A DNA stretch of 64,000 nt, taken from contig CAMDFO010000017.1 of the NCBI GenBank assembly GCA_945897515.1, positions 1 to 64,000 of the forward strand, read 5' to 3'. This DNA is from Rhodoplanes serenus. Its GTDB lineage: Bacteria > Pseudomonadota > Alphaproteobacteria > Rhizobiales > Xanthobacteraceae. How positions within the stretch are numbered: position 1 is the first letter of the stretch; every line of letters starts with the position of its first letter. Made by a program: the position numbers and the translations under genes. The notes under the pieces are model-generated. The model was not told the DNA's origin. It searched no databases and worked only from the letters and a program-made list of their open reading frames with translations. This document shows, piece after piece, positions 1-64,000 of this stretch.

Positions 1-59
1 CCCTTCGCTGACAAAGCCTCGAGCCGATTGTTCGCATCAAAGAAACCGAACTGACCCAT
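1..59 (-). CDS. IS5-like transposase, N-terminus only (cut by window edge)
   Basis: The reverse strand from 59 encodes about 19 residues beginning MGQFGFFDANNRLEAL, followed by SAKG and the window edge. This resembles the N-terminus of a group of IS5-family DDE transposases, which start with M-x-Q-x-x-FFD...R-x-x-L-x-A-x-GDPL; this comparison is from memory. A good Shine-Dalgarno (GGAGG, about 9 nt upstream) precedes the ATG. It lies about 100 bp beyond the lepA stop in the same orientation, so an insertion sequence probably sits just outside the window with one end in 60-161. Its terminal repeat could not be recognised. The rest of the gene is not visible, so intactness is unknown. Confidence 0.6.
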   Translation of the reverse strand, partial: MGQFGFFDANNRLEALSAK

Positions 60-161
60 CGAATGCGCCTCCGCTGCCAAATCTCGTACGCTCCTTGAAT
101 CTGATTTGACGAACGACGGCCAGGACGCAATTATTCGAGGTGCCCATAAGTTTGATGATAC

Positions 162-1967
162 TTACACATCCACCTTCAGCGCCGCGATAAAAGCCTCCTG
201 CGGGATGTCGACCTTGCCGAACTGCCGCATCCGCTTCTTGCCCTTCTTCTGCTTCTCCAGAAGCTTGCGCTTGCGGGTGATGTCGCCGCCGTAGCACTTC
301 GCGGTGACATCCTTGCGGAACGCGCGCACCGTTTCGCGGGCGATGATCTTGCCGCCGATCGCGGCCTGGATCGGAATCTGGAACATGTGCGACGGGATCA
401 GCTCCTTGAGCTTCTCGACCATGGCGCGGCCGCGGCCCTCGGCGCGAGTCTTGTGCACCAGCATGGACAGCGCATCGACCGGCTCGTCATTGACCAGGAT
501 CGACATCTTCACCAGGTCGGCGGGCTTGTAGTCGGTGAGGTGGTAGTCGAACGAGGCGTAGCCCTTCGAAACCGATTTGAGCCGATCGTAGAAATCGAAC
601 ACCACCTCGTTGAGCGGCAGATTGTATTTCGCCATGGCGCGGCTGCCGACATAGGTCAGCTCGACCTGCGCCCCGCGGCGGTCCTGGCAGAGCTTCAGCA
701 CCGAGCCGAGATACTCGTCCGGCGTCAGGATCGTGGCCTCGATCCACGGCTCCTGGATTTCCATGATCTTCATGATGTCTGGCATGTCGACCGGATTGTG
801 GATCTCGATGTTGCTGCCGTCGAGCAGCGACATCTTGTAGATCACCGACGGCGCGGTCGCGATCAGGTCGAGGTTGAACTCGCGCTCCAGCCGCTCCTGG
901 ATAATCTCCAGATGCAGGAGGCCGAGGAAGCCGCAGCGGAAGCCGAAGCCCAGCGCCGCGCTGGTTTCCATCTCGAAGCTGAAGCTGGCGTCGTTGAGCC
1001 GGAGCTTGCCCATCGCGGCGCGCAAGTCCTCGAACTGCGCGGCGTCGACCGGGAACAGGCCGCAGAACACCACCGGGATCGCCGGCTTGAAGCCGGGCAG
1101 CGGCTGGCTCACCGGCTTGCGGTCGTCGGTGATGGTGTCGCCGACGCGGGTGTCGGCGACCTCCTTGATCGAAGCCGTGATGGCGCCGATCTCGCCCGGG
1201 CCGAGCTCGTCGACAGGGGTGAGCTTCGGCCGGAACACGCCGACGCGATCCACTTCGTAACTCGAATTGGTGCCCATCATCTTGATGAGCTGGCCCTTCT
1301 TGAGCGTTCCGTCGACGATGCGGACCAGCACCACGACGCCGAGATAGGCGTCGTACCAGCTATCGACCAGTAACGCCTTGAGGGTCGCGCCGCGGTCGCC
1401 CTTCGGCGGCGGCAGCCGCGTGACGATCGCCTCCAGAACTGCGGCGATGTTCAGGCCGGTCTTGGCCGAGATGTGGATCGCGTTCGAGGCGTCGAGCCCG
1501 ATCACGTCCTCGATCTGCTGCTTGACCTTCTCGGGTTCGGCCGCCGGCAGGTCGACCTTGTTGAGCACCGGCACGATCTCGTGGCCGGCGTCGATGGCGT
1601 GATAGACGTTGGCGAGCGTCTGCGCCTCGACGCCCTGGCTGGCATCGACCACCAGCAGCGAGCCTTCGACCGCGGCGAGCGACCGGTTCACCTCGTAGGC
1701 GAAATCGACGTGGCCGGGGGTGTCGATCAGGTTGAGGATGTAGTCCTTGCCGTCGTTCGCGCGGTAGTTCAGCCGCACGGTCTGGGCCTTGATGGTGATG
1801 CCGCGCTCGCGCTCGATGTCCATCGAATCGAGCACCTGCTCGACCATGTCGCGCTCGGCCAGCCCCCCGGTGAGTTGGATCAGCCGGTCGGCCAGCGTGG
1901 ACTTGCCGTGGTCGATGTGCGCGACAATCGAGAAATTGCGGATGTTTTCGATGGGGACGGCCGTCAT
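162..1967 (-). CDS. lepA: Elongation factor 4 (LepA), ribosomal back-translocase GTPase
   Basis: A 601-residue protein, the usual length for LepA. LepA is a cytosolic GTPase that binds ribosomes and remodels stalled or mistranslocated complexes. The GTPase domain is complete: G1 AHIDHGKS at about residues 16-23, the switch II motif DTPGH, and NKVD. EF-G-like domains and the LepA C-terminal domain follow, ending [20 protein letters not shown]. The start is the ATG beginning [10 protein letters not shown]. The longer track ORF reading to 3359 runs back into the neighbouring binding-protein gene and is not a fusion. A 164-bp gap containing a palindromic repeat separates it from that upstream gene. 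Confidence 0.97.
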
Positions 1968-2025
1968 GGAGCGGCAGATAACACCCGCGCTGCGCTGCGG
2001 CAAGGATGGGTTCGTATCTCGGCCA

Positions 2026-2128
2026 AGCGAGCGCAGCGAGCGCGAGCCGGGACCCCGGTTTCTTGTTTTTGTGCATCCAACCGGGGTCCCGGGTCTCGCT
2101 TTCGCTCGCCCGGGACACGAAGCGAGCG
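2026..2128. repeat. Dispersed palindromic repeat between lepA and the Bug-type gene
   Basis: A perfect 14-bp inverted repeat (CCGGGACCCCGGTT at 2047-2060 and its complement at 2079-2092) is flanked by further complementary GCGAGCG/CGCTCGC tracts. It resembles the REP-like intergenic palindromes common in Bradyrhizobium-type genomes. It lies between two co-oriented genes and could act as an mRNA-stabilising or terminating hairpin. Confidence 0.7.
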
Positions 2129-2131
2129 CCG

Positions 2132-3145
2132 TTACTCCAGCAATCCCTTCGCCCGCGCCGCCACCAGCTTTGGCGTGGCCAGCACCTTCTCCACGATCCG
2201 CTGCATCGCCTCGCCCTGCACCGGATCGACCTCGAAATTCAGCTTCTGGGCCTCGGCGAGGAACTCCGGGTCCTTCATCGTGGCGGCGAACGCCGCCCGC
2301 AGCGCCGCGACCCGCTCCGGGGGCGCCGCATTGGTCGCTAGCGGCCGGCCGAGTTGCGTGCCCGACATCACGAGCTCGATGAGCTGGCGATCCTCGGGGT
2401 TGCGCGCCATGCCCTCGACCGACGGTGCGTCGAGGTCCGGCGCCTTCGGCCCAGCCTGGGCGATGACGGTGATCAGCTTGTCCTTGAGCCAGGCCGCCTT
2501 GGTCGCCTTCCAGCTCGACCAGGTGTTGTTGCGGGCTTCGACTTCGCCGCGTTCCATGGCGAGATTGATCTGGTTGCCGCCAGTGTAGCCGGTAACGATC
2601 TTGAACTTGGTGCCGAGCAGCTCGTTCATCAGCGCCGGATAGAAAAACGTGATGGCGCCGCGGGCCGAGGCGCCGATGACGGTTTCCCGCTTGCGCACAT
2701 CCTCGATGCTCTTGACCCCGGTGCTGTGCCAGGTCGCGATGGTCTCGACCACCGGCGCGATCGTGCCGATCCATTGCAGCTTGGCGGCGTCGAACTGGAC
2801 GCCTTGGATGCCGGCGGTCTGCAGCGCCGGGAACGCATTCGCGATCATCCCGATATAGGTGCCGTCCTTGGCGGCGACGCCGTAGAGGTAATTGGTCATG
2901 CGCAGGCCGCCCGCGCCGGTCATGTTCTGCGACACCACGGTCGGATTTCCGGGAATGTGCTTGCCGATGTGGCGAGCCACCAGCCGGGCCTGGATGTCGT
3001 ATTCGCCGCCGACGCCCACGCCGATCAGCACGTTGACGGTCTTGCCGCGATAGAAGTCGGCGATTGGTTCGGCGAGCGCGGACGGCGCTGCGGTCAACGT
3101 GGCCAGCAGCAGGCCCAAGCTCAGCGCCGGGAGATTCGATTTCAT
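2132..3145 (-). CDS. Bug/TctC-like periplasmic substrate-binding protein (orphan)
   Basis: A 337-residue protein with an N-terminal signal peptide ([20 protein letters not shown], likely cut after ALA at about residue 25). It then shows the layout of tripartite tricarboxylate transporter receptors: [33 protein letters not shown] and a NMTGAGGLR loop. Family members bind carboxylates in the periplasm and deliver them to TctA/TctB membrane partners. No TctA/B is seen nearby, which is typical because this family is heavily amplified in such bacteria. The start was chosen at 3145 because GAGGGA lies about 8 nt upstream and the signal peptide begins there. The track ORF extends 41 codons further without support. 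The ligand cannot be predicted. Confidence 0.85.
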
Positions 3146-3270
3146 CGGGACGTCCCTCGCATTGCTTTTCTTCGATTGGCGCGGAGGATGGCACCGGCTT
3201 TCCGGGGTGTCCACCGCTCGCCGCCGCGATGCCGTAGACCGTTTCGCCGCAGCCATGCCATAGAGCATGC

Positions 3271-4803
3271 ATGCCGCTCGCCGACGTCGTCCATCGTCTG
3301 CTCGCGCCGGTCGATCGCCTCGTCGCGGCGCTGACCGATGCCGTGCGCCGCGACCGCACCGCCGCGCTGGTGCTGGTCGCCTATGCCGCGGTGTGGGCGC
3401 TCTATGGCGCCATCGCCAAGGGCAGCCAGGACATCCATTTCGACATGGGCGAGGTGGTGTCCTGGTCGCGCGAGCTGGATTGGGGCTACGCCAAACACCC
3501 GCCGCTGTCGGCGTGGCTGGTGCGGGCCTGGTTCAGCGTGTTCCCGCTGACCGACTGGAGCTACTACCTGTTCGCGATGGTGCTGACGGCGATCGGGTTG
3601 TGGTTCGCCTGGAAGATTTCCGCACATTATCTCGACGGCGAGAAACGCGTGCTCGGCCTCGCGCTGCTCACGCTGGTTCCGCTCTACAATTTCCATGCGC
3701 TGAAGTTCAACGCCAACTCGGTGCTCATCCCGTTCTGGGCGGCGACGACGTTCTGGTTTCTGCGCTCGTTCGAAACCCGCAGCATCTTGTATGCGGCGCT
3801 CGCCGGCTTGGCTGCCGCGGCGGCGATGCTGGGCAAATACTGGTCGATCGTTCTGTTGATCGGACTCGCGGTCGCCGCGCTCGCCGATCCGCGTCGTCGG
3901 GAATATTTTCGCTCGGCGGCGCCGTGGGTGACGGTTGCGGTCGGCGCGCTGGCGCTGGCGCCGCATATCGCGTGGCTCGCGGCGCGGAATTTCGAGGCGT
4001 TCAGCTATGCCACCGGGTCGCATCCGGTCGCGAATTATTGGGAGGCTGCGCTCTCCGGCCTTGGCTATGTCGCAGGCGCGCTGGGTTATGTCGCGCTCCC
4101 GATCGTGCTTGCGCTGGCCGTGGCGCGGCCAGCTCCGGCGGCGCTCGCCGATATGCTGTGGCCACGTGATGCCAGCCGTCGCACCGCCTTGATCGCGTTC
4201 GCCGTGCCGATCCTGCTGCCCGCCGTGCTGGCGGTCATCGCGAAGTCCGAGGTCGTATCGATCTGGGCGATGGCGGCCATGACCTTGCTGCCGGTCGTGC
4301 TGCTGTCGTCGCCGCTGCTCGCCGTGCCGCGTGCCGCGGTGGTGCATGTCGTCGCGTTGGCGGTGGCGGCGCCAGTGCTGCTCGCCGTGCTGTCGCCGGC
4401 GATTGCCGCGATCATCCATCAGCGCGGCGTGCCGAAGGGGCAGGCGCATTTCCAGTTGCTGGCCAGTGAAATGACCAAGGGCTGGCGCGCAACGACCGAC
4501 CGGCCGCTGCGCTTTGTTGGCGGCGATCCGGTGCTGGCGCATGGCGCGCTGTTCTATCTGCCGGACCAGCCGCTGGCTTACACCGCGGATCGCTCGGTGT
4601 CCCCGATCGACCCGGCGCGGGTGGCGCGCGACGGCATTGTCATGGCCTGCGTGGCCGGCGACCGCGGCTGCGAGCAACTGATCGCGCCGCTGGCGTCGAG
4701 CGCGGCGGTGCGGCGAAGTGAGATGGCACTGTCGCGCAGCTACCTCGGCATCGCGGGCCCGTCCGCTCGATACCTGATCGTGGTGGTGCCGCCGCAGCAA
4801 TGA
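3271..4803 (+). CDS. GT39/ArnT-like integral membrane glycosyltransferase
   Basis: A 510-residue protein with roughly 10-12 hydrophobic segments. After the first segment comes an acidic periplasmic loop ([20 protein letters not shown]) and then [14 protein letters not shown], the HPPL pattern typical of the dolichyl-phosphate-mannose mannosyltransferase/ArnT superfamily. Such enzymes move a sugar from a polyprenyl-phosphate carrier to a lipid or protein on the periplasmic face. The C-terminus is a soluble domain. It is divergent from the Bug-type gene, with about 125 bp between the starts. No good Shine-Dalgarno precedes the ATG. The acceptor and sugar donor are not evident from context. Confidence 0.8.
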
Positions 4804-4823
4804 TGGCCTCGCCACTCACCGAT

Positions 4824-4936
4824 GTCATGCCCGGGCTTGACCCGGGCATCCATACGATCCTGCGGCAAGGATAACTTTTACGAACGATGTTCGCGGAACG
4901 CGCTCATGGATCGCCGGGTCAAGGCCCGGCGATGAC
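4824..4936. repeat. Dispersed palindromic repeat pair (type A)
   Basis: Two palindromic modules, TGCCCGGGCTTGACCCGGGCA and TCGCCGGGTCAAGGCCCGGCGA, about 60 bp apart. The outer ends are also complementary (GTCATGCC...GGCGATGAC). Nearly the same arrangement recurs at 62535-62646. It fills the convergent space between the GT39-like gene and ahcY and may serve as a bidirectional transcription stop. Confidence 0.8.
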
Positions 4937-4989
4937 AGCGGTGTGTGCGGTCAGAACGCGGCCGTGCGTGACGGCGGTCGAGCGCGGTC

Positions 4990-6402
4990 TCAATACCGGT
5001 AGTGATCGGCCTTGAACGGCCCTTCCTTCTTCACACCGATGTACTCGGCCTGGTCGGGACGCAGCTCGGTCAGGCGCACGCCGATCTTGGCGAGATGCAG
5101 CCGCGCGACCTTCTCGTCGAGCGACTTCGGCAGCACGTACACTTCCTTCTTGTACTTGCCGTCCTTGTTGTTGGCCCACAGCTCGATCTGCGCCAGCGTC
5201 TGGTTGGTGAACGACGCCGACATCACGAAGCTCGGATGGCCCATGGCGTTGCCGAGGTTCACCAGGCGGCCTTCCGACAGCATGATGATGCGATGGCCGT
5301 CGGGGAACGTGATCTCATCGACCTGCGGCTTGATGTTGTCCCACTTCAGGTTCTTCAGCGTCGCGATCTGAATCTCGTTATCGAAGTGGCCGATGTTGCA
5401 GACGATGGCGCGATCCTTCATCGCCCGCATGTGCTCGAGCGTGATAATGTCCTTGTTGCCGGTGGCGGTGACGAAGATGTCGGCGATCGGCGCGGCGTCT
5501 TCCATCGTCACGACCTGATAGCCTTCCATCGCGGCTTGCAGCGCGCAGATCGGATCGATCTCCGACACCATGACGCGGCAGCCGGCCTGGCGCAGCGAGG
5601 CGGCCGAACCCTTGCCGACGTCGCCGAAGCCCGCGACCATCGCCACCTTGCCCGACATCATGACGTCGGTGCCGCGGCGGATGCCGTCGACCAGCGACTC
5701 GCGGCAGCCGTACAGATTGTCGAACTTCGACTTGGTGACCGAGTCGTTGACGTTGATCGCCGGCCACAGCAGCGTGCCGGCCTTCTGCATGTCGTAAAGG
5801 CGATGCACGCCGGTGGTGGTCTCTTCCGACACGCCCTTGATGGTCTTGGCCATCTCGGCGAAGTAGCCCTTCGGCTTTTCCTTCAACTGCTTCTTGAGCA
5901 GCGCGAAGAACACTTCCTCTTCCTCGGAGCCGGGCTTGTCGAGGAACGCGGTGTCGCCGTTCTCGGCGCGCAGGCCGAGATGCACGTACATCGTGGCGTC
6001 GCCGCCGTCATCGAGGATCATGTTCGGGAAGCCGCCGCCGTGCCAGTCGAACATCCTGGCGGTGTAGTCCCAGTAGTCCTTCAGGCTCTCGCCCTTGATG
6101 GCGAACACCGGAACGCCGGCCGCGGCAATCGCGGCGGCGGCGTGGTCCTGGGTCGAATAGATATTGCACGACACCCAGCGCACGTCGGCGCCGAGCGCGG
6201 TGAGCGTTTCGATCAGCACGCCGGTCTGGATCGTCATGTGCAGCGAGCCGGCAATGCGCGCGCCCTTGAGCGGCTGCTTCGGGCCGTATTCCTCGCGCGT
6301 GGCCATCAGGCCGGGCATTTCGGTTTCGGCGAGCGAGAGTTCCTTGCGGCCGAATTCGGCGAGCCCAATGTCCTTGACGACGTAGTCTTTCGCGGCGGCC
6401 AT
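4990..6402 (-). CDS. ahcY: Adenosylhomocysteinase (S-adenosyl-L-homocysteine hydrolase)
   Basis: A 470-residue cytosolic enzyme that splits S-adenosylhomocysteine into adenosine and homocysteine, completing the activated methyl cycle. Hallmarks are [28 protein letters not shown] (substrate-binding Lys/Asp), the NAD-binding loop [11 protein letters not shown] and the invariant C-terminal tail ending DHYRY. The ATG at 6402 ([13 protein letters not shown]) matches the family start. The longer ORF start lies inside the promoter region. A promoter and a large palindrome lie just upstream (separate entries). Downstream is a palindromic repeat and then the convergent GT39-like gene. Confidence 0.97.
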
Positions 6403-6462
6403 GACGTTCCTTGCTGGTTGGAAAGGGGATTGCGCCAGGACGCGCCCGGCATTCGTGGGCAG

Positions 6463-6491
6463 CCTATAGCAGGGCAACGACCGCGGTGCAA
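6463..6491 (-). promoter_or_regulatory. Predicted sigma-70-type promoter of ahcY
   Basis: On the reverse strand, TTGCAC (-35, 6486-6491) and TATAGG (-10, 6463-6468) are separated by exactly 17 nt. The -10 lies about 60 nt upstream of the ahcY ATG. The palindrome at 6493-6520 begins 1 bp upstream of the -35, a position suited to control of this promoter. Both boxes are imperfect, so this is a prediction. Confidence 0.55.
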
Positions 6492-6492
6492 C

Positions 6493-6520
6493 GAGGACAT
6501 AAAGAAATCTTTATGTCCTC
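6493..6520. promoter_or_regulatory. 28-bp operator-like palindrome upstream of ahcY
   Basis: GAGGACATAAAGAA followed by ATCTTTATGTCCTC forms an inverted repeat with 13 of 14 positions complementary; only the central A/A pair fails. It is AT-rich in the core (ATAAAGA..TCTTTAT) in a GC-rich region and directly abuts the ahcY -35 box. ArsR-family regulators of the SahR type are known to control ahcY in Proteobacteria, so such a regulator is the leading guess. No regulator gene is adjacent. It has no T tract and lies upstream of the promoter, so it is not a terminator for ahcY. Confidence 0.6.
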
Positions 6521-6553
6521 TAACCCACCGAACCGACCGCCCTTCCCGGGGGC

Positions 6554-6741
6554 ATGGCCCGGCAGATGTCCTTGGAATTGCGTAAGCTGGATGATGGCGC
6601 GCGGCGCTGATCACCGTTCATCCCTCGGCGCTGCTGCGGATTCGCGAGGACGCCGACAGGGAACGGGAGTTTGCGGGTTTCGTCGCCGTCCTGCGGCGGG
6701 CGGAAGCCTACCTGCGCCGGCACACGGACAAGGCGGCCTAA
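6554..6741 (+). pseudogene. Remnant of a UdgX-type uracil-DNA glycosylase C-terminus
   Basis: Two adjacent plus-strand frames give RKLDDGAR and then ALITVHPSALLRIREDADRE, followed by EFAGFVAVLRRAEAYL and a stop at 6741. Joined by a one-base frameshift near 6600, they resemble the C-terminal end of UdgX/family-4-like uracil-DNA glycosylases. There a xTVHPSxLLR motif, the superfamily HPS loop, is followed by a helix pattern of this kind. The remaining roughly 400 residues are missing and no start codon or Shine-Dalgarno is evident. The stop overlaps the convergent HPr stop. I read this as a decayed gene end left between ahcY and ptsH. The match is from memory. Confidence 0.5.
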
Positions 6742-7064
6742 TCCTCTTCGCCGAAGCCTGAAGCGACCAGCTTGGTCAGCGCATCCATCGCGGCCGTGGC
6801 CTCATTGCCGATGGCCTCGACGGTGATCGTTGTGCCGGTGCCGGCGGCCAGCATCATCAGGCCCATGATCGACGTGCCGCCGACCGTTTCGCCGGCGCGC
6901 GTGACCCTGACCTGCGCGTCGAAGCCTTCGGCGGTCTTCACGAACTTTGCCGAAGCGCGGGCGTGCAGCCCTTTTTTGTTGACGATTTCCAGCACCCGGA
7001 TGACGGGATCGGACGGCTCGCGGCGTTCCGGCAGGTCGGCATCGAGATCTTCGGCGCCGCTCAT
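6738..7064 (-). CDS. ptsH: Phosphocarrier protein HPr
   Basis: A 108-residue HPr with about 20 extra N-terminal residues. The phosphoryl-accepting histidine is His34 in NKKGLHARASAKF. The regulatory serine targeted by HPr kinase is Ser65 in GGTSIMGLM. HPr passes phosphate from enzyme I to EIIA proteins. In these bacteria it belongs to an incomplete, regulatory phosphotransferase system without sugar permeases. The start ATG overlaps the EIIA(Man) stop in an ATGA arrangement (7061-7064), so the two are translationally coupled. The order hprK - EIIA - HPr next to chvG/chvI is conserved in Rhizobiales. Enzyme I is not in this window. Confidence 0.95.
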   Translation of the reverse strand: MSGAEDLDADLPERREPSDPVIRVLEIVNKKGLHARASAKFVKTAEGFDAQVRVTRAGETVGGTSIMGLMMLAAGTGTTITVEAIGNEATAAMDALTKLVASGFGEED

Positions 7065-7462
7065 TTCCCGTTGAGGACCCGGCTCGCGATCGTGACGTAT
7101 TTCCTTCCGGCGGCTTGGCCTGCGGCCACGCACTCGCCAAGCGGAGAGTCTTCGCGGCACTTCGCGAGCTTGACCAGCATCGGCATGTTGATGCCGGCCA
7201 GCACCTCGACGTTGGGGCGGCCCATGCAGGAGATCGCGAGATTGGACGGTGTGCCGCCGAACATGTCGGTCAGGATGGCCACGCCTTCCCCGGTATCGAC
7301 GCGCTTGACCGCTTCGATGATGTCCTTGCGGCGCTGCTCGACGTCGTCGTCGGGCCCGATGGTGACGGCTTCGATCTGCTGCTGCGGACCGACGACGTGC
7401 TCCAGCGCAGCCCGAAACTCGACGGCAAGCCGCCCGTGGGTGACGAGAACAAGACCGATCAT
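7061..7462 (-). CDS. PTS EIIA component of the mannose family (regulatory)
   Basis: A 133-residue single-domain EIIA(Man)-like protein. The active-site histidine is His9 in IGLVLVTHGRLAVEF, and the domain contains the typical ILTDMFGGTPSNLA segment. It lacks EIIB/C/D partners, so in this setting it is probably a phosphorylation-state output protein rather than a sugar transporter part. The start was chosen at MIGLVLV; the 11-codon upstream extension has no support. It overlaps ptsH by 4 bp. A 209-bp gap without clear signals separates it from hprK. Confidence 0.9.
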   Translation of the reverse strand: MIGLVLVTHGRLAVEFRAALEHVVGPQQQIEAVTIGPDDDVEQRRKDIIEAVKRVDTGEGVAILTDMFGGTPSNLAISCMGRPNVEVLAGINMPMLVKLAKCREDSPLGECVAAGQAAGRKYVTIASRVLNGK

Positions 7463-7671
7463 CGGGAATTCCCGGCAGCCGCGGTTGCGCCGCACAAACG
7501 GGAGCCAATCATGACGATCCGAAGCCCGAGTTCAAGGGGCGGAGGTGCGAATGTAGACCGATGCTGCATTGCGGTAAATGGGCCGGACCTACCATTTTTG
7601 CGGGGCTCGCGGAGTAGCCCTGATATAGGAGCGGAGCCTTCATTTTGCTCGGCCCACAGGAGTCTGGATGG

Positions 7672-8118
7672 TCACGTTTGAGTGTGAGTCTTGAGGTGGG
7701 CCAGGATCAGGGGGAGGGGGTCCTGCCCCGGTGCGACCGCTAGCCGCGGCAGGCGTATTCCGCCAAATTCGGCCTCCCGACCGGCGGAGGCCGGCAGCCG
7801 CTCTGCGTCGACCTGGCCTAATTCCACCAGAATACCCAGTACCGCGATCGGCTCGTAGGCCACCCGCCTTATCCCCAATCCCCGCACCTCGATCAGGCCG
7901 GCCAAACCCGGCGTCGGGCGCACCAGCAGCCGTCCATGCGCCGCCTCGACATAGGCGCGATCGTCCGCGACCAACCTGGCGAACGGCAGCAAGCCTTGCT
8001 CCGCCGCCCGCAGCAGCGCCATCGCAAGCCGTGACTTGCCGGAGCCGGACGGTCCTTGGATCAGCATGGCGCGCGCGCCGACCAGCACGGCTGAGGCGTG
8101 GATGGTGGGTGCACTCAT
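7672..8118 (-). CDS. hprK: HPr kinase/phosphorylase, short alphaproteobacterial form
   Basis: A 148-residue protein corresponding to the catalytic half of HPr kinase only; the N-terminal domain found in Firmicutes is absent, as is usual in alphaproteobacteria. It shows the Walker A loop QGPSGSGKS at about residues 20-28, LVADDRAYVEA and the family signature LAGLIEVRGLGI. It phosphorylates or dephosphorylates the regulatory serine of HPr, tuning the incomplete PTS to metabolic state. Its start lies 7 bp after the chvG stop, so it is co-transcribed with the sensor kinase. Confidence 0.93.
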   Translation of the reverse strand: MSAPTIHASAVLVGARAMLIQGPSGSGKSRLAMALLRAAEQGLLPFARLVADDRAYVEAAHGRLLVRPTPGLAGLIEVRGLGIRRVAYEPIAVLGILVELGQVDAERLPASAGREAEFGGIRLPRLAVAPGQDPLPLILAHLKTHTQT

Positions 8119-8125
8119 CGGTGGG

Positions 8126-9970
8126 TCACATCGCCGGCAATTGCACCACGAAGCGCGCGCCTAGCACCGGGGGCGCTTCGCCTTCGGCAGCGGCTGCGCC
8201 GGTGCGGTTCTCCGCCCACATCCGTCCGCCATGCGCCTCGACGATCTGCTTGGAGATCGACAGCCCGAGCCCGGAGTTCTGGCCGAAATTCTGCTGCGGC
8301 CGGTCGGTGTAGAAGCGCTCGAAAATCTTCTCGAACGCGTCCTGAGGGATGCCCGGACCGTCGTCCTCGACGACGATCTCGACTTCGTTGCGCCGGCGCC
8401 GGCAGGTGACGCGCACCGTGCCGCCGGGCGGCGAGAACGAGCGCGCGTTGTCGATCAGGTTGTCGATGATCTGACCCAGCCGGGAATCGTGCCCCGGCAC
8501 GATGAAGGCGCGCGTGTCTGCGCCTTCAAACGACAGCGTGACCTTGGCCACGTCGCCCTGGCGGACCTCGTTGCGCACCGACACCACCGTGTTGAGCAGC
8601 TTGGTCAGGTTGACCGGCGCCATGTCGTTGCGCTGCAATTCGGCATCGAGGCGGCTGGCGTCGGAGATATCGGAGATCAGCCGGTCGAGCCGCTTCACGT
8701 CGTGCTCGATCACGGCAAGCAGGCGCTTGCGGCTGTCGTCGGACTTGGCGAGCGGCAGCGTCTCGACCGCGGAGCGAAGCGAGGTCAGCGGATTTTTCAG
8801 CTCGTGCGCGACGTCCGCGGCAAAGCTTTCGATCGCCTCGATCCGGCGATAGAGCGCGCTGGTCATGTCGCGCAGCGCGCCCGACAGATGGCCGATCTCG
8901 TCGCGCCGCGACGTCATGTCCGGAATCTCGACCCGGGTGCGGATGCCGCGCCGCACCCGTTCGGCGCTCTCGGCCAGGCGGCGCACCGGCCCCGCGATGG
9001 TGCCGGCCAGCAGCATCGACAGCACCACCATCACGCCCAGCAGAATGAAGAACAGCTTGACGATCTGCAGCCGCTCGGTCTCGACCGCCTGGGCGATGTC
9101 GCCGCCTTGCGTCGCGAGCAACAGCGCGCCGCTCACCGCACGGAAGCGCTGCACCGGCACCGCCACCGACACGATCACCTCGTCGCGATCGGTCACGCGC
9201 ACCATGAAGCCCTTGCCGCCGCGCAGCGCCTCGGCCACCTCGGGATAGTCCTTGCCGGCATCCGCGCCCAATTCGCGGTAGAGCGGAAGATCGCCGCGCC
9301 CAAGCCAGGTGCGGGCTGCGTTCCACGCTCGCCGGAACATGCCCGGCTGCTCGGCGGTTGGCGGCGGCAAATCGAGGCGCAGCACCTCGCCGGGAATGTA
9401 GAGATTGCGGCTGTCGAGCAGCAGATAGCCGTGATTGTCGTAGATGCGCGCGCGCGTGTTGGTCGGCGAGATCAGCCGGCGCAGAACCGGAGCGGGTCGC
9501 TCCGGATTGATCGAGAACTCCAGCCCGGTCACGCCCTCGTCGCTGATGCCGAAGTTCTCGCCCAGTTGCAGCTCGAGCTGGCGTTCGCGATCCAGGAAGA
9601 TGTTGTGGCTGTCGGCGGTGCCGGCCGCCGCGATGGCGTTGGCGATGATCTCGCCCTGCACCACCAGGCTCTGCACGCGGGCATCGATCAGGCCGGCGCG
9701 GAATTGCGACAGGTAGAGAATGCCGACGACCAGCGCCAGCAGTCCCGCGACATTGAGAAAGACGATCCGCCGCGTCAGGCTGGAAAAGCTCTGGCCAACG
9801 AAAAACTGCCAGATGCGGTGCGCGACACCCCGGAGCCCGCGCTCGCGATAGACCTGGCCGATGCGCCGCGGCAGATTGGCGAATGGCCTGCGCTGCGCAA
9901 CATTCTGCGCTTCGCCGGGACGCGATGTCTCGGCGGCTTCCAGCGGGGCCTCGGTGGTTCGATCGAGCAA
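8126..9970 (-). CDS. chvG: ChvG/ExoS-type sensor histidine kinase
   Basis: A 614-residue membrane sensor. Order: cytoplasmic N-terminus with a basic stretch, TM1 (IVFLNVAGLLALVVGILYL) at about residue 70, a periplasmic sensing domain, TM2 (KLFFILLGVMVVLSMLLAG), HAMP, the phosphoacceptor H box FAADVAHELKNPLTSLR (His about residue 389), and an ATPase domain with N box NLIDNARSF and G boxes DDGPGIP and GLGLSISK. ChvG kinases sense acid and envelope state and phosphorylate ChvI. The likely start is a TTG at 9970; no ATG or GTG candidate suits the frame. The Shine-Dalgarno is weak, and a tandem duplication lies immediately upstream. Confidence 0.93.
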   Translation of the reverse strand: MLDRTTEAPLEAAETSRPGEAQNVAQRRPFANLPRRIGQVYRERGLRGVAHRIWQFFVGQSFSSLTRRIVFLNVAGLLALVVGILYLSQFRAGLIDARVQSLVVQGEIIANAIAAAGTADSHNIFLDRERQLELQLGENFGISDEGVTGLEFSINPERPAPVLRRLISPTNTRARIYDNHGYLLLDSRNLYIPGEVLRLDLPPPTAEQPGMFRRAWNAARTWLGRGDLPLYRELGADAGKDYPEVAEALRGGKGFMVRVTDRDEVIVSVAVPVQRFRAVSGALLLATQGGDIAQAVETERLQIVKLFFILLGVMVVLSMLLAGTIAGPVRRLAESAERVRRGIRTRVEIPDMTSRRDEIGHLSGALRDMTSALYRRIEAIESFAADVAHELKNPLTSLRSAVETLPLAKSDDSRKRLLAVIEHDVKRLDRLISDISDASRLDAELQRNDMAPVNLTKLLNTVVSVRNEVRQGDVAKVTLSFEGADTRAFIVPGHDSRLGQIIDNLIDNARSFSPPGGTVRVTCRRRRNEVEIVVEDDGPGIPQDAFEKIFERFYTDRPQQNFGQNSGLGLSISKQIVEAHGGRMWAENRTGAAAAEGEAPPVLGARFVVQLPAM

Positions 9971-9974
9971 GGGG

Positions 9975-10000
9975 TAACGTCTGCCTGCTAACGTCTGCCT
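9975..10000. repeat. Tandem 14-bp duplication upstream of chvG
   Basis: TAACGTCTGCCTGC is followed directly by TAACGTCTGCCT, a near-complete tandem copy. It ends 5 bp before the TTG start of chvG, in the position of its ribosome-binding region. Confidence 0.8.
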
Positions 10001-10086
10001 CTAAGGCATTCTAGCACAGCGCGCCTTCAGGCTGCACGGACGCCGTCCACGCCAGAAAGCGCCAAACGTCGGACGCGCGTTCCGCC

Positions 10087-10788
10087 TCAGAGCTCCTTGA
10101 AGCGGTAGCCCACGCCGTAGAGCGTCTCGATCATGTCGAAGTCGTCGTCGACCGCCTTGAATTTCTTGCGCAGCCGCTTGATGTGGCTGTCGATGGTGCG
10201 ATCGTCGACGTAGACCTGATCGTCATAGGCCGCGTCCATCAGCGCGTTGCGGCTTTTCACCACGCCGGAGCGGGCGGCCAGCGCCTGAAGGATCAGGAAT
10301 TCGGTGACGGTCAAAGTGACCGGCTCGCCCTTCCAGGTGCAGGTGTGACGCTCCGGATCCATGCGCAGTTGGCCGCGCTCGAGCGCCTTGATGTCGACGT
10401 CCTTGGGGGCGGTGGTCGGGTCTTTCGGCGTCGCGCGCCGCATGATCGACTTGACCCGCTCGACCAGCAGCCGCTGCGAAAACGGTTTGCGGATGAAATC
10501 GTCGGCGCCCATTTTCAGGCCGAACAGCTCGTCGATCTCCTCGTCCTTCGAGGTGAGGAAGATCACCGGCATGTCAGTCTTCTGCCGCAGCCGCCGCAGC
10601 AGCTCCATGCCGTCCATGCGGGGCATCTTGATGTCGAGGATCGCAAGGTCCGGCGGCGAGGTCTTGAAACCTTCAAGAGCCGAAGCGCCATCCGTATACG
10701 TCATGATCCGGTAGCCCTCGGCTTCAAGCGCGATGGACACCGAAGTCAAAATATTGCGGTCGTCGTCGACGAGAGCGATTGTCGGCAT
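10087..10788 (-). CDS. chvI: ChvI-type response regulator (OmpR/PhoB family)
   Basis: A 233-residue regulator with an N-terminal receiver domain (acidic pocket VDDD, phosphoacceptor Asp52 in [13 protein letters not shown], Lys in FIRKPF). The C-terminal winged helix DNA-binding domain contains [16 protein letters not shown] and the tail [10 protein letters not shown]. It is the partner of ChvG; the pair controls envelope, acid-response and central-carbon genes in Rhizobiales. The ATG at 10788 starts the receiver domain exactly; the 31-codon upstream extension is rejected. The chvI stop and chvG start are 116 bp apart. It is divergent from the HugZ-like gene. Confidence 0.96.
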
Positions 10789-11002
10789 GAGCCTTGTTCC
10801 GTGACGGTTCCCTATCGGCCTTGAAGCCCGTAAAGCAAGGCCGAAATGTGACACGCCCCTGACAAATACGTGATTCTTCAAGTCCTTGACGACTTCAGGG
10901 GCGAAAGGTTCCGGTGCTGATGCGGATCGTCCAGGATGTCCTTAATCCGATCCTGCTTGCGATTTGCCGGCAACCGGGGTCGACTCCTGCCGGAGCCTGC
11001 CC

Positions 11003-11725
11003 ATGAAAGCAACCCTCGATTTCGACCCCAAAACCGCGGCCAAGAAGCTGATGCGCGAGGCGCGTTCGGGTGCGCTCGCGACATTGATGACGGAATCAGG
11101 CGACCCCTATTGCTCGCTGGTGAATGTCGCGACCGCGCCCGACGGAGCGCCGCTGCTACTGATCTCGCAGCTCGCCGTGCACACCAGGAACATCCTGCGC
11201 GACCCGCGCGCCTCGCTGATGCTCGACGAGCGCAAGGCGGGCGACCCGCTGGAGGGTGCGCGCGTCATGCTGCAGGGGACCGCGGTCCGCACCGACAGCG
11301 ACGTTGCGCGCCGGCGCTATCTCTCGTACCAGCCGGAAGCCGAGATGTTTGCGGGCTTCAAGGATTTCGCGTTCTACGAGCTGAAGCTCAAGGGGGTGCA
11401 TCTGGTCGCAGGCTTCGGCCGCATCGTCGATCTCGCGCCTGTCGACGTGCTGACCGATCTTGCGGGCGCCGACGCGATGATCGAGGCCGAGCCCGGGGTG
11501 ATCGAGCATATGAACGCCGATCACGCCGAAACCTGCCGGCTCTATGCGACGAAGCTGCTCGGCGCGCCCGACGGCGCATGGCGTTGCGCCGGTTGCGATC
11601 CGGAGGGACTGGATTTGCAGGATGGCCGCACCGGCTTGCGTCTGCCGTTCCCACAGCGGGTGAATTCGCCCGGCGTACTGCGCGCGGTGCTCAAGCAGAT
11701 GGCGGATCAGGCGCGGGCGGCCTGA
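11003..11725 (+). CDS. HugZ-like flavin/heme split-barrel protein (PNPOx-like plus DUF2470)
   Basis: A 240-residue cytosolic protein. The first 140 residues form a pyridoxamine-phosphate-oxidase-like split barrel (ARSGALATLM, YCSLVNVA, LLLISQLAVHTRNI, DPRASLML). The rest is a DUF2470 domain (PGVIEHMNADHAETCRLYA). This combination is found in HugZ-type heme-utilisation proteins and related FMN-binding proteins. The start was chosen at MKATLDF because it follows a CGGAG site and fits the family N-terminus. It is monocistronic and divergent from chvI. No iron-uptake genes surround it, so a role in heme breakdown is a family-level suggestion only. Confidence 0.85.
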   Translation: MKATLDFDPKTAAKKLMREARSGALATLMTESGDPYCSLVNVATAPDGAPLLLISQLAVHTRNILRDPRASLMLDERKAGDPLEGARVMLQGTAVRTDSDVARRRYLSYQPEAEMFAGFKDFAFYELKLKGVHLVAGFGRIVDLAPVDVLTDLAGADAMIEAEPGVIEHMNADHAETCRLYATKLLGAPDGAWRCAGCDPEGLDLQDGRTGLRLPFPQRVNSPGVLRAVLKQMADQARAA

Positions 11726-11825
11726 CGCCTATTTTCCGGTCCCACTGCTGCCCACGGATGGACGCACGCCGCGTCGTTGCGGCAGACTCCCGCTCAACCA
11801 GAAACTTATCGCCAGGGAGATCATC

Positions 11826-12845
11826 ATGCGCCGCCTGCTCACAGGCTTGCTGTTCGCGCTTGCCGCGACACCCGCCATCGCACAATCCAAAGAACCGATC
11901 GCGCTGCGCGATATGGGCTCGTTCCATGTCGGCGGCCGCATCATCGAGATCACCGGACAGCCGGTGAAGGAGGTCGTGTTCACGCCGGGCGGCGTGCCGG
12001 CCAAGGTCGATCCGAACGGCAAGTATCAGGTCGAGCAGATGTACGTGCAGTACTTCCTGCCGCAAAGCAAAAAAGGGAAGCTGCCGATCCTGCTGTGGCA
12101 CGGCGGTGGGCTTTCGGGCGTGACCTACGAGACCAAGCCCGACGGCGGCGACGGCTGGATGCACTATTTCATCCGCAAGGGTTGGGACACCTACGTATCC
12201 GACGCCATGGAGCGCGGCCGCTCTGGCTGGACCAGCACCTTCAAGGGCGATGCGATGGTGCTGCCGTTCGGCGACCCGTGGGAGCGCTTCCGCATGGGAC
12301 CGCCCGGATCGTGGAATGACGATCCATCCAAGCGTGGTTCGTATCCAGGAATGCAATTCCCCGCCGACGCCTATCCGCAGTTCATGAAACAGGGCGTGCC
12401 GCGCTGGGTCACCACCGACAACGAGATCGTCAAGGCCTACATCGAACTGGTCGACAAGATCTGTCCCTGCGTCGTGCTGGTGCACAGCCAGTCCGGCACC
12501 TTCGGCTACAAGGTGCTGGAGGCGCGGCCCGACAAGGTGAAGGCGCTGGTGGCTGTCGAGCCGACGCTCGGCGGCGACCGCAACAAGATCGAGTCGGTGA
12601 AGGGCACGCCGATCCTCGTCGTCATCGGCGACAACGCCAAGGAGCATCCGCGCTGGAAGACGATCCGCCAGAACAGCGTCAATTATCAGACCGCGTTCAA
12701 GGCGGCCGGCGGCAGTCTCGATCTCGTCGATCTGCCCGACGCCGGTCTCAAGGGCAACTCGCACATGGTGATGATGGACAAGAACAGCGACCAGGTCGCC
12801 GACCTGATCCAGAAATGGCTCGCCAGCAAAGGGCTGACGGATTGA
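11826..12845 (+). CDS. Secreted alpha/beta hydrolase, esterase-713-like (copy 1)
   Basis: A 339-residue protein with a signal peptide (MRRLLTGLLFALAATPAIA) and an alpha/beta-hydrolase fold resembling the bacterial esterase 713 family. Visible elements are the oxyanion region LLWHGGGLSGVTYE, the nucleophile Ser221 in VLVHSQSGTFGY, and a C-terminal catalytic His in GNSHMVMMDKNSDQ. A Cys pair in KICPC directly precedes the nucleophile elbow and may form a disulfide in the periplasm. The next gene is a close paralogue 28 bp downstream, so the two form an operon. The natural ester substrate is unknown. Confidence 0.8.
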   Translation: MRRLLTGLLFALAATPAIAQSKEPIALRDMGSFHVGGRIIEITGQPVKEVVFTPGGVPAKVDPNGKYQVEQMYVQYFLPQSKKGKLPILLWHGGGLSGVTYETKPDGGDGWMHYFIRKGWDTYVSDAMERGRSGWTSTFKGDAMVLPFGDPWERFRMGPPGSWNDDPSKRGSYPGMQFPADAYPQFMKQGVPRWVTTDNEIVKAYIELVDKICPCVVLVHSQSGTFGYKVLEARPDKVKALVAVEPTLGGDRNKIESVKGTPILVVIGDNAKEHPRWKTIRQNSVNYQTAFKAAGGSLDLVDLPDAGLKGNSHMVMMDKNSDQVADLIQKWLASKGLTD

Positions 12846-12873
12846 TCGCCGCGTTGAACTCACGGAGGGGACG

Positions 12874-13905
12874 ATGAATCGCATCTTGATCGGCGCGGCG
12901 CTGGCCGTCGCTGCATTTTCCACCGCGCCTGCCTTCGCCGCCGAAGACATCGTGCTGCGCGGCATGGGCTCGTTTCATGTCGGCGGCCGGATCGCCGAGG
13001 TGAAGGGCAAGGAAGTGAAGATGATCCAGCGCCAGCCCGGCGGCCCGATGACCAAGCTCGATCCCAACGGCCAGTACATGGTCGAGCAGATGTACGTGCA
13101 GTTCTTCCTGCCGAAGAACCGGAAGGGCAAATATCCGCTGCTGATGTGGCACGGCGGCGGGCTCACCGGCGTCACCTTCGAGTCCACGCCGGACGGCCGC
13201 GACGGCTGGCTCAACTTCTTCGTCCGCAAGGGCTGGGACGTCTACAACTCGGATGCGGTCGAGCGCGGCCGCGCCGGGTTCGCCAATCCGGATGTCTGGG
13301 CCGACCAGCCGATCTTCCTGACCTATCAGGATCCGTATGAGCGCTTCCGCATCGGCGACGGCGTGGGATCCTGGGATGCCGATGCGGCCAAGCGGAAGCC
13401 GCTGGCCGGCACCGCGTTCCCGGTCGAGGCTTACGAGAACTACATGAAACAGGCGGTGCCGCGCTGGCTGTCCACCGACAAGGCGATCGTCGCCGGCTAT
13501 CTCGCGCTGGTCGATAAGATTTGCCCGTGCGTGATGCTGTTGCATAGCCAGGGCGGCACGTTCGGCTTCCAGGTAGCGGAGCAGCGCCCGGACAAGATCA
13601 AGGGCATCGTGGCGGTGGAGGCCGCGACCGCCGGCAATGTCGCCAACGCGCCGAAGCTGAAGAATGTGCCGGTGCTGCAAATCTTCGGCGACTACGTCGA
13701 CCAGCATCCGCGCTGGTCGACCTTCAAGAAGGTCGACATGGCCTACGGCGACGCGATCAAGGCCGCCGGCGGGACGGCCGACTGGATCAATCTTCCGGAC
13801 ATCGGCATCAAGGGCAATTCCCACATGCTGATGCAGGACAAGAACAGCGACCAGATCGCCGACGTCATCCAGAAGTGGCTGGTGAGCAAGGGCCTCTCCG
13901 ACTGA
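12874..13905 (+). CDS. Secreted alpha/beta hydrolase, esterase-713-like (copy 2)
   Basis: A 343-residue paralogue of the preceding gene, collinear along its whole length by eye and clearly derived from a tandem duplication. It has its own signal peptide (MNRILIGAALAVAAFSTAPAFA) and a strong ribosome-binding site (GGAGGGGACG just before ATG). The nucleophile is Ser225 in LLHSQGGTFGF, the His lies in GNSHMLMQDKNSDQ, and the KICPC pair is conserved. The nucleophile elbow differs (SQGG against SQSG) and the middle lid region differs most, which suggests divergent substrate ranges. A small hairpin follows the stop. Confidence 0.8.
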   Translation: MNRILIGAALAVAAFSTAPAFAAEDIVLRGMGSFHVGGRIAEVKGKEVKMIQRQPGGPMTKLDPNGQYMVEQMYVQFFLPKNRKGKYPLLMWHGGGLTGVTFESTPDGRDGWLNFFVRKGWDVYNSDAVERGRAGFANPDVWADQPIFLTYQDPYERFRIGDGVGSWDADAAKRKPLAGTAFPVEAYENYMKQAVPRWLSTDKAIVAGYLALVDKICPCVMLLHSQGGTFGFQVAEQRPDKIKGIVAVEAATAGNVANAPKLKNVPVLQIFGDYVDQHPRWSTFKKVDMAYGDAIKAAGGTADWINLPDIGIKGNSHMLMQDKNSDQIADVIQKWLVSKGLSD

Positions 13906-13911
13906 ATGTGT

Positions 13912-13928
13912 TGCACTGTTGCAGTGCA
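13912..13928. repeat. Perfect 7-bp hairpin between esterase copy 2 and pckA
   Basis: TGCACTG-TTG-CAGTGCA begins 6 bp after the stop of esterase copy 2. No T tract follows, so it is not a classical intrinsic terminator. It could be an operator for the downstream pckA gene or an mRNA-end hairpin. Confidence 0.5.
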
Positions 13929-14176
13929 GCGAAACCGGGATCTGCCGGCCTGACGTTAACCCTTAGGGGTGTTTAGCCGCTGGCATGTGCATTTTGACCC
14001 ACTTCCATGCGGTCGTCGCCGATTCTGCGCGCTCTTGGGCCTTGGCAGGCGGCGCGTTGGCGACTATAGGTCCGCCCGTCAAAGGGGCTTGGGCTCAAAT
14101 CCCATCGGGAGGCCGTCCGAACGGCCTTGAGAATACGACCGCCGGAAACGGCGCCCGACGCGTGAGGAGGACTTTC

Positions 14177-15796
<1,620 letters not shown>

Positions 15797-15813
15797 TCCG
15801 CCCGCACTGAAAT

Positions 15814-15843
15814 AAAGGGCGGCCATCGGCCGCCTTTTATTTC
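15814..15843 (+). terminator. Rho-independent terminator of pckA
   Basis: AAAGGGCGGCC-ATC-GGCCGCCTTTTATTTC: an 11-bp GC-rich stem with one G-T wobble, a 3-nt loop and a T-rich tail, 18 bp after the pckA stop. Confidence 0.9.
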
Positions 15844-16096
15844 TTCGGTTGTAGCCAGCACGATTGTTGCGGCGCGAATTCCAAAACCAGACATGACGCT
15901 GCTCCTGCGTCGCCCGGACTTATCAACGTGCGAACTGTGGCTTTGTTCGTCCGCTTAGCGAATCTTGCATGCGCGCATTCGCGCAGGGCATTCATCGGCG
16001 GTTCATCGAAGGGCATCGGCTGTTTCGCTACCGTCGACACGGCAACGGCGAGTGCATAAAACATCGCAGCCGGCCGCACCCGGTTTGGAGGATGAC
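15844..16096. other. Intergenic region between pckA terminator and the FAD gene
   Basis: About 250 bp with no convincing gene. The overlapping track ORFs here have no family resemblance. It presumably contains the promoter for the oxidoreductase, but no clear -35/-10 pair was identified. Confidence 0.5.
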
Positions 16097-16153
16097 ATGC
16101 AGACGCTGTGCCTGGACCGCGACGGCCCGGAAATTTCCGGACGCGCGGCCTGA
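16097..16153 (+). CDS. Possible 18-codon leader ORF before the FAD oxidoreductase
   Basis: An 18-residue ORF (MQTLCLDRDGPEISGRAA) has a strong Shine-Dalgarno (TTGGAGG about 6 nt upstream). It ends 2 nt before the ATG of the next gene, which itself lacks a Shine-Dalgarno. The layout suggests translational coupling. It could equally mark only a ribosome landing site. No peptide family is recognised. Confidence 0.35.
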   Translation: MQTLCLDRDGPEISGRAA

Positions 16154-16155
16154 TC

Positions 16156-17253
16156 ATGCAAGTCCTCGTCGTTGGCGCCGGGATCGTCGGGCTTGCGGTG
16201 GCGCGCGCCGCCGCGCTCGCCGGCCATGACGTGATCGTCGCCGAGGCGACGCGCGGCATTGGCAACGGGGTGTCGTCGCGCAACAGCGAGGTGATCCACG
16301 GCGGCATGTATTACCCGACCGGATCGCTGCGCGCCGAGCACTGTCCGCGCGGCCGGCGGATGCTCTATGACTTCTGCGCCTCGCACGGCGTGCCGCATCG
16401 CAAGTGCGGCAAGCTGATCGTCGCCACCGAGGACGCCGAGATTGCGAAGATGGAAGCGATCCTCACGCAGGGCCAGGCCAACGGCGTGGAGGGTCTGGAG
16501 CTGATTGAATGCGCCAAGGCGCGCGCGATGGAGCCGGCGCTCAACTGCGTGGCGGCGGTCTGGTCGCCGGAGACCGGCATCATCGACAGCCACGCGCTGA
16601 TGAATGCCTATCGCGGCGACCTCGAAGACCGCGGCGGGATGATCGCGTTCGCCACGCCGATCGAGCGGCTCATTCCGGTGCAGGGTGGCTGGAGCGTGCG
16701 CTTCGGCGGCACCGAGCCGGGCACCTTCGAGGTCGACGCGGTGGTCAACTCGGCGGGGCTCGGCGCGCAGGCGCTCGCCCGCAACACCGAGGATTATCCG
16801 GAGGAGCGCGTGCCGCGGCTGGTGCTCGCGCGCGGCAATTACTTCGGCTACGCGGGACGGCCGGCGTTCTCGCGGCTGATCTATCCGGCGCCGCGCATCG
16901 ACGGCGGGCTCGGCACCCACGTGACGCTCGACCTCGCCGGCCGCATGCGCTTCGGCCCCGACGTCGAATGGATCGATGAGGAAAATTACAACGTCAATCC
17001 GGAACGCGCGAAGTCGTTCTATGCCAGCATCCGCCGCTACTGGCCGGCGCTGCCGGACGACACGCTCAATCCCGACTACGCCGGCATCCGGCCTAAGCTG
17101 ACCGGTCCGGGCGAGCCGGCGGCCGATTTCATGATCGAAGGGCCGGCGCAGCACGGCCTGCCGCGGCTGGTGCACATGTTCGGGATCGAGTCGCCGGGGC
17201 TGACGTCGTCGCCGTCGCTCGCCGAACTGGTGATTGCGAGCCTGGGCGACTGA
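16156..17253 (+). CDS. FAD-dependent oxidoreductase, L-2-hydroxyglutarate-oxidase-like (DAO family)
   Basis: A 365-residue flavoprotein. The N-terminal dinucleotide fold QVLVVGAGIVGLAVARAA binds FAD. The segment SSRNSEVIHGGMYYPTGSLRAEHC is typical of L-2-hydroxyglutarate oxidase/dehydrogenase (LhgO/LhgD) and related DAO-family enzymes. The C-terminus carries YAGIRPKLTGPGEPAADF and GLPRLVHMFGIESPGLTSS, the usual closing FAD contacts. Such enzymes return L-2-hydroxyglutarate to 2-oxoglutarate, passing electrons to oxygen or quinone. Exact substrate is inferred from the family. The ATG at 16156 has no Shine-Dalgarno and probably depends on the short upstream ORF. Confidence 0.85.
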   Translation: MQVLVVGAGIVGLAVARAAALAGHDVIVAEATRGIGNGVSSRNSEVIHGGMYYPTGSLRAEHCPRGRRMLYDFCASHGVPHRKCGKLIVATEDAEIAKMEAILTQGQANGVEGLELIECAKARAMEPALNCVAAVWSPETGIIDSHALMNAYRGDLEDRGGMIAFATPIERLIPVQGGWSVRFGGTEPGTFEVDAVVNSAGLGAQALARNTEDYPEERVPRLVLARGNYFGYAGRPAFSRLIYPAPRIDGGLGTHVTLDLAGRMRFGPDVEWIDEENYNVNPERAKSFYASIRRYWPALPDDTLNPDYAGIRPKLTGPGEPAADFMIEGPAQHGLPRLVHMFGIESPGLTSSPSLAELVIASLGD

Positions 17254-17266
17254 CGATGAACTTGGT

Positions 17267-18022
17267 TTAGCGGTAGCTCTGCGCGGCCCGGCGGCGATCG
17301 CGGCGCGTGGCGGTGCCGGTGGTGTCGTCGACGACCGGCGTCACCTTCTTGGGCTCAGGATTGGGCGTCACCTTGATTTCCGAAAGACGCTTGGCCCACT
17401 GGCTCGACGACGCGCTGATCGGGGTGAACTCCGCGGTCTTGGACCGGCCGTTGATGCCCTTGTAGGTCGCCAGCCCGTCGGCGGTCGCGACGATGTCGCC
17501 CGCCCGCAGTGTCGGATCGGATGCGAGATCGACGCGCGCCAGGCCCAAAGCGTCCTTGCCGTTGCAGGTGCAGTTGTCGACCACGCGCTCGCGATAGACG
17601 AAGGCGTTGTCGAGATCGGCGTAGCGCGTGCCGTTGGAGGCGACCGCATGGTCGATCTTGCTGCCGTTGAACACCATCGTCTTGCTCGCCGGGCAGAATG
17701 ACTTGCACAGCTCGACCGAGGTGGCCGACGAATGTCGCTGCAGCGGGAAGAAGCGGCCATCGCAGGTCCGCACGCAGTACGCTGTGCCGCCGCCGCCGTA
17801 TTCACCGGAGCGGGGCCGATCGCTGCCGCCGAACAGGCCGAGCGGATCCACGAACGAGCTGGTTTGCGACGGAAGCGGCGCCGGGGCGCGACGGCTGAAG
17901 CCGCCGAACAGCGCCTCGAACAGGCCCTGCGCGGACGCCGGCTGCACCGGCGCCAGCGCCGACAGCGCAAGCGCGGCAACCGCTAGTCCGATCACACGGT
18001 GCGTGGCTCGACGACGAAACAC
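17267..18022 (-). CDS. DUF2865 domain exported protein
   Basis: A 251-residue protein with a signal peptide ([24 protein letters not shown]) and the DUF2865 core: AYCVRTCDGRFFPLQRH, ELCKSFCPASKTMVF, then DNCTCNGKD. Six cysteines in these motifs suggest disulfides in the periplasm. DUF2865 proteins are common in Rhizobiales and have no established function. The GTG at 18022 is chosen because GGGAGG lies 8 nt upstream and the signal peptide follows. The track ORF extends 131 codons without support. The C-terminus is basic (RRDRRRAAQSYR). It is convergent with the FAD gene, with 13 bp between stops. Confidence 0.8.
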   Translation of the reverse strand: MFRRRATHRVIGLAVAALALSALAPVQPASAQGLFEALFGGFSRRAPAPLPSQTSSFVDPLGLFGGSDRPRSGEYGGGGTAYCVRTCDGRFFPLQRHSSATSVELCKSFCPASKTMVFNGSKIDHAVASNGTRYADLDNAFVYRERVVDNCTCNGKDALGLARVDLASDPTLRAGDIVATADGLATYKGINGRSKTAEFTPISASSSQWAKRLSEIKVTPNPEPKKVTPVVDDTTGTATRRDRRRAAQSYR

Positions 18023-18433
18023 GAAAACGCCTCCCAAAGTACGCGGGACATCCACGCACTGCACCCAACAAACGCCCCGCAACCGCAAAAGGTTGCAGCA
18101 CTCGATATTTGGTCGCGCCAAGGCCGCGAAAGGTTCAGGGGTCGACCCTAGGGAGCAAAGATAAACAAGGGCTGACCTCGGCCTTTTCAATGTGCGGCGG
18201 AAAAAGCTCATGATTTGTGGCCAATCAGGAGCGGCGCCACCACACGTAGACGTGAGCCAAACCAGCGCGATCGGGGTCACGCCGGCCCGCAACGGAATAT
18301 TATCCACGATCGCAGCAGGCGCCGCCGCGTTTTGCAGACTGGCATGATCCATGAGTGTCGCGCCGCAAATGCGACTTGGCGGCGCAGCTTTGCGATGAGA
18401 CACTGCGCGCAACAAGAACGTGGGGAGGTTGCC
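18023..18433. other. Intergenic region between DUF2865 and RidA-like genes (divergent)
   Basis: About 410 bp between two divergent start codons. The ORFs crossing it lack family resemblance and ribosome-binding sites. It must hold both promoters, but no convincing boxes or palindromes were found. Confidence 0.5.
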
Positions 18434-18913
18434 GTGAGCCAGCTTCGATTTTCAAATCCGTCGAGCATCCCGGCGCCGCGCGGCTACACCCAGACGGTGA
18501 TTGCGACCGGCCCCGGCCAGACCGTCTATGTCGCGGGTCAGCTCGGGATGACGCCGGACGGAAAGTTCGCAGGTGTGCCCGGCGACTTCCGTGCCCAGGC
18601 GGTGCAGTGCTTCGAGAATCTGAAGCTCGCGCTCGCCGCGGCGGGGGCGACCTTCAACGACGTGGCCCGCATCACCAACTACTTCATCGACATGACGCAT
18701 CTGCCGATCTTCTTCGAGGTGCGCGACAAGTACGTGAACACCAAGTCGCCGCCGGCCTCGACGGCAATCGAGGTTCGCAAGCTGGCGCGCGACGGCGCGC
18801 TGTTCGAGATCGAGGCGATTGCGGTGCTGCCGCCGGCGACGGCGCGGGCGGCCAGGCGCGGCAAGGTTGCGAAGGTCAGGAAGCCGGTTCGGGCCACCCG
18901 CAAACGACGCTGA
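18434..18913 (+). CDS. RidA/YjgF-family protein with basic C-terminal tail
   Basis: A 159-residue protein. Residues 1-135 form the RidA/YER057c/UK114 fold (VYVAGQLGMTPDGKF, QAVQCFENLKLALAAAGATFNDVARITNYFIDM, PASTAIEVRKLARDGALFEIEAIAVLP). RidA proper hydrolyses reactive enamine/imine intermediates; this belongs to a wider subfamily and the catalytic Arg position (SPPASTAIEV) departs from the canonical RSC/RP context, so the activity is uncertain. About 20 residues of a Lys/Arg-rich tail follow, which is not typical. The GTG at 18434 is preceded by GGGGAGG and gives the family start. Confidence 0.82.
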   Translation: MSQLRFSNPSSIPAPRGYTQTVIATGPGQTVYVAGQLGMTPDGKFAGVPGDFRAQAVQCFENLKLALAAAGATFNDVARITNYFIDMTHLPIFFEVRDKYVNTKSPPASTAIEVRKLARDGALFEIEAIAVLPPATARAARRGKVAKVRKPVRATRKRR

Positions 18914-19070
18914 GCATGCGCGCGCCGTTCGGCAATTTTGTCGGCGAAAGCACGCGGAGCGTTCGGCCGCGGCCTGGAGAGCATCCCTGAGACGCTGGGC
19001 CACATTGTGACCCGGCGCCAATCGGAGTATCATCCAACGGGGCGCATTTTCATCTCACTGGGGAATGACA

Positions 19071-19265
19071 ATGAGCGATCAGGAAGACGGCAAGTCCGAA
19101 GACAAGAAGATCAAGAGCGAAGAGCGTGGAATGTTGATCTTCACCATCGTCGTGGTGCTGATTATCGCTGCCGGAGCTGGCTTGAACAAAATCTACCACA
19201 CACCGAGCGATACGCAGCTCGAACTGAGCTCGTCGAACCGCGGCGCGGCGCCATCCGGGCGATAG
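19071..19265 (+). CDS. Small single-span membrane protein, unknown function
   Basis: A 64-residue protein: a charged N-terminus (MSDQEDGKSEDKKIKSEERG), one transmembrane segment (MLIFTIVVVLIIAAGAGL) and a short polar tail. The ATG at 19071 has GGGGA 6 nt upstream; the ATG at 19065 would be too close to it. A hairpin follows the stop. I do not recognise the family. Strong charge-to-hydrophobic design and a clear ribosome-binding site argue that it is real. Confidence 0.6.
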   Translation: MSDQEDGKSEDKKIKSEERGMLIFTIVVVLIIAAGAGLNKIYHTPSDTQLELSSSNRGAAPSGR

Positions 19266-19292
19266 TTGCGTTCCCTGCAGGCGGCGAGCGTT

Positions 19293-19325
19293 TGACTCAC
19301 GAGGTTGAGTCACGCGCGGCCTTTT
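19293..19325 (+). terminator. Possible terminator after the small membrane protein
   Basis: TGACTCA-CGAGGT-TGAGTCA is a perfect 7-bp hairpin, followed after CGCGCGGCC by TTTTT. The T tract is 9 nt from the stem, so intrinsic termination may be weak. Confidence 0.45.
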
Positions 19326-19336
19326 TGTTGCATTGG

Positions 19337-19376
19337 GCATGATCGGAAAACCGGTTACGGGTTTTCCCGATCATGC
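19337..19376. repeat. Hairpin abutting the polA stop (GATCGGAAAACC type)
   Basis: GCATGATCGGaAAACC-ggttac-GGGTTTTcCCGATCATGC forms a long inverted repeat ending immediately beside the polA stop codon. Sequences of the type GCATGATC-GGAAAA are widely dispersed between genes in Bradyrhizobium relatives (from memory). It probably ends transcription in both directions. Confidence 0.75.
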
Positions 19377-22300
19377 CTAGTGCGCCTCGTCCCAGTTCTG
19401 CGCGGCGCGGGCGTCAACTTGCAACGGCACCGACAGCGACACCGCTGGCATCGGCGCGCCCTCCATCACCGTCTTGATCACCGGCAGGGTCTTGGCGACC
19501 TCGTCCTCCGGCACCTCGAAGATCAATTCGTCATGCACCTGCAGCAGCATCTGGGCGCGCAACTTCGCCTTGTCCAGCGCCGGCTCGATCTTGATCATGG
19601 CGCGGCGGATGATGTCGGCGGCCGAGCCTTGCAGGCGCGCGTTGATAGCGGCGCGCTCGTTGAAAGCGCGCAGCGACGGATTGCTGGCCTTGATGTCGGG
19701 ATAGTGCGCCTTGCGCCCGAACAGCGTCAGCACGTAGCCGTTGGCGCGGCAGAATTCCTTGGTCTCATCCATGTAGTCGCGGATGCCGGGGAAGCGCTCG
19801 AAGTATTTCTTGATGTAGGCGCCGGCTTCCTCGCGCGCGATGGCGAGCTGATTGGCCAGCCCGAACGCCGAGATGCCGTAGATGATGCCGAAGTTGATCG
19901 CCTTGGCGCGTCGGCGGACGTCGGCGGGCATGTCCTTGACCGGCACGCCGAACATTTCGGACGCGGTCAAGGCGTGAATGTCGATGCCGTCGCGGAACGC
20001 GGTCTTCAGTTGCGGAATGTCGGCGATCTCGGCGAGCAACCGCAATTCGATCTGCGAGTAGTCCGCGGAAACCAGCTTCATGCCGGGCGCGGCGATGAAA
20101 GCCTTGCGGATTTTTCGGCCTTCCTCGGTGCGGATCGGGATGTTCTGTAGGTTCGGCTCCGACGACGAAAGCCGGCCGGTGCTGGTGGAAGCAAGCGCGT
20201 AGCTGGTGTGCACGCGGTGGGTGTCGGGATTGACGTAGTTCGGCAGCGCGTCGGTATAGGTCGAGCGCAGCTTCGAGACCTGACGCCAGTCCAGGATTTT
20301 CCGTGGCAGCTCGTGGCCCTGCTCGGCCAGTTCTTCCAGCGCTCGCGCGCCGGTCGCCCACTGGCCGGTCTTGGTCTTGGTGCCGCCCGGCAGGCCCATC
20401 TGGCCGAACAGAATATCGCCGAGTTGCTTCGGACTGCCGGGATTAACGGTCGCGCCGGCGATCGTGTTGATTTCGTGCTCGACGGCGGCCTGCTTCTGCG
20501 CGAACTCGCCGGACAGCCGCGACAGCACCTGGCGGTTGATCGAGATGCCACGCCGCTCCATGCGCGCGAGCACCGGCAGCAGCGGACGCTCCAGGGTCTC
20601 GTACACGCTGGTCACCTGGTCGACCGGCATGCGCGCTTTCAGCACATGCCAAAGCCGCAGCGTCATGTCGGCTTGTTCGGCGGCGTATTCGCCGGCCTTT
20701 TCGATGGTGACGGCGTCGAACGCGACCGCGGACTTGCCGGAGCCGGTGACCTGCGTGACCGGGATGGACTGGTGGCCCAGCCAGCGCTCCGCCAGTTCGT
20801 CGAGATCGTGGCCACCCTTGCCGGCGTCCAGCGCGTAGGAAATCAGCATGGGGTCGGCGCAGGCGCGCATTTCGATGCCGCGCAGCGCCAGGATCAGCCA
20901 GCCGTATTTGAGATTGTGCGCCACCTTGAGAATCGCCGGGCTTTCCAGCATCGGCCGCAGCGCATCGAGCGCGGCCTGCTCCGGAATCTGACCGGCGCGC
21001 AGTTTGGATTCCGGGACGAACAGGTCGCTGCCGTCCGCTCCGCCCCGGTCGCGGTGGCCGAGCGGCACGTAGCACGCCTCGTTCGGTCCGGCCGCCAGCG
21101 AAACGCCGCAGACCTGCGCGCGCATCGGATCGGGATCGGTGGAGTGAACGTTGATCGCGATCGCGCCGGTATCGTGTGCGCGGGCGATCCAGGCGTTCAG
21201 CCGGTCGAGCGTGCGGACGGTCTCGTATTTCGAACGGTCGATCGCGACAGCCCTGGCTGCGGCGAGCGCAGCAGCGGCGAGTTCGTGCGGCGTGAAGACG
21301 GCGGACGGCTGCTCTCGCCCCGCGGCCGGTGCGCTCCCTCTCCCGCTTGCGGGGGAGGGTTGGGGAGGGGGTGCAAACAGGTCGAGGGTCGCCGCTGGCC
21401 CCCTCCCGGCCTCCCCCGCAAGCGGGGGAGGAGAAGACAGCGCCGGCGGCGGGCTGGTAATCGCGATCTCGCCTGAGACCAATTTCGCGTCCGCCTCCAC
21501 CGACGCAATGTCGATCTTCGCCACCTCGGCGATGCGGCGCGTCAGGGTGGTGAATTCCATCGCCTTGAGGAATGCGATCAGGCGTCGATAGTCGGGCTCG
21601 TGGACCGCGAGATCGTCCACCGGCACATCGAGCGCCACCTGCTGGTCAAGCGTGACGAGTCGCTTGGAAAGCCGCGCCTTGTCAGCATTGTCGATCAGCG
21701 TCTGCCGGCGCTTGTCCTGCTTGATCTCGCCGGCGCGAGCCAGCAGCGTTTCCAGATCGCCGTATTCGATGATGAGCTGCGCCGCGGTCTTGACGCCGAT
21801 GCCGGGCACGCCTGGAACGTTGTCGGAGGAGTCGCCGATCAGCGACTGCACCTCGATCACCTTGTCCGGACCAACGCCGAACTTCTCCACCACCTCGGCG
21901 TGGCCGATGCGCTTGTCCTTCATGGTGTCGTAGAGCTGGACTGTGTCGCAGACGAGCTGCATCAAGTCTTTGTCTGACGACACGATGGTGGTGGTGGCCT
22001 TGGCCTCGCAGGCGAGTCGCGTGTAGGTCGCGATCAGGTCGTCGGCCTCGAATCCGGCCTGCTCCAGGCACGGGATGTCGAAGGCGTGGACCGCCTCGCG
22101 GATCAATGGGAATTGCGGAATCAGGTCGTCCGGCGGCGCCGAGCGGTTGGCCTTGTACTCGGTGTACATCTCGCTGCGGAAGGTCTTCTCGGACTTGTCG
22201 AACACCACCGCCAGATGGGTGGGTTTATTGTCCGGCGGCATGTCGCAGAGCAGCTTCCACAGCATGTTGCAGAAGCCGAGCACGGCGTTGACCTGCAGCC

Positions 22301-22451
22301 CGTCCGACTTGCGGCTGAGCGGCGGCAGCGCGTGATAGGCGCGGAAGATGTAGCCGGAACCGTCGACCAGGAAGACGTGGTCGCCGGCCTTCAGCGTACG
22401 GGAATGCGGGGCCGGCGCCGCGGCCGGGGTCTTTTTGGCAGATGCTGGCAT
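19377..22451 (-). CDS. polA: DNA polymerase I with a degenerate proofreading domain
   Basis: A 1024-residue replication/repair polymerase. The 5'-nuclease domain is intact (FLVDGSGYIFRAYHALPP, FEADDLIATYT, GDSSDNVPGVPGIGVKTA). The polymerase domain is intact: motif A SADYSQIELRLLAEI, motif B RRAKAINFGIIYGISAFG, motif C LQVHDELIFEVP. The 3'-5' exonuclease domain is folded by similarity, but its four metal ligands appear replaced. Asn434 and His436 stand where D-x-E is expected, Gly517 follows HNLKY, and Gln593 replaces Asp in YAAEQAD. Residues about 339-374 are encoded by a palindromic repeat (separate entry). It should still nick-translate but not proofread. Confidence 0.95.
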   Translation of the reverse strand: MPASAKKTPAAAPAPHSRTLKAGDHVFLVDGSGYIFRAYHALPPLSRKSDGLQVNAVLGFCNMLWKLLCDMPPDNKPTHLAVVFDKSEKTFRSEMYTEYKANRSAPPDDLIPQFPLIREAVHAFDIPCLEQAGFEADDLIATYTRLACEAKATTTIVSSDKDLMQLVCDTVQLYDTMKDKRIGHAEVVEKFGVGPDKVIEVQSLIGDSSDNVPGVPGIGVKTAAQLIIEYGDLETLLARAGEIKQDKRRQTLIDNADKARLSKRLVTLDQQVALDVPVDDLAVHEPDYRRLIAFLKAMEFTTLTRRIAEVAKIDIASVEADAKLVSGEIAITSPPPALSSPPPLAGEAGRGPAATLDLFAPPPQPSPASGRGSAPAAGREQPSAVFTPHELAAAALAAARAVAIDRSKYETVRTLDRLNAWIARAHDTGAIAINVHSTDPDPMRAQVCGVSLAAGPNEACYVPLGHRDRGGADGSDLFVPESKLRAGQIPEQAALDALRPMLESPAILKVAHNLKYGWLILALRGIEMRACADPMLISYALDAGKGGHDLDELAERWLGHQSIPVTQVTGSGKSAVAFDAVTIEKAGEYAAEQADMTLRLWHVLKARMPVDQVTSVYETLERPLLPVLARMERRGISINRQVLSRLSGEFAQKQAAVEHEINTIAGATVNPGSPKQLGDILFGQMGLPGGTKTKTGQWATGARALEELAEQGHELPRKILDWRQVSKLRSTYTDALPNYVNPDTHRVHTSYALASTSTGRLSSSEPNLQNIPIRTEEGRKIRKAFIAAPGMKLVSADYSQIELRLLAEIADIPQLKTAFRDGIDIHALTASEMFGVPVKDMPADVRRRAKAINFGIIYGISAFGLANQLAIAREEAGAYIKKYFERFPGIRDYMDETKEFCRANGYVLTLFGRKAHYPDIKASNPSLRAFNERAAINARLQGSAADIIRRAMIKIEPALDKAKLRAQMLLQVHDELIFEVPEDEVAKTLPVIKTVMEGAPMPAVSLSVPLQVDARAAQNWDEAH
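21332..21436. repeat. Palindromic repeat element translated inside polA
   Basis: Two arms, CTCCCTCTCCCGCTTGCGGG... and its near-complement ...CCCCCGCAAGCGGGGGAGGAG, each contain their own CCCGC-TT-GCGGG palindrome and are separated by about 27 bp. The element is in frame and encodes a Pro/Gly/Ala-rich linker (SSPPPLAGEAGRGP, then PPPQPSPASGRGSAP). It sits between the 5'-nuclease and exonuclease domains. The same sequence type is a common intergenic repeat in proteobacteria. Confidence 0.85.
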
Positions 22452-22508
22452 GCCCCGAATGTGGGCCGTCAGCCGCCTCGAATCAATGCGCGGAACAACG
22501 CCTGTGAA

Positions 22509-23597
22509 TCATTCCGCGGGCTGCATCGCGGGCGCGGTCCGGGGTTCGGGCGCCGGCAGCAGCGCCGCTGCGGGCTGCGCCTCAGGCTTCGCCTTGCGCT
22601 CGATTTTGAAGGCGTCCGGCCGACGGAACAGGAAGCGCAACGGAGTTCCGCGCACCGCCCAGTACCACATGAGCGCGCCGACGATGCCGGCGACCGTCAC
22701 GATGAGCGAGATCAGGCCGATGTCGGTGACGATACCGGTCTTGAGCAGCACCATCCGGGTGGCCGCCATCGGCAGGAAGAACGCCAGATAGATGACGATG
22801 GACTGCTCGCCGCAATAGCGCAGCCAGCCGAACAGGGGGAGGCGCGCCACGAGTGCGGCGGTCGCAACCACCGCGCCGGCGCCGATCAGGCCGAGCCCGA
22901 GCGAGACGAACGGCGTGTCGCCATATCCGGCAAACACCACCGCGCCGTTGATGAAGCCCCACAGCAGCAGGCCGATGAACGCCGCCACCGGTTGGGCCTG
23001 CACGCCCTGCGCCAGCTCGAAGATGCGCGGAGCCAGCAGATAGCCGATGTAGAAATAGATGAAGCGCGAGGCGAACTCGTCGATCATCATCCAGCCGGTG
23101 TGGATCGGCGCGATCTCCAGCGCCGCGGCGACAGCCAAGATCATCCAGGGCGAAACGCGCCGTGCCAGCTTCGTGACCACGAAGAACACCGGCAGCATGT
23201 AGATGAACCAAAGCGTGCCAAACGGCTCGATGAACGAGAACGCGTAGTGCCGGGCGACCTCCATCCAGCCGTCGGCGGCTTCTGCAGCCACCGCCGGAGC
23301 CTTGAAGGCGAACTGGATCGTCACCCAGAGCACATAGAAATAGAAGAAGTGCAGGACCTTGCGGTCGATATAGGTGCGCCAGTCGCGGTCGATGACGCGC
23401 GCCAGGAACAGCCCGGAGATCAGGAAGAAGTCCGGCATCCGGAACGGCTTGGCGAAGGCGATGGCGGTGTGCAGCCAGCCCTGCTGTCCGGCCGCCGCTT
23501 CGACGCCCAGCGTCGAATGCATCATCACCACCATGATGATGCAGATGCCCTTGGCGGTATCGACCCAGTCGACCCGGCCGGTTTGCGACACGTTCAT
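22509..23597 (-). CDS. Acyltransferase-3 family membrane protein (OpgC/NolL-like)
   Basis: A 362-residue protein with about ten transmembrane segments. It opens with RVDWVDTAKGICIIMVVMMHS (catalytic-type His), followed by FRMPDFFLISGLFLARV and FGTLWFIYMLPVFFVVTKL. These are hallmarks of the acyltransferase-3 superfamily, which transfers acetyl or succinyl groups to cell-surface polysaccharides, periplasmic glucans or nodulation factors. The start ATG at 23597 has GAGGGA upstream. It is divergent from ugd, which makes UDP-glucuronate for surface polysaccharide, so a role in polysaccharide decoration is reasonable but not shown. Confidence 0.85.
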   Translation of the reverse strand: MNVSQTGRVDWVDTAKGICIIMVVMMHSTLGVEAAAGQQGWLHTAIAFAKPFRMPDFFLISGLFLARVIDRDWRTYIDRKVLHFFYFYVLWVTIQFAFKAPAVAAEAADGWMEVARHYAFSFIEPFGTLWFIYMLPVFFVVTKLARRVSPWMILAVAAALEIAPIHTGWMMIDEFASRFIYFYIGYLLAPRIFELAQGVQAQPVAAFIGLLLWGFINGAVVFAGYGDTPFVSLGLGLIGAGAVVATAALVARLPLFGWLRYCGEQSIVIYLAFFLPMAATRMVLLKTGIVTDIGLISLIVTVAGIVGALMWYWAVRGTPLRFLFRRPDAFKIERKAKPEAQPAAALLPAPEPRTAPAMQPAE

Positions 23598-23761
23598 GCG
23601 CCGTCCCTCGGTCCCATCGTCACACGGTCGCAATGTGCAACAGGCATGGTTTCGACCTCGTTTACGGCCCCGTAGAAAGCGCCTCGCCAGCCCAGAATCC
23701 CTCTGCTAAGAGGCCTCGACCGGCACGGGACCCGGTTTCCCGTTAACCATTTCGGCCCCCC

Positions 23762-25081
23762 ATGCGCGTCGCGATGATCGGCACCGGCTACGTGGGCCTC
23801 GTTTCCGGGGCCTGCTTTGCCGATTTCGGCCATCACGTGACCTGTGTCGACAAGGACGCCGACAAGATCGCGGCGCTGGCGCGCGGCGAGATGCCGATCT
23901 ACGAGCCCGGTCTCGAAGCGCTGGTCGCCACCAATGTGCAGGCTGGCCGGCTTGCGTTCACCACCGGTCTGAAGAAGCCGGTGGCCGAGGCCGAGGCGGT
24001 GTTTATTGCCGTCGGCACGCCGTCGCGGCGCGGCGACGGTCACGCCGATCTCACCTACGTCTACGACGCGGCGCGCGAGATTGCGGGCGCGCTGGACGGG
24101 TTCACCGTCGTCGTCACCAAATCGACCGTGCCGGTCGGCACCGGCGACGAGGTCGAGCGCATCATCGCGCAGGCCCGGCCGGACCTGGAATTCGCCGTGG
24201 TGTCGAATCCGGAGTTTCTGCGCGAGGGCGCGGCGATCCGGGATTTCAAACATCCCGACCGCATCGTGGTCGGCAGCGACGACCCGCGCGCGCAGGCGGT
24301 GATGAGCGAACTCTACCGGCCGCTCTACCTCAACGCGCCGCCGATGCTCAACACCGGCCGGCGCACGGCTGAGCTGATCAAGTACGCCGCCAACGCCTTC
24401 CTGGCGACCAAGATCACCTTCATCAACGAGATCGCCGACCTGTGCGAGAAGGTCGGCGCCGACGTCCAGGAGGTTGCGCGCGGTATCGGCCTGGACAACC
24501 GCATCGGCGGCAAGTTCCTGCACGCCGGACCGGGCTACGGCGGCTCGTGCTTTCCGAAGGATACGGTGGCGCTGATCAAGACCGGTCAGGACCACGCGGC
24601 GCCGCTGCGCATCGTCGAGACCGTGGCTGCGGTCAATGACGCGCGCAAGCGCGCGATGGCGCGCAAGGTTGCCGCGGCGCTCGGTGGTTCGATTCGCGGC
24701 AAGACGGTGGCCGTGCTCGGCCTCACCTTCAAGCCCAACACCGACGACATGCGCGACGCACCGTCGATCCCGCTGATCGCCGCGCTGCACGATATGGGTG
24801 CACGCGTGCAGGCCTACGATCCGGTCGGGATGGAGGCTGCGAAGAAATTGATGCCCGATGTGATTTATTGCGACGGGCCCTATGAATGCGCGAAGCAGGC
24901 CAACGCGCTGGTCATCGTCACCGAATGGGAGCAGTTCCGGGCGCTCGACCTCGATCGGATCAAGCAATCGATGTCGGAGCGCCCCGTGGTCGTGGACCTG
25001 CGCAACATCTACCGGCCGGACGTGATGGCGAAGCACGGCTTCGTCTATGAAAGCGTGGGTCGCCCTCGCGACAACGGCTAG
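23762..25081 (+). CDS. ugd: UDP-glucose 6-dehydrogenase
   Basis: A 439-residue NAD-dependent enzyme oxidising UDP-glucose to UDP-glucuronate for exopolysaccharide, capsule or lipid sugars. The N-terminal Rossmann motif is MRVAMIGTGYVGLVSGACFAD. The catalytic Cys lies in GPGYGGSCFPKDT at about residue 262, and the C-terminal domain contains LGLTFKPNTDDMRDAPS. The gene starts at the ATG directly after a TTAACCAT sequence. Its stop is followed within 5 bp by the hrpB start, so the two are probably co-transcribed. Confidence 0.96.
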   Translation: MRVAMIGTGYVGLVSGACFADFGHHVTCVDKDADKIAALARGEMPIYEPGLEALVATNVQAGRLAFTTGLKKPVAEAEAVFIAVGTPSRRGDGHADLTYVYDAAREIAGALDGFTVVVTKSTVPVGTGDEVERIIAQARPDLEFAVVSNPEFLREGAAIRDFKHPDRIVVGSDDPRAQAVMSELYRPLYLNAPPMLNTGRRTAELIKYAANAFLATKITFINEIADLCEKVGADVQEVARGIGLDNRIGGKFLHAGPGYGGSCFPKDTVALIKTGQDHAAPLRIVETVAAVNDARKRAMARKVAAALGGSIRGKTVAVLGLTFKPNTDDMRDAPSIPLIAALHDMGARVQAYDPVGMEAAKKLMPDVIYCDGPYECAKQANALVIVTEWEQFRALDLDRIKQSMSERPVVVDLRNIYRPDVMAKHGFVYESVGRPRDNG

Positions 25082-25086
25082 GCGCA

Positions 25087-27561
25087 GTGCGATCGGCCGG
25101 CCCGCCACTCCCGATCGACGCGGCGCTGCCCGAACTGACCGCGGCGCTGCAACAGTACAATGCCGCCGTGCTGGTCGCGCCGCCGGGCGCCGGCAAGACC
25201 ACGCGCGTCCCCCTGGTGCTGGGCGACGAGCCGTGGGCGAAAGACCGAAAAATTCTTGTGCTCGAACCGCGCCGCCTGGCGGCGCGCGCCGCGGCCGAAC
25301 GCATGGCGTCGACACTGGGCGAGAATGTCGGCGACACGGTGGGACTGCGCGTGCGCTTCGGATCGAAGGTCTCGCGCCGCACCCGCATCGAGGTCATCAC
25401 CGAAGGCGTGTTCACCCGCCTTATCCTCGACGATCCGTCGCTAAATGGCGTGGCCGCCGTGCTGTTCGACGAATTCCATGAGCGCTCGCTCGATGCCGAT
25501 CTCGGCCTGGCGCTGGCCCGCGACGCCCAGCAGGGCCTGCGCGAGGACCTCAAGCTCCTCGTCATGTCGGCGACGCTCGACGGCGCCCGCGTGGCGAAGC
25601 TTTTGGGCAACGCGCGCGTGATCGAGAGCGAGGGCCGGGCGTTTGCGGTTGAGACCCGGTATATCGGGCGCGATCCGCGCACCCCTATCGAGCAGCAGGT
25701 CGCCGATGCGGTGACGCGCGCGCTGCGGGCCGACCCCGGATCGATGCTGGTGTTCCTGCCTGGCGCGGCAGAAATCCGCCGAACCGAGACGTTGCTCAAG
25801 ACCCGCGTTGGCGATCCGTTGGTCGACGTGGTGACGCTCTACGGCGCGCTCGACGCGCAGACCCAGGACCGTGCGATCTCGCCTTCGCCGCCGGGCCGCC
25901 GCAAGGTGGTGCTGGCGACCTCGATCGCCGAAACCTCGCTGACCATCCTCGGCGTGCGCGTGGTGGTCGATTCCGGGCTGGCGCGGGTGCCGCGCTACGA
26001 GCCGGACGTCGGCCTGACGCGTTTGGAAACCGTGCGGGTCTCGCGCGCCGCCGCCGACCAGCGCCGCGGCCGCGCGGGGCGGACCGAGCCCGGCGTCTGC
26101 TACCGCCTGTGGGACGAACCGCAGACCGCGTCGCTCGAGCCTTACGCGCGGCCGGAAATCCTCGCAGCCGATCTGTCGGGAATGATGCTCGATCTTGCCG
26201 AATGGGGCGCGCGCGATCCCAGCCTGCTCGCATTTCTCGATCCGCCGCCGCACGGCGCGCTCTCCGAGGCAAACGCGCTTCTGCTTGAGATCGGCGCGAC
26301 GGACGAGCTTGGCCGCATTACCGATGAGGGCCGGCGGCTGCGCAGCCTGCCGCTGCCGCCGCGGCTGGCGCGCATGGTGGTCGACGCCGCGGCCGAAGGC
26401 GCTGGCGCAACTGCGGCCGACATCGCCGGGATCCTCGCCGAACGCGGCCTCGGCGGCGACGACGTCGATCTCAATCATCGCCTGGATCAGTTCCGCCGCG
26501 ACCGTTCGCGCCGCGGCGAGGATGCGCGGCGGATGGCGAAGCGCTGGGTGGAGACGGCTGCGTCGCAGACACCGCCAACCCGAAACACTCAGCCCAGCGT
26601 CGGTGCGATCCTCTCGATGGCCTATCCCGATCGCATCGCCAAGAACCGCGGCGCCGGCGGCGCATTCGTTCTCGCCAACGGCCGCGGCGGCAATGTCGAC
26701 CCTGCATCCGCGCTGTCGCGCGAGCCGTTCCTGGCGGTGGCGGAAATGGCCGGCACCGCGGCGCAGAGTCGTATTCTGCTGGCGGCGCCGATCGCGTTGG
26801 CCGAAATCGAATTGCGCTTCGCCGAACGGATCGAAAGTCGCGAGGACATCGCATTCGATGCGGGCAGCGCGAGCCTGCGCGGCCGGCGCAGCCGCCGGCT
26901 CGGCGGCATCGCGCTGGCGGAGCAGCCGTTCCCGGTGTCATCCGGCCCGGACACAGCGCAGAAACTGGCCGAAGGCATCCTCCGGCTCGGCCTCGATCGT
27001 CTGCCCTGGACCAAGGCGCTCAAGCAATGGCGCGACCGGGTGACGTTTCTTCGCCGCTCGGAAGGCGACGAATGGCCGGATCTGTCGGACGCGGGGCTGA
27101 CCGCACGGTCCGGCGAGTGGCTGGTGCCATTGCTCGCCGACAAGACAGCGCTCTCGCAGGTCGGCGCGGACCAACTGACCGACGCGATCCAATCGCTCCT
27201 TGCGTGGAACATGCGGCGGCGGCTCGACGCCGAGGCGCCGACGCATTTCGCAGCGCCATCGGGCTCTTCGGTGCCGATCGACTACGAGGCGGAGGAGGGG
27301 CCGAAGCTTTCGATCCGGGTGCAGGAGCTGTTCGGCCTCGCCCGCCATCCGAGCATCGCCGGCGGCAAGGTGCCGCTGGTGGTCGAGCTGCTTTCGCCCG
27401 CGTACCGGCCGGTGCAGGTGACGCGCGATTTGCCGGGCTTCTGGCGCGGCAGCTATGCCGCCGTGAAGGCGGAAATGCGCGGTCGCTATCCCCGGCACCC
27501 GTGGCCCGACGATCCCACCAGCGCTGTTGCCACCCGGCGCGCCAAGCCGCGCGGCACGTAA
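25087..27561 (+). CDS. hrpB: ATP-dependent RNA helicase HrpB (DEAH-box)
   Basis: An 824-residue helicase of the HrpB family. Motif I is VAPPGAGKTTRVPL (residues about 30-43), motif II FDEFHERSLDADL (DEFH variant typical of HrpB), motif III MSATLDG, and motif VI QRRGRAGRTEPG. HrpB-specific C-terminal domains end in YPRHPWPDDPTSAVATRRAKPRG. The family is widespread, but its RNA substrate is poorly known. Start is a GTG 6 nt after the ugd stop with a weak ribosome-binding site, implying coupling to ugd translation. A palindromic repeat follows the stop. Confidence 0.95.
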   Translation: MRSAGPPLPIDAALPELTAALQQYNAAVLVAPPGAGKTTRVPLVLGDEPWAKDRKILVLEPRRLAARAAAERMASTLGENVGDTVGLRVRFGSKVSRRTRIEVITEGVFTRLILDDPSLNGVAAVLFDEFHERSLDADLGLALARDAQQGLREDLKLLVMSATLDGARVAKLLGNARVIESEGRAFAVETRYIGRDPRTPIEQQVADAVTRALRADPGSMLVFLPGAAEIRRTETLLKTRVGDPLVDVVTLYGALDAQTQDRAISPSPPGRRKVVLATSIAETSLTILGVRVVVDSGLARVPRYEPDVGLTRLETVRVSRAAADQRRGRAGRTEPGVCYRLWDEPQTASLEPYARPEILAADLSGMMLDLAEWGARDPSLLAFLDPPPHGALSEANALLLEIGATDELGRITDEGRRLRSLPLPPRLARMVVDAAAEGAGATAADIAGILAERGLGGDDVDLNHRLDQFRRDRSRRGEDARRMAKRWVETAASQTPPTRNTQPSVGAILSMAYPDRIAKNRGAGGAFVLANGRGGNVDPASALSREPFLAVAEMAGTAAQSRILLAAPIALAEIELRFAERIESREDIAFDAGSASLRGRRSRRLGGIALAEQPFPVSSGPDTAQKLAEGILRLGLDRLPWTKALKQWRDRVTFLRRSEGDEWPDLSDAGLTARSGEWLVPLLADKTALSQVGADQLTDAIQSLLAWNMRRRLDAEAPTHFAAPSGSSVPIDYEAEEGPKLSIRVQELFGLARHPSIAGGKVPLVVELLSPAYRPVQVTRDLPGFWRGSYAAVKAEMRGRYPRHPWPDDPTSAVATRRAKPRGT

Positions 27562-27586
27562 GAATTCCGCAGCCAACAAACCCGCC

Positions 27587-27709
27587 GTCATGGCCGGGCA
27601 TAGCCGTCGGTAGGACGGCGTCGCTTCGCTCGCCTATGTCCCGGCCATCCACGTCTTGCTTCATTGGGATAGAAAGTCGTGGATGCCCGGCACTAGGCCG
27701 GGCATGACG
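27587..27709. repeat. Dispersed palindromic repeat after hrpB
   Basis: GTCATGGCCGGGCATAGCCG... and ...TGGATGCCCGGCACTAGGCCGGGCATGACG: outer arms are complementary (TCATGGCCGGGC / GCCGGGCATGA), with internal CCGGCCATCCACG / CGTGGATGCCCGG pairing. It occupies the gap between hrpB and the GT87-like gene. Confidence 0.75.
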
Positions 27710-27746
27710 TGGATAGATTGTCAGTCGTATCTGCTTGGGATTCGCC

Positions 27747-28949
27747 ATGTTCGCTGCTGCTGCCAGAGCGCCCGGCGCTATCGCCGGCCTGTTCCGCAAA
27801 TATCCCTGGATCGGCTGGGCCGGCTGGATCGTGTTCGTGGCTGCGGTGCTGATCCGCATGCATCCGCGAAGGTTTGGCGCCGCGTTCCAATACTATCTCG
27901 ATTTTGCGGCGAAGCTCTGGGCCGAGCAGACAATCTACGATCCGGCCAGTCTCGGTGACGTGAGCTACTGGCCGAGTTCGCTGCTGCTGTTCGTGCCGCT
28001 GACACCCCTGGACTCGACTGTCGCAGGCGTCATCGCTCTGTCGATCTTTGCCGGGCTGTTCACGTATGCAGCCGTGTCGCTCACTCGCGCGCTGCTCGAC
28101 GACCGTGCGGATGCCCTGCTGTTGGCAGGCGTCCTGCTGCTGATCAACATTCCGGCGGCCTGGTATCACTTCAAACAGGTCCAGCTTCATATCCCGATGA
28201 CGGCCGGGATGATGCTGGCCGCTGCGGCGATGATCCGTGCGCGATGGAGTGCGGCTGCGCTGTGGTTGGTGCTGGCGCTGATCGCAAAACCGCTCGCGCT
28301 GGTGATGGCGTTGCTGGCCGGCGTGCTGGCGCCGCGGATGCGGCTTCTGCTGATCGCCGGCATCGTCGCAGGCTTCGCGCTGCCGTTTGCGTTCGTCGGC
28401 GCGAATTACCTCGCCGGCCAGTATCAGCTCTTCGGCCTCAAGCTGTGGGCGGTCGCGACCGCGCCGCCGGCCGAATGGGTCTATCAGGCCGACTTCACCA
28501 CCCTGTTGCGGGCGGTCGGCATCGTGCTGCCGGGCCCGGTCTCGTTCGCCGTCAGGCTTGTCGCGGCGCTCGGCACGCTGGCGCTCGCCTGGAATGTGCG
28601 GCGCGCCGGCGGTTCGAAGGCGTTGGCACTGGCGCTGCTGCTGCTCTCGGGCTGCTACATCACGCTGTTCGGCCCGCGGAACGAGAATGTGTCGTTCCTC
28701 GTGGTCACGCCTTCGATCACGGCGCTCGGCTTGCTGATGCTGCTGCGCAACGAAACCGACTGGCGCGGCTGGGTGCTGCTGCTGGCCGCTCCGGTGCTCG
28801 GTTTCGTGATCAGCCTGCCGGTCGACGCGGTGGTGAAGCCCGCTGTGGTCATGGCGATCTATCTCTGGGCGGCGCGGCAGATGATCGTGCCGGAGCGCTG
28901 GCGGCTGCTGGTGGAGAGCCCGGTTCCGGAACGGCCGCGTGACACTTAA
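27747..28949 (+). CDS. GT87-like (DUF2029) polytopic glycosyltransferase
   Basis: A 400-residue protein with about ten membrane spans. It has a layout typical of DUF2029/GT87 proteins, which in other bacteria transfer mannose or arabinose from polyprenyl-phosphate donors: an early membrane segment, a loop with LIRMHPRRFGAAFQYYLDFA, then YDPASLGDVSYWPSSLLLF. Start chosen at the ATG with GGGA upstream; a TTG four codons earlier is possible. It stands alone between a repeat and an aspartic protease gene. The acceptor is unknown, and similarity is by topology and loop pattern only. Confidence 0.72.
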   Translation: MFAAAARAPGAIAGLFRKYPWIGWAGWIVFVAAVLIRMHPRRFGAAFQYYLDFAAKLWAEQTIYDPASLGDVSYWPSSLLLFVPLTPLDSTVAGVIALSIFAGLFTYAAVSLTRALLDDRADALLLAGVLLLINIPAAWYHFKQVQLHIPMTAGMMLAAAAMIRARWSAAALWLVLALIAKPLALVMALLAGVLAPRMRLLLIAGIVAGFALPFAFVGANYLAGQYQLFGLKLWAVATAPPAEWVYQADFTTLLRAVGIVLPGPVSFAVRLVAALGTLALAWNVRRAGGSKALALALLLLSGCYITLFGPRNENVSFLVVTPSITALGLLMLLRNETDWRGWVLLLAAPVLGFVISLPVDAVVKPAVVMAIYLWAARQMIVPERWRLLVESPVPERPRDT

Positions 28950-29075
28950 AATTTTACGGATCGCCGAAACCGCGCATCCATCATGCGGCCCCGAAACCGC
29001 GTCAATCCTGGCGTCGCGTTAAGATCGCCTTGAGCAGCCCCGTGCATCATGTCCGCTGGAGTCAGGGAATCCAGC

Positions 29076-29621
29076 ATGCGCGCCATCATTGCGCTCCTCG
29101 TGTTCGTTGCCGTGGTTGGCCTCGGCCTGTCGCGGCATATCGGCGACTTCATGAAGCCGGGGCCGTCGACCGCGTCGGCAACCACGACCGCGAGCCGCGA
29201 GTCCACGGAGCAGCGTCAGGCCCGGCAGGGTCAGCCGCAGCAGACCTCGGTCGGCCGCACCGTCACGCTGCAAGGCGATGGCCGCGGCCATTTCCAGGTC
29301 GAGGCGCGCATCGACGGTCGTCGGGTCGAGGCCATCGTCGACACCGGTGCTTCGCTGGTGGTTCTGAATGAGCGCTCGGCCAACAGCCTTGGCATTTTCC
29401 CCCGTGCCAGCGAATTCACCGGCCGCACCAACACCGCCAACGGCGTGGCGAAATACGCCCCGGTCCGCTTGAACCGGCTGGAGATCAACGGCATCACCGT
29501 GCGCGACGTCGAGGCCGCCGTGATGAAAGACGAGGCGCTGAAGGTGAACCTGCGCGGGATGTCGTTCCTGGCCAAGGTAAAATTCACCCACGACCGCGGC
29601 CGGCTCGTTCTCGAACAGTAA
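29076..29621 (+). CDS. Membrane-anchored retropepsin-like aspartic protease (clan AA, TIGR02281-like)
   Basis: A 181-residue protein: one N-terminal transmembrane segment (MRAIIALLVFVAVVGLGL), a Ser/Thr/Gln-rich linker, then a single retropepsin-like domain with the active-site triad AIVDTGASLVVLNERSANSLGI. The second half of the domain holds FLAKVKFTHDRGRLVLEQ. Such proteins need to dimerise to form an active site. This is the clan AA family common in alphaproteobacteria, whose substrates are unknown. The chosen start has AGGGA about 8 nt upstream and begins the membrane anchor. Confidence 0.85.
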   Translation: MRAIIALLVFVAVVGLGLSRHIGDFMKPGPSTASATTTASRESTEQRQARQGQPQQTSVGRTVTLQGDGRGHFQVEARIDGRRVEAIVDTGASLVVLNERSANSLGIFPRASEFTGRTNTANGVAKYAPVRLNRLEINGITVRDVEAAVMKDEALKVNLRGMSFLAKVKFTHDRGRLVLEQ

Positions 29622-29678
29622 TCGTTTCCGTTACCTGCGCTTTGGGCTATTGCTCTCCCCGCACGCATTGGGGATGCC

Positions 29679-31178
29679 ATGTTTCCGAAGCCGAAGCCGC
29701 AGCTCACGCCCAACACCTACGCCTACGAGTCCGAGCCGATGGTGAAAGCCACCGGCTTTCGCGAATACGACGCGCGCTGGCTGCTGAACACAGAAATCAA
29801 CCTGATGGGGTTGCAGGCGCTGGGCATGGGCCTCGGCACGCTGATCCGCGAGCGCAGCGTGAAGCCCGAGATCGTCGTCGGCCACGACTTCCGCGGCTAT
29901 TCGGCTTCGGTGAAATACGCCCTGGTGTCGGGCCTGCTGGCTGCCGGCTGCAAGGTGCATGACATCGGGCTTGCGATGACGCCGATGGCGTATTTCGCGC
30001 AGTTCGACCTCGACGTGCCGTGCGTGGCGATGGTCACAGCCTCACACAACGACAACGGCTGGACCGGCGTGAAGATGGGGGCCAACCGCCCGCTCACCTT
30101 CGGGCCAGACGAAATGACCCGGCTCAAGGACATCGTGCTCAACGCCGCGTTCAAGCTCGAAGGCGGCGGCTCGTATCATTTCGTCGAGAATTTCCCGGCG
30201 CGCTACATCGCCGATCTCACCAAACGGCCGAAGCTCAAGCGCAAGCTGAAGGTGATCTGCGCCTGCGGCAACGGCACCGCGGGCGCGTTCGCGCCGCAGG
30301 TGCTGGAGGCGATCGGCTGCGAAGTGGTGCGGCTCGATTGCGAGCTCGACCACACGTTCCCGAAATACAATCCGAATCCGGAAGACATGGAGATGCTGCA
30401 CGCCATCCGCGACGCGGTGCTGGCGCACAAGGCCGACGTGGGCCTCGGATTCGACGGCGACGGCGACCGCTGCGGCGTGGTCGACGACAAGGGCGATGAG
30501 ATTTTCGCCGACAAAGTGGGGGTGATGCTCGCGCGGGACATGTCCGCGCTGCATCCGGGCTCGACGTTCGTGGTCGATGTGAAATCGACCGGGCTCTACG
30601 CCACCGATCCGGTGCTGCAAAAGAACGGCGTCAAGGCGGATTACTGGAAGACCGGCCATTCCTATATGAAGCGCCGAACCCATGAATTGGGCGCGCTCGC
30701 GGGCTTCGAGAAATCCGGGCATTATTTCTTCAACGCGCCGTTCGGCCGCGGCTACGACGACGGCCTGGTCTCGGCGCTGGCGATCTGCGACATGATGGAC
30801 CGCAGTCCCGGAAAGAAGATGTCGGAGCTGAAAGACGCGCTGCCGAAAACCTGGGGCTCGCCGACCATGTCGCCGCACTGCGACGACGAGAAGAAATACG
30901 GCATCGTCGAACAGGTGGTGAAGCACTTCGAGGCGGCAAAGGCCAAGGGCGACACGGTGATCGGCCAGCCGATCCGCGATCTGGTCACCGTCAACGGCGT
31001 GCGCGTCACGGTCGAGGACGGTACCTGGGGCCTGGTGCGCGCATCATCGAACAAGCCGGAGCTGGTGGTGGTGGTGGAAAGCCCGGTGTCCGAGGCGAAG
31101 ATGCGCGAGATGTTCAAGGCGGTGGATGGCGTGCTGCGCACGCATCCCGAGGTTGGGGCGTATAATCAGACGATCTGA
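29679..31178 (+). CDS. Phosphomannomutase/phosphoglucomutase
   Basis: A 499-residue alpha-D-phosphohexomutase, interconverting hexose-1- and hexose-6-phosphates for polysaccharide and LPS precursors. The phosphoserine is Ser122 in VTASHNDNGWTGVKMG, metal binding is GFDGDGDRCGVVD, sugar recognition is GFEKSGHYFF, and the phosphate loop is RASSNKPEL. The TASHN motif is followed by DNGW rather than the common PxxYN, a subgroup variant seen in PMM/PGM proteins of Rhizobiales. It starts 57 bp after the protease gene, probably in the same transcription unit. With ugd and kdsB nearby, a surface-carbohydrate role is likely. Confidence 0.93.
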   Translation: MFPKPKPQLTPNTYAYESEPMVKATGFREYDARWLLNTEINLMGLQALGMGLGTLIRERSVKPEIVVGHDFRGYSASVKYALVSGLLAAGCKVHDIGLAMTPMAYFAQFDLDVPCVAMVTASHNDNGWTGVKMGANRPLTFGPDEMTRLKDIVLNAAFKLEGGGSYHFVENFPARYIADLTKRPKLKRKLKVICACGNGTAGAFAPQVLEAIGCEVVRLDCELDHTFPKYNPNPEDMEMLHAIRDAVLAHKADVGLGFDGDGDRCGVVDDKGDEIFADKVGVMLARDMSALHPGSTFVVDVKSTGLYATDPVLQKNGVKADYWKTGHSYMKRRTHELGALAGFEKSGHYFFNAPFGRGYDDGLVSALAICDMMDRSPGKKMSELKDALPKTWGSPTMSPHCDDEKKYGIVEQVVKHFEAAKAKGDTVIGQPIRDLVTVNGVRVTVEDGTWGLVRASSNKPELVVVVESPVSEAKMREMFKAVDGVLRTHPEVGAYNQTI

Positions 31179-31187
31179 GCGCGCGCG

Positions 31188-31967
31188 TCAGCTCAGGAAA
31201 TCCCGCAGCGCCTTGGTGAACATCGCGGGGTGGTCCATGTTCGAGATGTGCCCGGCGCCCGGGAGCTCGACGTACTTCGCCGCCGGGAATTCCTGCTGCA
31301 TCTGGCGCATCACGGCGGCGTTGTGGCCGTCCTTCTCGCCGCACATGTAGAGCACTGATTTTTTTACGTTCTTCATGCCCGGGCGGTAGTCGTGATCGGC
31401 GAGCGCGGCTGAGCAGCCGATGAAACCGTTAACCGGCGTGTTCAGGATCATCTTGCGCAAAGCGTCGAGGTGCGGCGGGTTAGTCTTCACGGTCTCGGGC
31501 GGAAACCAGCGGTTGATGGTGGCGTCGAGCTCCGCCTGCATGCCGTTTTTCTGAGCATTGGCAATGCGCGCCTCCCATTGCTGCGCTGACGCGGGCGTCG
31601 ACTGGCCCGGCGTGTCGCAGATCGCAAGCCGATCGAACCGGTCGGGATGCTTCTGCACTGCGCCCATGGCGGTCGCGCCGCCCATCGAGATGCCGGCCCA
31701 GCTCGCGCGCTTGACGCCGAGCGCGTCCATCAGGCCGATAATGTCGGCGATCAGGATATCGAACGTGTAGCGGCCGGCCGGCGCGTCGGTCTGGCCATGG
31801 CCGCGCTGGTCGTAGCGCAGCACGCGGTGCGAGCCTTTGAAATCCTCGGCCTGCCGGTCCCACATGTGCAGATCGGTCGCGAGCGAATTCGACAGGATCA
31901 GCCAGGGTGCGCCCTCGGGTCCCTCGACCTCGACGTTGAAGTTGATGCCGTTGGCTTTGACCTTCAT
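31188..31967 (-). CDS. Alpha/beta hydrolase, 3-oxoadipate enol-lactonase-like
   Basis: A 259-residue cytosolic alpha/beta hydrolase with the nucleophile elbow WAGISMGGATAMGA, oxyanion region LILSNSLATDLHMWD, YDQRGHGQTDAP and catalytic His in GAGHISNMDHP. The N-terminus and SNSLGTD-like segment are typical of PcaD (3-oxoadipate enol-lactonase), but no other protocatechuate-pathway gene is nearby, so the label is structural. Its start lies 2 bp from the pheA stop, implying an operon with pheA. Confidence 0.82.
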   Translation of the reverse strand: MKVKANGINFNVEVEGPEGAPWLILSNSLATDLHMWDRQAEDFKGSHRVLRYDQRGHGQTDAPAGRYTFDILIADIIGLMDALGVKRASWAGISMGGATAMGAVQKHPDRFDRLAICDTPGQSTPASAQQWEARIANAQKNGMQAELDATINRWFPPETVKTNPPHLDALRKMILNTPVNGFIGCSAALADHDYRPGMKNVKKSVLYMCGEKDGHNAAVMRQMQQEFPAAKYVELPGAGHISNMDHPAMFTKALRDFLS

Positions 31968-31969
31968 CG

Positions 31970-32827
31970 CTAAGCCTTCTCTTCCTCGAACGTCTCGCGG
32001 AACGGATGCGCGGGATAGACCCCGAGGATCGTCAGCTCCTTGGAGAAGAACGACAGCTCCTCCAGCGCGAACACCAGGCCGCGGTCGTCGGGATGACCTT
32101 CGACGTCAGCATAGAATTGCGTGGCGAAGAAATTGCCCTCGATCATGTAGCTTTCAAGCTTGGTCATGTTGATGCCGTTGGTGGCGAACCCGCCGAGCGC
32201 CTTGTACAGCGCCGCCGGAACGTTCTTCACCCGGAACACGAACGTGGTGACCACCTTGCCCTTGCCGCGCGAGGCCCATTTCTTCTCGCGCGACAGCACG
32301 ATGAAGCGCGTCGTGTTGTGGGCCTCGTCCTCGACGTCCTCCGCGAGGATATCGAGGCCGTAGATGTCCGCGGCGAGCCGCGACGCGATGGCCGCGCGCG
32401 ACTTGTCGCCGGCTTCCGAGACGATGCGTGCCGAGCCCGCCGTGTCGGCCGCGACCACCGGATGGATGCCGAGCTGCCGGATGATCTTGCGGCATTGTCC
32501 GAGCGCGTGGACGTGGCTCTCCACCGTCTTGATGCCCTTGATGTCGGCGCCCTTCGGAGCGAGCAACTGATGGCGCACCGGCATGAAATGCTCGCCGACG
32601 ATGTGGAGCTTCGAAAGCGGCATCAGATGATGAATGTCCGCGACGCGGCCGGCGACCGAGTTCTCGACCGGGATCATCCCGAGGTCGGCGTCGCCCGCGG
32701 TCAGTGCCGCGAATGCGTCCTCGAAAGTTGCCGCGGGCAGCGCCTCGGCATCGGGATAGGCCTCGTGGATTGCAAGGTGCGAATTGGCGCCCGGCTCTCC
32801 TTGGAAGACGATCTTTTTCTTTGTCAT
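31970..32827 (-). CDS. pheA: Prephenate dehydratase
   Basis: A 285-residue monofunctional enzyme for phenylpyruvate formation in phenylalanine biosynthesis. The catalytic domain shows FQGEPGANSHLA, GMIPVENSVAGRV and the substrate-binding Thr-Thr-Arg-Phe in EAHNTTRFIVLSR. The C-terminal ACT domain (TFVFRVKNVPAALYKALGGFATNGINMTKLESYM) is the Phe feedback site; ESYMIEG replaces the ESRP loop common in enterics, as in other alphaproteobacteria. No chorismate mutase domain is fused. It lies between kdsB (upstream, 40 bp) and the hydrolase, all on the minus strand. Confidence 0.95.
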   Translation of the reverse strand: MTKKKIVFQGEPGANSHLAIHEAYPDAEALPAATFEDAFAALTAGDADLGMIPVENSVAGRVADIHHLMPLSKLHIVGEHFMPVRHQLLAPKGADIKGIKTVESHVHALGQCRKIIRQLGIHPVVAADTAGSARIVSEAGDKSRAAIASRLAADIYGLDILAEDVEDEAHNTTRFIVLSREKKWASRGKGKVVTTFVFRVKNVPAALYKALGGFATNGINMTKLESYMIEGNFFATQFYADVEGHPDDRGLVFALEELSFFSKELTILGVYPAHPFRETFEEEKA

Positions 32828-32867
32828 GGGCTCACAAAGCGTCCTGCAATGAATGAGTCAACCGGCC

Positions 32868-33620
32868 TCAACCTCGGCCGCGAAGCGGCGACGACAGCAT
32901 CGCGCGTGCGATTTCCAGATCCTCCGGCGTATCGACGCCGAGCGGCACCGCATCCACGATCGCGACGTCGATGCGCATGCCTGCCTCCAGCGCGCGCAAT
33001 TGTTCGAGCTTCTCGCGCAGCTCCAGCGGCGAGGGCGGCAGCTTGACGAATTGAGCCAGAGCCGTGCGCCGATAGGCATAGAGCCCGATGTGATGATAGA
33101 GCGGCCCATCGCCGGCTGGCGCGGTGGCGCGGGTGAAATAGAGCGCACGCAGCCGCCCAGGCGCGACGGCTGAGCCCACCACTTTGACCACGTTGGGATT
33201 GCTGCGCTCCTCCGGCCTCCTGATCTCGGCGGCCAGCGTCGCAATCGCCACCGCCGGATCGGCGAGGGGGGCGAGCGCGGCCTTGATTGTCGCGGGCGCA
33301 AGCGTCGGCAGGTCGCCCTGTACGTTGACCACGGTCTGGACCTTGCCCTCGGGATCGATCATCCCCAGCGCCTCGAAGATGCGGTCGGAGCCGGACGGGT
33401 GGTCGGTCCGGGTCATCACCGCCCGTCCGCCGGCCTTTTCCACAGCCGCCGCGATTACCTCGGAATCGGTCGCCACCACGACCGGCCCGATCGCGGCCTC
33501 TTCGGCCCGGCGGAGGACATGCACGATCATAGGCTGTCCGGCGATGTCGGCGAGCGGCTTGCCCGGCAGCCGGGTCGCGGCCATGCGGGCGGGAATGAGG
33601 ATCAGGACGTCGTCAGCCAT
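32868..33620 (-). CDS. kdsB: 3-deoxy-manno-octulosonate cytidylyltransferase
   Basis: A 250-residue CMP-Kdo synthetase that activates Kdo with CTP for lipopolysaccharide inner core. The nucleotide-binding start is [20 protein letters not shown], followed by [20 protein letters not shown] and VNVQGDLP. In the C-terminal half, [10 protein letters not shown] is characteristic. First gene of the probable kdsB-pheA-hydrolase operon; 156 bp separates its start from divergent cycM. Confidence 0.96.
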
Positions 33621-33776
33621 GGGGGGTCGCCGGCGCCGCTTTTTTCGGGGCTGAACGGGTGTCGCAGGGCGTTATACGGGTTGCCAGCCCTAAGGAAAAC
33701 CGGGTATCTCTCCGGCCTCCGCGGAGGTTCGCCGCGGCCAGCCCGATACCGCATTTCCCAGCGGAGCCGTTTCGCG

Positions 33777-34361
33777 ATGGATTCTTTCGAGATCAACAAA
33801 ATCCTGGGCGCGGTGCTCGCCACCTGCCTTGGGCTATTGTCCCTCAATATCGTCGCCAACGCGGTGTTTCATCCGCCGAAGCCGGCCAAGCCCGGCTATG
33901 ACATCGCGGTGCAGGAAGAGACGCCGGCCGGCGCTCCGGCAGCGGCCGCGGCGGCGGACGAGCCCCTGGCCAAGCGGTTCGCCAGCGCCGACACAGGCCG
34001 CGGCGAAGCTTCCGCCAAGAAATGCGCCTCCTGCCACACCTTCGACAAGGGCGGTCGCAACACCGTCGGACCGAACCTCTATGGCGTGGTCGGCCGGGCC
34101 AAAGCCTCGGTCGCGGGCTTCAACTATTCCGCGGCGATGAAGGCCAAGGGCGGCAACTGGACGCTCGAGGACATCGACGTTTATCTGAAGAACCCCAAGG
34201 CCATGGTGCCCGGCACCAACATGAACTTCGCCGGCATTCCGCGCGGCAGCGAGCGGGCCGATCTGATCACCTTCCTGAATTCGAAATCCGACAGCCCGGC
34301 CCCGCTTCCGAAGGAAGCCAACGCCACGCCGGGCCGCCAGGCGAGCGTTGCGCATCGGTAA
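33777..34361 (+). CDS. cycM: Membrane-anchored cytochrome c (CycM-like)
   Basis: A 194-residue class I cytochrome c. An uncleaved N-terminal anchor (ILGAVLATCLGLLSLNIVANAVF) is followed by an Ala/Pro-rich tether and a c-type domain. The heme motif is CASCH (Cys83, Cys86, His87), and the distal Met ligand probably lies in VPGTNMNFAGI. This matches CycM of Bradyrhizobium, which carries electrons from the bc1 complex to the aa3 cytochrome oxidase. The start at MDSFEINKIL has GGAG upstream; the longer ORF has no support. Confidence 0.93.
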   Translation: MDSFEINKILGAVLATCLGLLSLNIVANAVFHPPKPAKPGYDIAVQEETPAGAPAAAAAADEPLAKRFASADTGRGEASAKKCASCHTFDKGGRNTVGPNLYGVVGRAKASVAGFNYSAAMKAKGGNWTLEDIDVYLKNPKAMVPGTNMNFAGIPRGSERADLITFLNSKSDSPAPLPKEANATPGRQASVAHR

Positions 34362-34407
34362 TGCACCGGTAAGGTTGCGGAAAGCCCGACCGGACTAAGC
34401 TCCCGCG

Positions 34408-34452
34408 CGTAGAGTTCCTGCTCGTAAAGTTCCTGCACGTAAAGTTGAAGCG
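34408..34452. repeat. Three 15-bp direct repeats upstream of yejA1
   Basis: Consecutive units CGTAGAGTTCCTGCT, CGTAAAGTTCCTGCA and CGTAAAGTTGAAGCG, the first two nearly identical and the third sharing its first 9 bp. They lie about 100-145 bp before the first gene of the peptide transporter operon. They may be an operator array or a slippage product. Confidence 0.65.
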
Positions 34453-34552
34453 TGTTGGCGATCGACCGCGCCCCTCAGGGTAGCGATCCATCCAAAAACC
34501 GACATAATCGGTTGAAAATCCTGGCCTGTTTCAGGCCGCCGGGAGCATTTTC

Positions 34553-36442
34553 ATGCGCGTCACGCGTCGAACTCTCCTTCAGACCAGCGCCGCAGCGCTG
34601 GCCGCGCCAGCGGTCCAGGCTCTCGACGGGCTGGTGCAGCCGCAGGCGGCCATCGCGCAGGAACAGCGGTGGCGGCACGGTCTGTCTTTGTTCGGCGACC
34701 TGAAATACCCGGCGGGCTTCAAGCGGTTCGATTACGTCAACGCTGACGCACCCAAAGCCGGCGCAGCGCGGATGATCGCATTCGGCACGTTCGACAATTT
34801 CAATATGGTGACCGGCGGCGTGAAGGGCGCACTGTCCGCTGGCATCGACCAGATCTACGACACCCTGATGGTCTCGGCTCTGGATGAAGAATCCACCGAA
34901 TATGGGTTGCTGGCGGAGGCCGTCAGTCATCCCGACGATCATGCCTGGGTGACCTATCGCCTGCGGGCCGGTGCCAAATGGCACGACGGCAAGCCGGTGA
35001 CGGTCGAGGACGTCATGTTCTCGCTCGAAGCCTTCAAGAAACATCACCCGCAATATTCCGCCTACTACCGCCACGTCGTGAAGGCGGAGAAGACCGGCGA
35101 GCGCGACATCACGTTCACCTTCGACGGTCCGGGCAACCGTGAACTGCCGCTGATCGTCGGACAGCTCAACGTGATGCCGAAGCATTGGTGGGAGGGCGCC
35201 GACTCGCAAGGCCGCAAGCGCGACATTTCGGCGACCACGCTCGAACCGCCGCTCGGCTGCGGCGCCTACAAGATCAAATCGTTCGTGCCGGGTCGTACCG
35301 TCGTCTATGAGCGCGTCAAGGACTATTGGGGCAAGGATCTCAACGTCAATATCGGCCGCGACAACTTCGACGAGATGCGTTTCGAATATTTCCGCGACTC
35401 CACCGTCGCGATCGAGGCATTCAAGGCCGATCACATCGACTGGCGGTCCGAGAACAGCGCCAAGAACTGGGCCACCGCCTACGACTTCCCGGCGGTCAAG
35501 GACAAGCGCGTCCTGCTCGAAGAATTCCCGATCAACTCGTCGGGCGTGATGCAGGCCTTCGTGTTCAACACCCGGCGCGACAAGTTCAAGGACCCGCGGG
35601 TGCGCCGCGCCTTCAATTTCGGCTTCGATTTCGAGGAGATGAACCGGCAGATTTTCTTTGGCCAGTACAAACGCATCGCCAGCTACTACGAGGGCCTGGA
35701 CTTGGCGGCGCGCGGTCTGCCGCAGGGCCAGGAGCTCGCGATCCTCGAAACCGTGCGCGACAAGATTCCGCCGGACGTGTTCACCAAGCCCTATGCCAAT
35801 CCGGTCGGCGGCAGCCCGGACGCGGTGCGCGGCAATCTGCGCGAAGGCGTGCGTTTGTTGCGCGAAGCCGGCTACGAGGTCCGCAACCAGAAGCTCGTCA
35901 ACACCAAGACCGGCGAGCCGATGACGGTCGAGTTCCTGCTGTCGAGTCCGGACTCGGTGCGCTTCGTCGAGCCCTACAAGCCAGGGCTCGAGCGTCTCGG
36001 CATCACCGTCACGGTCCGCAACGTCGACGACGCGCAGTACGAGAACCGACTGCGTCAATGGGACTACGACATCATCACCGCGGGATGGGGCCAGTCGCTT
36101 TCGCCCGGCAACGAGCAGCGCGGATATTGGGGCTCGCAGGCTGCAGACGTTGCCGGCTCACGCAACCTTGCCGGCATCAAGAATCCGGCGATCGACACGC
36201 TGATCGACCGGGTGATCTTCGCCAAGAACCGCGACGAGCTGGTCGCCGCCACCAAGGCGCTCGACCGGGTGCTGTTGTGGAACCACTACGTCGTGCCGCA
36301 ATGGACCTACGGCAAGATTCGCAGCGCGCGCTGGGACCGCTACAGCCGGCCCGATCCGCTGCCGAAATATGGTTTCTCGGGATTCCCGACGATCTGGTGG
36401 TTCGACGCCAACAAGGCGGCGAAGACAGGGTCGCGATCGTGA
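34553..36442 (+). CDS. yejA: Yej-type ABC transporter substrate-binding protein (copy 1)
   Basis: A 629-residue periplasmic family-5 solute-binding protein. The N-terminus has a twin-arginine-like signal (TRRTLLQTSAAALAAPAVQA). It continues with the YejA-type opening LSLFGDLKYPAGFKRFDYVNADAPKAG, then EESTEYGLLAEAV and the long two-lobed fold. YejABEF systems import peptides such as microcin-C-like compounds and murein or other short peptides. First gene of an operon of five; its TGA overlaps the GTG of the next gene. Direct repeats and about 190 bp of non-coding sequence precede it. Confidence 0.9.
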   Translation: MRVTRRTLLQTSAAALAAPAVQALDGLVQPQAAIAQEQRWRHGLSLFGDLKYPAGFKRFDYVNADAPKAGAARMIAFGTFDNFNMVTGGVKGALSAGIDQIYDTLMVSALDEESTEYGLLAEAVSHPDDHAWVTYRLRAGAKWHDGKPVTVEDVMFSLEAFKKHHPQYSAYYRHVVKAEKTGERDITFTFDGPGNRELPLIVGQLNVMPKHWWEGADSQGRKRDISATTLEPPLGCGAYKIKSFVPGRTVVYERVKDYWGKDLNVNIGRDNFDEMRFEYFRDSTVAIEAFKADHIDWRSENSAKNWATAYDFPAVKDKRVLLEEFPINSSGVMQAFVFNTRRDKFKDPRVRRAFNFGFDFEEMNRQIFFGQYKRIASYYEGLDLAARGLPQGQELAILETVRDKIPPDVFTKPYANPVGGSPDAVRGNLREGVRLLREAGYEVRNQKLVNTKTGEPMTVEFLLSSPDSVRFVEPYKPGLERLGITVTVRNVDDAQYENRLRQWDYDIITAGWGQSLSPGNEQRGYWGSQAADVAGSRNLAGIKNPAIDTLIDRVIFAKNRDELVAATKALDRVLLWNHYVVPQWTYGKIRSARWDRYSRPDPLPKYGFSGFPTIWWFDANKAAKTGSRS

Positions 36443-38316
36443 CAATCCTGTCGCGCCGCGATGTGCTGATCGCCGGTGCGGGGGCCGCGGTTTCGAGTGT
36501 GATGCCGGGCCAATCCGGGTTCGAGGCGTTCGCGCAGGCCACCCCGGACACCGAGCGCCACGGCATCTCCGCGTTCGGCGATCTGAAATATCCGCCCGAC
36601 TTCCGGCATTTTGAATACGTCGATCCCAAAGCTCCCAAGGGTGGCGCGTTCTCCCAGATCGGCCCGAGCCGGATGTTCAATCAGGGCCTGCTCACCTTCA
36701 ACACGCTCAACAGCTACATCCTGCGGGGCGACGCTGCGCAGGGCATGGAGCTGACCTTCGCCAGCCTGATGGTGCGCTCTGGCGACGAGCCGGACGCCAT
36801 GTACGGGCTGGTCGCGAGATCGGTTCGGATCTCCGCCGACGGGCTGACCTATCGCTACGTGCTGCGGCCGGAGGCCAGGTTCCACGACGGCACCAAGCTC
36901 ACCGCCCACGACGTGGCGTTTTCGCTCGCCACCCTGAAGGCGAAGGGCCATCCGATCATTACGCAATTGCTGCGCGACTTCGTCGGCGCGGAAGCCGAGG
37001 ACGACTCGACCGTGGTGCTGCGCTTCACCGAGAATCGCGCCCGCGATGTGCCGCTGTTTGCGGCAGCCCTGCCGGTGTTCTCGCGCGCCTACTACGGCGC
37101 CAAATCGTTCGATGAGACGACCCTAGACATTCCGCTCGGCAGTGGGCCCTACAAGGTCGGGCGCTTCGAGCCCGGCCGCTATATCGAATACGAGCGGATG
37201 AAGGACTGGTGGGCGGCAGACCTTCCGGTGACGCGCGGCCAGTACAACTTCGACACCGTGCGCTTTGAATATTATCGCGACCGCGATGTCGCGTTCGAAG
37301 GCTTCACCGGCAAGAGCTATCTGTTTCGTGAGGAGTTCACCTCGCGGATCTGGGCGACGCGCTACGAATTCCCCGCGATCAAGGACGGCCGGGTCAAGCG
37401 CGAAGTCCTGTCGGACGAGACGCCGTCCGGCGCGCAGGGCTGGTTCCTCAACACCCGACTGTCGAAATTTCGGGACCCGAAGCTGCGCGAGGCGCTGGGC
37501 TGCGCCTTCGACTTCGAGTGGACCAACAAGTCGATCATGTACGACTCGTACAGGCGCACCCATTCGGTATTTCAGAACTCCGACATGATGGCGAACGGCA
37601 AGCCGGACGCGGCCGAGCTGGCGCTGCTCGAGCCGTTCCGCGGCAAGGTGCCGGACGAGGTGTTCGGCGAGCCGTTCCTGCCGCCGGTGTCCGATGGCTC
37701 GGGCCAGGACCGAGCGCTGCTGCGGCGCGGCGTGCAATTGCTCAACGAGGCGGGTTACGTCATCAAGGGCGGCAAGCGCCACTCGCCGCAGGGCGAACGC
37801 ATCGTCATCGAATTCCTGCTGGAGGAACCAAGCTTCCAGCCGCATCACATGCCCTACATCAAGAACCTGGCGACGCTCGGCATCGACGCCACGGTTCGCC
37901 TGGTCGACTCGGCGCAGATGCAGAAGCGCCGCAACGACTTCGATTACGATATCGTCATCCAGCGTTTCGGCTTCTCGTCGACGCCGGGCGATTCGCTGCG
38001 CTCCTATTTCTCGTCGCAGGCGGCGGGGATCAAAGGCTCGCAGAACCTGGCCGGCATCGCCGACCCGGCGATTGACGCCATGATCGACAAGATCATCGCC
38101 GCTGGCAGCCGCGCCGAGATGACCATCGCCTGCCGCGCGCTCGACCGGCTGATCCGCGCCGGCCGGTACTGGGTGCCGCACTGGTACAAGGCCTCGCATT
38201 GGTTCGCGTATTGGGACATGTTCAGTCGGCCGCCGAACAAGCCGCGCTACGGCCGCGGCGTGCTGGAAACCTGGTGGTACGACCGCGACAAGGCGGCAAA
38301 GCTCGAAAGAGGCTAA
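36439..38316 (+). CDS. Yej-type ABC transporter substrate-binding protein (copy 2)
   Basis: A 625-residue paralogue of the previous gene. It too has a twin-arginine-like signal (SRRDVLIAGAGAAVSS) and the same opening FGDLKYPPDFRHFEYVDPKAPKGGAF. Start is GTG inside GTGA, overlapping the yejA1 stop by 4 bp, so translation is coupled. The track ORF that runs through from 35326 is a read-back into the wrong frame of yejA1. Two binding proteins for one permease pair suggest two ligand classes sharing one channel. Sequence divergence is substantial, so this is an old duplication. Confidence 0.9.
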   Translation: MTILSRRDVLIAGAGAAVSSVMPGQSGFEAFAQATPDTERHGISAFGDLKYPPDFRHFEYVDPKAPKGGAFSQIGPSRMFNQGLLTFNTLNSYILRGDAAQGMELTFASLMVRSGDEPDAMYGLVARSVRISADGLTYRYVLRPEARFHDGTKLTAHDVAFSLATLKAKGHPIITQLLRDFVGAEAEDDSTVVLRFTENRARDVPLFAAALPVFSRAYYGAKSFDETTLDIPLGSGPYKVGRFEPGRYIEYERMKDWWAADLPVTRGQYNFDTVRFEYYRDRDVAFEGFTGKSYLFREEFTSRIWATRYEFPAIKDGRVKREVLSDETPSGAQGWFLNTRLSKFRDPKLREALGCAFDFEWTNKSIMYDSYRRTHSVFQNSDMMANGKPDAAELALLEPFRGKVPDEVFGEPFLPPVSDGSGQDRALLRRGVQLLNEAGYVIKGGKRHSPQGERIVIEFLLEEPSFQPHHMPYIKNLATLGIDATVRLVDSAQMQKRRNDFDYDIVIQRFGFSSTPGDSLRSYFSSQAAGIKGSQNLAGIADPAIDAMIDKIIAAGSRAEMTIACRALDRLIRAGRYWVPHWYKASHWFAYWDMFSRPPNKPRYGRGVLETWWYDRDKAAKLERG

Positions 38317-38325
38317 GCAAGTCGA

Positions 38326-39444
38326 ATGGCCGCCTATATCATCCGCCGCCTGCTGTTCATGATCCCGACGCTGCTCGGAATCATGCTGGTATCGTTCGTC
38401 GTGGTGCAGTTCGCGCCCGGCGGACCGATCGAACGCGTGATCGCGTCGCTGTCCGGCGCCGACACCGGCGCCAGCTCGCGCATTGCAGGCTCGGGCGCGG
38501 GCGGCGATTTCGGGGCGCGCGGGGCGGTCCAGGGCGGCTCGCAGGTCGACGCAGCAACGTCGAAATATCGCGGCGCGCAGGGCCTCGATCCGGAATTCAT
38601 CAAGAGCCTGGAGAAGCAGTTCGGTTTCGACAAGCCGGCGCACGAGCGCTTCCTGCTGATGTTGTGGAATTTCTCCACCTTCGATTTCGGCAAGAGCTAT
38701 TTCCGCGACGTCAGCGTGCTGCAGCTCATCAAGGAAAAGCTGCCCGTGTCGATGTCGCTCGGGATCTGGATGACGCTGATCACCTATCTGATCTCGATTC
38801 CGCTCGGCATTCGCAAGGCGGTGTCCGACGGCGCGCGCTTCGACGTGTGGACCTCGTGGATCATCATCATCGGCTACGCCATCCCGGGCTTCCTGTTCGC
38901 GATCCTGCTGATCATCCTGTTCGCCGGCGGCTCGTACTTCGACTGGTTCCCCTTGCGCGGCCTGACATCGGATAATTTCGCGTTCCTGCCCTGGTATGCG
39001 CAGATCGCCGACTATTTCTGGCATCTGGCGCTGCCGATGACCGCCATGGTGCTCGGCGCCTTCGCCACCATGTCGCTGCTCACCAAGAACTCGTTTCTCG
39101 ACGAGATCCGCAAACAATATGTCCTGACGGCGCGTGCCAAGGGCTGCACGGCGCGGCAGACGCTCTACGGCCACGTGTTCCGCAACGCCATGCTGATCGT
39201 GGTCGCGGGCTTTCCGGGCGCGTTCGTGCACGCCTTCTTCTCCGGCTCGCTGCTGATCGAAACCATCTTCTCGCTGGATGGCCTTGGGCTGCTGGGCTTC
39301 GAGAGCGTGCTCAATCGCGACTATCCGGTGGTGTTCGCCACGCTTTATATCTTCGCCCTGATCGGGCTGGTTGTGAACCTGATCTCCGACCTCACCTACA
39401 CCTGGATCGATCCGCGCATCGATTTCGAAACCCGGGAGGTGTGA
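38326..39444 (+). CDS. yejB: Peptide ABC transporter permease YejB
   Basis: A 372-residue inner membrane permease of the DppB/OppB family. The N-terminus [33 protein letters not shown] is diagnostic. A long periplasmic loop (about residues 40-100, Gly/Ala-rich) is typical of YejB. The EAA loop reads [24 protein letters not shown], which contacts the ATPase. It begins 9 bp after the second binding protein. Confidence 0.94.
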
Positions 39445-39445
39445 G

Positions 39446-40627
39446 GTGGACGCGCGCGTCGTCGGGCCGCTACCGGAAACCACGGCCGCCGCGCCGCTCG
39501 GGCTCGCCGTGCCTCCGGAGCGCCGGCGCATCTGGCTGTCGCCGATCAACAAGCGCCGCTGGGAGAACTTCAAGCGCAACCGCCGCGGCTATTGGTCGTT
39601 GTGGATTTTCGCGGTGCTGTTCGTGCTCTCGTTGTTCGCCGAGTTCATCGCCAACGACAAGCCGTTCCTGGTCAAGTATGAGGGCAAGTTCTATTTCCCC
39701 GCCGTCGTGTCCTATCCCGAAACGACATTCGGCGGCGACTTCGAGACCGCCGCGGACTACCGCGATCCGTTTTTGCAGAAGCTGATCGCGGAAAAGGGCG
39801 GCACCATCGTCTGGCCGCTGATCCGCTATTCCTACGACACCCACAATCTCGATCTGCCGACGCCGGCGCCGTCGCAGCCGACGTGGCGGCTGACCGAGGA
39901 GCAATGCAAATCGGTGGTCGAGAAGAAGAAGCTCCGGGGCTGCCGCGACCTCGAATACAACTGGCTCGGCACCGACGATCAGGGCCGCGATGTGGTGGCG
40001 CGGCTGATCTACGGATTCCGCATTTCGGTGCTGTTCGGATTGACCCTCACGCTCATCTCATCGGTGATCGGCGTCGCGGCCGGCGCGGTGCAGGGCTATT
40101 TCGGCGGCTGGACCGATCTGCTGTTCCAGCGCGTCATCGAAATCTGGACCTCGGTGCCGTCGCTCTACCTGCTGCTGATCATCTCGTCGGTGCTGGTGCC
40201 CGGCTTCTTCGTGCTGCTCGGGATATTGCTGCTGTTCTCATGGGTGTCGCTGGTCGGCTTGGTTCGCGCCGAGTTCCTCCGCGGACGCAATTTCGAGTAC
40301 ATCCAGGCCGCGCGCGCGCTCGGGGTGTCGAACCGCACGATCATGTTCCGTCACTTGCTGCCGAACGCCATGGTCGCAACCCTGACGTTCCTGCCGTTTA
40401 TCCTGTCATCGTCGGTCATGACCCTGACCGCGCTCGATTTCCTCGGCTTCGGTCTGCCGCCCGGCTCGCCCTCGCTCGGCGAACTGCTGTCCCAGGCCAA
40501 GGCCAACATCCAGGCGCCGTGGCTCGGCCTCGCCGGGTTCTTTTCGGTCGCCATCATGCTGTCGCTGCTGATCTTCATCGGCGAAGGTGTGCGCGACGCG
40601 TTCGACCCGAGGAAGACATTCACGTGA
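39446..40627 (+). CDS. yejE: Peptide ABC transporter permease YejE
   Basis: A 393-residue permease of the DppC/OppC family. It has a cytosolic N-terminus with SPINKRRWENFKRNRRGYWSLWIF, a long periplasmic insertion (about residues 60-160) including YNWLGTDDQGRDVVARLIYG, and the EAA loop YIQAARALGVSNRTIMFRHLLPNAM. The C-terminus [12 protein letters not shown] is conserved in the family. Start is a GTG one base after the yejB stop; its own TGA overlaps the yejF GTG. Confidence 0.94.
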   Translation: MDARVVGPLPETTAAAPLGLAVPPERRRIWLSPINKRRWENFKRNRRGYWSLWIFAVLFVLSLFAEFIANDKPFLVKYEGKFYFPAVVSYPETTFGGDFETAADYRDPFLQKLIAEKGGTIVWPLIRYSYDTHNLDLPTPAPSQPTWRLTEEQCKSVVEKKKLRGCRDLEYNWLGTDDQGRDVVARLIYGFRISVLFGLTLTLISSVIGVAAGAVQGYFGGWTDLLFQRVIEIWTSVPSLYLLLIISSVLVPGFFVLLGILLLFSWVSLVGLVRAEFLRGRNFEYIQAARALGVSNRTIMFRHLLPNAMVATLTFLPFILSSSVMTLTALDFLGFGLPPGSPSLGELLSQAKANIQAPWLGLAGFFSVAIMLSLLIFIGEGVRDAFDPRKTFT

Positions 40628-42267
40628 GCTTCAAGGACGCCGACACGCCGCTGCTCGCCGTGAAAGACCTCTCCGTCGCCTTCCGTCAGCGCGATGGTGA
40701 GCTGCTCGCGGTCGATCGCATCTCGTTCGAGATCAGGAAGGGCGAGACGCTGGCGATCGTAGGCGAGTCCGGATCGGGCAAGTCGGTCACGGCGCTTTCG
40801 GTGATGAAGCTGCTGCCCTATCCGGCGGCGCATCACCCGTCCGGCACCATCACGTTCAAGGGCCAGGAGCTTCTGCACCTGCCGGAGCACGAAATCCGCA
40901 AGGTGCGCGGCAACGACATTACCATCATCTTCCAGGAGCCGATGACCTCGCTCAATCCGCTGCACACCATTGAGCAGCAGATTGGCGAAATCCTGCTGCT
41001 GCATCGCGAATTGAAGGGCGAGGCGGCGCGGGCGCGCACCATCGAACTGCTGACCCAGGTCGGCATCCCCGAACCCGCCGGCCGGCTCGCGAGCTACCCG
41101 CATCAGCTCTCCGGCGGCCAGCGCCAGCGCGTCATGATCGCCATGGCGCTCGCCAATGAGCCCGACCTTTTGATCGCCGACGAGCCGACCACCGCGCTCG
41201 ACGTCACGGTGCAGGCGCAGATCCTCAAGCTGCTCAAGGAAATCCAGGGCCGGCTCGGCATGGCGATGCTGTTCATCACCCACGACCTCGGCATCGTGCG
41301 CAAGATCGCCGACCGGGTCTGCGTCATGAGCAAGGGCAAGATCGTCGAGCAGGGCCCGGTCGAACGCGTCTATACCGCGCCCGAGCATCCCTACACGCGC
41401 GCGCTGCTCGCCGCGCAGCCGAAGGGCGACCCGCCTCCGGTCAATCTCGACGCGCCCGTGATCGTCGAAACCAAGAACCTCAAGGTCTGGTTTCCGATCA
41501 AGCGCGGCGTGCTGCGCAAGACCGTCGGCCATATCAAGGCGGTTGATGGCGTGAGCATCGAGGTGCGCAAGGGCGAGACGCTCGGCGTGGTGGGCGAGTC
41601 CGGTTCGGGAAAGACCACGCTCGGCCTTGCCATCCTGCGGCTGGTGTCGTCCGACGGCCCGATCATTTTCATGGGCAATGCGTTGCAGGGATTGCGTTTC
41701 AAGCAGATGCGGCCGCACCGCCGCGACATGCAGATCGTGTTCCAGGATCCGTTCGGCTCGCTATCCCCGCGCATGTCGGTGGCGGACATCATCGACGAGG
41801 GGCTTGGCGTCCATCATCCAGACATGTCGCAGGATGAGCGCGACCAGCGCGTGGTGCGGGCGCTCAACGATGTCGGGCTCGATCCCGAGACGCGGTTCCG
41901 CTATCCGCACGAATTCTCCGGTGGCCAGCGCCAGCGCATCGCGGTGGCGCGCGCCATCGTGCTGGAGCCGACGTTCGTGGTGCTCGACGAGCCGACCAGT
42001 GCGCTCGACATGCTGATCCAGGCGCAGATCGTCGATCTGCTGCGCGACATCCAGAAGCGGCGCGACCTGACCTATCTGTTCATCTCGCATGATCTGAAGG
42101 TGGTCGCGGCGCTGGCCAGCCGGCTGGTCGTGATGAAGGACGGCAAGGTGGTCGAAGCAGGTCCGGCCGCGGAGCTGTTCAAGAATCCCAAGAGCGGCTA
42201 CACCCGCGCGCTGTTCGCTGCCGCCTTCAATCTCGAAACCGCGCCCGAAGGCGTGGTGGCGCAATAG
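40624..42267 (+). CDS. yejF: Peptide ABC transporter ATPase YejF (two ATP-binding domains)
   Basis: A 547-residue protein with two fused ABC ATPase domains. N-domain: Walker [13 protein letters not shown], signature LSGGQRQRV, Walker [14 protein letters not shown]-domain: [33 protein letters not shown]. Each half also has the oligopeptide-ATPase C-terminal extension ([13 protein letters not shown]). The start is a GTG within GTGA, overlapping yejE. It completes the transporter: two YejA, YejB, YejE, YejF. Confidence 0.95.
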
Positions 42268-42282
42268 CGCCGCGCGCTCGTC

Positions 42283-43236
42283 ATGTCTCGGAACGCCATC
42301 CTGGTCGCAATCAACGGCACGCAGGCCGGCGATTGGATTCCGCTGTTGCGGCAGCGCGTGAAAAACCACGACCTGCGCATCTGGCCCGATGAAACCGGCA
42401 ATGCCTCCGACATTGCCTACGCGTTCGTCTGGAATCCGCCGCGGGGATTGCTGGCGGGCCTTCCGAACCTGAAGGCGATCGTCAACATCGGCGCTGGCGT
42501 CGATGCGTTGCTCTCCGATCCCACCCTGCCGCGCGTGCCGATTGCGCGCGCCGCGCATCCCGATCTCACCAGGCGCGTCGTTGGCTACGTCGTGCTGCAG
42601 GTGCTGGCGCATCACAACCGCTCGCGGCTCTATGATGCGCAGCAGCGCGAGCGCGTCTGGCAGCCGCACAAGCATCCGTCGTCGGACGAGGTCGCGGTCG
42701 GGATCATGGGCCTGGGCGTGATCGGCAGCGAGGCGGCGGCCGTGCTCGCCCGCCTCGGTTTTCGCGTCGCCGGCTGGAGCCGGACGCCGAAGACGCTGCC
42801 CGGCATCGAGACATTCCACGGCGAGGCGGGGCTCGACGCATTTCTCCGGCGCACCGAAATCCTGGTTTGCCTGCTGCCGTCCACACCGCAGACCAGCGGC
42901 CTGCTGAACCTGGTGCTGTTCCGCAAGCTCAAGCGCGATGGCGCGGCCGGCGGCGCATTTCTGGTCAACGCCGCGCGCGGCAAACTGCAGGTCGATACGG
43001 ATATCCTCGCCGCGCTCGACGACGGTACGCTCGCCGCCGCGACGCTCGATGTGTTTCCGCAGGAGCCGCTGCCGGCATCGAGCCCGCTCTGGACGCATCC
43101 GAAGGTGACGCTGACGCCGCACGTCGCCGGAGACATTTCGCCGGAGGCATTCGCGGACCATATCATCGCGCAGGTCGAGCGGTTCGAGCGCGGCCTGCCG
43201 ATGGAAGCGACCGTCGATCGCGCGCAGGGGTATTAA
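42283..43236 (+). CDS. D-isomer 2-hydroxyacid dehydrogenase (glyoxylate/hydroxypyruvate reductase A-like)
   Basis: A 317-residue NAD(P)-dependent dehydrogenase. The dinucleotide loop is VGIMGLGVIGSEAAAVLARLGF. Catalytic residues appear as Arg in LVNAARGKLQVD, Glu in FPQEPLP and His in LTPHVAGD. The short N-terminal domain with IVNIGAGVDALLSD and the sequence ARAAHPDLTRRVVGYVVLQVLAHHN resemble GhrA-type glyoxylate reductases. It follows yejF by 15 bp and precedes a DsbA-like gene by 3 bp, so it may be the continuation of the operon. Confidence 0.87.
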   Translation: MSRNAILVAINGTQAGDWIPLLRQRVKNHDLRIWPDETGNASDIAYAFVWNPPRGLLAGLPNLKAIVNIGAGVDALLSDPTLPRVPIARAAHPDLTRRVVGYVVLQVLAHHNRSRLYDAQQRERVWQPHKHPSSDEVAVGIMGLGVIGSEAAAVLARLGFRVAGWSRTPKTLPGIETFHGEAGLDAFLRRTEILVCLLPSTPQTSGLLNLVLFRKLKRDGAAGGAFLVNAARGKLQVDTDILAALDDGTLAAATLDVFPQEPLPASSPLWTHPKVTLTPHVAGDISPEAFADHIIAQVERFERGLPMEATVDRAQGY

Positions 43237-43239
43237 ACG

Positions 43240-43920
43240 ATGGCTTCATGGGTGGCTCGTCTCTTCGCGGCGTGGCTCGCCATGCTGGTGCCGTCCGCGG
43301 CCTTGGCGCAGCCCGGCGGGGCGCAGTTTGCAATCAAGGGTGCCGACGGCACGCCGGTGCTGAACCACCGTCTCTCCGCCGACGAGTTGGCGCGGGTCGA
43401 GGGCCTGTCGGCCGTGGCCATCGCCGGCAATGCCAAGGGCGACGTGACGCTGCATCAGTTCTACGACCTGAACTGTCCGTATTGCCGGCAGGCTTCGCGC
43501 GACGTGGCCGAAATCATGCGCGCGGACCGCAATCTCAAGGTCGTGTTCGTGCCCTATGCGGTGCTGTCGGTCGCGTCGATCCAGGGCGCGATGGTCGAGC
43601 TTGCGATCATCGAGATGGCGCCGCAGCGCTTCACTGAATTCCACCGCAAAATCTATGCGGGCCGCGGCTTGATCGACGGCAATCGCGCGCTGTCGGTTGC
43701 CAAGGAGATGGGACTCGACCCGAACAAGATCATCGAGATGGCGAACACGCCGCGCACCCCGGAAATCCTCAAATCGCACGCCGTGCTCGGCGGCGACCTC
43801 AAGCTGATCGCGACGCCGGCTTACGTCATCAAAGGCGTCGCCATCGTCGGCCATCCCGGCAAGGAATCGTTGCAGAACGTGATCCGCTCGGCCCGGCGCT
43901 GCGGCGCGGTGGTGTGCTGA
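43240..43920 (+). CDS. DsbA-family thiol:disulfide protein
   Basis: A 226-residue exported thioredoxin-fold protein. A signal peptide (ARLFAAWLAMLVPSAALAQ) precedes a DsbA/Com1-like domain with the active-site CPYC (residues 79-82, NCPYCRQA). The inserted helical domain follows, and the cis-Pro loop is ATPAYVIKG. It likely catalyses or isomerises disulfides in periplasmic proteins. The C-terminus has an extra Cys pair region (ARRCGAVVC). It lies 3 bp after the dehydrogenase gene and converges on the NlpC/P60 gene. Confidence 0.87.
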   Translation: MASWVARLFAAWLAMLVPSAALAQPGGAQFAIKGADGTPVLNHRLSADELARVEGLSAVAIAGNAKGDVTLHQFYDLNCPYCRQASRDVAEIMRADRNLKVVFVPYAVLSVASIQGAMVELAIIEMAPQRFTEFHRKIYAGRGLIDGNRALSVAKEMGLDPNKIIEMANTPRTPEILKSHAVLGGDLKLIATPAYVIKGVAIVGHPGKESLQNVIRSARRCGAVVC

Positions 43921-43923
43921 ACC

Positions 43924-44763
43924 TCAGCCGATCCGCTGCACGCTGGTGACGTCGCTGCCGCTGGCGTGGATACGGGCGATGGCCTCCGAGATCGGCTCGA
44001 TCACGACCGCCATGTGATGGGCGTTGGCATGGATCAGCGTGGCGCGGTCCCGCGCCATCGCGACGTGACCCTTCCAGAACACCAGGTCGCCGCGTTGCAG
44101 GTCGGCGGAGTCCACCGGAGCGCCGAGCGACCGCTCCTGCATATCGCTGTCGCGCGGGCATGGGATGCCGCAGGCGGTCAGCGCCGCCTGCACCAGTCCC
44201 GAACAGTCGACGCCGAGGCTGGTCTTGCCGCCCCAAAGGTAGGGAGCCCCGAGGAACCGTTCGGCCACCGCGACCGCGTCGGATTCGCGCGCGTCGATCG
44301 ATACGAGATGTCGTACCGGCAAAAACCCGTTGGCGCTCGCGGCAAAAGGCTCCTCGACATGCATGATCGCAAGCCGCGCGCCGAGCGGCAGCGCATCCTG
44401 CGGCGGCGACTTGATGTCGGGAGCGGGAAACACAAACGTGCGGATCGCCCGGACCCGATGCGTCGGTTCGGGGCCGGGCGGCAGCAACGCTGCGCCGGGC
44501 AGCCAGCCGACATAGCCGTCGGCCAGGAGCTGTCCCCAGGCCCAACCCTCCTCGTCGGTTTCCAGCACCAGCACGCGCTCGCCCCGCAGCGCCTCGGTCA
44601 GCATCGTGGCGCCGTGCGACGGCGCCTTGCGCACCGGCGTGTGGCCGACGATCACCTCCTGCACGACGCCATCGACGAAGCGCCCCGCCTCGACCTTGCC
44701 GCGCAGATGGCTGGCGGCGAGATCGGCGCGTGCCGGCGTGACACGGGGGTCGAATTCGGACAT
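43924..44763 (-). CDS. NlpC/P60 peptidoglycan endopeptidase with SH3-like domain
   Basis: A 279-residue protein. The N-terminal half carries a bacterial SH3-like region (VRKAPSHGATMLTEALRGERVLVLE...GWLPG). The C-terminal half is an NlpC/P60 domain: catalytic Cys in GVDCSGLVQAAL, His in FWKGHVAMAR, third residue in LIHANAHHMAV. Such enzymes cut D-Glu-gamma-DAP bonds in cell-wall peptides. No signal peptide is seen, so it may act on recycled muropeptides in the cytoplasm. Its start overlaps the stop of the aminopeptidase (TGATG), fitting a peptide-recycling pair, next to a peptide importer. Confidence 0.9.
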   Translation of the reverse strand: MSEFDPRVTPARADLAASHLRGKVEAGRFVDGVVQEVIVGHTPVRKAPSHGATMLTEALRGERVLVLETDEEGWAWGQLLADGYVGWLPGAALLPPGPEPTHRVRAIRTFVFPAPDIKSPPQDALPLGARLAIMHVEEPFAASANGFLPVRHLVSIDARESDAVAVAERFLGAPYLWGGKTSLGVDCSGLVQAALTACGIPCPRDSDMQERSLGAPVDSADLQRGDLVFWKGHVAMARDRATLIHANAHHMAVVIEPISEAIARIHASGSDVTSVQRIG

Positions 44764-46130
44764 CAGGCTGCGCCGTAGCGCGCGACGAGCAACGCATAGA
44801 GCGCGCGCGCCGCCTGGCATTCGCCGCCCTCCGGCCGGCCGGGCTTGGCCGCCGGCGTCCAGGCGTAGATGTCGAAATGCAGCCAGCTCTTTGCGTCGGA
44901 CACGAAGCGCTTGAGGAACAGCGCGCAAACGATCGAGCCCGCCATGCCGCCGGATGCCACGTTGTTGAGATCGGCGGTCTTGGAATCCAGCATCGAATCG
45001 TAGCGCGGCCACAGCGGCAAACGCCACAGCGGATCGTTTTCGGCGGCGGCGTGGCGTGCGACCTCGGCGGCCAGTGCTTCGTCGTCGGTGTAGTACGGCG
45101 GCAGCTCCGGACCGAGCGCGACCCGCGCGGCGCCGGTCAGCGTACCCATGTCGATCAGCAGATCGGGTTTCTCCTCGTCGGCCAGCGCCAGCGCGTCGGC
45201 GAGGATCAGGCGGCCCTCCGCGTCGGTGTTGCCGATCTCGACGTTGAGGCCCTTGCGCGATTTGTAGATGTCGAGCGGACGGAATGCGTCGCCCGCCACC
45301 GAATTCTCCACCGCGGGAATCAGCACACGGAGCGATATCTTCAGGCCCCGGTCCATCGCCATGTGCGCCAGCGCCAACGCGCTCGCCGCGCCGCCCATGT
45401 CCTTCTTCATGATGAGCATGGCGTTGTCCGGCTTCAGGTCGAGCCCGCCGGTGTCGAAGCAGACGCCCTTGCCGACCACCGTCACCCTGGGATGCTTCGG
45501 GTTGCCCCAACGCAGGTCGATCAGGCGCGGCGCTTTCGCCGCGGCGCGTCCGACGGCGTGGATCAGCGGGAAATTGTCTTTCAGCAGGGCGTCGCCGACG
45601 ATGCTGCGGATTTTCGCATTGTGGCGCTTGGCCAGCGCGCGCGCCGCCGCTTCCAGCTCGTCCGGTCCCATGTCGTTGGCCGGCGTGTTGATGAGATCGC
45701 GGGCCAGGGTCACGCCCTCGGCGATGCGTGTCAGGTCGGCGCCGTCCAAGCCATCCGGGAGCGCGAGCGTGATCTTCTTGTCCTTGGCCTTGCGGTAGCG
45801 CGTGAAACGGTACGCGCCGAGCGCAAAGGCGAGCACGGCGAGCCTTGTGTCGTGTGGCGCGTTGGCGAAGCGATAGCTGCCGGCGGGCAGCACGCCGGGA
45901 AGCAATCCGGGCAGAAACGGATTCTGCGGTGCGTTCTTGCCTTCCAGGCCGAACAGCACGCCGCCCGAAGGAAGCAGCAGATGCCGACCGGGTCCGGGCT
46001 CGAAGCCAACGCTCTTGACGAATGCGCGGGTCGGCTTGTCGAGGGCCGCGATCGTCTTGGCGAACGTCGCAGTCGTTACAAACCAGATCGGCTTGGCGGC
46101 CTTGCTGCGCGCCGCGAAAGCAGGGTGCAT
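44763..46130 (-). CDS. M17 leucyl aminopeptidase family protein (PepB/PepA-like)
   Basis: A 455-residue cytosolic metallo-aminopeptidase. The C-terminal catalytic domain holds VVGKGVCFDTGGLDLKP (metal-binding Asp), KKDMGGAA and the M17 signature NTDAEGRLILADAL, with the bicarbonate-site Arg. It releases N-terminal residues from peptides. The start at MHPAFAARS is preferred; the 22-codon upstream extension overlaps the neighbouring binding-protein gene. It overlaps the NlpC/P60 gene by 1 bp, and the amino-acid binding protein gene ends 5 bp upstream, suggesting one transcript for peptide breakdown and uptake. Confidence 0.93.
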   Translation of the reverse strand: MHPAFAARSKAAKPIWFVTTATFAKTIAALDKPTRAFVKSVGFEPGPGRHLLLPSGGVLFGLEGKNAPQNPFLPGLLPGVLPAGSYRFANAPHDTRLAVLAFALGAYRFTRYRKAKDKKITLALPDGLDGADLTRIAEGVTLARDLINTPANDMGPDELEAAARALAKRHNAKIRSIVGDALLKDNFPLIHAVGRAAAKAPRLIDLRWGNPKHPRVTVVGKGVCFDTGGLDLKPDNAMLIMKKDMGGAASALALAHMAMDRGLKISLRVLIPAVENSVAGDAFRPLDIYKSRKGLNVEIGNTDAEGRLILADALALADEEKPDLLIDMGTLTGAARVALGPELPPYYTDDEALAAEVARHAAAENDPLWRLPLWPRYDSMLDSKTADLNNVASGGMAGSIVCALFLKRFVSDAKSWLHFDIYAWTPAAKPGRPEGGECQAARALYALLVARYGAA

Positions 46131-46135
46131 GGGTG

Positions 46136-46942
46136 TCAGTCGGCCTGGATTTTGAATTTGCGCGGCGTCGGGTCGGCCGAGCCGGGCCCGAACCATGCTT
46201 CGAAAATCTTAGCCGCTTCGCCGGATGCTTCGACGTCGAGCAGGGCGCGGTTGATGGCGTCCTTGAAGCGCGGTTCGTCCTTCTTCAACGCGAAGCCGAC
46301 GTTGCGTGACTTGGTGAAGTCGGACAGGAACAGGTAGTCGTCCGGCTTGCCGCTTTGCTGCACAATCGCGCGCAGCACGCTCTCATCGGTCGGGAAAGCG
46401 TCGACCTTGCCGTCCTTGAGCATGTCGAACGAGATGGCGTAGTCGCGCACATAGACGATCTCGACGGTCGGAACGGCCTCTTTCAGATTGCCGCCCGCAG
46501 TGGACGAACTGGCCGAAGACGCTTTCCTTCCGGCGAGCTGGTGGACCGAAGTGATGCCGCTCGATTTCTTGACGATCACGGCATGCGGCGTGACGAAATA
46601 GATGTGGCTGAAATCGATATCCTTCAACCGCTCCGGCGTGCGCGTCATCGAGGTGGCGACGAAGTCGACCTTGCCGTCCTTGAGCAGCGGAATGCGCTCG
46701 GCGCTCGACAGCGACACCGTCTCGACCGTGACCCCCAGGCGCTTCGCCACGGCACGCACCAAATCGATGTCGTAGCCGACGTGGGCGCCGTCCTTCTTGA
46801 ACGTGAACGGCGGCGTAGTGTCGCTGACGCCGACGATGAGCTTGCCGCGAGCCTTGACCTCGTCCAGCCGGTCCGCCGCCGCGGGCGCGGCCAGCATCAT
46901 GAGTGCGGATATCGCGGCTAAAGTCGATGGCAGGCGTGTCAT
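46136..46942 (-). CDS. Amino-acid ABC transporter substrate-binding protein (family 3)
   Basis: A 268-residue periplasmic binding protein. The signal peptide is MTRLPSTLAAISALMMLAAPAAA. The family-3 fold follows: GKLIVGVSDTTPPFTFKKDGAHVGYDIDLVRAVAKRLGV, FVATSMTRTPERLKDIDFS. Ligand is probably a polar amino acid (glutamate/aspartate type), but this is not certain. No permease or ATPase is adjacent. It is the first gene of the unit with the M17 peptidase and NlpC/P60 genes. Confidence 0.88.
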   Translation of the reverse strand: MTRLPSTLAAISALMMLAAPAAADRLDEVKARGKLIVGVSDTTPPFTFKKDGAHVGYDIDLVRAVAKRLGVTVETVSLSSAERIPLLKDGKVDFVATSMTRTPERLKDIDFSHIYFVTPHAVIVKKSSGITSVHQLAGRKASSASSSTAGGNLKEAVPTVEIVYVRDYAISFDMLKDGKVDAFPTDESVLRAIVQQSGKPDDYLFLSDFTKSRNVGFALKKDEPRFKDAINRALLDVEASGEAAKIFEAWFGPGSADPTPRKFKIQAD

Positions 46943-47036
46943 GGGATTCTCCCGGAATCGCGGCCGAAAGCATGTCACGGCCCCCGGCCTCCAACAAGCG
47001 CGGGCGGTTGCTCCTTACCTCTCGGCGAGGCCGGAA

Positions 47037-47051
47037 TTAACCACTCGTTAG
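47037..47051 (+). promoter_or_regulatory. CtrA-like box upstream of tadD
   Basis: TTAACCACTCGTTAG: TTAA-N7-TTAG, one base from the CtrA consensus TTAA-N7-TTAA. It lies about 80 bp upstream of tadD in the divergent gap to the binding-protein gene. Similar near-matches occur at two other tad promoters. Confidence 0.4.
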
Positions 47052-47120
47052 GGTTAACAATCTATTGCTGGGCGCTCGCCGGGCGGCCTCTTGGCCCCCG
47101 CCATGTGAGGGCATGCGCTG

Positions 47121-47921
47121 ATGCACAGCCGTTCCGCGCGCCTCCTTGCCTCCGTCGGGCTCGCGGCTCTCTTGGCCGTGGCTGCCGCCGGTTATTCTAC
47201 CACGCCGTCCGACACCACGGGCTCGATCGCACGGGCGCAACCGCGCATCGAGGCGGAATGGCGGCGCGAGATGGACGACGCCGGCGCGCGTTACCGCGCC
47301 GATCCCCGCGATGGCGAGTCGGCGATCCGTTACGCGCAGGCATTGCGTGCGATCGGCCAGCGCGCCCAGGCCGCGGCTGTGCTCGAACAGGCCGCCATCC
47401 AGAGTCCGAACAACCAGGCGGTGATCGGCGCCTATGGCCGCGCGCTCGCCGACAACGGCAATTTCACCCAGGCGCTCGAAGTGCTCAACCGTGCGCACAC
47501 GCCCGATAGTCCCGATTGGCGGATTCTTTCGGTCAAAGGCGCGGTGCTCGACCAGATGGGCCGCCATGCGGATGCGCAGCGGCATTACGCCAGCGCGCTC
47601 CGGTTGGTGCCTGACGAGCCGTCGGTTTTGTCCAATCTCGGTCTGTCCTACGCACTTTCGAAAAACCTGCCGCAGGCCGAGACCACGCTGCGGCGCGCCG
47701 CGGAGCAGCCGGGATCCGAACCGAAGGTCCGGCAGAACCTCGCCCTGGTGGTTGGGCTGCAGGGGCGCTTTGGCGAAGCCGAAAGCATCGCCCGCGGCGA
47801 CCTCTCGCCTGACGAGGCGGCGGCGAACGTCGCCATTCTCAAGCGGATGCTGGCGGAGCAGAGCAGTGCAAAGAAGCCCGGCCGCCGCGGCTCGCCGCTG
47901 CTGCCGTCGACGGGGTCCTAG
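47121..47921 (+). CDS. tadD: TadD-like TPR protein of the Tad pilus, lipobox Cys replaced
   Basis: A 266-residue protein. It has an N-terminal hydrophobic signal region ending LLAVAAAGYSTTPSDTTGSI and then tandem TPR repeats (YAQALRAIGQRAQAAAVLEQA, GRALADNGNFTQALEVLNRA, YASALRLVPDEPSVLSNLGLSYAL). TadD is an outer-membrane lipoprotein needed for secretin assembly. Homologues normally have a Cys where this protein has Tyr (AAGYS instead of AGCS), so it cannot be lipidated; TAT differs from TGT by one base. It is convergent to the tadC-cpaB genes, separated by a palindromic repeat. Confidence 0.88.
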   Translation: MHSRSARLLASVGLAALLAVAAAGYSTTPSDTTGSIARAQPRIEAEWRREMDDAGARYRADPRDGESAIRYAQALRAIGQRAQAAAVLEQAAIQSPNNQAVIGAYGRALADNGNFTQALEVLNRAHTPDSPDWRILSVKGAVLDQMGRHADAQRHYASALRLVPDEPSVLSNLGLSYALSKNLPQAETTLRRAAEQPGSEPKVRQNLALVVGLQGRFGEAESIARGDLSPDEAAANVAILKRMLAEQSSAKKPGRRGSPLLPSTGS

Positions 47922-47929
47922 CCTCCACC

Positions 47930-48034
47930 GTCATTCCGGGGCGCGAGCGCAGCGAGCGAGCCCGGAATCCAGCGCAACAGGGATTCTCGACGTTTCTGGA
48001 TTCCGGGCTCGCGCTGTCGCGCGCCCCGGAATGA
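47930..48034. repeat. Long inverted repeat between tadD and tadC
   Basis: GTCATTCCGGGGCGCGAGCGCAG... and ...GCGCGCCCCGGAATGAC are complementary at both ends, and the inner GCCCGGAATCCAG / CTGGATTCCGGGC also pairs. This is a REP-type palindromic element in the convergent gap of tadD and tadC and probably acts as a bidirectional terminator. Confidence 0.85.
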
Positions 48035-48065
48035 CAACAGAAAGTTTACGCCCGCCGCCTGAGCC

Positions 48066-49082
48066 TTACCGCCCCGATTGCGGCGATGGCGCAACCGGCA
48101 GATCCTGCGAGCCCATGACGCGAATCGCGGCGGGACCCAGGATCACCACGAACAGCACCGGCAGGAAGAACAGGATCATCGGCACCGTCAGCTTGGGCGG
48201 GAGTCCGGCGGCTTTCTTTTCGGCTTCGGACATCCGCATGTCGCGGTTTTCCTGCGACATGACGCGCAGCGTCTGGCCGAGCGGGGTGCCGTAGCGCTCG
48301 GCCTGCTGCAAGGCCACGCAGACCGATCTCACGCCTTCAAGATCGATGCGCTTGGCGAGATTTTCATAAGCTTGCCGCCGGTCCTGAAGGAACGACAGCT
48401 CGGCGGTGGTCAGCGTCAGTTCTTCCGCCAGCGCAATCGACTGCGTGCCGATTTCGCTGCTGACGCGCTTGAACGCGGCTTCGATCGACATGCCGGACTC
48501 GACGCAGATCAGCAGCAGATCGAGCGCGTCGGGGAACGCCCGCTTGATCGAAAGCTGGCGCTTGGAAATCTTGTTCTTGAGAAACATGTACGGCACGTGC
48601 ATGCCGCCGTAGGCGATGACGAGACACACCCCGATCTTGACCATGGGGGTTTGGTCGAGCTCCACCACCAGGAACAGGTAGAACAGCGCGACAAAGAACA
48701 TGACCACCGGAGTGACCATGCGGAAAAACAGGAATGCGATATAGGGCGCCTGGCCGCGGAAACCGGCCTGCATCAGCTTCTCACGCGCCTGTTCCTGGCC
48801 GAGCCACTTGCTGAGGTTGAACTGCTCGACCACCTTCGACATGTATTGCTTGGGCGACTGCCGGAGGTTGACCTTTTCCTTCTCGCCCCGGGCCATCCGT
48901 TCGCGTTCACGCTGGCGAATCTTCTCGCGCTCGAGCGCAACCGACTTCATGCGCTTGTTGAGCGTGTTGGAGGTGAGCAGCGGCATGGCGAGCGTCAGCA
49001 CGGTCGCCACCGCCGCCACCGCCACGAACAGCATGGTCATGAATTTGGTGTCGGTCAGTTTGTAGGCGAGGAAATCGATCAT
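48066..49082 (-). CDS. tadC: Tad pilus inner-membrane platform protein TadC
   Basis: A 338-residue GspF-type platform protein. The N-terminal transmembrane segment (FMTMLFVAVAAVATVLTLAMPLL), a cytosolic charged region and a T2SSF domain follow (FPDALDLLLICVESGMSIEAAFKRVSSEI, AERYGTPLGQTLRVMSQENRDMRMSEAEKKAA), then the closing PPKLTVPMILFFLPVLFVVILGPAAI. TadC pairs with TadB to couple the ATPase CpaF to pilus polymerisation. Start chosen at MIDFLAYK; it lies 11 bp after tadB. Confidence 0.95.
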   Translation of the reverse strand: MIDFLAYKLTDTKFMTMLFVAVAAVATVLTLAMPLLTSNTLNKRMKSVALEREKIRQRERERMARGEKEKVNLRQSPKQYMSKVVEQFNLSKWLGQEQAREKLMQAGFRGQAPYIAFLFFRMVTPVVMFFVALFYLFLVVELDQTPMVKIGVCLVIAYGGMHVPYMFLKNKISKRQLSIKRAFPDALDLLLICVESGMSIEAAFKRVSSEIGTQSIALAEELTLTTAELSFLQDRRQAYENLAKRIDLEGVRSVCVALQQAERYGTPLGQTLRVMSQENRDMRMSEAEKKAAGLPPKLTVPMILFFLPVLFVVILGPAAIRVMGSQDLPVAPSPQSGR

Positions 49083-49093
49083 GCTGCGCGCGC

Positions 49094-50068
49094 CTAGAAG
49101 TCGAAGTTGATCATTTTCTTCATGACGAAGACGCCCATCGACATCCACATCGCGGAAGCGGCCATCATCATGCGGCCCATATTGTCGGTCCAAAGCAGCT
49201 CGATGTAGTCCGGGCTGGTGAGCCACACCAGAAAGCCCACCGCGATCGGTAACGATCCGATGATCATCGCCGACGCCTTCGCCTCCATGGACATCGCCTG
49301 GATCTTGGCTTTCATTTTCTTGCGGTCACGCAACACGCGCGACAGGTTGCCGAGCGCTTCCGACAGGTTGCCACCCGCCTTCTGCTGGATCGAGATGACG
49401 ATGCCGAAGAAATTGGCTTCCGGCAGCGGCATCCGCTCATAAAGCTTGGCGCACGCCTCGCCGATCGGCATGCCGATGGTCTGGGTTTCGACGATCGCCT
49501 TGAATTCGCTTCGCGCCGGCTCCGGCGCCTCGGTGGCGATCATCTTCAGGCTGTCCATCAGCGGCAGACCGGCCTTGATGCCGCGAACGATGACGTCCAC
49601 CGAGTCCGGGAAGGTGTTGAGAAATTTGTTTTCGCGGCGCTTCTTGAGAAAGCTCAGCATCCAGAACGGCAGGCCGCCGCCCGCGGCGAAGCCCATCCCC
49701 AGCGCGAGCAGAAGACCGATCCCCATCAGCATGCCCACCACGAAACCGGCGACGCCGAGTCCGCCGGCCGTGATCAGGAAACGCTGCTTGGTCCAATCCA
49801 ACCCGGCTTGTGCGATCCGCATCGATAGCGGCGGGTTCTTCGGCTTGCGCGCCTTGACGTCGAGTTCCTTGAGGGTTTCCTCGACCTGTTCGCGGCGGGA
49901 TTTCTGGACATTGCGGGTGACCCGCTGGGCCGGCGCGGAGCGCGACGCGTTGGCCCTGCGCTTTTCCACCTGCCGCTCGCCCGACAGCAGCGGATAGATG
50001 AAAACCCACGCGATGCCGCCGATCGCGACAAACACCAGGAAGAACAGGGCCAGCGTCTGGATTTTCAT
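49094..50068 (-). CDS. tadB: Tad pilus inner-membrane platform protein TadB
   Basis: A 324-residue partner of TadC with an N-terminal membrane segment (ALFFLVFVAIGGIAWVFIYPLL), a basic linker, and a T2SSF domain (NTFPDSVDVIVRGIKAGLPLMDSLKMIATEA, IGMPIGEACAKLYERMPLPEANFFGIVISIQQKAGGNLSEALGNLS). It forms the inner-membrane platform with TadC. The start was chosen at MKIQTLALFF; the ORF upstream overlaps cpaF. Gap to cpaF is 7 bp. Confidence 0.95.
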   Translation of the reverse strand: MKIQTLALFFLVFVAIGGIAWVFIYPLLSGERQVEKRRANASRSAPAQRVTRNVQKSRREQVEETLKELDVKARKPKNPPLSMRIAQAGLDWTKQRFLITAGGLGVAGFVVGMLMGIGLLLALGMGFAAGGGLPFWMLSFLKKRRENKFLNTFPDSVDVIVRGIKAGLPLMDSLKMIATEAPEPARSEFKAIVETQTIGMPIGEACAKLYERMPLPEANFFGIVISIQQKAGGNLSEALGNLSRVLRDRKKMKAKIQAMSMEAKASAMIIGSLPIAVGFLVWLTSPDYIELLWTDNMGRMMMAASAMWMSMGVFVMKKMINFDF

Positions 50069-50075
50069 GTCAGGC

Positions 50076-51578
50076 TCACCGGGCCACGGCCGCCTCTGTA
50101 GAATCCAGAGCTGCCGCCAGACGCTTCTCCTCGCCGTAGTAGCGCGCACGATCCCAGAACTTCGGACGGCCGATGCCGGTCGATTTGTGTTCGCCGATCA
50201 GCTTGCCCTGGGCGTCCTCGCCGGTCATTTCGTAGACGAACAGGTCTTGGGTAATGATGACGTCGCCTTCCATTCCCACCACTTCGGTGATGTGGGTGAT
50301 CTTGCGCGTGCCGTCGCGCAGGCGGGCGGCCTGAACCACGACGTCCACGGAGGCTACGATCATCTCGCGGATGGTCCGCGACGGCAGCGAGTAGCCGCCC
50401 ATGGTGATCATGGATTCGATACGAGAAAGCGCCTCGCGCGGGCTGTTGGCGTGCAGCGTGCCCATCGAGCCGTCGTGGCCGGTGTTCATCGCCTGCAGCA
50501 GATCGAACGCTTCCGGTCCGCGGACTTCGCCGACGATGATGCGCTCGGGCCGCATACGCAGGCAGTTCTTGACCAGGTCGCGCATGTTGACTTGGCCTTC
50601 GCCTTCGATATTCGGCGGCCGTGTTTCCAGACGGACCACGTGCGGCTGCTGGAGCTGCAACTCGGCGGCGTCTTCGCAGGTGATGACGCGCTCGTCGTCG
50701 TCGATGAACTGGGTGAGACAGTTCAGCAGCGTGGTCTTGCCGGAGCCGGTGCCGCCGGAAACGATGGTGTTGATGCGGCAGCGGCCGATCACCTTGAGCA
50801 GATCGCCGCCGGGCGGCGTGATCGAGCCGAATTTGACGAGCTGATCGAGCGTCAGCTTGTCCTTCTTGAATTTTCGGATGGTGAGCGTGGGGCCGTCGAG
50901 CGCCAGTGGCGGCACGATGGCGTTGACGCGCGAGCCGTCCGGCAGACGCGCGTCGCAGATCGGCGAGGATTCGTCGACGCGCCGGCCGATCTGGCTGACG
51001 ATGCGCTGGCAGATGTTGAGAAGCTGCTGGTTGTCGCGGAAGCGGATGCCGGTCTTCTGAATTTTGCCCGCGACTTCGATGTACACGGTGCCCGAGCCGT
51101 TCACCATGATGTCGGCGATGTCGTCGCGCGCCAGCAGCGGCTCCAGCGGTCCGTAACCGAGCACGTCGTTGCAGATGTCGTCGAGCAGCTCTTCCTGCTC
51201 GGAGATCGACATCACGATGTTCTTGATCGCGATGATCTCGTTGACGATGTCGCGGATTTCCTCGCGCGCGGCGTCGGCATCGAGCCTGGCAAGCTGCGCC
51301 AGGTCGATCGCTTCGATCAGGGCGCCGAACACTGTGCCCTTGGTCTCGTAATAGCTCTCGGAACGCCGCGTATCGGTGGCGATCGCGGGCGGCGCGGCCG
51401 TCACAATGCGCGTCGGGGTGGTCGGCGCCGACACCAGTGGCGCACCGAGTCCGGCGGACGGCATCGGCGTGCGGCCGGCATCCGACGCCGCCGGGGGCGG
51501 GTTGGACACCTTTGGCGCTGCCGCCGGCGGCGGGGCTGCTCCCGGCCGGCCGTCTGTGGTGCTGCGTTTGCCGAACAC
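50076..51578 (-). CDS. cpaF: Tad pilus assembly ATPase CpaF/TadA
   Basis: A 500-residue secretion ATPase of the GspE/VirB11 superfamily that powers pilus extension and, in some systems, retraction. Walker A is [17 protein letters not shown], the Asp box [24 protein letters not shown], Walker [16 protein letters not shown], and the His box [18 protein letters not shown] Pro/Ala-rich N-terminal region of about 60 residues precedes the conserved core. The start is a GTG ([10 protein letters not shown]). It lies 17 bp after cpaE in the minus-strand operon. Confidence 0.97.
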
Positions 51579-51595
51579 GGACTGCTATTCCCTTC

Positions 51596-52864
51596 TCAAC
51601 CCTGCCGCTTCAAAAGCTTTGCCAGCAGGCTGGTCTGTACCTTCTTGACCTCCGAACGCCCGGTGAGGAGCTGCCCGAGATCGCGGAACGTCTGGGACGT
51701 GCGGTGGTTTGCCGAGACTTCGGCGATCATCTGGCCGTTGTTGGCGGCGGTGCCGAACATTTGCGGGTCGAACGGGATGATCGCGACCGGCTGATCCTCG
51801 AGCGCTTTGGCGAACTCCGCCGGCTTGATCTCCGGACGCTTGGGCACCCCCACCTGATTGAGGCAGTAGTAGGGGCGGTGATCGTTGACGCGCGTGATCT
51901 TGAGATAGTCGAACAGGTTCTTGGCGTTGCGCAGGTTGGCCAGATCCGGAGCCGCGACGATCAGGATGTCGTCGGCGTTCACCAGCGTGCGCTGGGTCCA
52001 GCCGCACCATTGATGCGGCACGTCGAGCACAATGCACGGCATGGTCGCGCGCAACGAGTCGAAGATTGCGTCGAAGGCTTCGGCGCCAAAGTCGTAGACC
52101 CGCTCCAGCGTCGCCGGCGCCGCCAGCAGGCTGAGATGGTCGGTGCACCGCGACAGCAGCCGGTCGATGAAGTTGGTGTCGATGCGGTCGGGCGAGAACA
52201 CCGCGTCGGCGACGCCCTGCGGCGGATCCTGGTTGTAGTCGAGCCCGGCGGTGCCGAACGCCAGATCGAGATCGGTGACCACCGAATCCAGCAATAGATC
52301 GCGCGCCGTCGACCATGCGATGTTATGGGCGACGGTCGAGGCGCCGACGCCGCCTTTGGCCCCGACCACGGCAATGACCCGTCCGACCGGCTTGGCGTCG
52401 GGCGACGAGAACAGGCCGCAGACCGTGCGCACCACGTCGAGCGTTCCGACCGGCGCAATCATGTAGTCGCTGACGCCGCGCCGGACCAATTCGCGATACA
52501 GCACGACGTCGTTGTGCCGGCCGATCACGATGACGCGCGTACCGGCGTCGCAGAATTCGGCCAGCCCGTCGAGGCCGGTGAGGATGGCGTCGCCGCGGCC
52601 TTCGGACTCCAGCACCACCACGTTGGGTGTCGGCGCCGTGCGATAGGCTTCGATCGCCGCGGTCACGCCGCCCATCTGGATCTTGACGTGCGCCTTGCCG
52701 AGCCGGCGGTCCTCGCCGGCGGACTGGATTGCCGACGCCGTTTCCACGGTTTCGCAGAACGCCTGGATCGAAACGCGCGGCGCCGGCGCGATATGTTCAT
52801 CGTGCCCAGCCGGTTCAGCCGGGATCGCTTCAGGCTCGACCGTTTGCAATGCTTGTCTGATCAT
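51596..52864 (-). CDS. cpaE: Tad pilus localisation protein CpaE/TadZ (ParA/MinD-like ATPase)
   Basis: A 422-residue protein with a receiver-like N-terminal domain (PNVVVLESEGRGDAILTGLDGLAEFCDAGTRVIVIG, YELVRRGVSDYMIAP-type) and a MinD/ParA-like ATPase domain. The P-loop reads VVGAKGGVGASTVAHN, with Ala-Ser replacing the Gly-Lys seen in active MinD. Such deviations are usual in CpaE/TadZ proteins, which set the pole position of the pilus machine. Its ATG overlaps the cpaD stop (ATGA). Confidence 0.93.
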   Translation of the reverse strand: MIRQALQTVEPEAIPAEPAGHDEHIAPAPRVSIQAFCETVETASAIQSAGEDRRLGKAHVKIQMGGVTAAIEAYRTAPTPNVVVLESEGRGDAILTGLDGLAEFCDAGTRVIVIGRHNDVVLYRELVRRGVSDYMIAPVGTLDVVRTVCGLFSSPDAKPVGRVIAVVGAKGGVGASTVAHNIAWSTARDLLLDSVVTDLDLAFGTAGLDYNQDPPQGVADAVFSPDRIDTNFIDRLLSRCTDHLSLLAAPATLERVYDFGAEAFDAIFDSLRATMPCIVLDVPHQWCGWTQRTLVNADDILIVAAPDLANLRNAKNLFDYLKITRVNDHRPYYCLNQVGVPKRPEIKPAEFAKALEDQPVAIIPFDPQMFGTAANNGQMIAEVSANHRTSQTFRDLGQLLTGRSEVKKVQTSLLAKLLKRQG

Positions 52865-53604
52865 TTGCCGATATCGCTGATCGCGCCTTTGTTGGTGTCG
52901 GGATAGACCGTCGCCGGCGACTCGCCCTTGCGCCACTTGTCGATGGCGGTGCTGCGCTTGTTGGAATAGACCGGGGTTTCCGCGCGCGGCTGCACCAGGT
53001 CGGCGGGATTGTCGACCATCGCGGCGAGGTTGCGCTGCGTCGAGCAGCCGAGATTGTGGAACGGCTTGTTCTCGAAATGCCTGGTGTTGTAGCTCGGTCC
53101 AAGGTCTTCGGGCCAAAGTCCGCAAGGGCCGACTTGCGCCACGATCTGCGGATAGTTGAGCCGCAGCGTCGCCATCGTGCCGCGCACCGGCTGATACGGC
53201 TTGATGCCGACGCCATGGTTGGGGATGCCGGCGCCGGCCAGGATCGAGAGCACCTGGCGCAGCGAATCGAGAGCGGCGCGGTCGTTGCCGCCGCCGACCG
53301 GACGATCGATGGTGACACCGCCGGTTGCCTCGCGCTTCCAGGTTTGGGCGAATGCCAGCACCTCGGCGCGCTGGGTCGGGGTCAATCCGCCGCGGCCGGA
53401 GCCGACGAAGATTTCGAGCGAGCGCCCGGCTTCCGTGATGCTGATCGGATGACGCTCACGATAGTCCGATGGAACGCTTCCGGTGGTATTTTTGACCTTG
53501 TAACAGCCGGCAAGAGTGACGGCGAGACCGGCGATCGCCAGGGCGCGAACGGCCAGCGCAGCGGCTGGGCGTCGCCTCGCGATCGCAGGATTGTTGCAGG
53601 ACAT
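52861..53604 (-). CDS. cpaD: Tad pilus lipoprotein CpaD
   Basis: A 247-residue outer-membrane lipoprotein. The signal ends in a proper lipobox (VTLAGCYKVK). CpaD-type domain motifs include RGGLTPTQRAEVLAFAQTWKREATGG, PCGLWPEDLGPSYNTRHFENKPFHNLGCSTQRNLAAMVDNPADLVQPRAETP. It assists insertion or stability of the CpaC secretin. The start at MSCNNPA is preceded by GAGGAG; the upstream extension lacks one. It ends in the 4-bp overlap with cpaE and lies 23 bp after cpaC. Confidence 0.92.
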   Translation of the reverse strand: MSCNNPAIARRRPAAALAVRALAIAGLAVTLAGCYKVKNTTGSVPSDYRERHPISITEAGRSLEIFVGSGRGGLTPTQRAEVLAFAQTWKREATGGVTIDRPVGGGNDRAALDSLRQVLSILAGAGIPNHGVGIKPYQPVRGTMATLRLNYPQIVAQVGPCGLWPEDLGPSYNTRHFENKPFHNLGCSTQRNLAAMVDNPADLVQPRAETPVYSNKRSTAIDKWRKGESPATVYPDTNKGAISDIGK

Positions 53605-53627
53605 TGGTCGTCTCCTCGTCACGGAAT

Positions 53628-55079
53628 TCAATCGAGAATGAAGCCGTAGTTGCCGCGGTACGGCGGGCGCGGCTCGACCTTCCCCGGAATTCCATAGAGG
53701 CGGTTGAACCGCCCGAGCAGAATGGAGGAGGGATCGGAAGCGTCGGCAAAGCCGTCATCCGGCTTCGACAGGTCCTTCTGCGCCACTGCGCGAACCACGT
53801 AGGGCGTTACCAGCACGACCAGCTCGCTCTGGCGGTTGATGTAGTCGCGGCTTTTGAACAGCGTGCCGAGCACGGGAAGGTTCATCAGGGCGGGGATGCC
53901 ATTGAGCTGCTGCTTGGTCTGCTCATGGATCATGCCGGCCATCGCCAGCGTGCCGCCGGAGGGAATTTCCAGCGTGGTCTCGGCGCGGCGGGTCTTGATC
54001 GACGGAATGGTCAGCGTGGTAGTCTGGCTCGCGCTGATCGACTGCACCAGAGTCAGGGCGTTGTCGTTCGAGAGCTCTGACACCTCGGTCAGAATTTTGA
54101 GGCTGATACGTCCCTCCGACATCACGACCGGCGTGAAGTTGAGGCCGACGCCGAATTTCTTGAACTGGATCTGGGTTTGACAGTTCCGGGTGGTTGGATC
54201 GCAGGTGAAGCCTGCGGGAATGGGAAACTCGCCGCCGGCCAGGAAGTTGGCGGTCTCGCCCGAGATCGCGGTGAGGTTCGGCTCGGCCAGCGTGCGGATG
54301 ACGCCGGCGCGCTCCATGGCCCGCAGCGTCGCGCTGATGCCGCGCCAGCTTCCGGTGATGGTGTTGGAGTTGACCAGGGCCTGGCCGAGGACCGGGAATG
54401 GATTGGCGTTGTTGAAGTCGAGCACGGTCGAGCCGGACGACAGGTTGCCGCTCATGTCGATGCCGAGCTGCTTGATGATGTCGCGCTGAACCTCCGCCAC
54501 CGTCACCTTGAGCATGACCTGGTCGCGGCCGCGCACCACGATGCTGTTGACCACCTTGTTGCCGTCGCCCGCGAGCCGGGCCGCAAGGTCGAACGCCTGC
54601 TGGGCCTCGCCCTGGTTCGCGGCCGTACCGGCCAGCATGATGCCGTCGGCAAGACCTTCGACCCTGATGTCGGCGTCCGGCATCATGCGCTTGAGCGCGG
54701 CGCGCATGCCGTTGATGTCGCGATGCACCGAGATGTCGAAGCCGGCGAGCTGGCGGCCTTCGGCGTCGAAGAAGAACACATTGGTCTGTCCGACGGCGAC
54801 GCCGATCAGATAGGCGCGGCGCGACGTGCGAACCACGGCGTTGGCGATCCTGGGATCGGCGACCAGCACGTCCTTGACGTCGCGCGGCAGGTCGATCACC
54901 ACGGATTTTCCGACACCTACGGAGAGCGGCTTGGCAGCAGCGTCGCCGCTGACGTTGACGACGGCTGTAGCGTTGGCCGCCACCGGCTCGGCCGCGTCGG
55001 CCGGTCCGGTCAAGCCGAAGCCCAACATGACGATAAGCGCCGCTCGGGTGGCGGTGCGGATCAGCGTCGCTGTCGTCAT
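53628..55079 (-). CDS. cpaC: Tad pilus outer-membrane secretin CpaC/RcpA
   Basis: A 483-residue secretin forming the pilus exit channel. It has a signal peptide (ALIVMLGFGLTGPADA), the pilus N-terminal domain (LSVGVGKSVVIDLPRDVKDVLVADPRIANAVV), a BON/N1-like domain (GLADGIMLAGTAANQGEAQQAFDLAA) and the secretin domain (RTLAEPNLTAISGETANFLAGGEFPIP, SRDYINRQSELVVLVTPYVV). The ATG at 55079 has AGGAG 6-7 nt upstream. The gene follows cpaB by 19 bp. Confidence 0.96.
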   Translation of the reverse strand: MTTATLIRTATRAALIVMLGFGLTGPADAAEPVAANATAVVNVSGDAAAKPLSVGVGKSVVIDLPRDVKDVLVADPRIANAVVRTSRRAYLIGVAVGQTNVFFFDAEGRQLAGFDISVHRDINGMRAALKRMMPDADIRVEGLADGIMLAGTAANQGEAQQAFDLAARLAGDGNKVVNSIVVRGRDQVMLKVTVAEVQRDIIKQLGIDMSGNLSSGSTVLDFNNANPFPVLGQALVNSNTITGSWRGISATLRAMERAGVIRTLAEPNLTAISGETANFLAGGEFPIPAGFTCDPTTRNCQTQIQFKKFGVGLNFTPVVMSEGRISLKILTEVSELSNDNALTLVQSISASQTTTLTIPSIKTRRAETTLEIPSGGTLAMAGMIHEQTKQQLNGIPALMNLPVLGTLFKSRDYINRQSELVVLVTPYVVRAVAQKDLSKPDDGFADASDPSSILLGRFNRLYGIPGKVEPRPPYRGNYGFILD

Positions 55080-55098
55080 TTCGTGCTCCTTGTGCAAC

Positions 55099-55893
55099 TC
55101 ACTTCGGATTGACCGTCGTGGTCACGCCGTATCGAACCGTGTTGATGCTGGACTTCTTGTCGCTGCCGTCGTCGGCATCGGCCGTTTTCTTGCCGGCGTC
55201 GACCAGGCTGCGCAGCGCAAGCGACAGCGTTCCCATCTGCCGCGACAGCGCGAGCGTTTCGGATTGCCGCGGCGACAGCTCGAGCGTCGCGGTCTTGCCG
55301 ACGACGACACGCTGGCCGTTTTTCTCTTCGACCGACTGGTCGATCGCCAGCACGCGCACGCCGGTGAGGACGGTCTCGCTGGTATGGACTTCGATGCCGG
55401 CCGCTTTCTCCGCCGCCTTGTCGCGGCGCGACAGGATGACGTCGACAAAATCGTTGGGCAGGATGAACCCGCCGGCGCCGGTTTCCGGCGAGATTTCGGT
55501 GGAGATCGCCCGCATGCCGGCCGGCAGGATGGCGGCCATGAAACCGGCCGCGCCATTGGCCTTCACCAGCTTGGCGTCGCGGATCGGCTCACCCGCCGTG
55601 AACGGCGCGCGCGTGATCGATCCCGCGAGCTCCTCGATGGCGCCCGGCCGATCGGTTTTTCGGATGTAGCTGCCGCCTGTGGTCGAGGCCGGCCACGATT
55701 GCCAGGTGAAATCGCCGCCGGACACCAAGGTGCCCATGCCGATATCGCCTTTGGCGATCAGGACATCGACGGTTTCGAGCGGGGGAGGTCCTACAACGAC
55801 CTCTTTCTCTTAGGAGCTGAAGCCGACGAGATAGGCGGCAATGCCGCCGGCAGCGAGGGCGACGCCAAGCACTACAAAACGCGCGGCTTTCAT
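55099..55893 (-). pseudogene. cpaB: CpaB/RcpC of the Tad pilus, interrupted by an in-frame TAA
   Basis: The reading frame opens at ATG 55893 with a classical CpaB N-terminus, MKAARFVVLGVALAAGGIAA, through YLVGFSS, then meets TAA at 55810-55812. It continues in the same frame with EKEVVVGPPPLETVDVLIAK and the SAF-type domain to the normal stop (265 codons in total). Thus the only defect visible is one nonsense codon at position 28. The remaining ORF from the internal ATG at 55737 lacks the membrane/signal segment and has only a weak ribosome-binding site. CpaB/RcpC normally works in the periplasm beside the secretin. A sequencing error cannot be excluded. Confidence 0.85.
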
Positions 55894-56008
55894 AACGCTT
55901 CACTCACTCTGTTACGGGACGCAACGGCCAACATCGGCCGTGAACCGACTCACCTAATGAGACACTTGGGCGCTAGCGTCGACTTGAGGGGATTTCAGCA
56001 GCTAAAGG

Positions 56009-56023
56009 TCAATTCGTGGTTAA
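56009..56023 (-). promoter_or_regulatory. CtrA-like box upstream of cpaB
   Basis: Reverse-strand TTAACCACGAATTGA: TTAA-N7-TTGA, one base from TTAA-N7-TTAA. It lies about 120 bp before the cpaB start in the gap to cpaA. It shares the TTAACCAC half-site with the box upstream of tadD. Confidence 0.4.
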
Positions 56024-56105
56024 CGGTGCGTATCCAAATGCAGTTAAAAATGCGTTGTCGAAAAATTCAGGCGCAATAACAGCGCGGTCCGCAAAACGCG
56101 GCCGC

Positions 56106-56609
56106 TCACAGTCCGAGCTTCATCCAGATCGTGTCGGGATAGATCATGAGCGCCGCAGCAGCGAGCGCGATGCCATAGGGAACGCCGCCGTCGAGCTTGT
56201 GCAGGCGCTTCACCCATTCCTGCTCGGCCAGCATCGCCGGCAGCGGCATCAGCCGGAAGCGGATCATCAGCAGGGTCAGGACACCGCCGAAGATCGAGGC
56301 GTAGAGCAGGTAGGCCATCAGGTGGTCGAAGCCGAGCCACAGCGCCGTCGCGGCCGCGAGCTTGGCATCGCCGCCGCCGATCCAGCCGCGCGCGAAGAAG
56401 CAGAATGTCACGGCGAGCACGGCAAAGGCGGCGCCGACATGCGAGAGCACATCGTTCGGGCTCATCCCGACCCAGAACGCCAGCGCAAAGAAGCCGGCCA
56501 CCAGGACCAGCGAGACGCGGTTGGAAATGGTCATGGTGAAAAGGTCGCTCGACGCTGCGAACGCCATCATCGCCGGAAACAGCAGAAGCCGCACTGCGTC
56601 GCTCAACAT
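56106..56609 (-). CDS. cpaA: Tad prepilin peptidase CpaA/TadV
   Basis: A 167-residue polytopic A24 aspartic protease that cleaves Flp prepilins and TadE/F pseudopilins. Catalytic aspartates are in AASSDLFTMTISN (first) and the GxGD-type motif WIGGGDAKLAAA (second). About five transmembrane segments are visible. It is separated from pilin gene flp2 by a terminator and from cpaB by about 210 bp, so it may have its own promoter. Confidence 0.94.
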   Translation of the reverse strand: MLSDAVRLLLFPAMMAFAASSDLFTMTISNRVSLVLVAGFFALAFWVGMSPNDVLSHVGAAFAVLAVTFCFFARGWIGGGDAKLAAATALWLGFDHLMAYLLYASIFGGVLTLLMIRFRLMPLPAMLAEQEWVKRLHKLDGGVPYGIALAAAALMIYPDTIWMKLGL

Positions 56610-56718
56610 GACCCTATTCCCTGCCTTGGGAACGCCGATGGTAGCCCCCAGCCCCTTGCGTTTTCGTTATCGGGGCCGCGCAAATTCTCGTCGCGTCTTA
56701 TGCAACAAAGCTGAATCG

Positions 56719-56746
56719 AAAAGGCTCCGGCGGTAACCGGAGCCTT
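56719..56746 (-). terminator. Terminator after the second Flp pilin gene
   Basis: AAGGCTCCGG-TTACCG-CCGGAGCCTT followed by TTCG on the minus strand: a perfect 10-bp stem with a short T tract, about 20 bp after the pilin stop. It separates pilin expression from cpaA. Confidence 0.85.
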
Positions 56747-56766
56747 CGAGGTATCCGCAAATAGCT

Positions 56767-56928
56767 TTAGTTCAGGGCGTCCTGGACCGACGTGAAGGTG
56801 GTCTTGAGCTTGGACCCCATACCCTGCACGACGGCGATGATAGCCACCGAGATACCGGCGGCAATCAGGCCGTATTCGATGGCGGTGGCGCCGCCTTCGT
56901 CATGCAGGAAGCGAGCAATGGCAGACAT
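56767..56928 (-). CDS. Flp-type pilin (second copy)
   Basis: A 53-residue prepilin too short for the ORF track. It shows a short leader (MSAIARFLHDEGG), the CpaA cleavage site just before ATAIEYGLIAAGISVAII and the hydrophobic core, ending SVQDALN. The conserved Glu-Tyr after the cleavage site is present. The ATG at 56928 has GGAGA 7-8 nt upstream; the ATG at 56934 is too close to it. It is nearly identical to the pilin upstream except in the leader and a few positions. Confidence 0.93.
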   Translation of the reverse strand: MSAIARFLHDEGGATAIEYGLIAAGISVAIIAVVQGMGSKLKTTFTSVQDALN

Positions 56929-57075
56929 GAACATTTCTCCGATGGCTACGGACCGGTGCGTTTACCGGTACCGGGCCCCGTCCTAGGTCACAGAACTGAA
57001 TCGAAGATTTGAAGAGACCGGCAGTTTTTCGGACAATTTTAATCAACGGGCACCGTCGTGCGCGGCCCCAAACGA

Positions 57076-57103
57076 AAAGGCCCCGGCGCAAGCCGGAGCC
57101 TTT
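57076..57103 (-). terminator. Terminator/attenuator between the two Flp pilin genes
   Basis: Minus strand AAAGGCTCCGGC-TTGC-GCCGGGGCCTTT, one T-G wobble in a 12-bp stem, followed by TCG. It closely resembles the terminator after the second pilin. It sits about 22 bp after the first pilin stop, so it likely limits read-through into the second pilin. Confidence 0.75.
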
Positions 57104-57124
57104 CGAAGTGACGACGAACGCCGA

Positions 57125-57289
57125 TTAGTTCAGGGCGTTCTGGACCGACGTGAAGGTGGTCTTCAGCTTGGAGCCGAGGCCCTGCACAACCGCGATGATG
57201 GCGACGGAGATGCCGGCGGCGATCAGGCCGTATTCGATGGCGGTGGCACCGGATTCATCCTTGGCGAAACGCGAAACGAGGGTCTTCAT
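57125..57289 (-). CDS. flp: Flp-type pilin (first copy)
   Basis: A 54-residue prepilin not in the ORF track: leader MKTLVSRFAKDESG, cleavage before ATAIEYGLIAAGISVAII, then VVQGLGSKLKTTFTSVQNALN. It is the canonical Flp major pilin of a Tad system, cleaved by CpaA and assembled by CpaF/TadB/TadC. GGAGG lies about 6 nt before the ATG. The gene is first in the pilin cluster and strongly terminated, as expected for a highly expressed pilin. Confidence 0.95.
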   Translation of the reverse strand: MKTLVSRFAKDESGATAIEYGLIAAGISVAIIAVVQGLGSKLKTTFTSVQNALN

Positions 57290-57718
57290 GGGTAGCCTCC
57301 TTTGGAACCACGTGGTGTCTCTCTTGCGACCGTTATGTCCGGCCGTCCGAGACCATGCGCCAAGCTACCCGCGCGCCCTTGCAGACGGGTTAATCCAATC
57401 GCAGAAACTACGGGTATTCGCCGGGAAGATGGACGTGGTTAAGGCTATGTCCACCGGATCGCAGAATATTCGTTGGTGGTTGTACAAAGAAAAATCTTAC
57501 GAGTATTTAATTAGGACGGGAAATCTGCTCGGAAATTGCGAGTAAATCCCCGATTACGGCGCGCAACTCTGTCGCGGAATCAAGGAACGTGCCGGTTTGT
57601 TAACGCCTTGTTGACAATCTTTATTGGCGGTCCATTCACCACTTTGCGGTCAACTCTCTTATCCGCAACCGCTTGGCGTCGCCCCGGCGTTGGTTCGGTG
57701 ATTGGTCTGGAGCTTCCG
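57290..57718. other. Divergent regulatory region between flp and the secretin-N-domain gene
   Basis: About 430 bp, locally AT-rich (GTATTTAATTAGG near 57506), with start codons facing away on both sides. It contains a TTAACCAC half-site on the minus strand (57435-57442) and a CtrA-like box at 57600-57614. TTGACA at 57611 could be a -35 for the plus-strand gene, but no good -10 follows. No gene is supported here. Confidence 0.6.
57600..57614 (+). promoter_or_regulatory. CtrA-like box in the flp divergent region
   Basis: TTAACGCCTTGTTGA: TTAA-N7-TTGA, one base from the CtrA consensus. It overlaps a TTGACA sequence and lies about 105 bp upstream of the secretin-N-domain gene. Confidence 0.35.
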
Positions 57719-58222
57719 ATGGCTGCCTTTGTATCGCGTTGCGGTCGCATCGTTCCTGTTCTTGCGCTGTTCGCGCTCGCGGTGGCGGTCACCACACCAA
57801 TCCTTGCCGCCGACGCGGAGCCGCCGGTTTCGATCGGCGAGCCGGTCGTGATCACGCTGGACCAGGCCAGGGTGATCAGGCTGCCCGAGCGGACTGCCAC
57901 TCTCGTGGTCGGCAATCCGCTGATCGCGGACGTATCGCTGCAGGCCGGCGGCATCCTGGTTGTGACCGGCAAAGGCTACGGCGTCACCAACCTGCTGGCG
58001 CTCGACCGGACCGGCGCGGTGCTGATGGAGCATCCGATCGAGGTCCAGGGCCCGCGCGACAATGTCGTGGTGGTGTACCGCGGCGTGGAGCGCGAATCCT
58101 ATAGCTGCTCGCCCAAGTGCGAGCGCCGGATCACGCTCGGCGACACCCAGAACTTCTTCGCCGCGACGCTCGGCCAGACCAACATTCTCAACACCCAGGC
58201 CCAGAACGCCGGCCCGCGATAA
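57719..58222 (+). CDS. Exported protein with secretin/pilus N-terminal domain (CpaC-like fragment)
   Basis: A 167-residue protein with a signal peptide (IVPVLALFALAVAVTTPILA) and one pilus-assembly N-terminal domain of the type found at the start of CpaC: EPVVITLDQARVIRLPERTATLVVGNPLIADVSLQAGGILVVTGKGYGVTNLLALD. It lacks a secretin channel domain. A Cys pair (SYSCSPKCERR) lies in the tail, which ends NIL-NTQAQNAGPR. Such stand-alone proteins occur beside flp/tadE in Rhizobiales and may cap or brace the secretin. The start has TGGAG 8 nt upstream. Confidence 0.82.
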   Translation: MAAFVSRCGRIVPVLALFALAVAVTTPILAADAEPPVSIGEPVVITLDQARVIRLPERTATLVVGNPLIADVSLQAGGILVVTGKGYGVTNLLALDRTGAVLMEHPIEVQGPRDNVVVVYRGVERESYSCSPKCERRITLGDTQNFFAATLGQTNILNTQAQNAGPR

Positions 58223-58362
58223 CGCAACCGGCCGGTTTGGTTAGCGCCCGGTCAACGATGACCGTCGTGTTGTAGGCGTCTGCCACAACAATTCGACAAC
58301 GGGTCTTTGCTAAAACGCCATCCTGCCAGGCGGAAAATTCCCGCCCAACGTCGGATGCTATC

Positions 58363-58929
58363 ATGACCGAGACCACTTCGGCCGGACTGGCAAAGTTCGC
58401 AAAACGGCTGCCCGGATATGCGACCGCGCGCCGGATGTTCCGCCAGCAGGACGGTGCGGCGGCGATCGAATTCGGAATGGTTGCGGCGCCGTTTCTGGCG
58501 CTGGTGTTCGCCATCATGGAAACCGCGATCGTGTTCTTCGCCGGCCAGGCGCTGGAAACGGCTGCCGGCGACAGTGCGCGCCTGATCATGACCGGCCAGG
58601 CGCAGAACGCCGGCTACGATCAAGGCAAGTTCAAGGAAGCCGTCTGCGGCAAGATCTACGGCCTGTTCAATTGCAATGCGGGCTTGTTGGTCGACGTCAA
58701 GAAATACACTTCGTTCGCCAGCGTCCCGCTCGCCAAGCCGATCACCAACGGCAACGTCGACACCAACCTCAGCTATACGCCGGGCGAGCCGGGCGACATC
58801 GTGGTGGTGCGGCTGATGTACCAGTGGCCGGTCTATGTGTCGCTGCTCGGGCTCAACCTGTCCGACGTTTCCGGCGGCAAGCGCCTCCTGATGTCCACCA
58901 TCGCGTTCCGCAACGAACCGTACAAATGA
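58363..58929 (+). CDS. tadE: TadE-like pseudopilin (1)
   Basis: A 188-residue protein with the TadE motif: a cytosolic leader of about 30 residues, then DGAAAIEFGMVAAPFLALVFAIMETAIVFFA. The Glu-Phe after the prepilin-peptidase-type site and the hydrophobic helix are characteristic. The periplasmic C-terminal domain has a Cys pair (VCGKIYGLFNCNAG). TadE/F pseudopilins are processed by CpaA and needed for pilus assembly. Its TGA (58927-58929) lies close to the start of the next gene. Confidence 0.9.
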   Translation: MTETTSAGLAKFAKRLPGYATARRMFRQQDGAAAIEFGMVAAPFLALVFAIMETAIVFFAGQALETAAGDSARLIMTGQAQNAGYDQGKFKEAVCGKIYGLFNCNAGLLVDVKKYTSFASVPLAKPITNGNVDTNLSYTPGEPGDIVVVRLMYQWPVYVSLLGLNLSDVSGGKRLLMSTIAFRNEPYK

Positions 58930-58949
58930 GACGAGCCAGGAGCAGTCCT

Positions 58950-59513
58950 ATGAACCTCAAGGCCCTTCTCGCTCGCTTTCTCGACAGCCGCGTCGGCCAT
59001 CTGGCCCGCGACGAGCGCGGCGTATCCGCCGTCGAGTTCGCGATGCTGCTGCCGCTGATGCTGTCGCTCTATCTCGGCGCGGTGGAGATTTCGCAAGGCA
59101 TCGGCGCCGACCGCAAGGTGACGCTCACCGCGCGCACGGTTGCCGACTTGGTCTCGCAGGTTCAGTCCATCAACAACCAGGGCATGACCAATTCGCTCAA
59201 CGCCTCGACCGCGGTCATGTCGCCGTTCCCATCCAGCAATCTCAAGGTGGTGGTGTCGAGCATCAAGATCGATGCGCAGGGCAAGGCGACCATCGACTGG
59301 AGCGATACGCTCAACGGCACCGCGCGGTCCAAGGGCGCCACCGTCACGCTTCCCACCGCGCTCAACGTCGCCAACACGTACCTGATTTGGAGCGAGGTGC
59401 AGTACACCTACAAGCCGGTGATCGGCTACGTCATCTCCGGCACGCTGACGCTCAAGGATCAGATCTACATGCGGCCGCGGTTGTCGGACTCGGTGACGCG
59501 CACCGCGTCCTGA
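58950..59513 (+). CDS. TadE/TadF-like pseudopilin (2)
   Basis: A 187-residue second pseudopilin: leader RVGHLARDERGVSAVEFAML, then a hydrophobic helix LPLMLSLYLGAVEISQGI and a periplasmic domain without cysteines. The start at 58950 has CAGGAG 8 nt upstream; an ATG at 58926 overlapping the preceding stop is an alternative that would add eight residues. Cotranscribed with tadE. It is convergent to the Lrp-like gene, 8 bp apart. Confidence 0.9.
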   Translation: MNLKALLARFLDSRVGHLARDERGVSAVEFAMLLPLMLSLYLGAVEISQGIGADRKVTLTARTVADLVSQVQSINNQGMTNSLNASTAVMSPFPSSNLKVVVSSIKIDAQGKATIDWSDTLNGTARSKGATVTLPTALNVANTYLIWSEVQYTYKPVIGYVISGTLTLKDQIYMRPRLSDSVTRTAS

Positions 59514-59521
59514 CCAAGACC

Positions 59522-59974
59522 TTATGAGATCGGCAGCGATGTCGTCGACTTGATCTTCTGCATCGCGAACCGCGACGTCACGTTCTTCAGCGGAACCGTG
59601 GCGATCAGCTTCTTGTAGAATTTATCGTAGCCCTGGATATCGGGGACCACCACCCGCAGCATGTAGTCGACGTCACCCGCCATGCGGTGAAACTCCATCA
59701 CCTCCGGCATCGCGCTGACGCTTTCGGCGAAACGGTCGAGCCAGGCTTGCGAGTGATCCCCGGTCTCGATCGACACGAACACGGTGATGCCCAATCCGAT
59801 CTTGTCCTGGTCGATCAGCGCCACGCGCTTCTGGATCACACCGTCCGCTTCAAGCCGCTGGATGCGCTTCCAGCACGGCGTCGACGACAGGCCGACGCGG
59901 CTGCCGATTTCCGCAACCGACAGCGAGGCGTCCTCCTGCAGCACCGTCAGGATTTTCCGGTCGATGGCATCCAT
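59522..59974 (-). CDS. Lrp/AsnC-family transcriptional regulator
   Basis: A 150-residue regulator with an N-terminal helix-turn-helix (MDAIDRKILTVLQEDASLSVAEIGSRVGLSSTPCWKRIQRLEADG) and a C-terminal RAM ligand domain (AMPEVMEFHRMAGDVDYMLRVVVPDIQGYDKFY). The start is the ATG matching the family; the 30-codon upstream extension is rejected. It is divergent from the rhodanese gene, with about 175 bp between the starts containing an AT-rich palindrome. In other bacteria Lrp-type proteins often control a divergent amino-acid or sulfur operon. Confidence 0.92.
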   Translation of the reverse strand: MDAIDRKILTVLQEDASLSVAEIGSRVGLSSTPCWKRIQRLEADGVIQKRVALIDQDKIGLGITVFVSIETGDHSQAWLDRFAESVSAMPEVMEFHRMAGDVDYMLRVVVPDIQGYDKFYKKLIATVPLKNVTSRFAMQKIKSTTSLPIS

Positions 59975-60071
59975 TCTCTCAAACCCTCGAAAAAGAGACG
60001 ATATTGATCGCATGATAGCAATTGGCAGTAGCAACGTTCTTTTATTTCGGGACCCTCTGTCCATATAGAGA

Positions 60072-60081
60072 AGAATATTCT
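60072..60081. promoter_or_regulatory. AT-rich palindrome between Lrp-like regulator and rhodanese genes
   Basis: AGAATATTCT is a perfect 10-bp palindrome in the AT-rich part of the divergent gap, 69 bp before the rhodanese start. Lrp-family operators are AT-rich and weakly palindromic, so it is a plausible target for the divergent regulator. Not proven. Confidence 0.35.
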
Positions 60082-60149
60082 ATTTCAAGAGAAATCCTCC
60101 GCGTCCCGCCTGGGGGTTTACGAGTTTCCAGGCCACCACAAGGTGACTT

Positions 60150-61115
60150 ATGCTTTCCGCGCTCCGCCGCATTGCCTTCGCCGCAACTCTGGCCGCCGGC
60201 TTCTCGGTTTCCACGCTGGCCTCCGAGGTCACGCCGCTGGTCTCGCCGTCCTGGCTGAAGGCCAACCTGTCCGACTCCAACCTCGTGGTGCTCGACATCC
60301 GTTCCGCGCTCGATGGCGGCGGAGCCGAAGCCTATGCCCAGGGCCATGTCCCGGGCGCGGTGCACAGCGACTACGACAAGGGCGGCTGGCGCGTGACCCG
60401 CAACGGCGTGCCCTTCATGGTGCCGACCACCGCGGAGCTGGAAAAGCTGATCGGCGAGACCGGCATCGACGAAGACAACCACGTCGTCGTGGTGCCGGCC
60501 GGCGTGCATGTGCTCGACTTCGGTGCGGCCGCCCGCGTCTATTGGACGCTCAAGGCGGCGGGCCACAATCGCGTGTCGATCCTCGACGGCGGCTTCGCGG
60601 CGTGGAAGGCCGACTCTTCCAATCCGGTCGAGACCGGCGTCAATCGCCCAAGCCCGAAGATTTTTTCGGTCGAGTTCAACAAGAATGCGCTCGCCGACGC
60701 CGCGGAAGTCGAACGGGTGTCGAAATCCGGCGACGCGACGCTGCTCGATGCGCGGCCCGCGAGCTTCTTCTCCGGCAAGGAGAAGGCGCCGGCCGCCAAG
60801 GCCTATGGCCACATTCCGCGCGCCCGCAATATCGACAGCGCCACGTTCTACGATCCGGCGACCAACCGGCTGCGGCCGCAGGCCGAGCTTGCCGCCATCG
60901 CCGCCACGCTGCCCGCGGGTCCGGTGCTGAGCTACTGCAACACCGGACATTGGGCCGCGACCAACTGGTTCGTGCTGTCGGAGTTGCTCGGCCGGAAAGA
61001 CACCAAGCTCTATGCTGGCTCCATGGTGGAGTGGACTGCCGACGGCAACCGGCCGGTGGAATCGCAGCGCACGCGATGGGACGACCTGAAGAAGTCGCTC
61101 GGCGTCGGCCTGTGA
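60150..61115 (+). CDS. Exported two-domain sulfurtransferase (rhodanese, SseA-like)
   Basis: A 321-residue protein with a signal peptide (IAFAATLAAGFSVSTLASE) and two rhodanese domains. The N-domain (VSPSWLKANLSDSNLVVLDIR...YAQGHVPGAVHSDYDKGG) lacks a catalytic Cys. The C-domain carries it in VLSYCNTGHWAATNWFVLSELLG, with LYAGSMVEW following. It should move sulfane sulfur from thiosulfate or a related donor to a thiol in the periplasm. It is the first gene of an operon with a YeeE/YedE channel (18 bp apart). Confidence 0.9.
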   Translation: MLSALRRIAFAATLAAGFSVSTLASEVTPLVSPSWLKANLSDSNLVVLDIRSALDGGGAEAYAQGHVPGAVHSDYDKGGWRVTRNGVPFMVPTTAELEKLIGETGIDEDNHVVVVPAGVHVLDFGAAARVYWTLKAAGHNRVSILDGGFAAWKADSSNPVETGVNRPSPKIFSVEFNKNALADAAEVERVSKSGDATLLDARPASFFSGKEKAPAAKAYGHIPRARNIDSATFYDPATNRLRPQAELAAIAATLPAGPVLSYCNTGHWAATNWFVLSELLGRKDTKLYAGSMVEWTADGNRPVESQRTRWDDLKKSLGVGL

Positions 61116-61133
61116 CCGCGCTATAGAACGCCC

Positions 61134-62282
61134 ATGACTGCCGCAAGCGTTGAAGCCAATGCCGTGGCCAAGGCGCCGCGGCTCGACTGGCCGTTTCTCG
61201 CCGCCGCAGTGCTGGCCGTGGCGCTGCTGGTGGCGCTGGTCGCGCTCGATGGCCAGCCGGCCGCCGCGGCGCTGATCCTGGGCGGCTTTGCGCTCGGGGT
61301 GACCTTCCTCAAGGCCGAATTCAGCTTCACCGCGTCGTGGCGGCGCTTCATCGTGCGCGGCGACGCCGGCGGATTGATCGGCGCGCTGATCCTGATTGCC
61401 GTGGCCTCGCTGGTGGTCGTGCCGGTGGCGGCGCTGGTGCCCGGTTTCGGCGGCGCGATCGCGCCGATCGGACCGTCGCTCTTGATCGGCGCCTTCGTGT
61501 TCGGCATCGGCATGCAGCTCGCGAACGCCTGCGGCTCGGGCACGCTCTACACCGTCGGCGGCGGCTCCGGACGCATGTTGATCGCTCTGGCGTTCTTCAT
61601 CGGTGGCAGCGTCATCGGCACACTGCATCTGCCGGCTGCGATGGCGCTGGGTGGCGTCGATCCGATTCTCGCGGCGAATTATCTCGGCGCCTGGGGCGGG
61701 CTTGCGGCGACGCTGGCGAGTCTCGCGCTCGCCGCCGCCGTCATCGTGGGCGTTGCACGCAAACGCGGCGCGGGTTTTATGCCGTCGCGAACGATCCTGA
61801 TCGGCGCGCTGATCATCGGCGTGCTTTGCATAGGCGTGTTCCTCGCAGGCGGCCATCCCTGGAGCGTGACCTTCGGCTTTACGCTGTGGGGCGGCAAGAT
61901 CGCGAGCGCGCTCGGTTTCGATCTGTCGATGTCGGAGTTCTGGCAATGGCCGGGTCCGAAGCGCGCGCTTGCGGAATCGATCCTGAGCGACACGTCGAGC
62001 CTGACCGACATCGGCATGATCCTGGGCGCGATGGCCGCGGCCGCGGCCAGCAAACCGTTCGCGCGCGCCTCATGGCCGCCCGCGAAGTCGCTGCTCGCCG
62101 CCGCCGTCGGCGGCCTGCTGATGGGGTGGGGCGCGCGGCTCGGCTTCGGCTGCAACATCGGCGCCTTCGTCGGCGGTGTGGCGTCCGGCTCGCTGCACGG
62201 CTGGATCTGGTTCGGCGCGGCGCTGTGCGGCTGCACCATCGGCATCAAGCTGCGGCCGCTGTTCGGCCTGTCGCGGGATTAG
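61134..62282 (+). CDS. YeeE/YedE-family sulfur transport membrane protein
   Basis: A 382-residue polytopic protein with two DUF395-type repeats, each holding a Cys-containing loop: QLANACGSGTLYTVGGGSGR and FGCNIGAFVGGVASG. In TsuA-type members these cysteines relay thiosulfate across the inner membrane. Around nine to eleven membrane spans are visible. It lies directly after the exported rhodanese, so the pair may capture, rework and import sulfur compounds. The substrate could also be selenium or another sulfane compound. Confidence 0.88.
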   Translation: MTAASVEANAVAKAPRLDWPFLAAAVLAVALLVALVALDGQPAAAALILGGFALGVTFLKAEFSFTASWRRFIVRGDAGGLIGALILIAVASLVVVPVAALVPGFGGAIAPIGPSLLIGAFVFGIGMQLANACGSGTLYTVGGGSGRMLIALAFFIGGSVIGTLHLPAAMALGGVDPILAANYLGAWGGLAATLASLALAAAVIVGVARKRGAGFMPSRTILIGALIIGVLCIGVFLAGGHPWSVTFGFTLWGGKIASALGFDLSMSEFWQWPGPKRALAESILSDTSSLTDIGMILGAMAAAAASKPFARASWPPAKSLLAAAVGGLLMGWGARLGFGCNIGAFVGGVASGSLHGWIWFGAALCGCTIGIKLRPLFGLSRD

Positions 62283-62284
62283 CG

Positions 62285-62440
62285 ATGCGCATGACCTACG
62301 CCATTGTGCTTGTCGTCGGCCTCGCCGCGGTGCTGTTCGACCACCTGAGCAGCCCGTCGAGCGGGCGTCCGGTGTCGCCGGAGGATTTCGCCGGCGCCTG
62401 CGCACCCTGCGGCGCGCCGTGTCCTTCGACACGAAAATAA
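62285..62440 (+). CDS. Small membrane peptide with Cys-rich tail (CAPCGAPC)
   Basis: A 51-residue ORF directly after the YeeE/YedE gene (2 bp gap). It comprises one hydrophobic N-terminal segment (YAIVLVVGLAAVLF), a short linker (SPSSGRPVSPEDFAGA), and a terminal CAPCGAPCPSTRK. Three closely spaced cysteines in CxxCxxxC spacing could bind sulfur or metal, or be persulfidated. The location suggests it belongs to the sulfur operon. I do not recognise the family. The only alternative is a non-functional ORF; the tight spacing argues against that. Confidence 0.55.
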   Translation: MRMTYAIVLVVGLAAVLFDHLSSPSSGRPVSPEDFAGACAPCGAPCPSTRK

Positions 62441-62460
62441 GTCGTCGTAGTTGGCCGTAG

Positions 62461-62487
62461 CCCGCATGGAGCGAAGCGCAATGCGGG
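62461..62487. repeat. CCCGCAT...ATGCGGG hairpin repeat
   Basis: CCCGCAT-GGAGCGAAGCGCA-ATGCGGG, a perfect 7-bp stem. This GGAGCGAAGCGCAAT-type hairpin is a common dispersed element in Bradyrhizobium relatives (from memory). It follows the small Cys-rich ORF and may end that operon. Confidence 0.7.
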
Positions 62488-62534
62488 GCCGCGCTCGCGT
62501 GTCGAATTGCTCACCCTCGTGCCACACAATCGGT

Positions 62535-62646
62535 GTCATGCCCGGGCTTGACCCGGGCATCCATGAGATGACGCAGCACGCACGCTCGTACGATTTCCTT
62601 CGCCGCACGCGTTCATGGATCGCCGGGTCAAGCCCGGCGACGACAG
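62535..62646. repeat. Dispersed palindromic repeat pair (type A), second copy
   Basis: GTCATGCCCGGGCTTGACCC... and ...GGATCGCCGGGTCAAGCCCGG, essentially the same two-module element as at 4824-4936, with a different spacer. The ends (about 30 bp each) match almost base for base. Confidence 0.85.
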
Positions 62647-62803
62647 TGGAGTGTGACGCGCGCGCGGTATCGCGCGTGAAGTTCTCAAAAAAGAATACTT
62701 ATCCCCGCCCTTCAAACCGCACTTATGTTCACCGCAGCCTGGCTCGGAGGGCGTCGTCGATCGCGGCGTCGGAGCAAGGTGCGGTGTCCGACAACGACAT
62801 CGC

Positions 62804-63000
62804 GGTGGAGCGCCGGGAGGCGCAGCGGCCAGCGTCATTGGCTGCGCGCATCCCGATAACGGTAAGTCCCCTGGTGACGGGGGATACTGCTGTGGATGCG
62901 CGGCTGACCGCCAATGGTCGGCCAGGCGGGCCCCCGCTGGGGCAAGCGTCCGCCGATGGGGGCCGTAGCGCAGCCCCCTGGCGCCTCCCGGCGCTCTATT
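62804..63000 (+). ncRNA. Candidate structured RNA, multibranched, unknown family
   Basis: A perfect 16-bp closing helix joins GAGCGCCGGGAGGCGC (62808-62823) to GCGCCTCCCGGCGCTC (62981-62996), extendable with G-U pairs. Inside lie several stems: GCGCATCC/GGATGCGC (62846-62853/62894-62901) enclosing TCCCC/GGGGA (62867-62871/62880-62884); GGCTGACC/GGTCGGCC (62902-62909/62916-62923); GGCGG/CCGCC (62925-62929/62950-62954) enclosing CCCC/GGGG; and GGGGGC/GCCCCC (62958-62963/62973-62978). Several wobble pairs are allowed only in the plus-strand transcript. The 215-residue ORF across it is not credible. It could be a stable RNA or a structured mobile repeat. No known family recognised. Confidence 0.55.
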
Positions 63001-63130
63001 CCCTCGTTCGGAGGGAGAAGAAAAAGGGATGCAGGCTCACCCCGGGCCTGAAATCAAACAACAGGGGCGGCGGAGCGTTGGCTAAGCCGGCTGTCTGACA
63101 ACTGAATCGGAAAGTGTGCGAGCGAACGGG

Positions 63131-64000
63131 CTACAGCCGCTGCGCCAAAAACGCCTCGACCTCGGCGCGGAGTGGCGCGCCCATGCTGCCGCCGAATTTC
63201 GTGCATTTCAGCGCAGCCGCGGCCGAGCCGAAGCGCATCGCCGCCACCTCGTCGAGCCCCTCCGCGAGGCCGAGCGCGATGCCGGCGTGGAATACGTCGC
63301 CGGCCGCCAGCGTATCGACGGCTTCCACCTTGAATACCGGCAGCGCCCGCAGCGTTCCGCCGGCGAAGTACAGCACGTCGCCCGGTCCGTTGCTGACCGC
63401 AAGGAATGCGTTGGTCCGAGACCGGAAGCGTTCGAGGCCCTTGGCGAGGTCGGTCAGTCCCGTGGTTTCGCGCAGGCATTCGGACGAGAAGACCACGTGG
63501 CTGACGATGCTAAACAGCGGGTCGTCCTCGACCGTCGGCCGGTCGGCGTCGAGCACGATGGGAATGCCGCGCCGGTGCGCCGCCTCGCAGATCGGCCGCA
63601 CGAAATCCGGGAAGCGATTGTCGGCAAGCAGCAGGTTCTTATCTCCCACCAGCGTATCCGGATTGGCGTGGCGCGCGGCTTCGATCCGGCGGTCGCGGTA
63701 GGTCGCGATCATCCGCTCGCCGGCGCCGTCCACCATGATGCCGGACACCGGCGCGGTGGCTTCGTCCACGCGCACGACGCCGGAGGTCGAGATGCCCTCC
63801 TGCGCCATCTGCGCCATGAGTTGATTGCTGACTTGGTCGTGGCCGCCGCCGAGCGGCCCTGCGAAATGCGCGTTGCCGCCAAGCCGCGCCACCGCGATGG
63901 CAGCGTTGACCGCGCAGCCGCCGGGAATGATCGCGAACTCGTTGGTCATGGTCTTGCCGCCCGGCGGCGGAAATTGCGCCACCTTGAACACGATGTCCTG
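63131..64000 (-). CDS. PfkB-family carbohydrate kinase (5' end cut by window edge)
   Basis: At least 289 codons of a ribokinase-like sugar kinase. The frame stays open to the window edge (QDIVFKVAQFPPPGGKTM...), so the true start is outside. Features: the substrate-binding segment PGGCAVNAAIAVARLGG, and the ATP/catalytic signature DTLAAGDVFHAGIALGLAEG with the catalytic Asp. PfkB kinases phosphorylate ribose, fructose, ketodeoxygluconate, adenosine and others; the substrate here cannot be named from the visible part. Nothing in the neighbourhood points to a pathway. Confidence 0.9.
   Translation of the reverse strand, partial: QDIVFKVAQFPPPGGKTMTNEFAIIPGGCAVNAAIAVARLGGNAHFAGPLGGGHDQVSNQLMAQMAQEGISTSGVVRVDEATAPVSGIMVDGAGERMIATYRDRRIEAARHANPDTLVGDKNLLLADNRFPDFVRPICEAAHRRGIPIVLDADRPTVEDDPLFSIVSHVVFSSECLRETTGLTDLAKGLERFRSRTNAFLAVSNGPGDVLYFAGGTLRALPVFKVEAVDTLAAGDVFHAGIALGLAEGLDEVAAMRFGSAAAALKCTKFGGSMGAPLRAEVEAFLAQRL

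Follow-up and report, generated by a model that had tools for sequence, protein, structure and literature searches.

The window analysed here comprises 64,000 nt of a draft genome of Rhodoplanes serenus (contig CAMDFO010000017.1). Inspection of its open reading frames places a YeeE/YedE-like gene, which ends at 62282, and a convergent PfkB-like gene, which ends at 63131, on either side of a conserved unit of about 420 bp on the + strand. The limits of this unit (about 62690 to 63113) were set by blastn of the host genome with a wider query. A first-pass annotation had described an RNA-like structure of about 200 nt at 62804-63000 in this gap; the fold was recovered, but its coordinates were too narrow, as it forms one domain (P3) of a unit twice as long. 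The location is noncoding, as had been proposed, because the unit lies between the two genes and because indels between its copies are not multiples of three; for the latter reason a 215-aa ORF over the unit was rejected as a reading frame. Just upstream, at 62514-62655, lies another dispersed palindrome of intergenic regions (TGTCATGCCCGGGCTTGACCCGGGCATCC...GGATCGCCGGGTCAAGCCCGGCGACGAC), unrelated to the unit; in the complete genome G004 palindromes of this type often stand directly 3' of the boxA tail described below.

Homology among the copies starts at 62690-62698 and takes in a promoter-like segment (62694-62733) with a -10-like hexamer TATGTT at 62724-62729. This hexamer is TATNNT in most copies of the host genome (TATGTT, TATCTT, TATAAT, TATATT), and the window copy has no good -35. 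P1 (62735-62781) is a CCTGGCTC/GGAGCAAGG stem around a hairpin at 62749-62770 and is conserved in all subfamilies aligned. It is followed by the small P2 hairpin (62781-62803, GCGGTGTC-CGACAAC-GACATCGC), the multibranched domain P3 (62804-63000) and the P4 hairpin CCCTCGTTCGGAGGG (63001-63015), which is present in all copies with varying sequence. The 3' domain contains P5 (63032-63050) within an H-type pseudoknot (63032-63067), where the loop CCCC at 63040-63043 would pair with GGGG at 63064-63067. A conserved GGAGCGTTGGCTA at 63072-63084, evident from the alignments, lies 3' of the pseudoknot, and the unit closes with a boxA-like tail GCCGGCTGTCTGACAACTGAATCGGA at 63086-63111, one base off the motif TGTTTGANANNTGAAT. 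All of these features are on the + strand, and the aligned copies of the host genome share the order TATNNT, P1, small P2 hairpin, P3, P4, GGAAAAAGGGA, P5 and GGAGCGTTGGCTA.

On the + strand 62804-63000 folds with -139.9 kcal/mol against a mean of -102.0 for shuffled sequences (z = -7.6, with none of 200 shuffles as good); the - strand of the same stretch folds more weakly (-122.8, z = -6.6), again with no shuffle as stable. P3 is closed by a helix of 62804-62823 with 62981-63000, in which 62808-62823 (GAGCGCCGGGAGGCGC) and 62981-62996 (GCGCCTCCCGGCGCTC) are exact reverse complements, so that the perfect 16-bp helix of the first-pass annotation is confirmed. The inner stems reported there were likewise found, as five arms (62825-62845, 62846-62901, 62902-62923, 62925-62954 and 62958-62978) that differ in number, length and sequence from copy to copy. 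In one copy of the host genome (L058, contig C24) a nested pair of palindromes of about 28 nt lies within the 3' strand of P3.

By following the tail through the family, long forms of about 450-560 nt were found in the Afipia group and in other genera, in which the small P2 hairpin is replaced by a conserved core of about 195 nt; P2 of the window copy corresponds to the outer helix GCGGCG/CGCCGC of this core. Model R1, which represents the 3' domain, matches the window at 62980-63077 with 90.2 bits. Model R2, which represents the core, gives no match in the window copy, and this copy is therefore classed as a short form; the host genome has five R2 matches at other places. The long forms carry near-consensus sigma70 promoters in the same place as the -10-like segment of the window copy: TTGACA-16-TATAAT/TATAGT (L382, L381), TTGACA-16-TATACT (L380) and TTGACA-17-TATATT (L306). 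Two copies in G004 have a different yet well-spaced promoter. A sigma70-like promoter at a constant distance upstream of P1, as expected of an independent RNA gene, thus recurs in several genera and is weaker in the window copy. Comparison of the copies establishes a predicted promoter at a fixed place and the boxA tail. In genome G014 the tail pattern occurs 16 times, and those upstream sequences that were read (L348-L352) lack the known core; these loci possibly represent a further subfamily.

Evidence for a conserved structure comes from changes between relatives. The P5 loop can pair with a complementary segment that lies 10-20 nt further downstream, and the two partners of this pseudoknot change together (CGCCGGT/ACCGGCG, TCCGGG/CCCGGA, TCCGC/GCGGA, GCCCC/GGGGC, GGCCCC/GGGGCC and GTCCC/GGGAC); each segment scores better with its own partner (mean 4.60) than with swapped ones (maximum 4.11 in 200 permutations). 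An alignment of P5 and the pseudoknot from 44 sequences (A1) has two-sided changes in nine of ten pairs and a covariation of 0.369, compared with 0.178 for shuffled and at most 0.166 for slid alignments. For the core (alignment A2) RNAalifold predicts 50 pairs, 22 of them changed on both sides, with 95.9% of cells paired versus 82.4% after shuffling and a covariation of 0.381 against 0.137 (shuffled) and at most 0.071 (slid); about 60 positions of the core are invariant across genera. In both alignments the compensatory changes exceed the phylogeny controls, and they demonstrate a conserved fold, predicted at the RNA level, on the + strand. Homologues thus exist, and their helices are preserved rather than broken. 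Compensatory changes in the 16-bp helix had been proposed as a check; P3 itself varies little within its own subfamily, but in the Tardiphaga (T. robiniae) subfamily the helix is retained although its sequence differs.

The host genome, a 4.5-Mb draft, contains at least 20 copies, with 20 R1 matches. Its contigs break at copies of the element (contig ends C4, C58, C67, C72, C15 and C71), and the contig of the window begins some 160 nt past lepA, a place at which some relatives have a copy. Within the host's family R1 detects the 3' domain in 72 of 200 genomes, from 21 of 42 genera and with 1 to at least 21 copies each (counts being capped); among 241 genomes drawn across the class, the host genome is the sole match. 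R2 matches 76 of 150 genomes of the family, spread over 29 of 42 genera. Among 249 genomes drawn across the order, it detects the core in the host genome, in G035, which is also of that family, and in four genomes from other families, of which one has 8 copies. The E-values of both models are rough. A 20-nt P3 motif was also searched in named genomes, and the matches listed belong almost all to organisms of the Xanthobacteraceae/Nitrobacteraceae type, among them Afipia, Tardiphaga, Pseudolabrys, Rhodoplanes, Pseudorhodoplanes and Rhodopseudomonas. Similar sequence had been expected in Bradyrhizobium-type genomes; it does occur elsewhere, but in the host's family (Afipia, Tardiphaga, Rhodoplanes, Pseudolabrys and others), and genus g24, which might be Bradyrhizobium proper, was negative in every sampled genome listed. 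The searches delivered no match in plasmids or phages and no P3 motif in viral contigs, two core-motif matches in the phage and plasmid search being attributed to chance; an origin from a phage or plasmid is not supported.

The suspicion of a mobile structured repeat was well founded insofar as the copies are dispersed and polymorphic between species. A complete Tardiphaga-group genome carries at least 30 copies with nearly the same ends, and near-identical copies within one genome have the whole stretch from just upstream of the -35 to the tail in common, with different flanks. At one Tardiphaga-group site four congeners have the downstream flank and lack the element. The two flanks at this site, that of the T. 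robiniae copy L296, lie more than 1 Mb apart in the close relative G093, where the downstream flank retains part of the element, suggesting rearrangement by recombination between copies. These comparisons document dispersal in many copies whose ends are discrete, and a polymorphism for the presence of the element. Spread would take place at the DNA level, since the homology already begins 5' of the promoter, which an RNA cannot carry. Neither a transposase, a target duplication, a transposition mechanism nor an autonomous version was found for the element; at the ends of recent copies, compared without an exact empty site, no target-site duplication is visible.

Apart from vertically inherited neighbours, no recurring linked protein gene was found. 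In Afipia clevelandensis, as in one other genome, R1 detects a single copy, in both cases next to lepA, and an element beside a PAS/GGDEF/EAL gene is common to Afipia and Tardiphaga. A syntenic master gene was considered and dropped, as the lepA and/or PAS/GGDEF/EAL copy is kept in Afipia and Tardiphaga, and the lepA copy in one further genus, but not in general. An autonomous, ORF-bearing version in G002, with halves 2-3 kb apart, was also rejected: the halves belong to copies into which other genes have been inserted. In both (L279, L280) the 5' strand of P3 is split by an insert of 2-3 kb beside a shared sequence CGCGC(T/G)TATGCATCTTA; the insert of L279 comprises a dioxygenase-like gene, a TctC-like gene and an apparent remnant of an IS5-type transposase, that of L280 a TctC-like gene.

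Such dispersal would also be expected of a selfish structured repeat devoid of RNA function, whose folds act as DNA only, in cruciforms or recombination, with promoter and boxA as hitchhikers. The polymorphic copies lie largely in convergent intergenic regions, elements occur at a rearrangement junction in one case, and short forms persist without the core. The covariation of a loop with a downstream segment is, however, meaningful in RNA only, G-U is among the standard pair types, the promoter is consensus-like and conserved in position, and the invariant core positions extend across genera; we therefore regard this explanation as unlikely.

Many copies end in GGCTGTTTGACAATTGAATC. The motif TGTTTGANANNTGAAT occurs 6 times in the host genome and 31 times in G004, with none for the reversed-pattern control. 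Among 30 sites inspected, 28 are 3' ends of elements, and the other two lie in rrn leaders, 237-240 nt 5' of 16S; since the motif was found only in these two places, the tail is equated with the rrn boxA, the match to the genome's own rrn boxA extending over a 16-nt motif. In rRNA transcription boxA recruits NusB-S10, and the tail of the element probably does likewise. It is missing from many copies, including those of the Afipia/Tardiphaga lepA/PAS-EAL type and most named short forms. No enrichment of intrinsic terminators was found after boxA. Its position at the 3' end means that boxA cannot shield the preceding RNA from Rho.

Promoter, complex RNA and boxA together have the layout of a processive antitermination leader, and a cis-acting role in the manner of put RNA or EAR, as leader or antiterminator of adjacent genes, was considered. 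Yet 39 of 44 copies with boxA are followed by a convergent gene, so that there is usually no downstream operon to serve; this orientation already disfavours a leader, which we hold to be very improbable. In G004 convergent and other copies stand at 19:2 where boxA is present and at 5:4 where it is missing (p = 0.049); G004 and the host genome together give p = 0.004, and the named set alone shows the same trend more weakly (9:1 versus 42:32, p = 0.08), all with an ad hoc codon-based gene caller and with copies that are related and thus non-independent. The bias fits a tail that causes read-through by the polymerase and can be tolerated only in the absence of a sense gene downstream, but is suggestive only.

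The tail could alternatively serve as a decoy, the RNA being a stable folded scaffold that shows a single-stranded boxA in trans, sequesters NusB-S10 and tunes rRNA antitermination by gene dosage. The match to rrn boxA, the strong rrn-like promoters of the long forms and the high copy number all speak for such a role; we nevertheless give it a low probability, as the many copies without a tail, including the lepA/PAS-EAL-type copies of Afipia and Tardiphaga, are hard to reconcile with it and the conserved core is left unexplained.

The explanation towards which we lean, by a narrow preference, is that of dispersed, independently transcribed noncoding RNA genes, each with a sigma70-type promoter, a structured RNA and a 3' boxA tail, which spread at the DNA level and meet NusB-S10 at boxA. 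The unit would copy itself as DNA with its promoter moving along; the promoter would drive a + strand transcript that accumulates as a stable RNA, with a body of P1, P2 (in long forms the core), multibranched P3, P4, and P5 with the pseudoknot. The emerging boxA would be bound by NusB-S10 (NusE), and the leaving polymerase would resist termination; because of this proposed resistance, boxA copies would be tolerated mainly before convergent genes. The conserved core argues for a protein partner of, or catalysis in, the RNA body. As part of the same explanation the window copy would be a shortened derivative that has no core but retains P1, P3, the pseudoknot and the tail. Points against the explanation are the poor -35 and the single boxA mismatch of the window copy, the many copies without boxA, the 3' position of boxA and the lack of any transposition mechanism among the findings. 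A bolder version, which we advance with considerable reserve, sees a mobile element made of an rRNA-like transcription cassette, namely a strong sigma70 promoter, an ornate, possibly catalytic or protein-binding RNA of about 500 nt and boxA, with no encoded protein and with core-less derivatives that parasitise the long forms.

Covariance models of Rfam 15 gave no match to the whole window at the gathering score, and nothing credible at E-values up to 1-5 for short, medium and long forms; membership of RNase P, tmRNA, 6S, SRP, introns, HEARO, OLE, GOLLD and ROOL, all within the scope of Rfam 15, was not indicated. The earlier statement that no known RNA family fits is borne out, and its 'undescribed conserved RNA' is substantiated by the + strand promoter and the compensatory changes in P5, pseudoknot and core. 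No description of the family was found in open-access full text, and by Rfam 15 and this literature it is undescribed. A group I or group II intron, suggested by motif resemblance (GGAAGCACGGTCC, GTGCG), was dropped for lack of a covariance-model match.

Like MITEs and other non-autonomous insertion sequences, the unit is multi-copy and polymorphic, contains inverted repeats and has no ORF. It differs in that no target duplication was seen, no parental transposase was found and its 16-bp inverted repeat is internal; a MITE with this repeat as its ends was rejected, as both arms of the perfect repeat are located about 115 nt inward from the ends of the unit. With OLE, GOLLD and ROOL (e.g. PMC12286853) it shares a length of hundreds of nt, an elaborate conserved fold and the lack of a protein product, but these RNAs are unrelated in sequence, whereas the unit occurs in tens of dispersed chromosomal copies with sigma70 promoter and boxA tail and with no phage link found. 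Leaders of rRNA operons have a strong sigma70 promoter and a near-identical boxA, but there boxA precedes 16S, whereas it ends the unit here, and the upstream folds are unrelated.

Many members of a common family of soil bacteria, culturable strains of Afipia and Tardiphaga included, appear to carry tens of copies of a 350-560-nt RNA that is as elaborately conserved as OLE or ROOL, yet has no entry in Rfam 15. Partner proteins and function of a large ornate RNA linked to an rRNA antitermination signal would be directly testable, and the family would account for many breaks in the assemblies of these genomes and for many spurious ORF calls.

Br-REP1 and Br-REP2 of Bradyrhizobium (PMC5082802) are likewise dispersed in intergenic regions, often at gene 3' ends, and structured as RNA. 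REP and Br-REP sequences are short palindromes, whereas the element is a multi-domain unit (420 bp in the window, 420-750 bp overall) with promoter, pseudoknot and boxA. The same paper mentions, without showing it, a 'larger repetitive element' in Afipia and relatives, which could overlap the present family. Br-REP2-like sequence flanks some of the T. robiniae copies.
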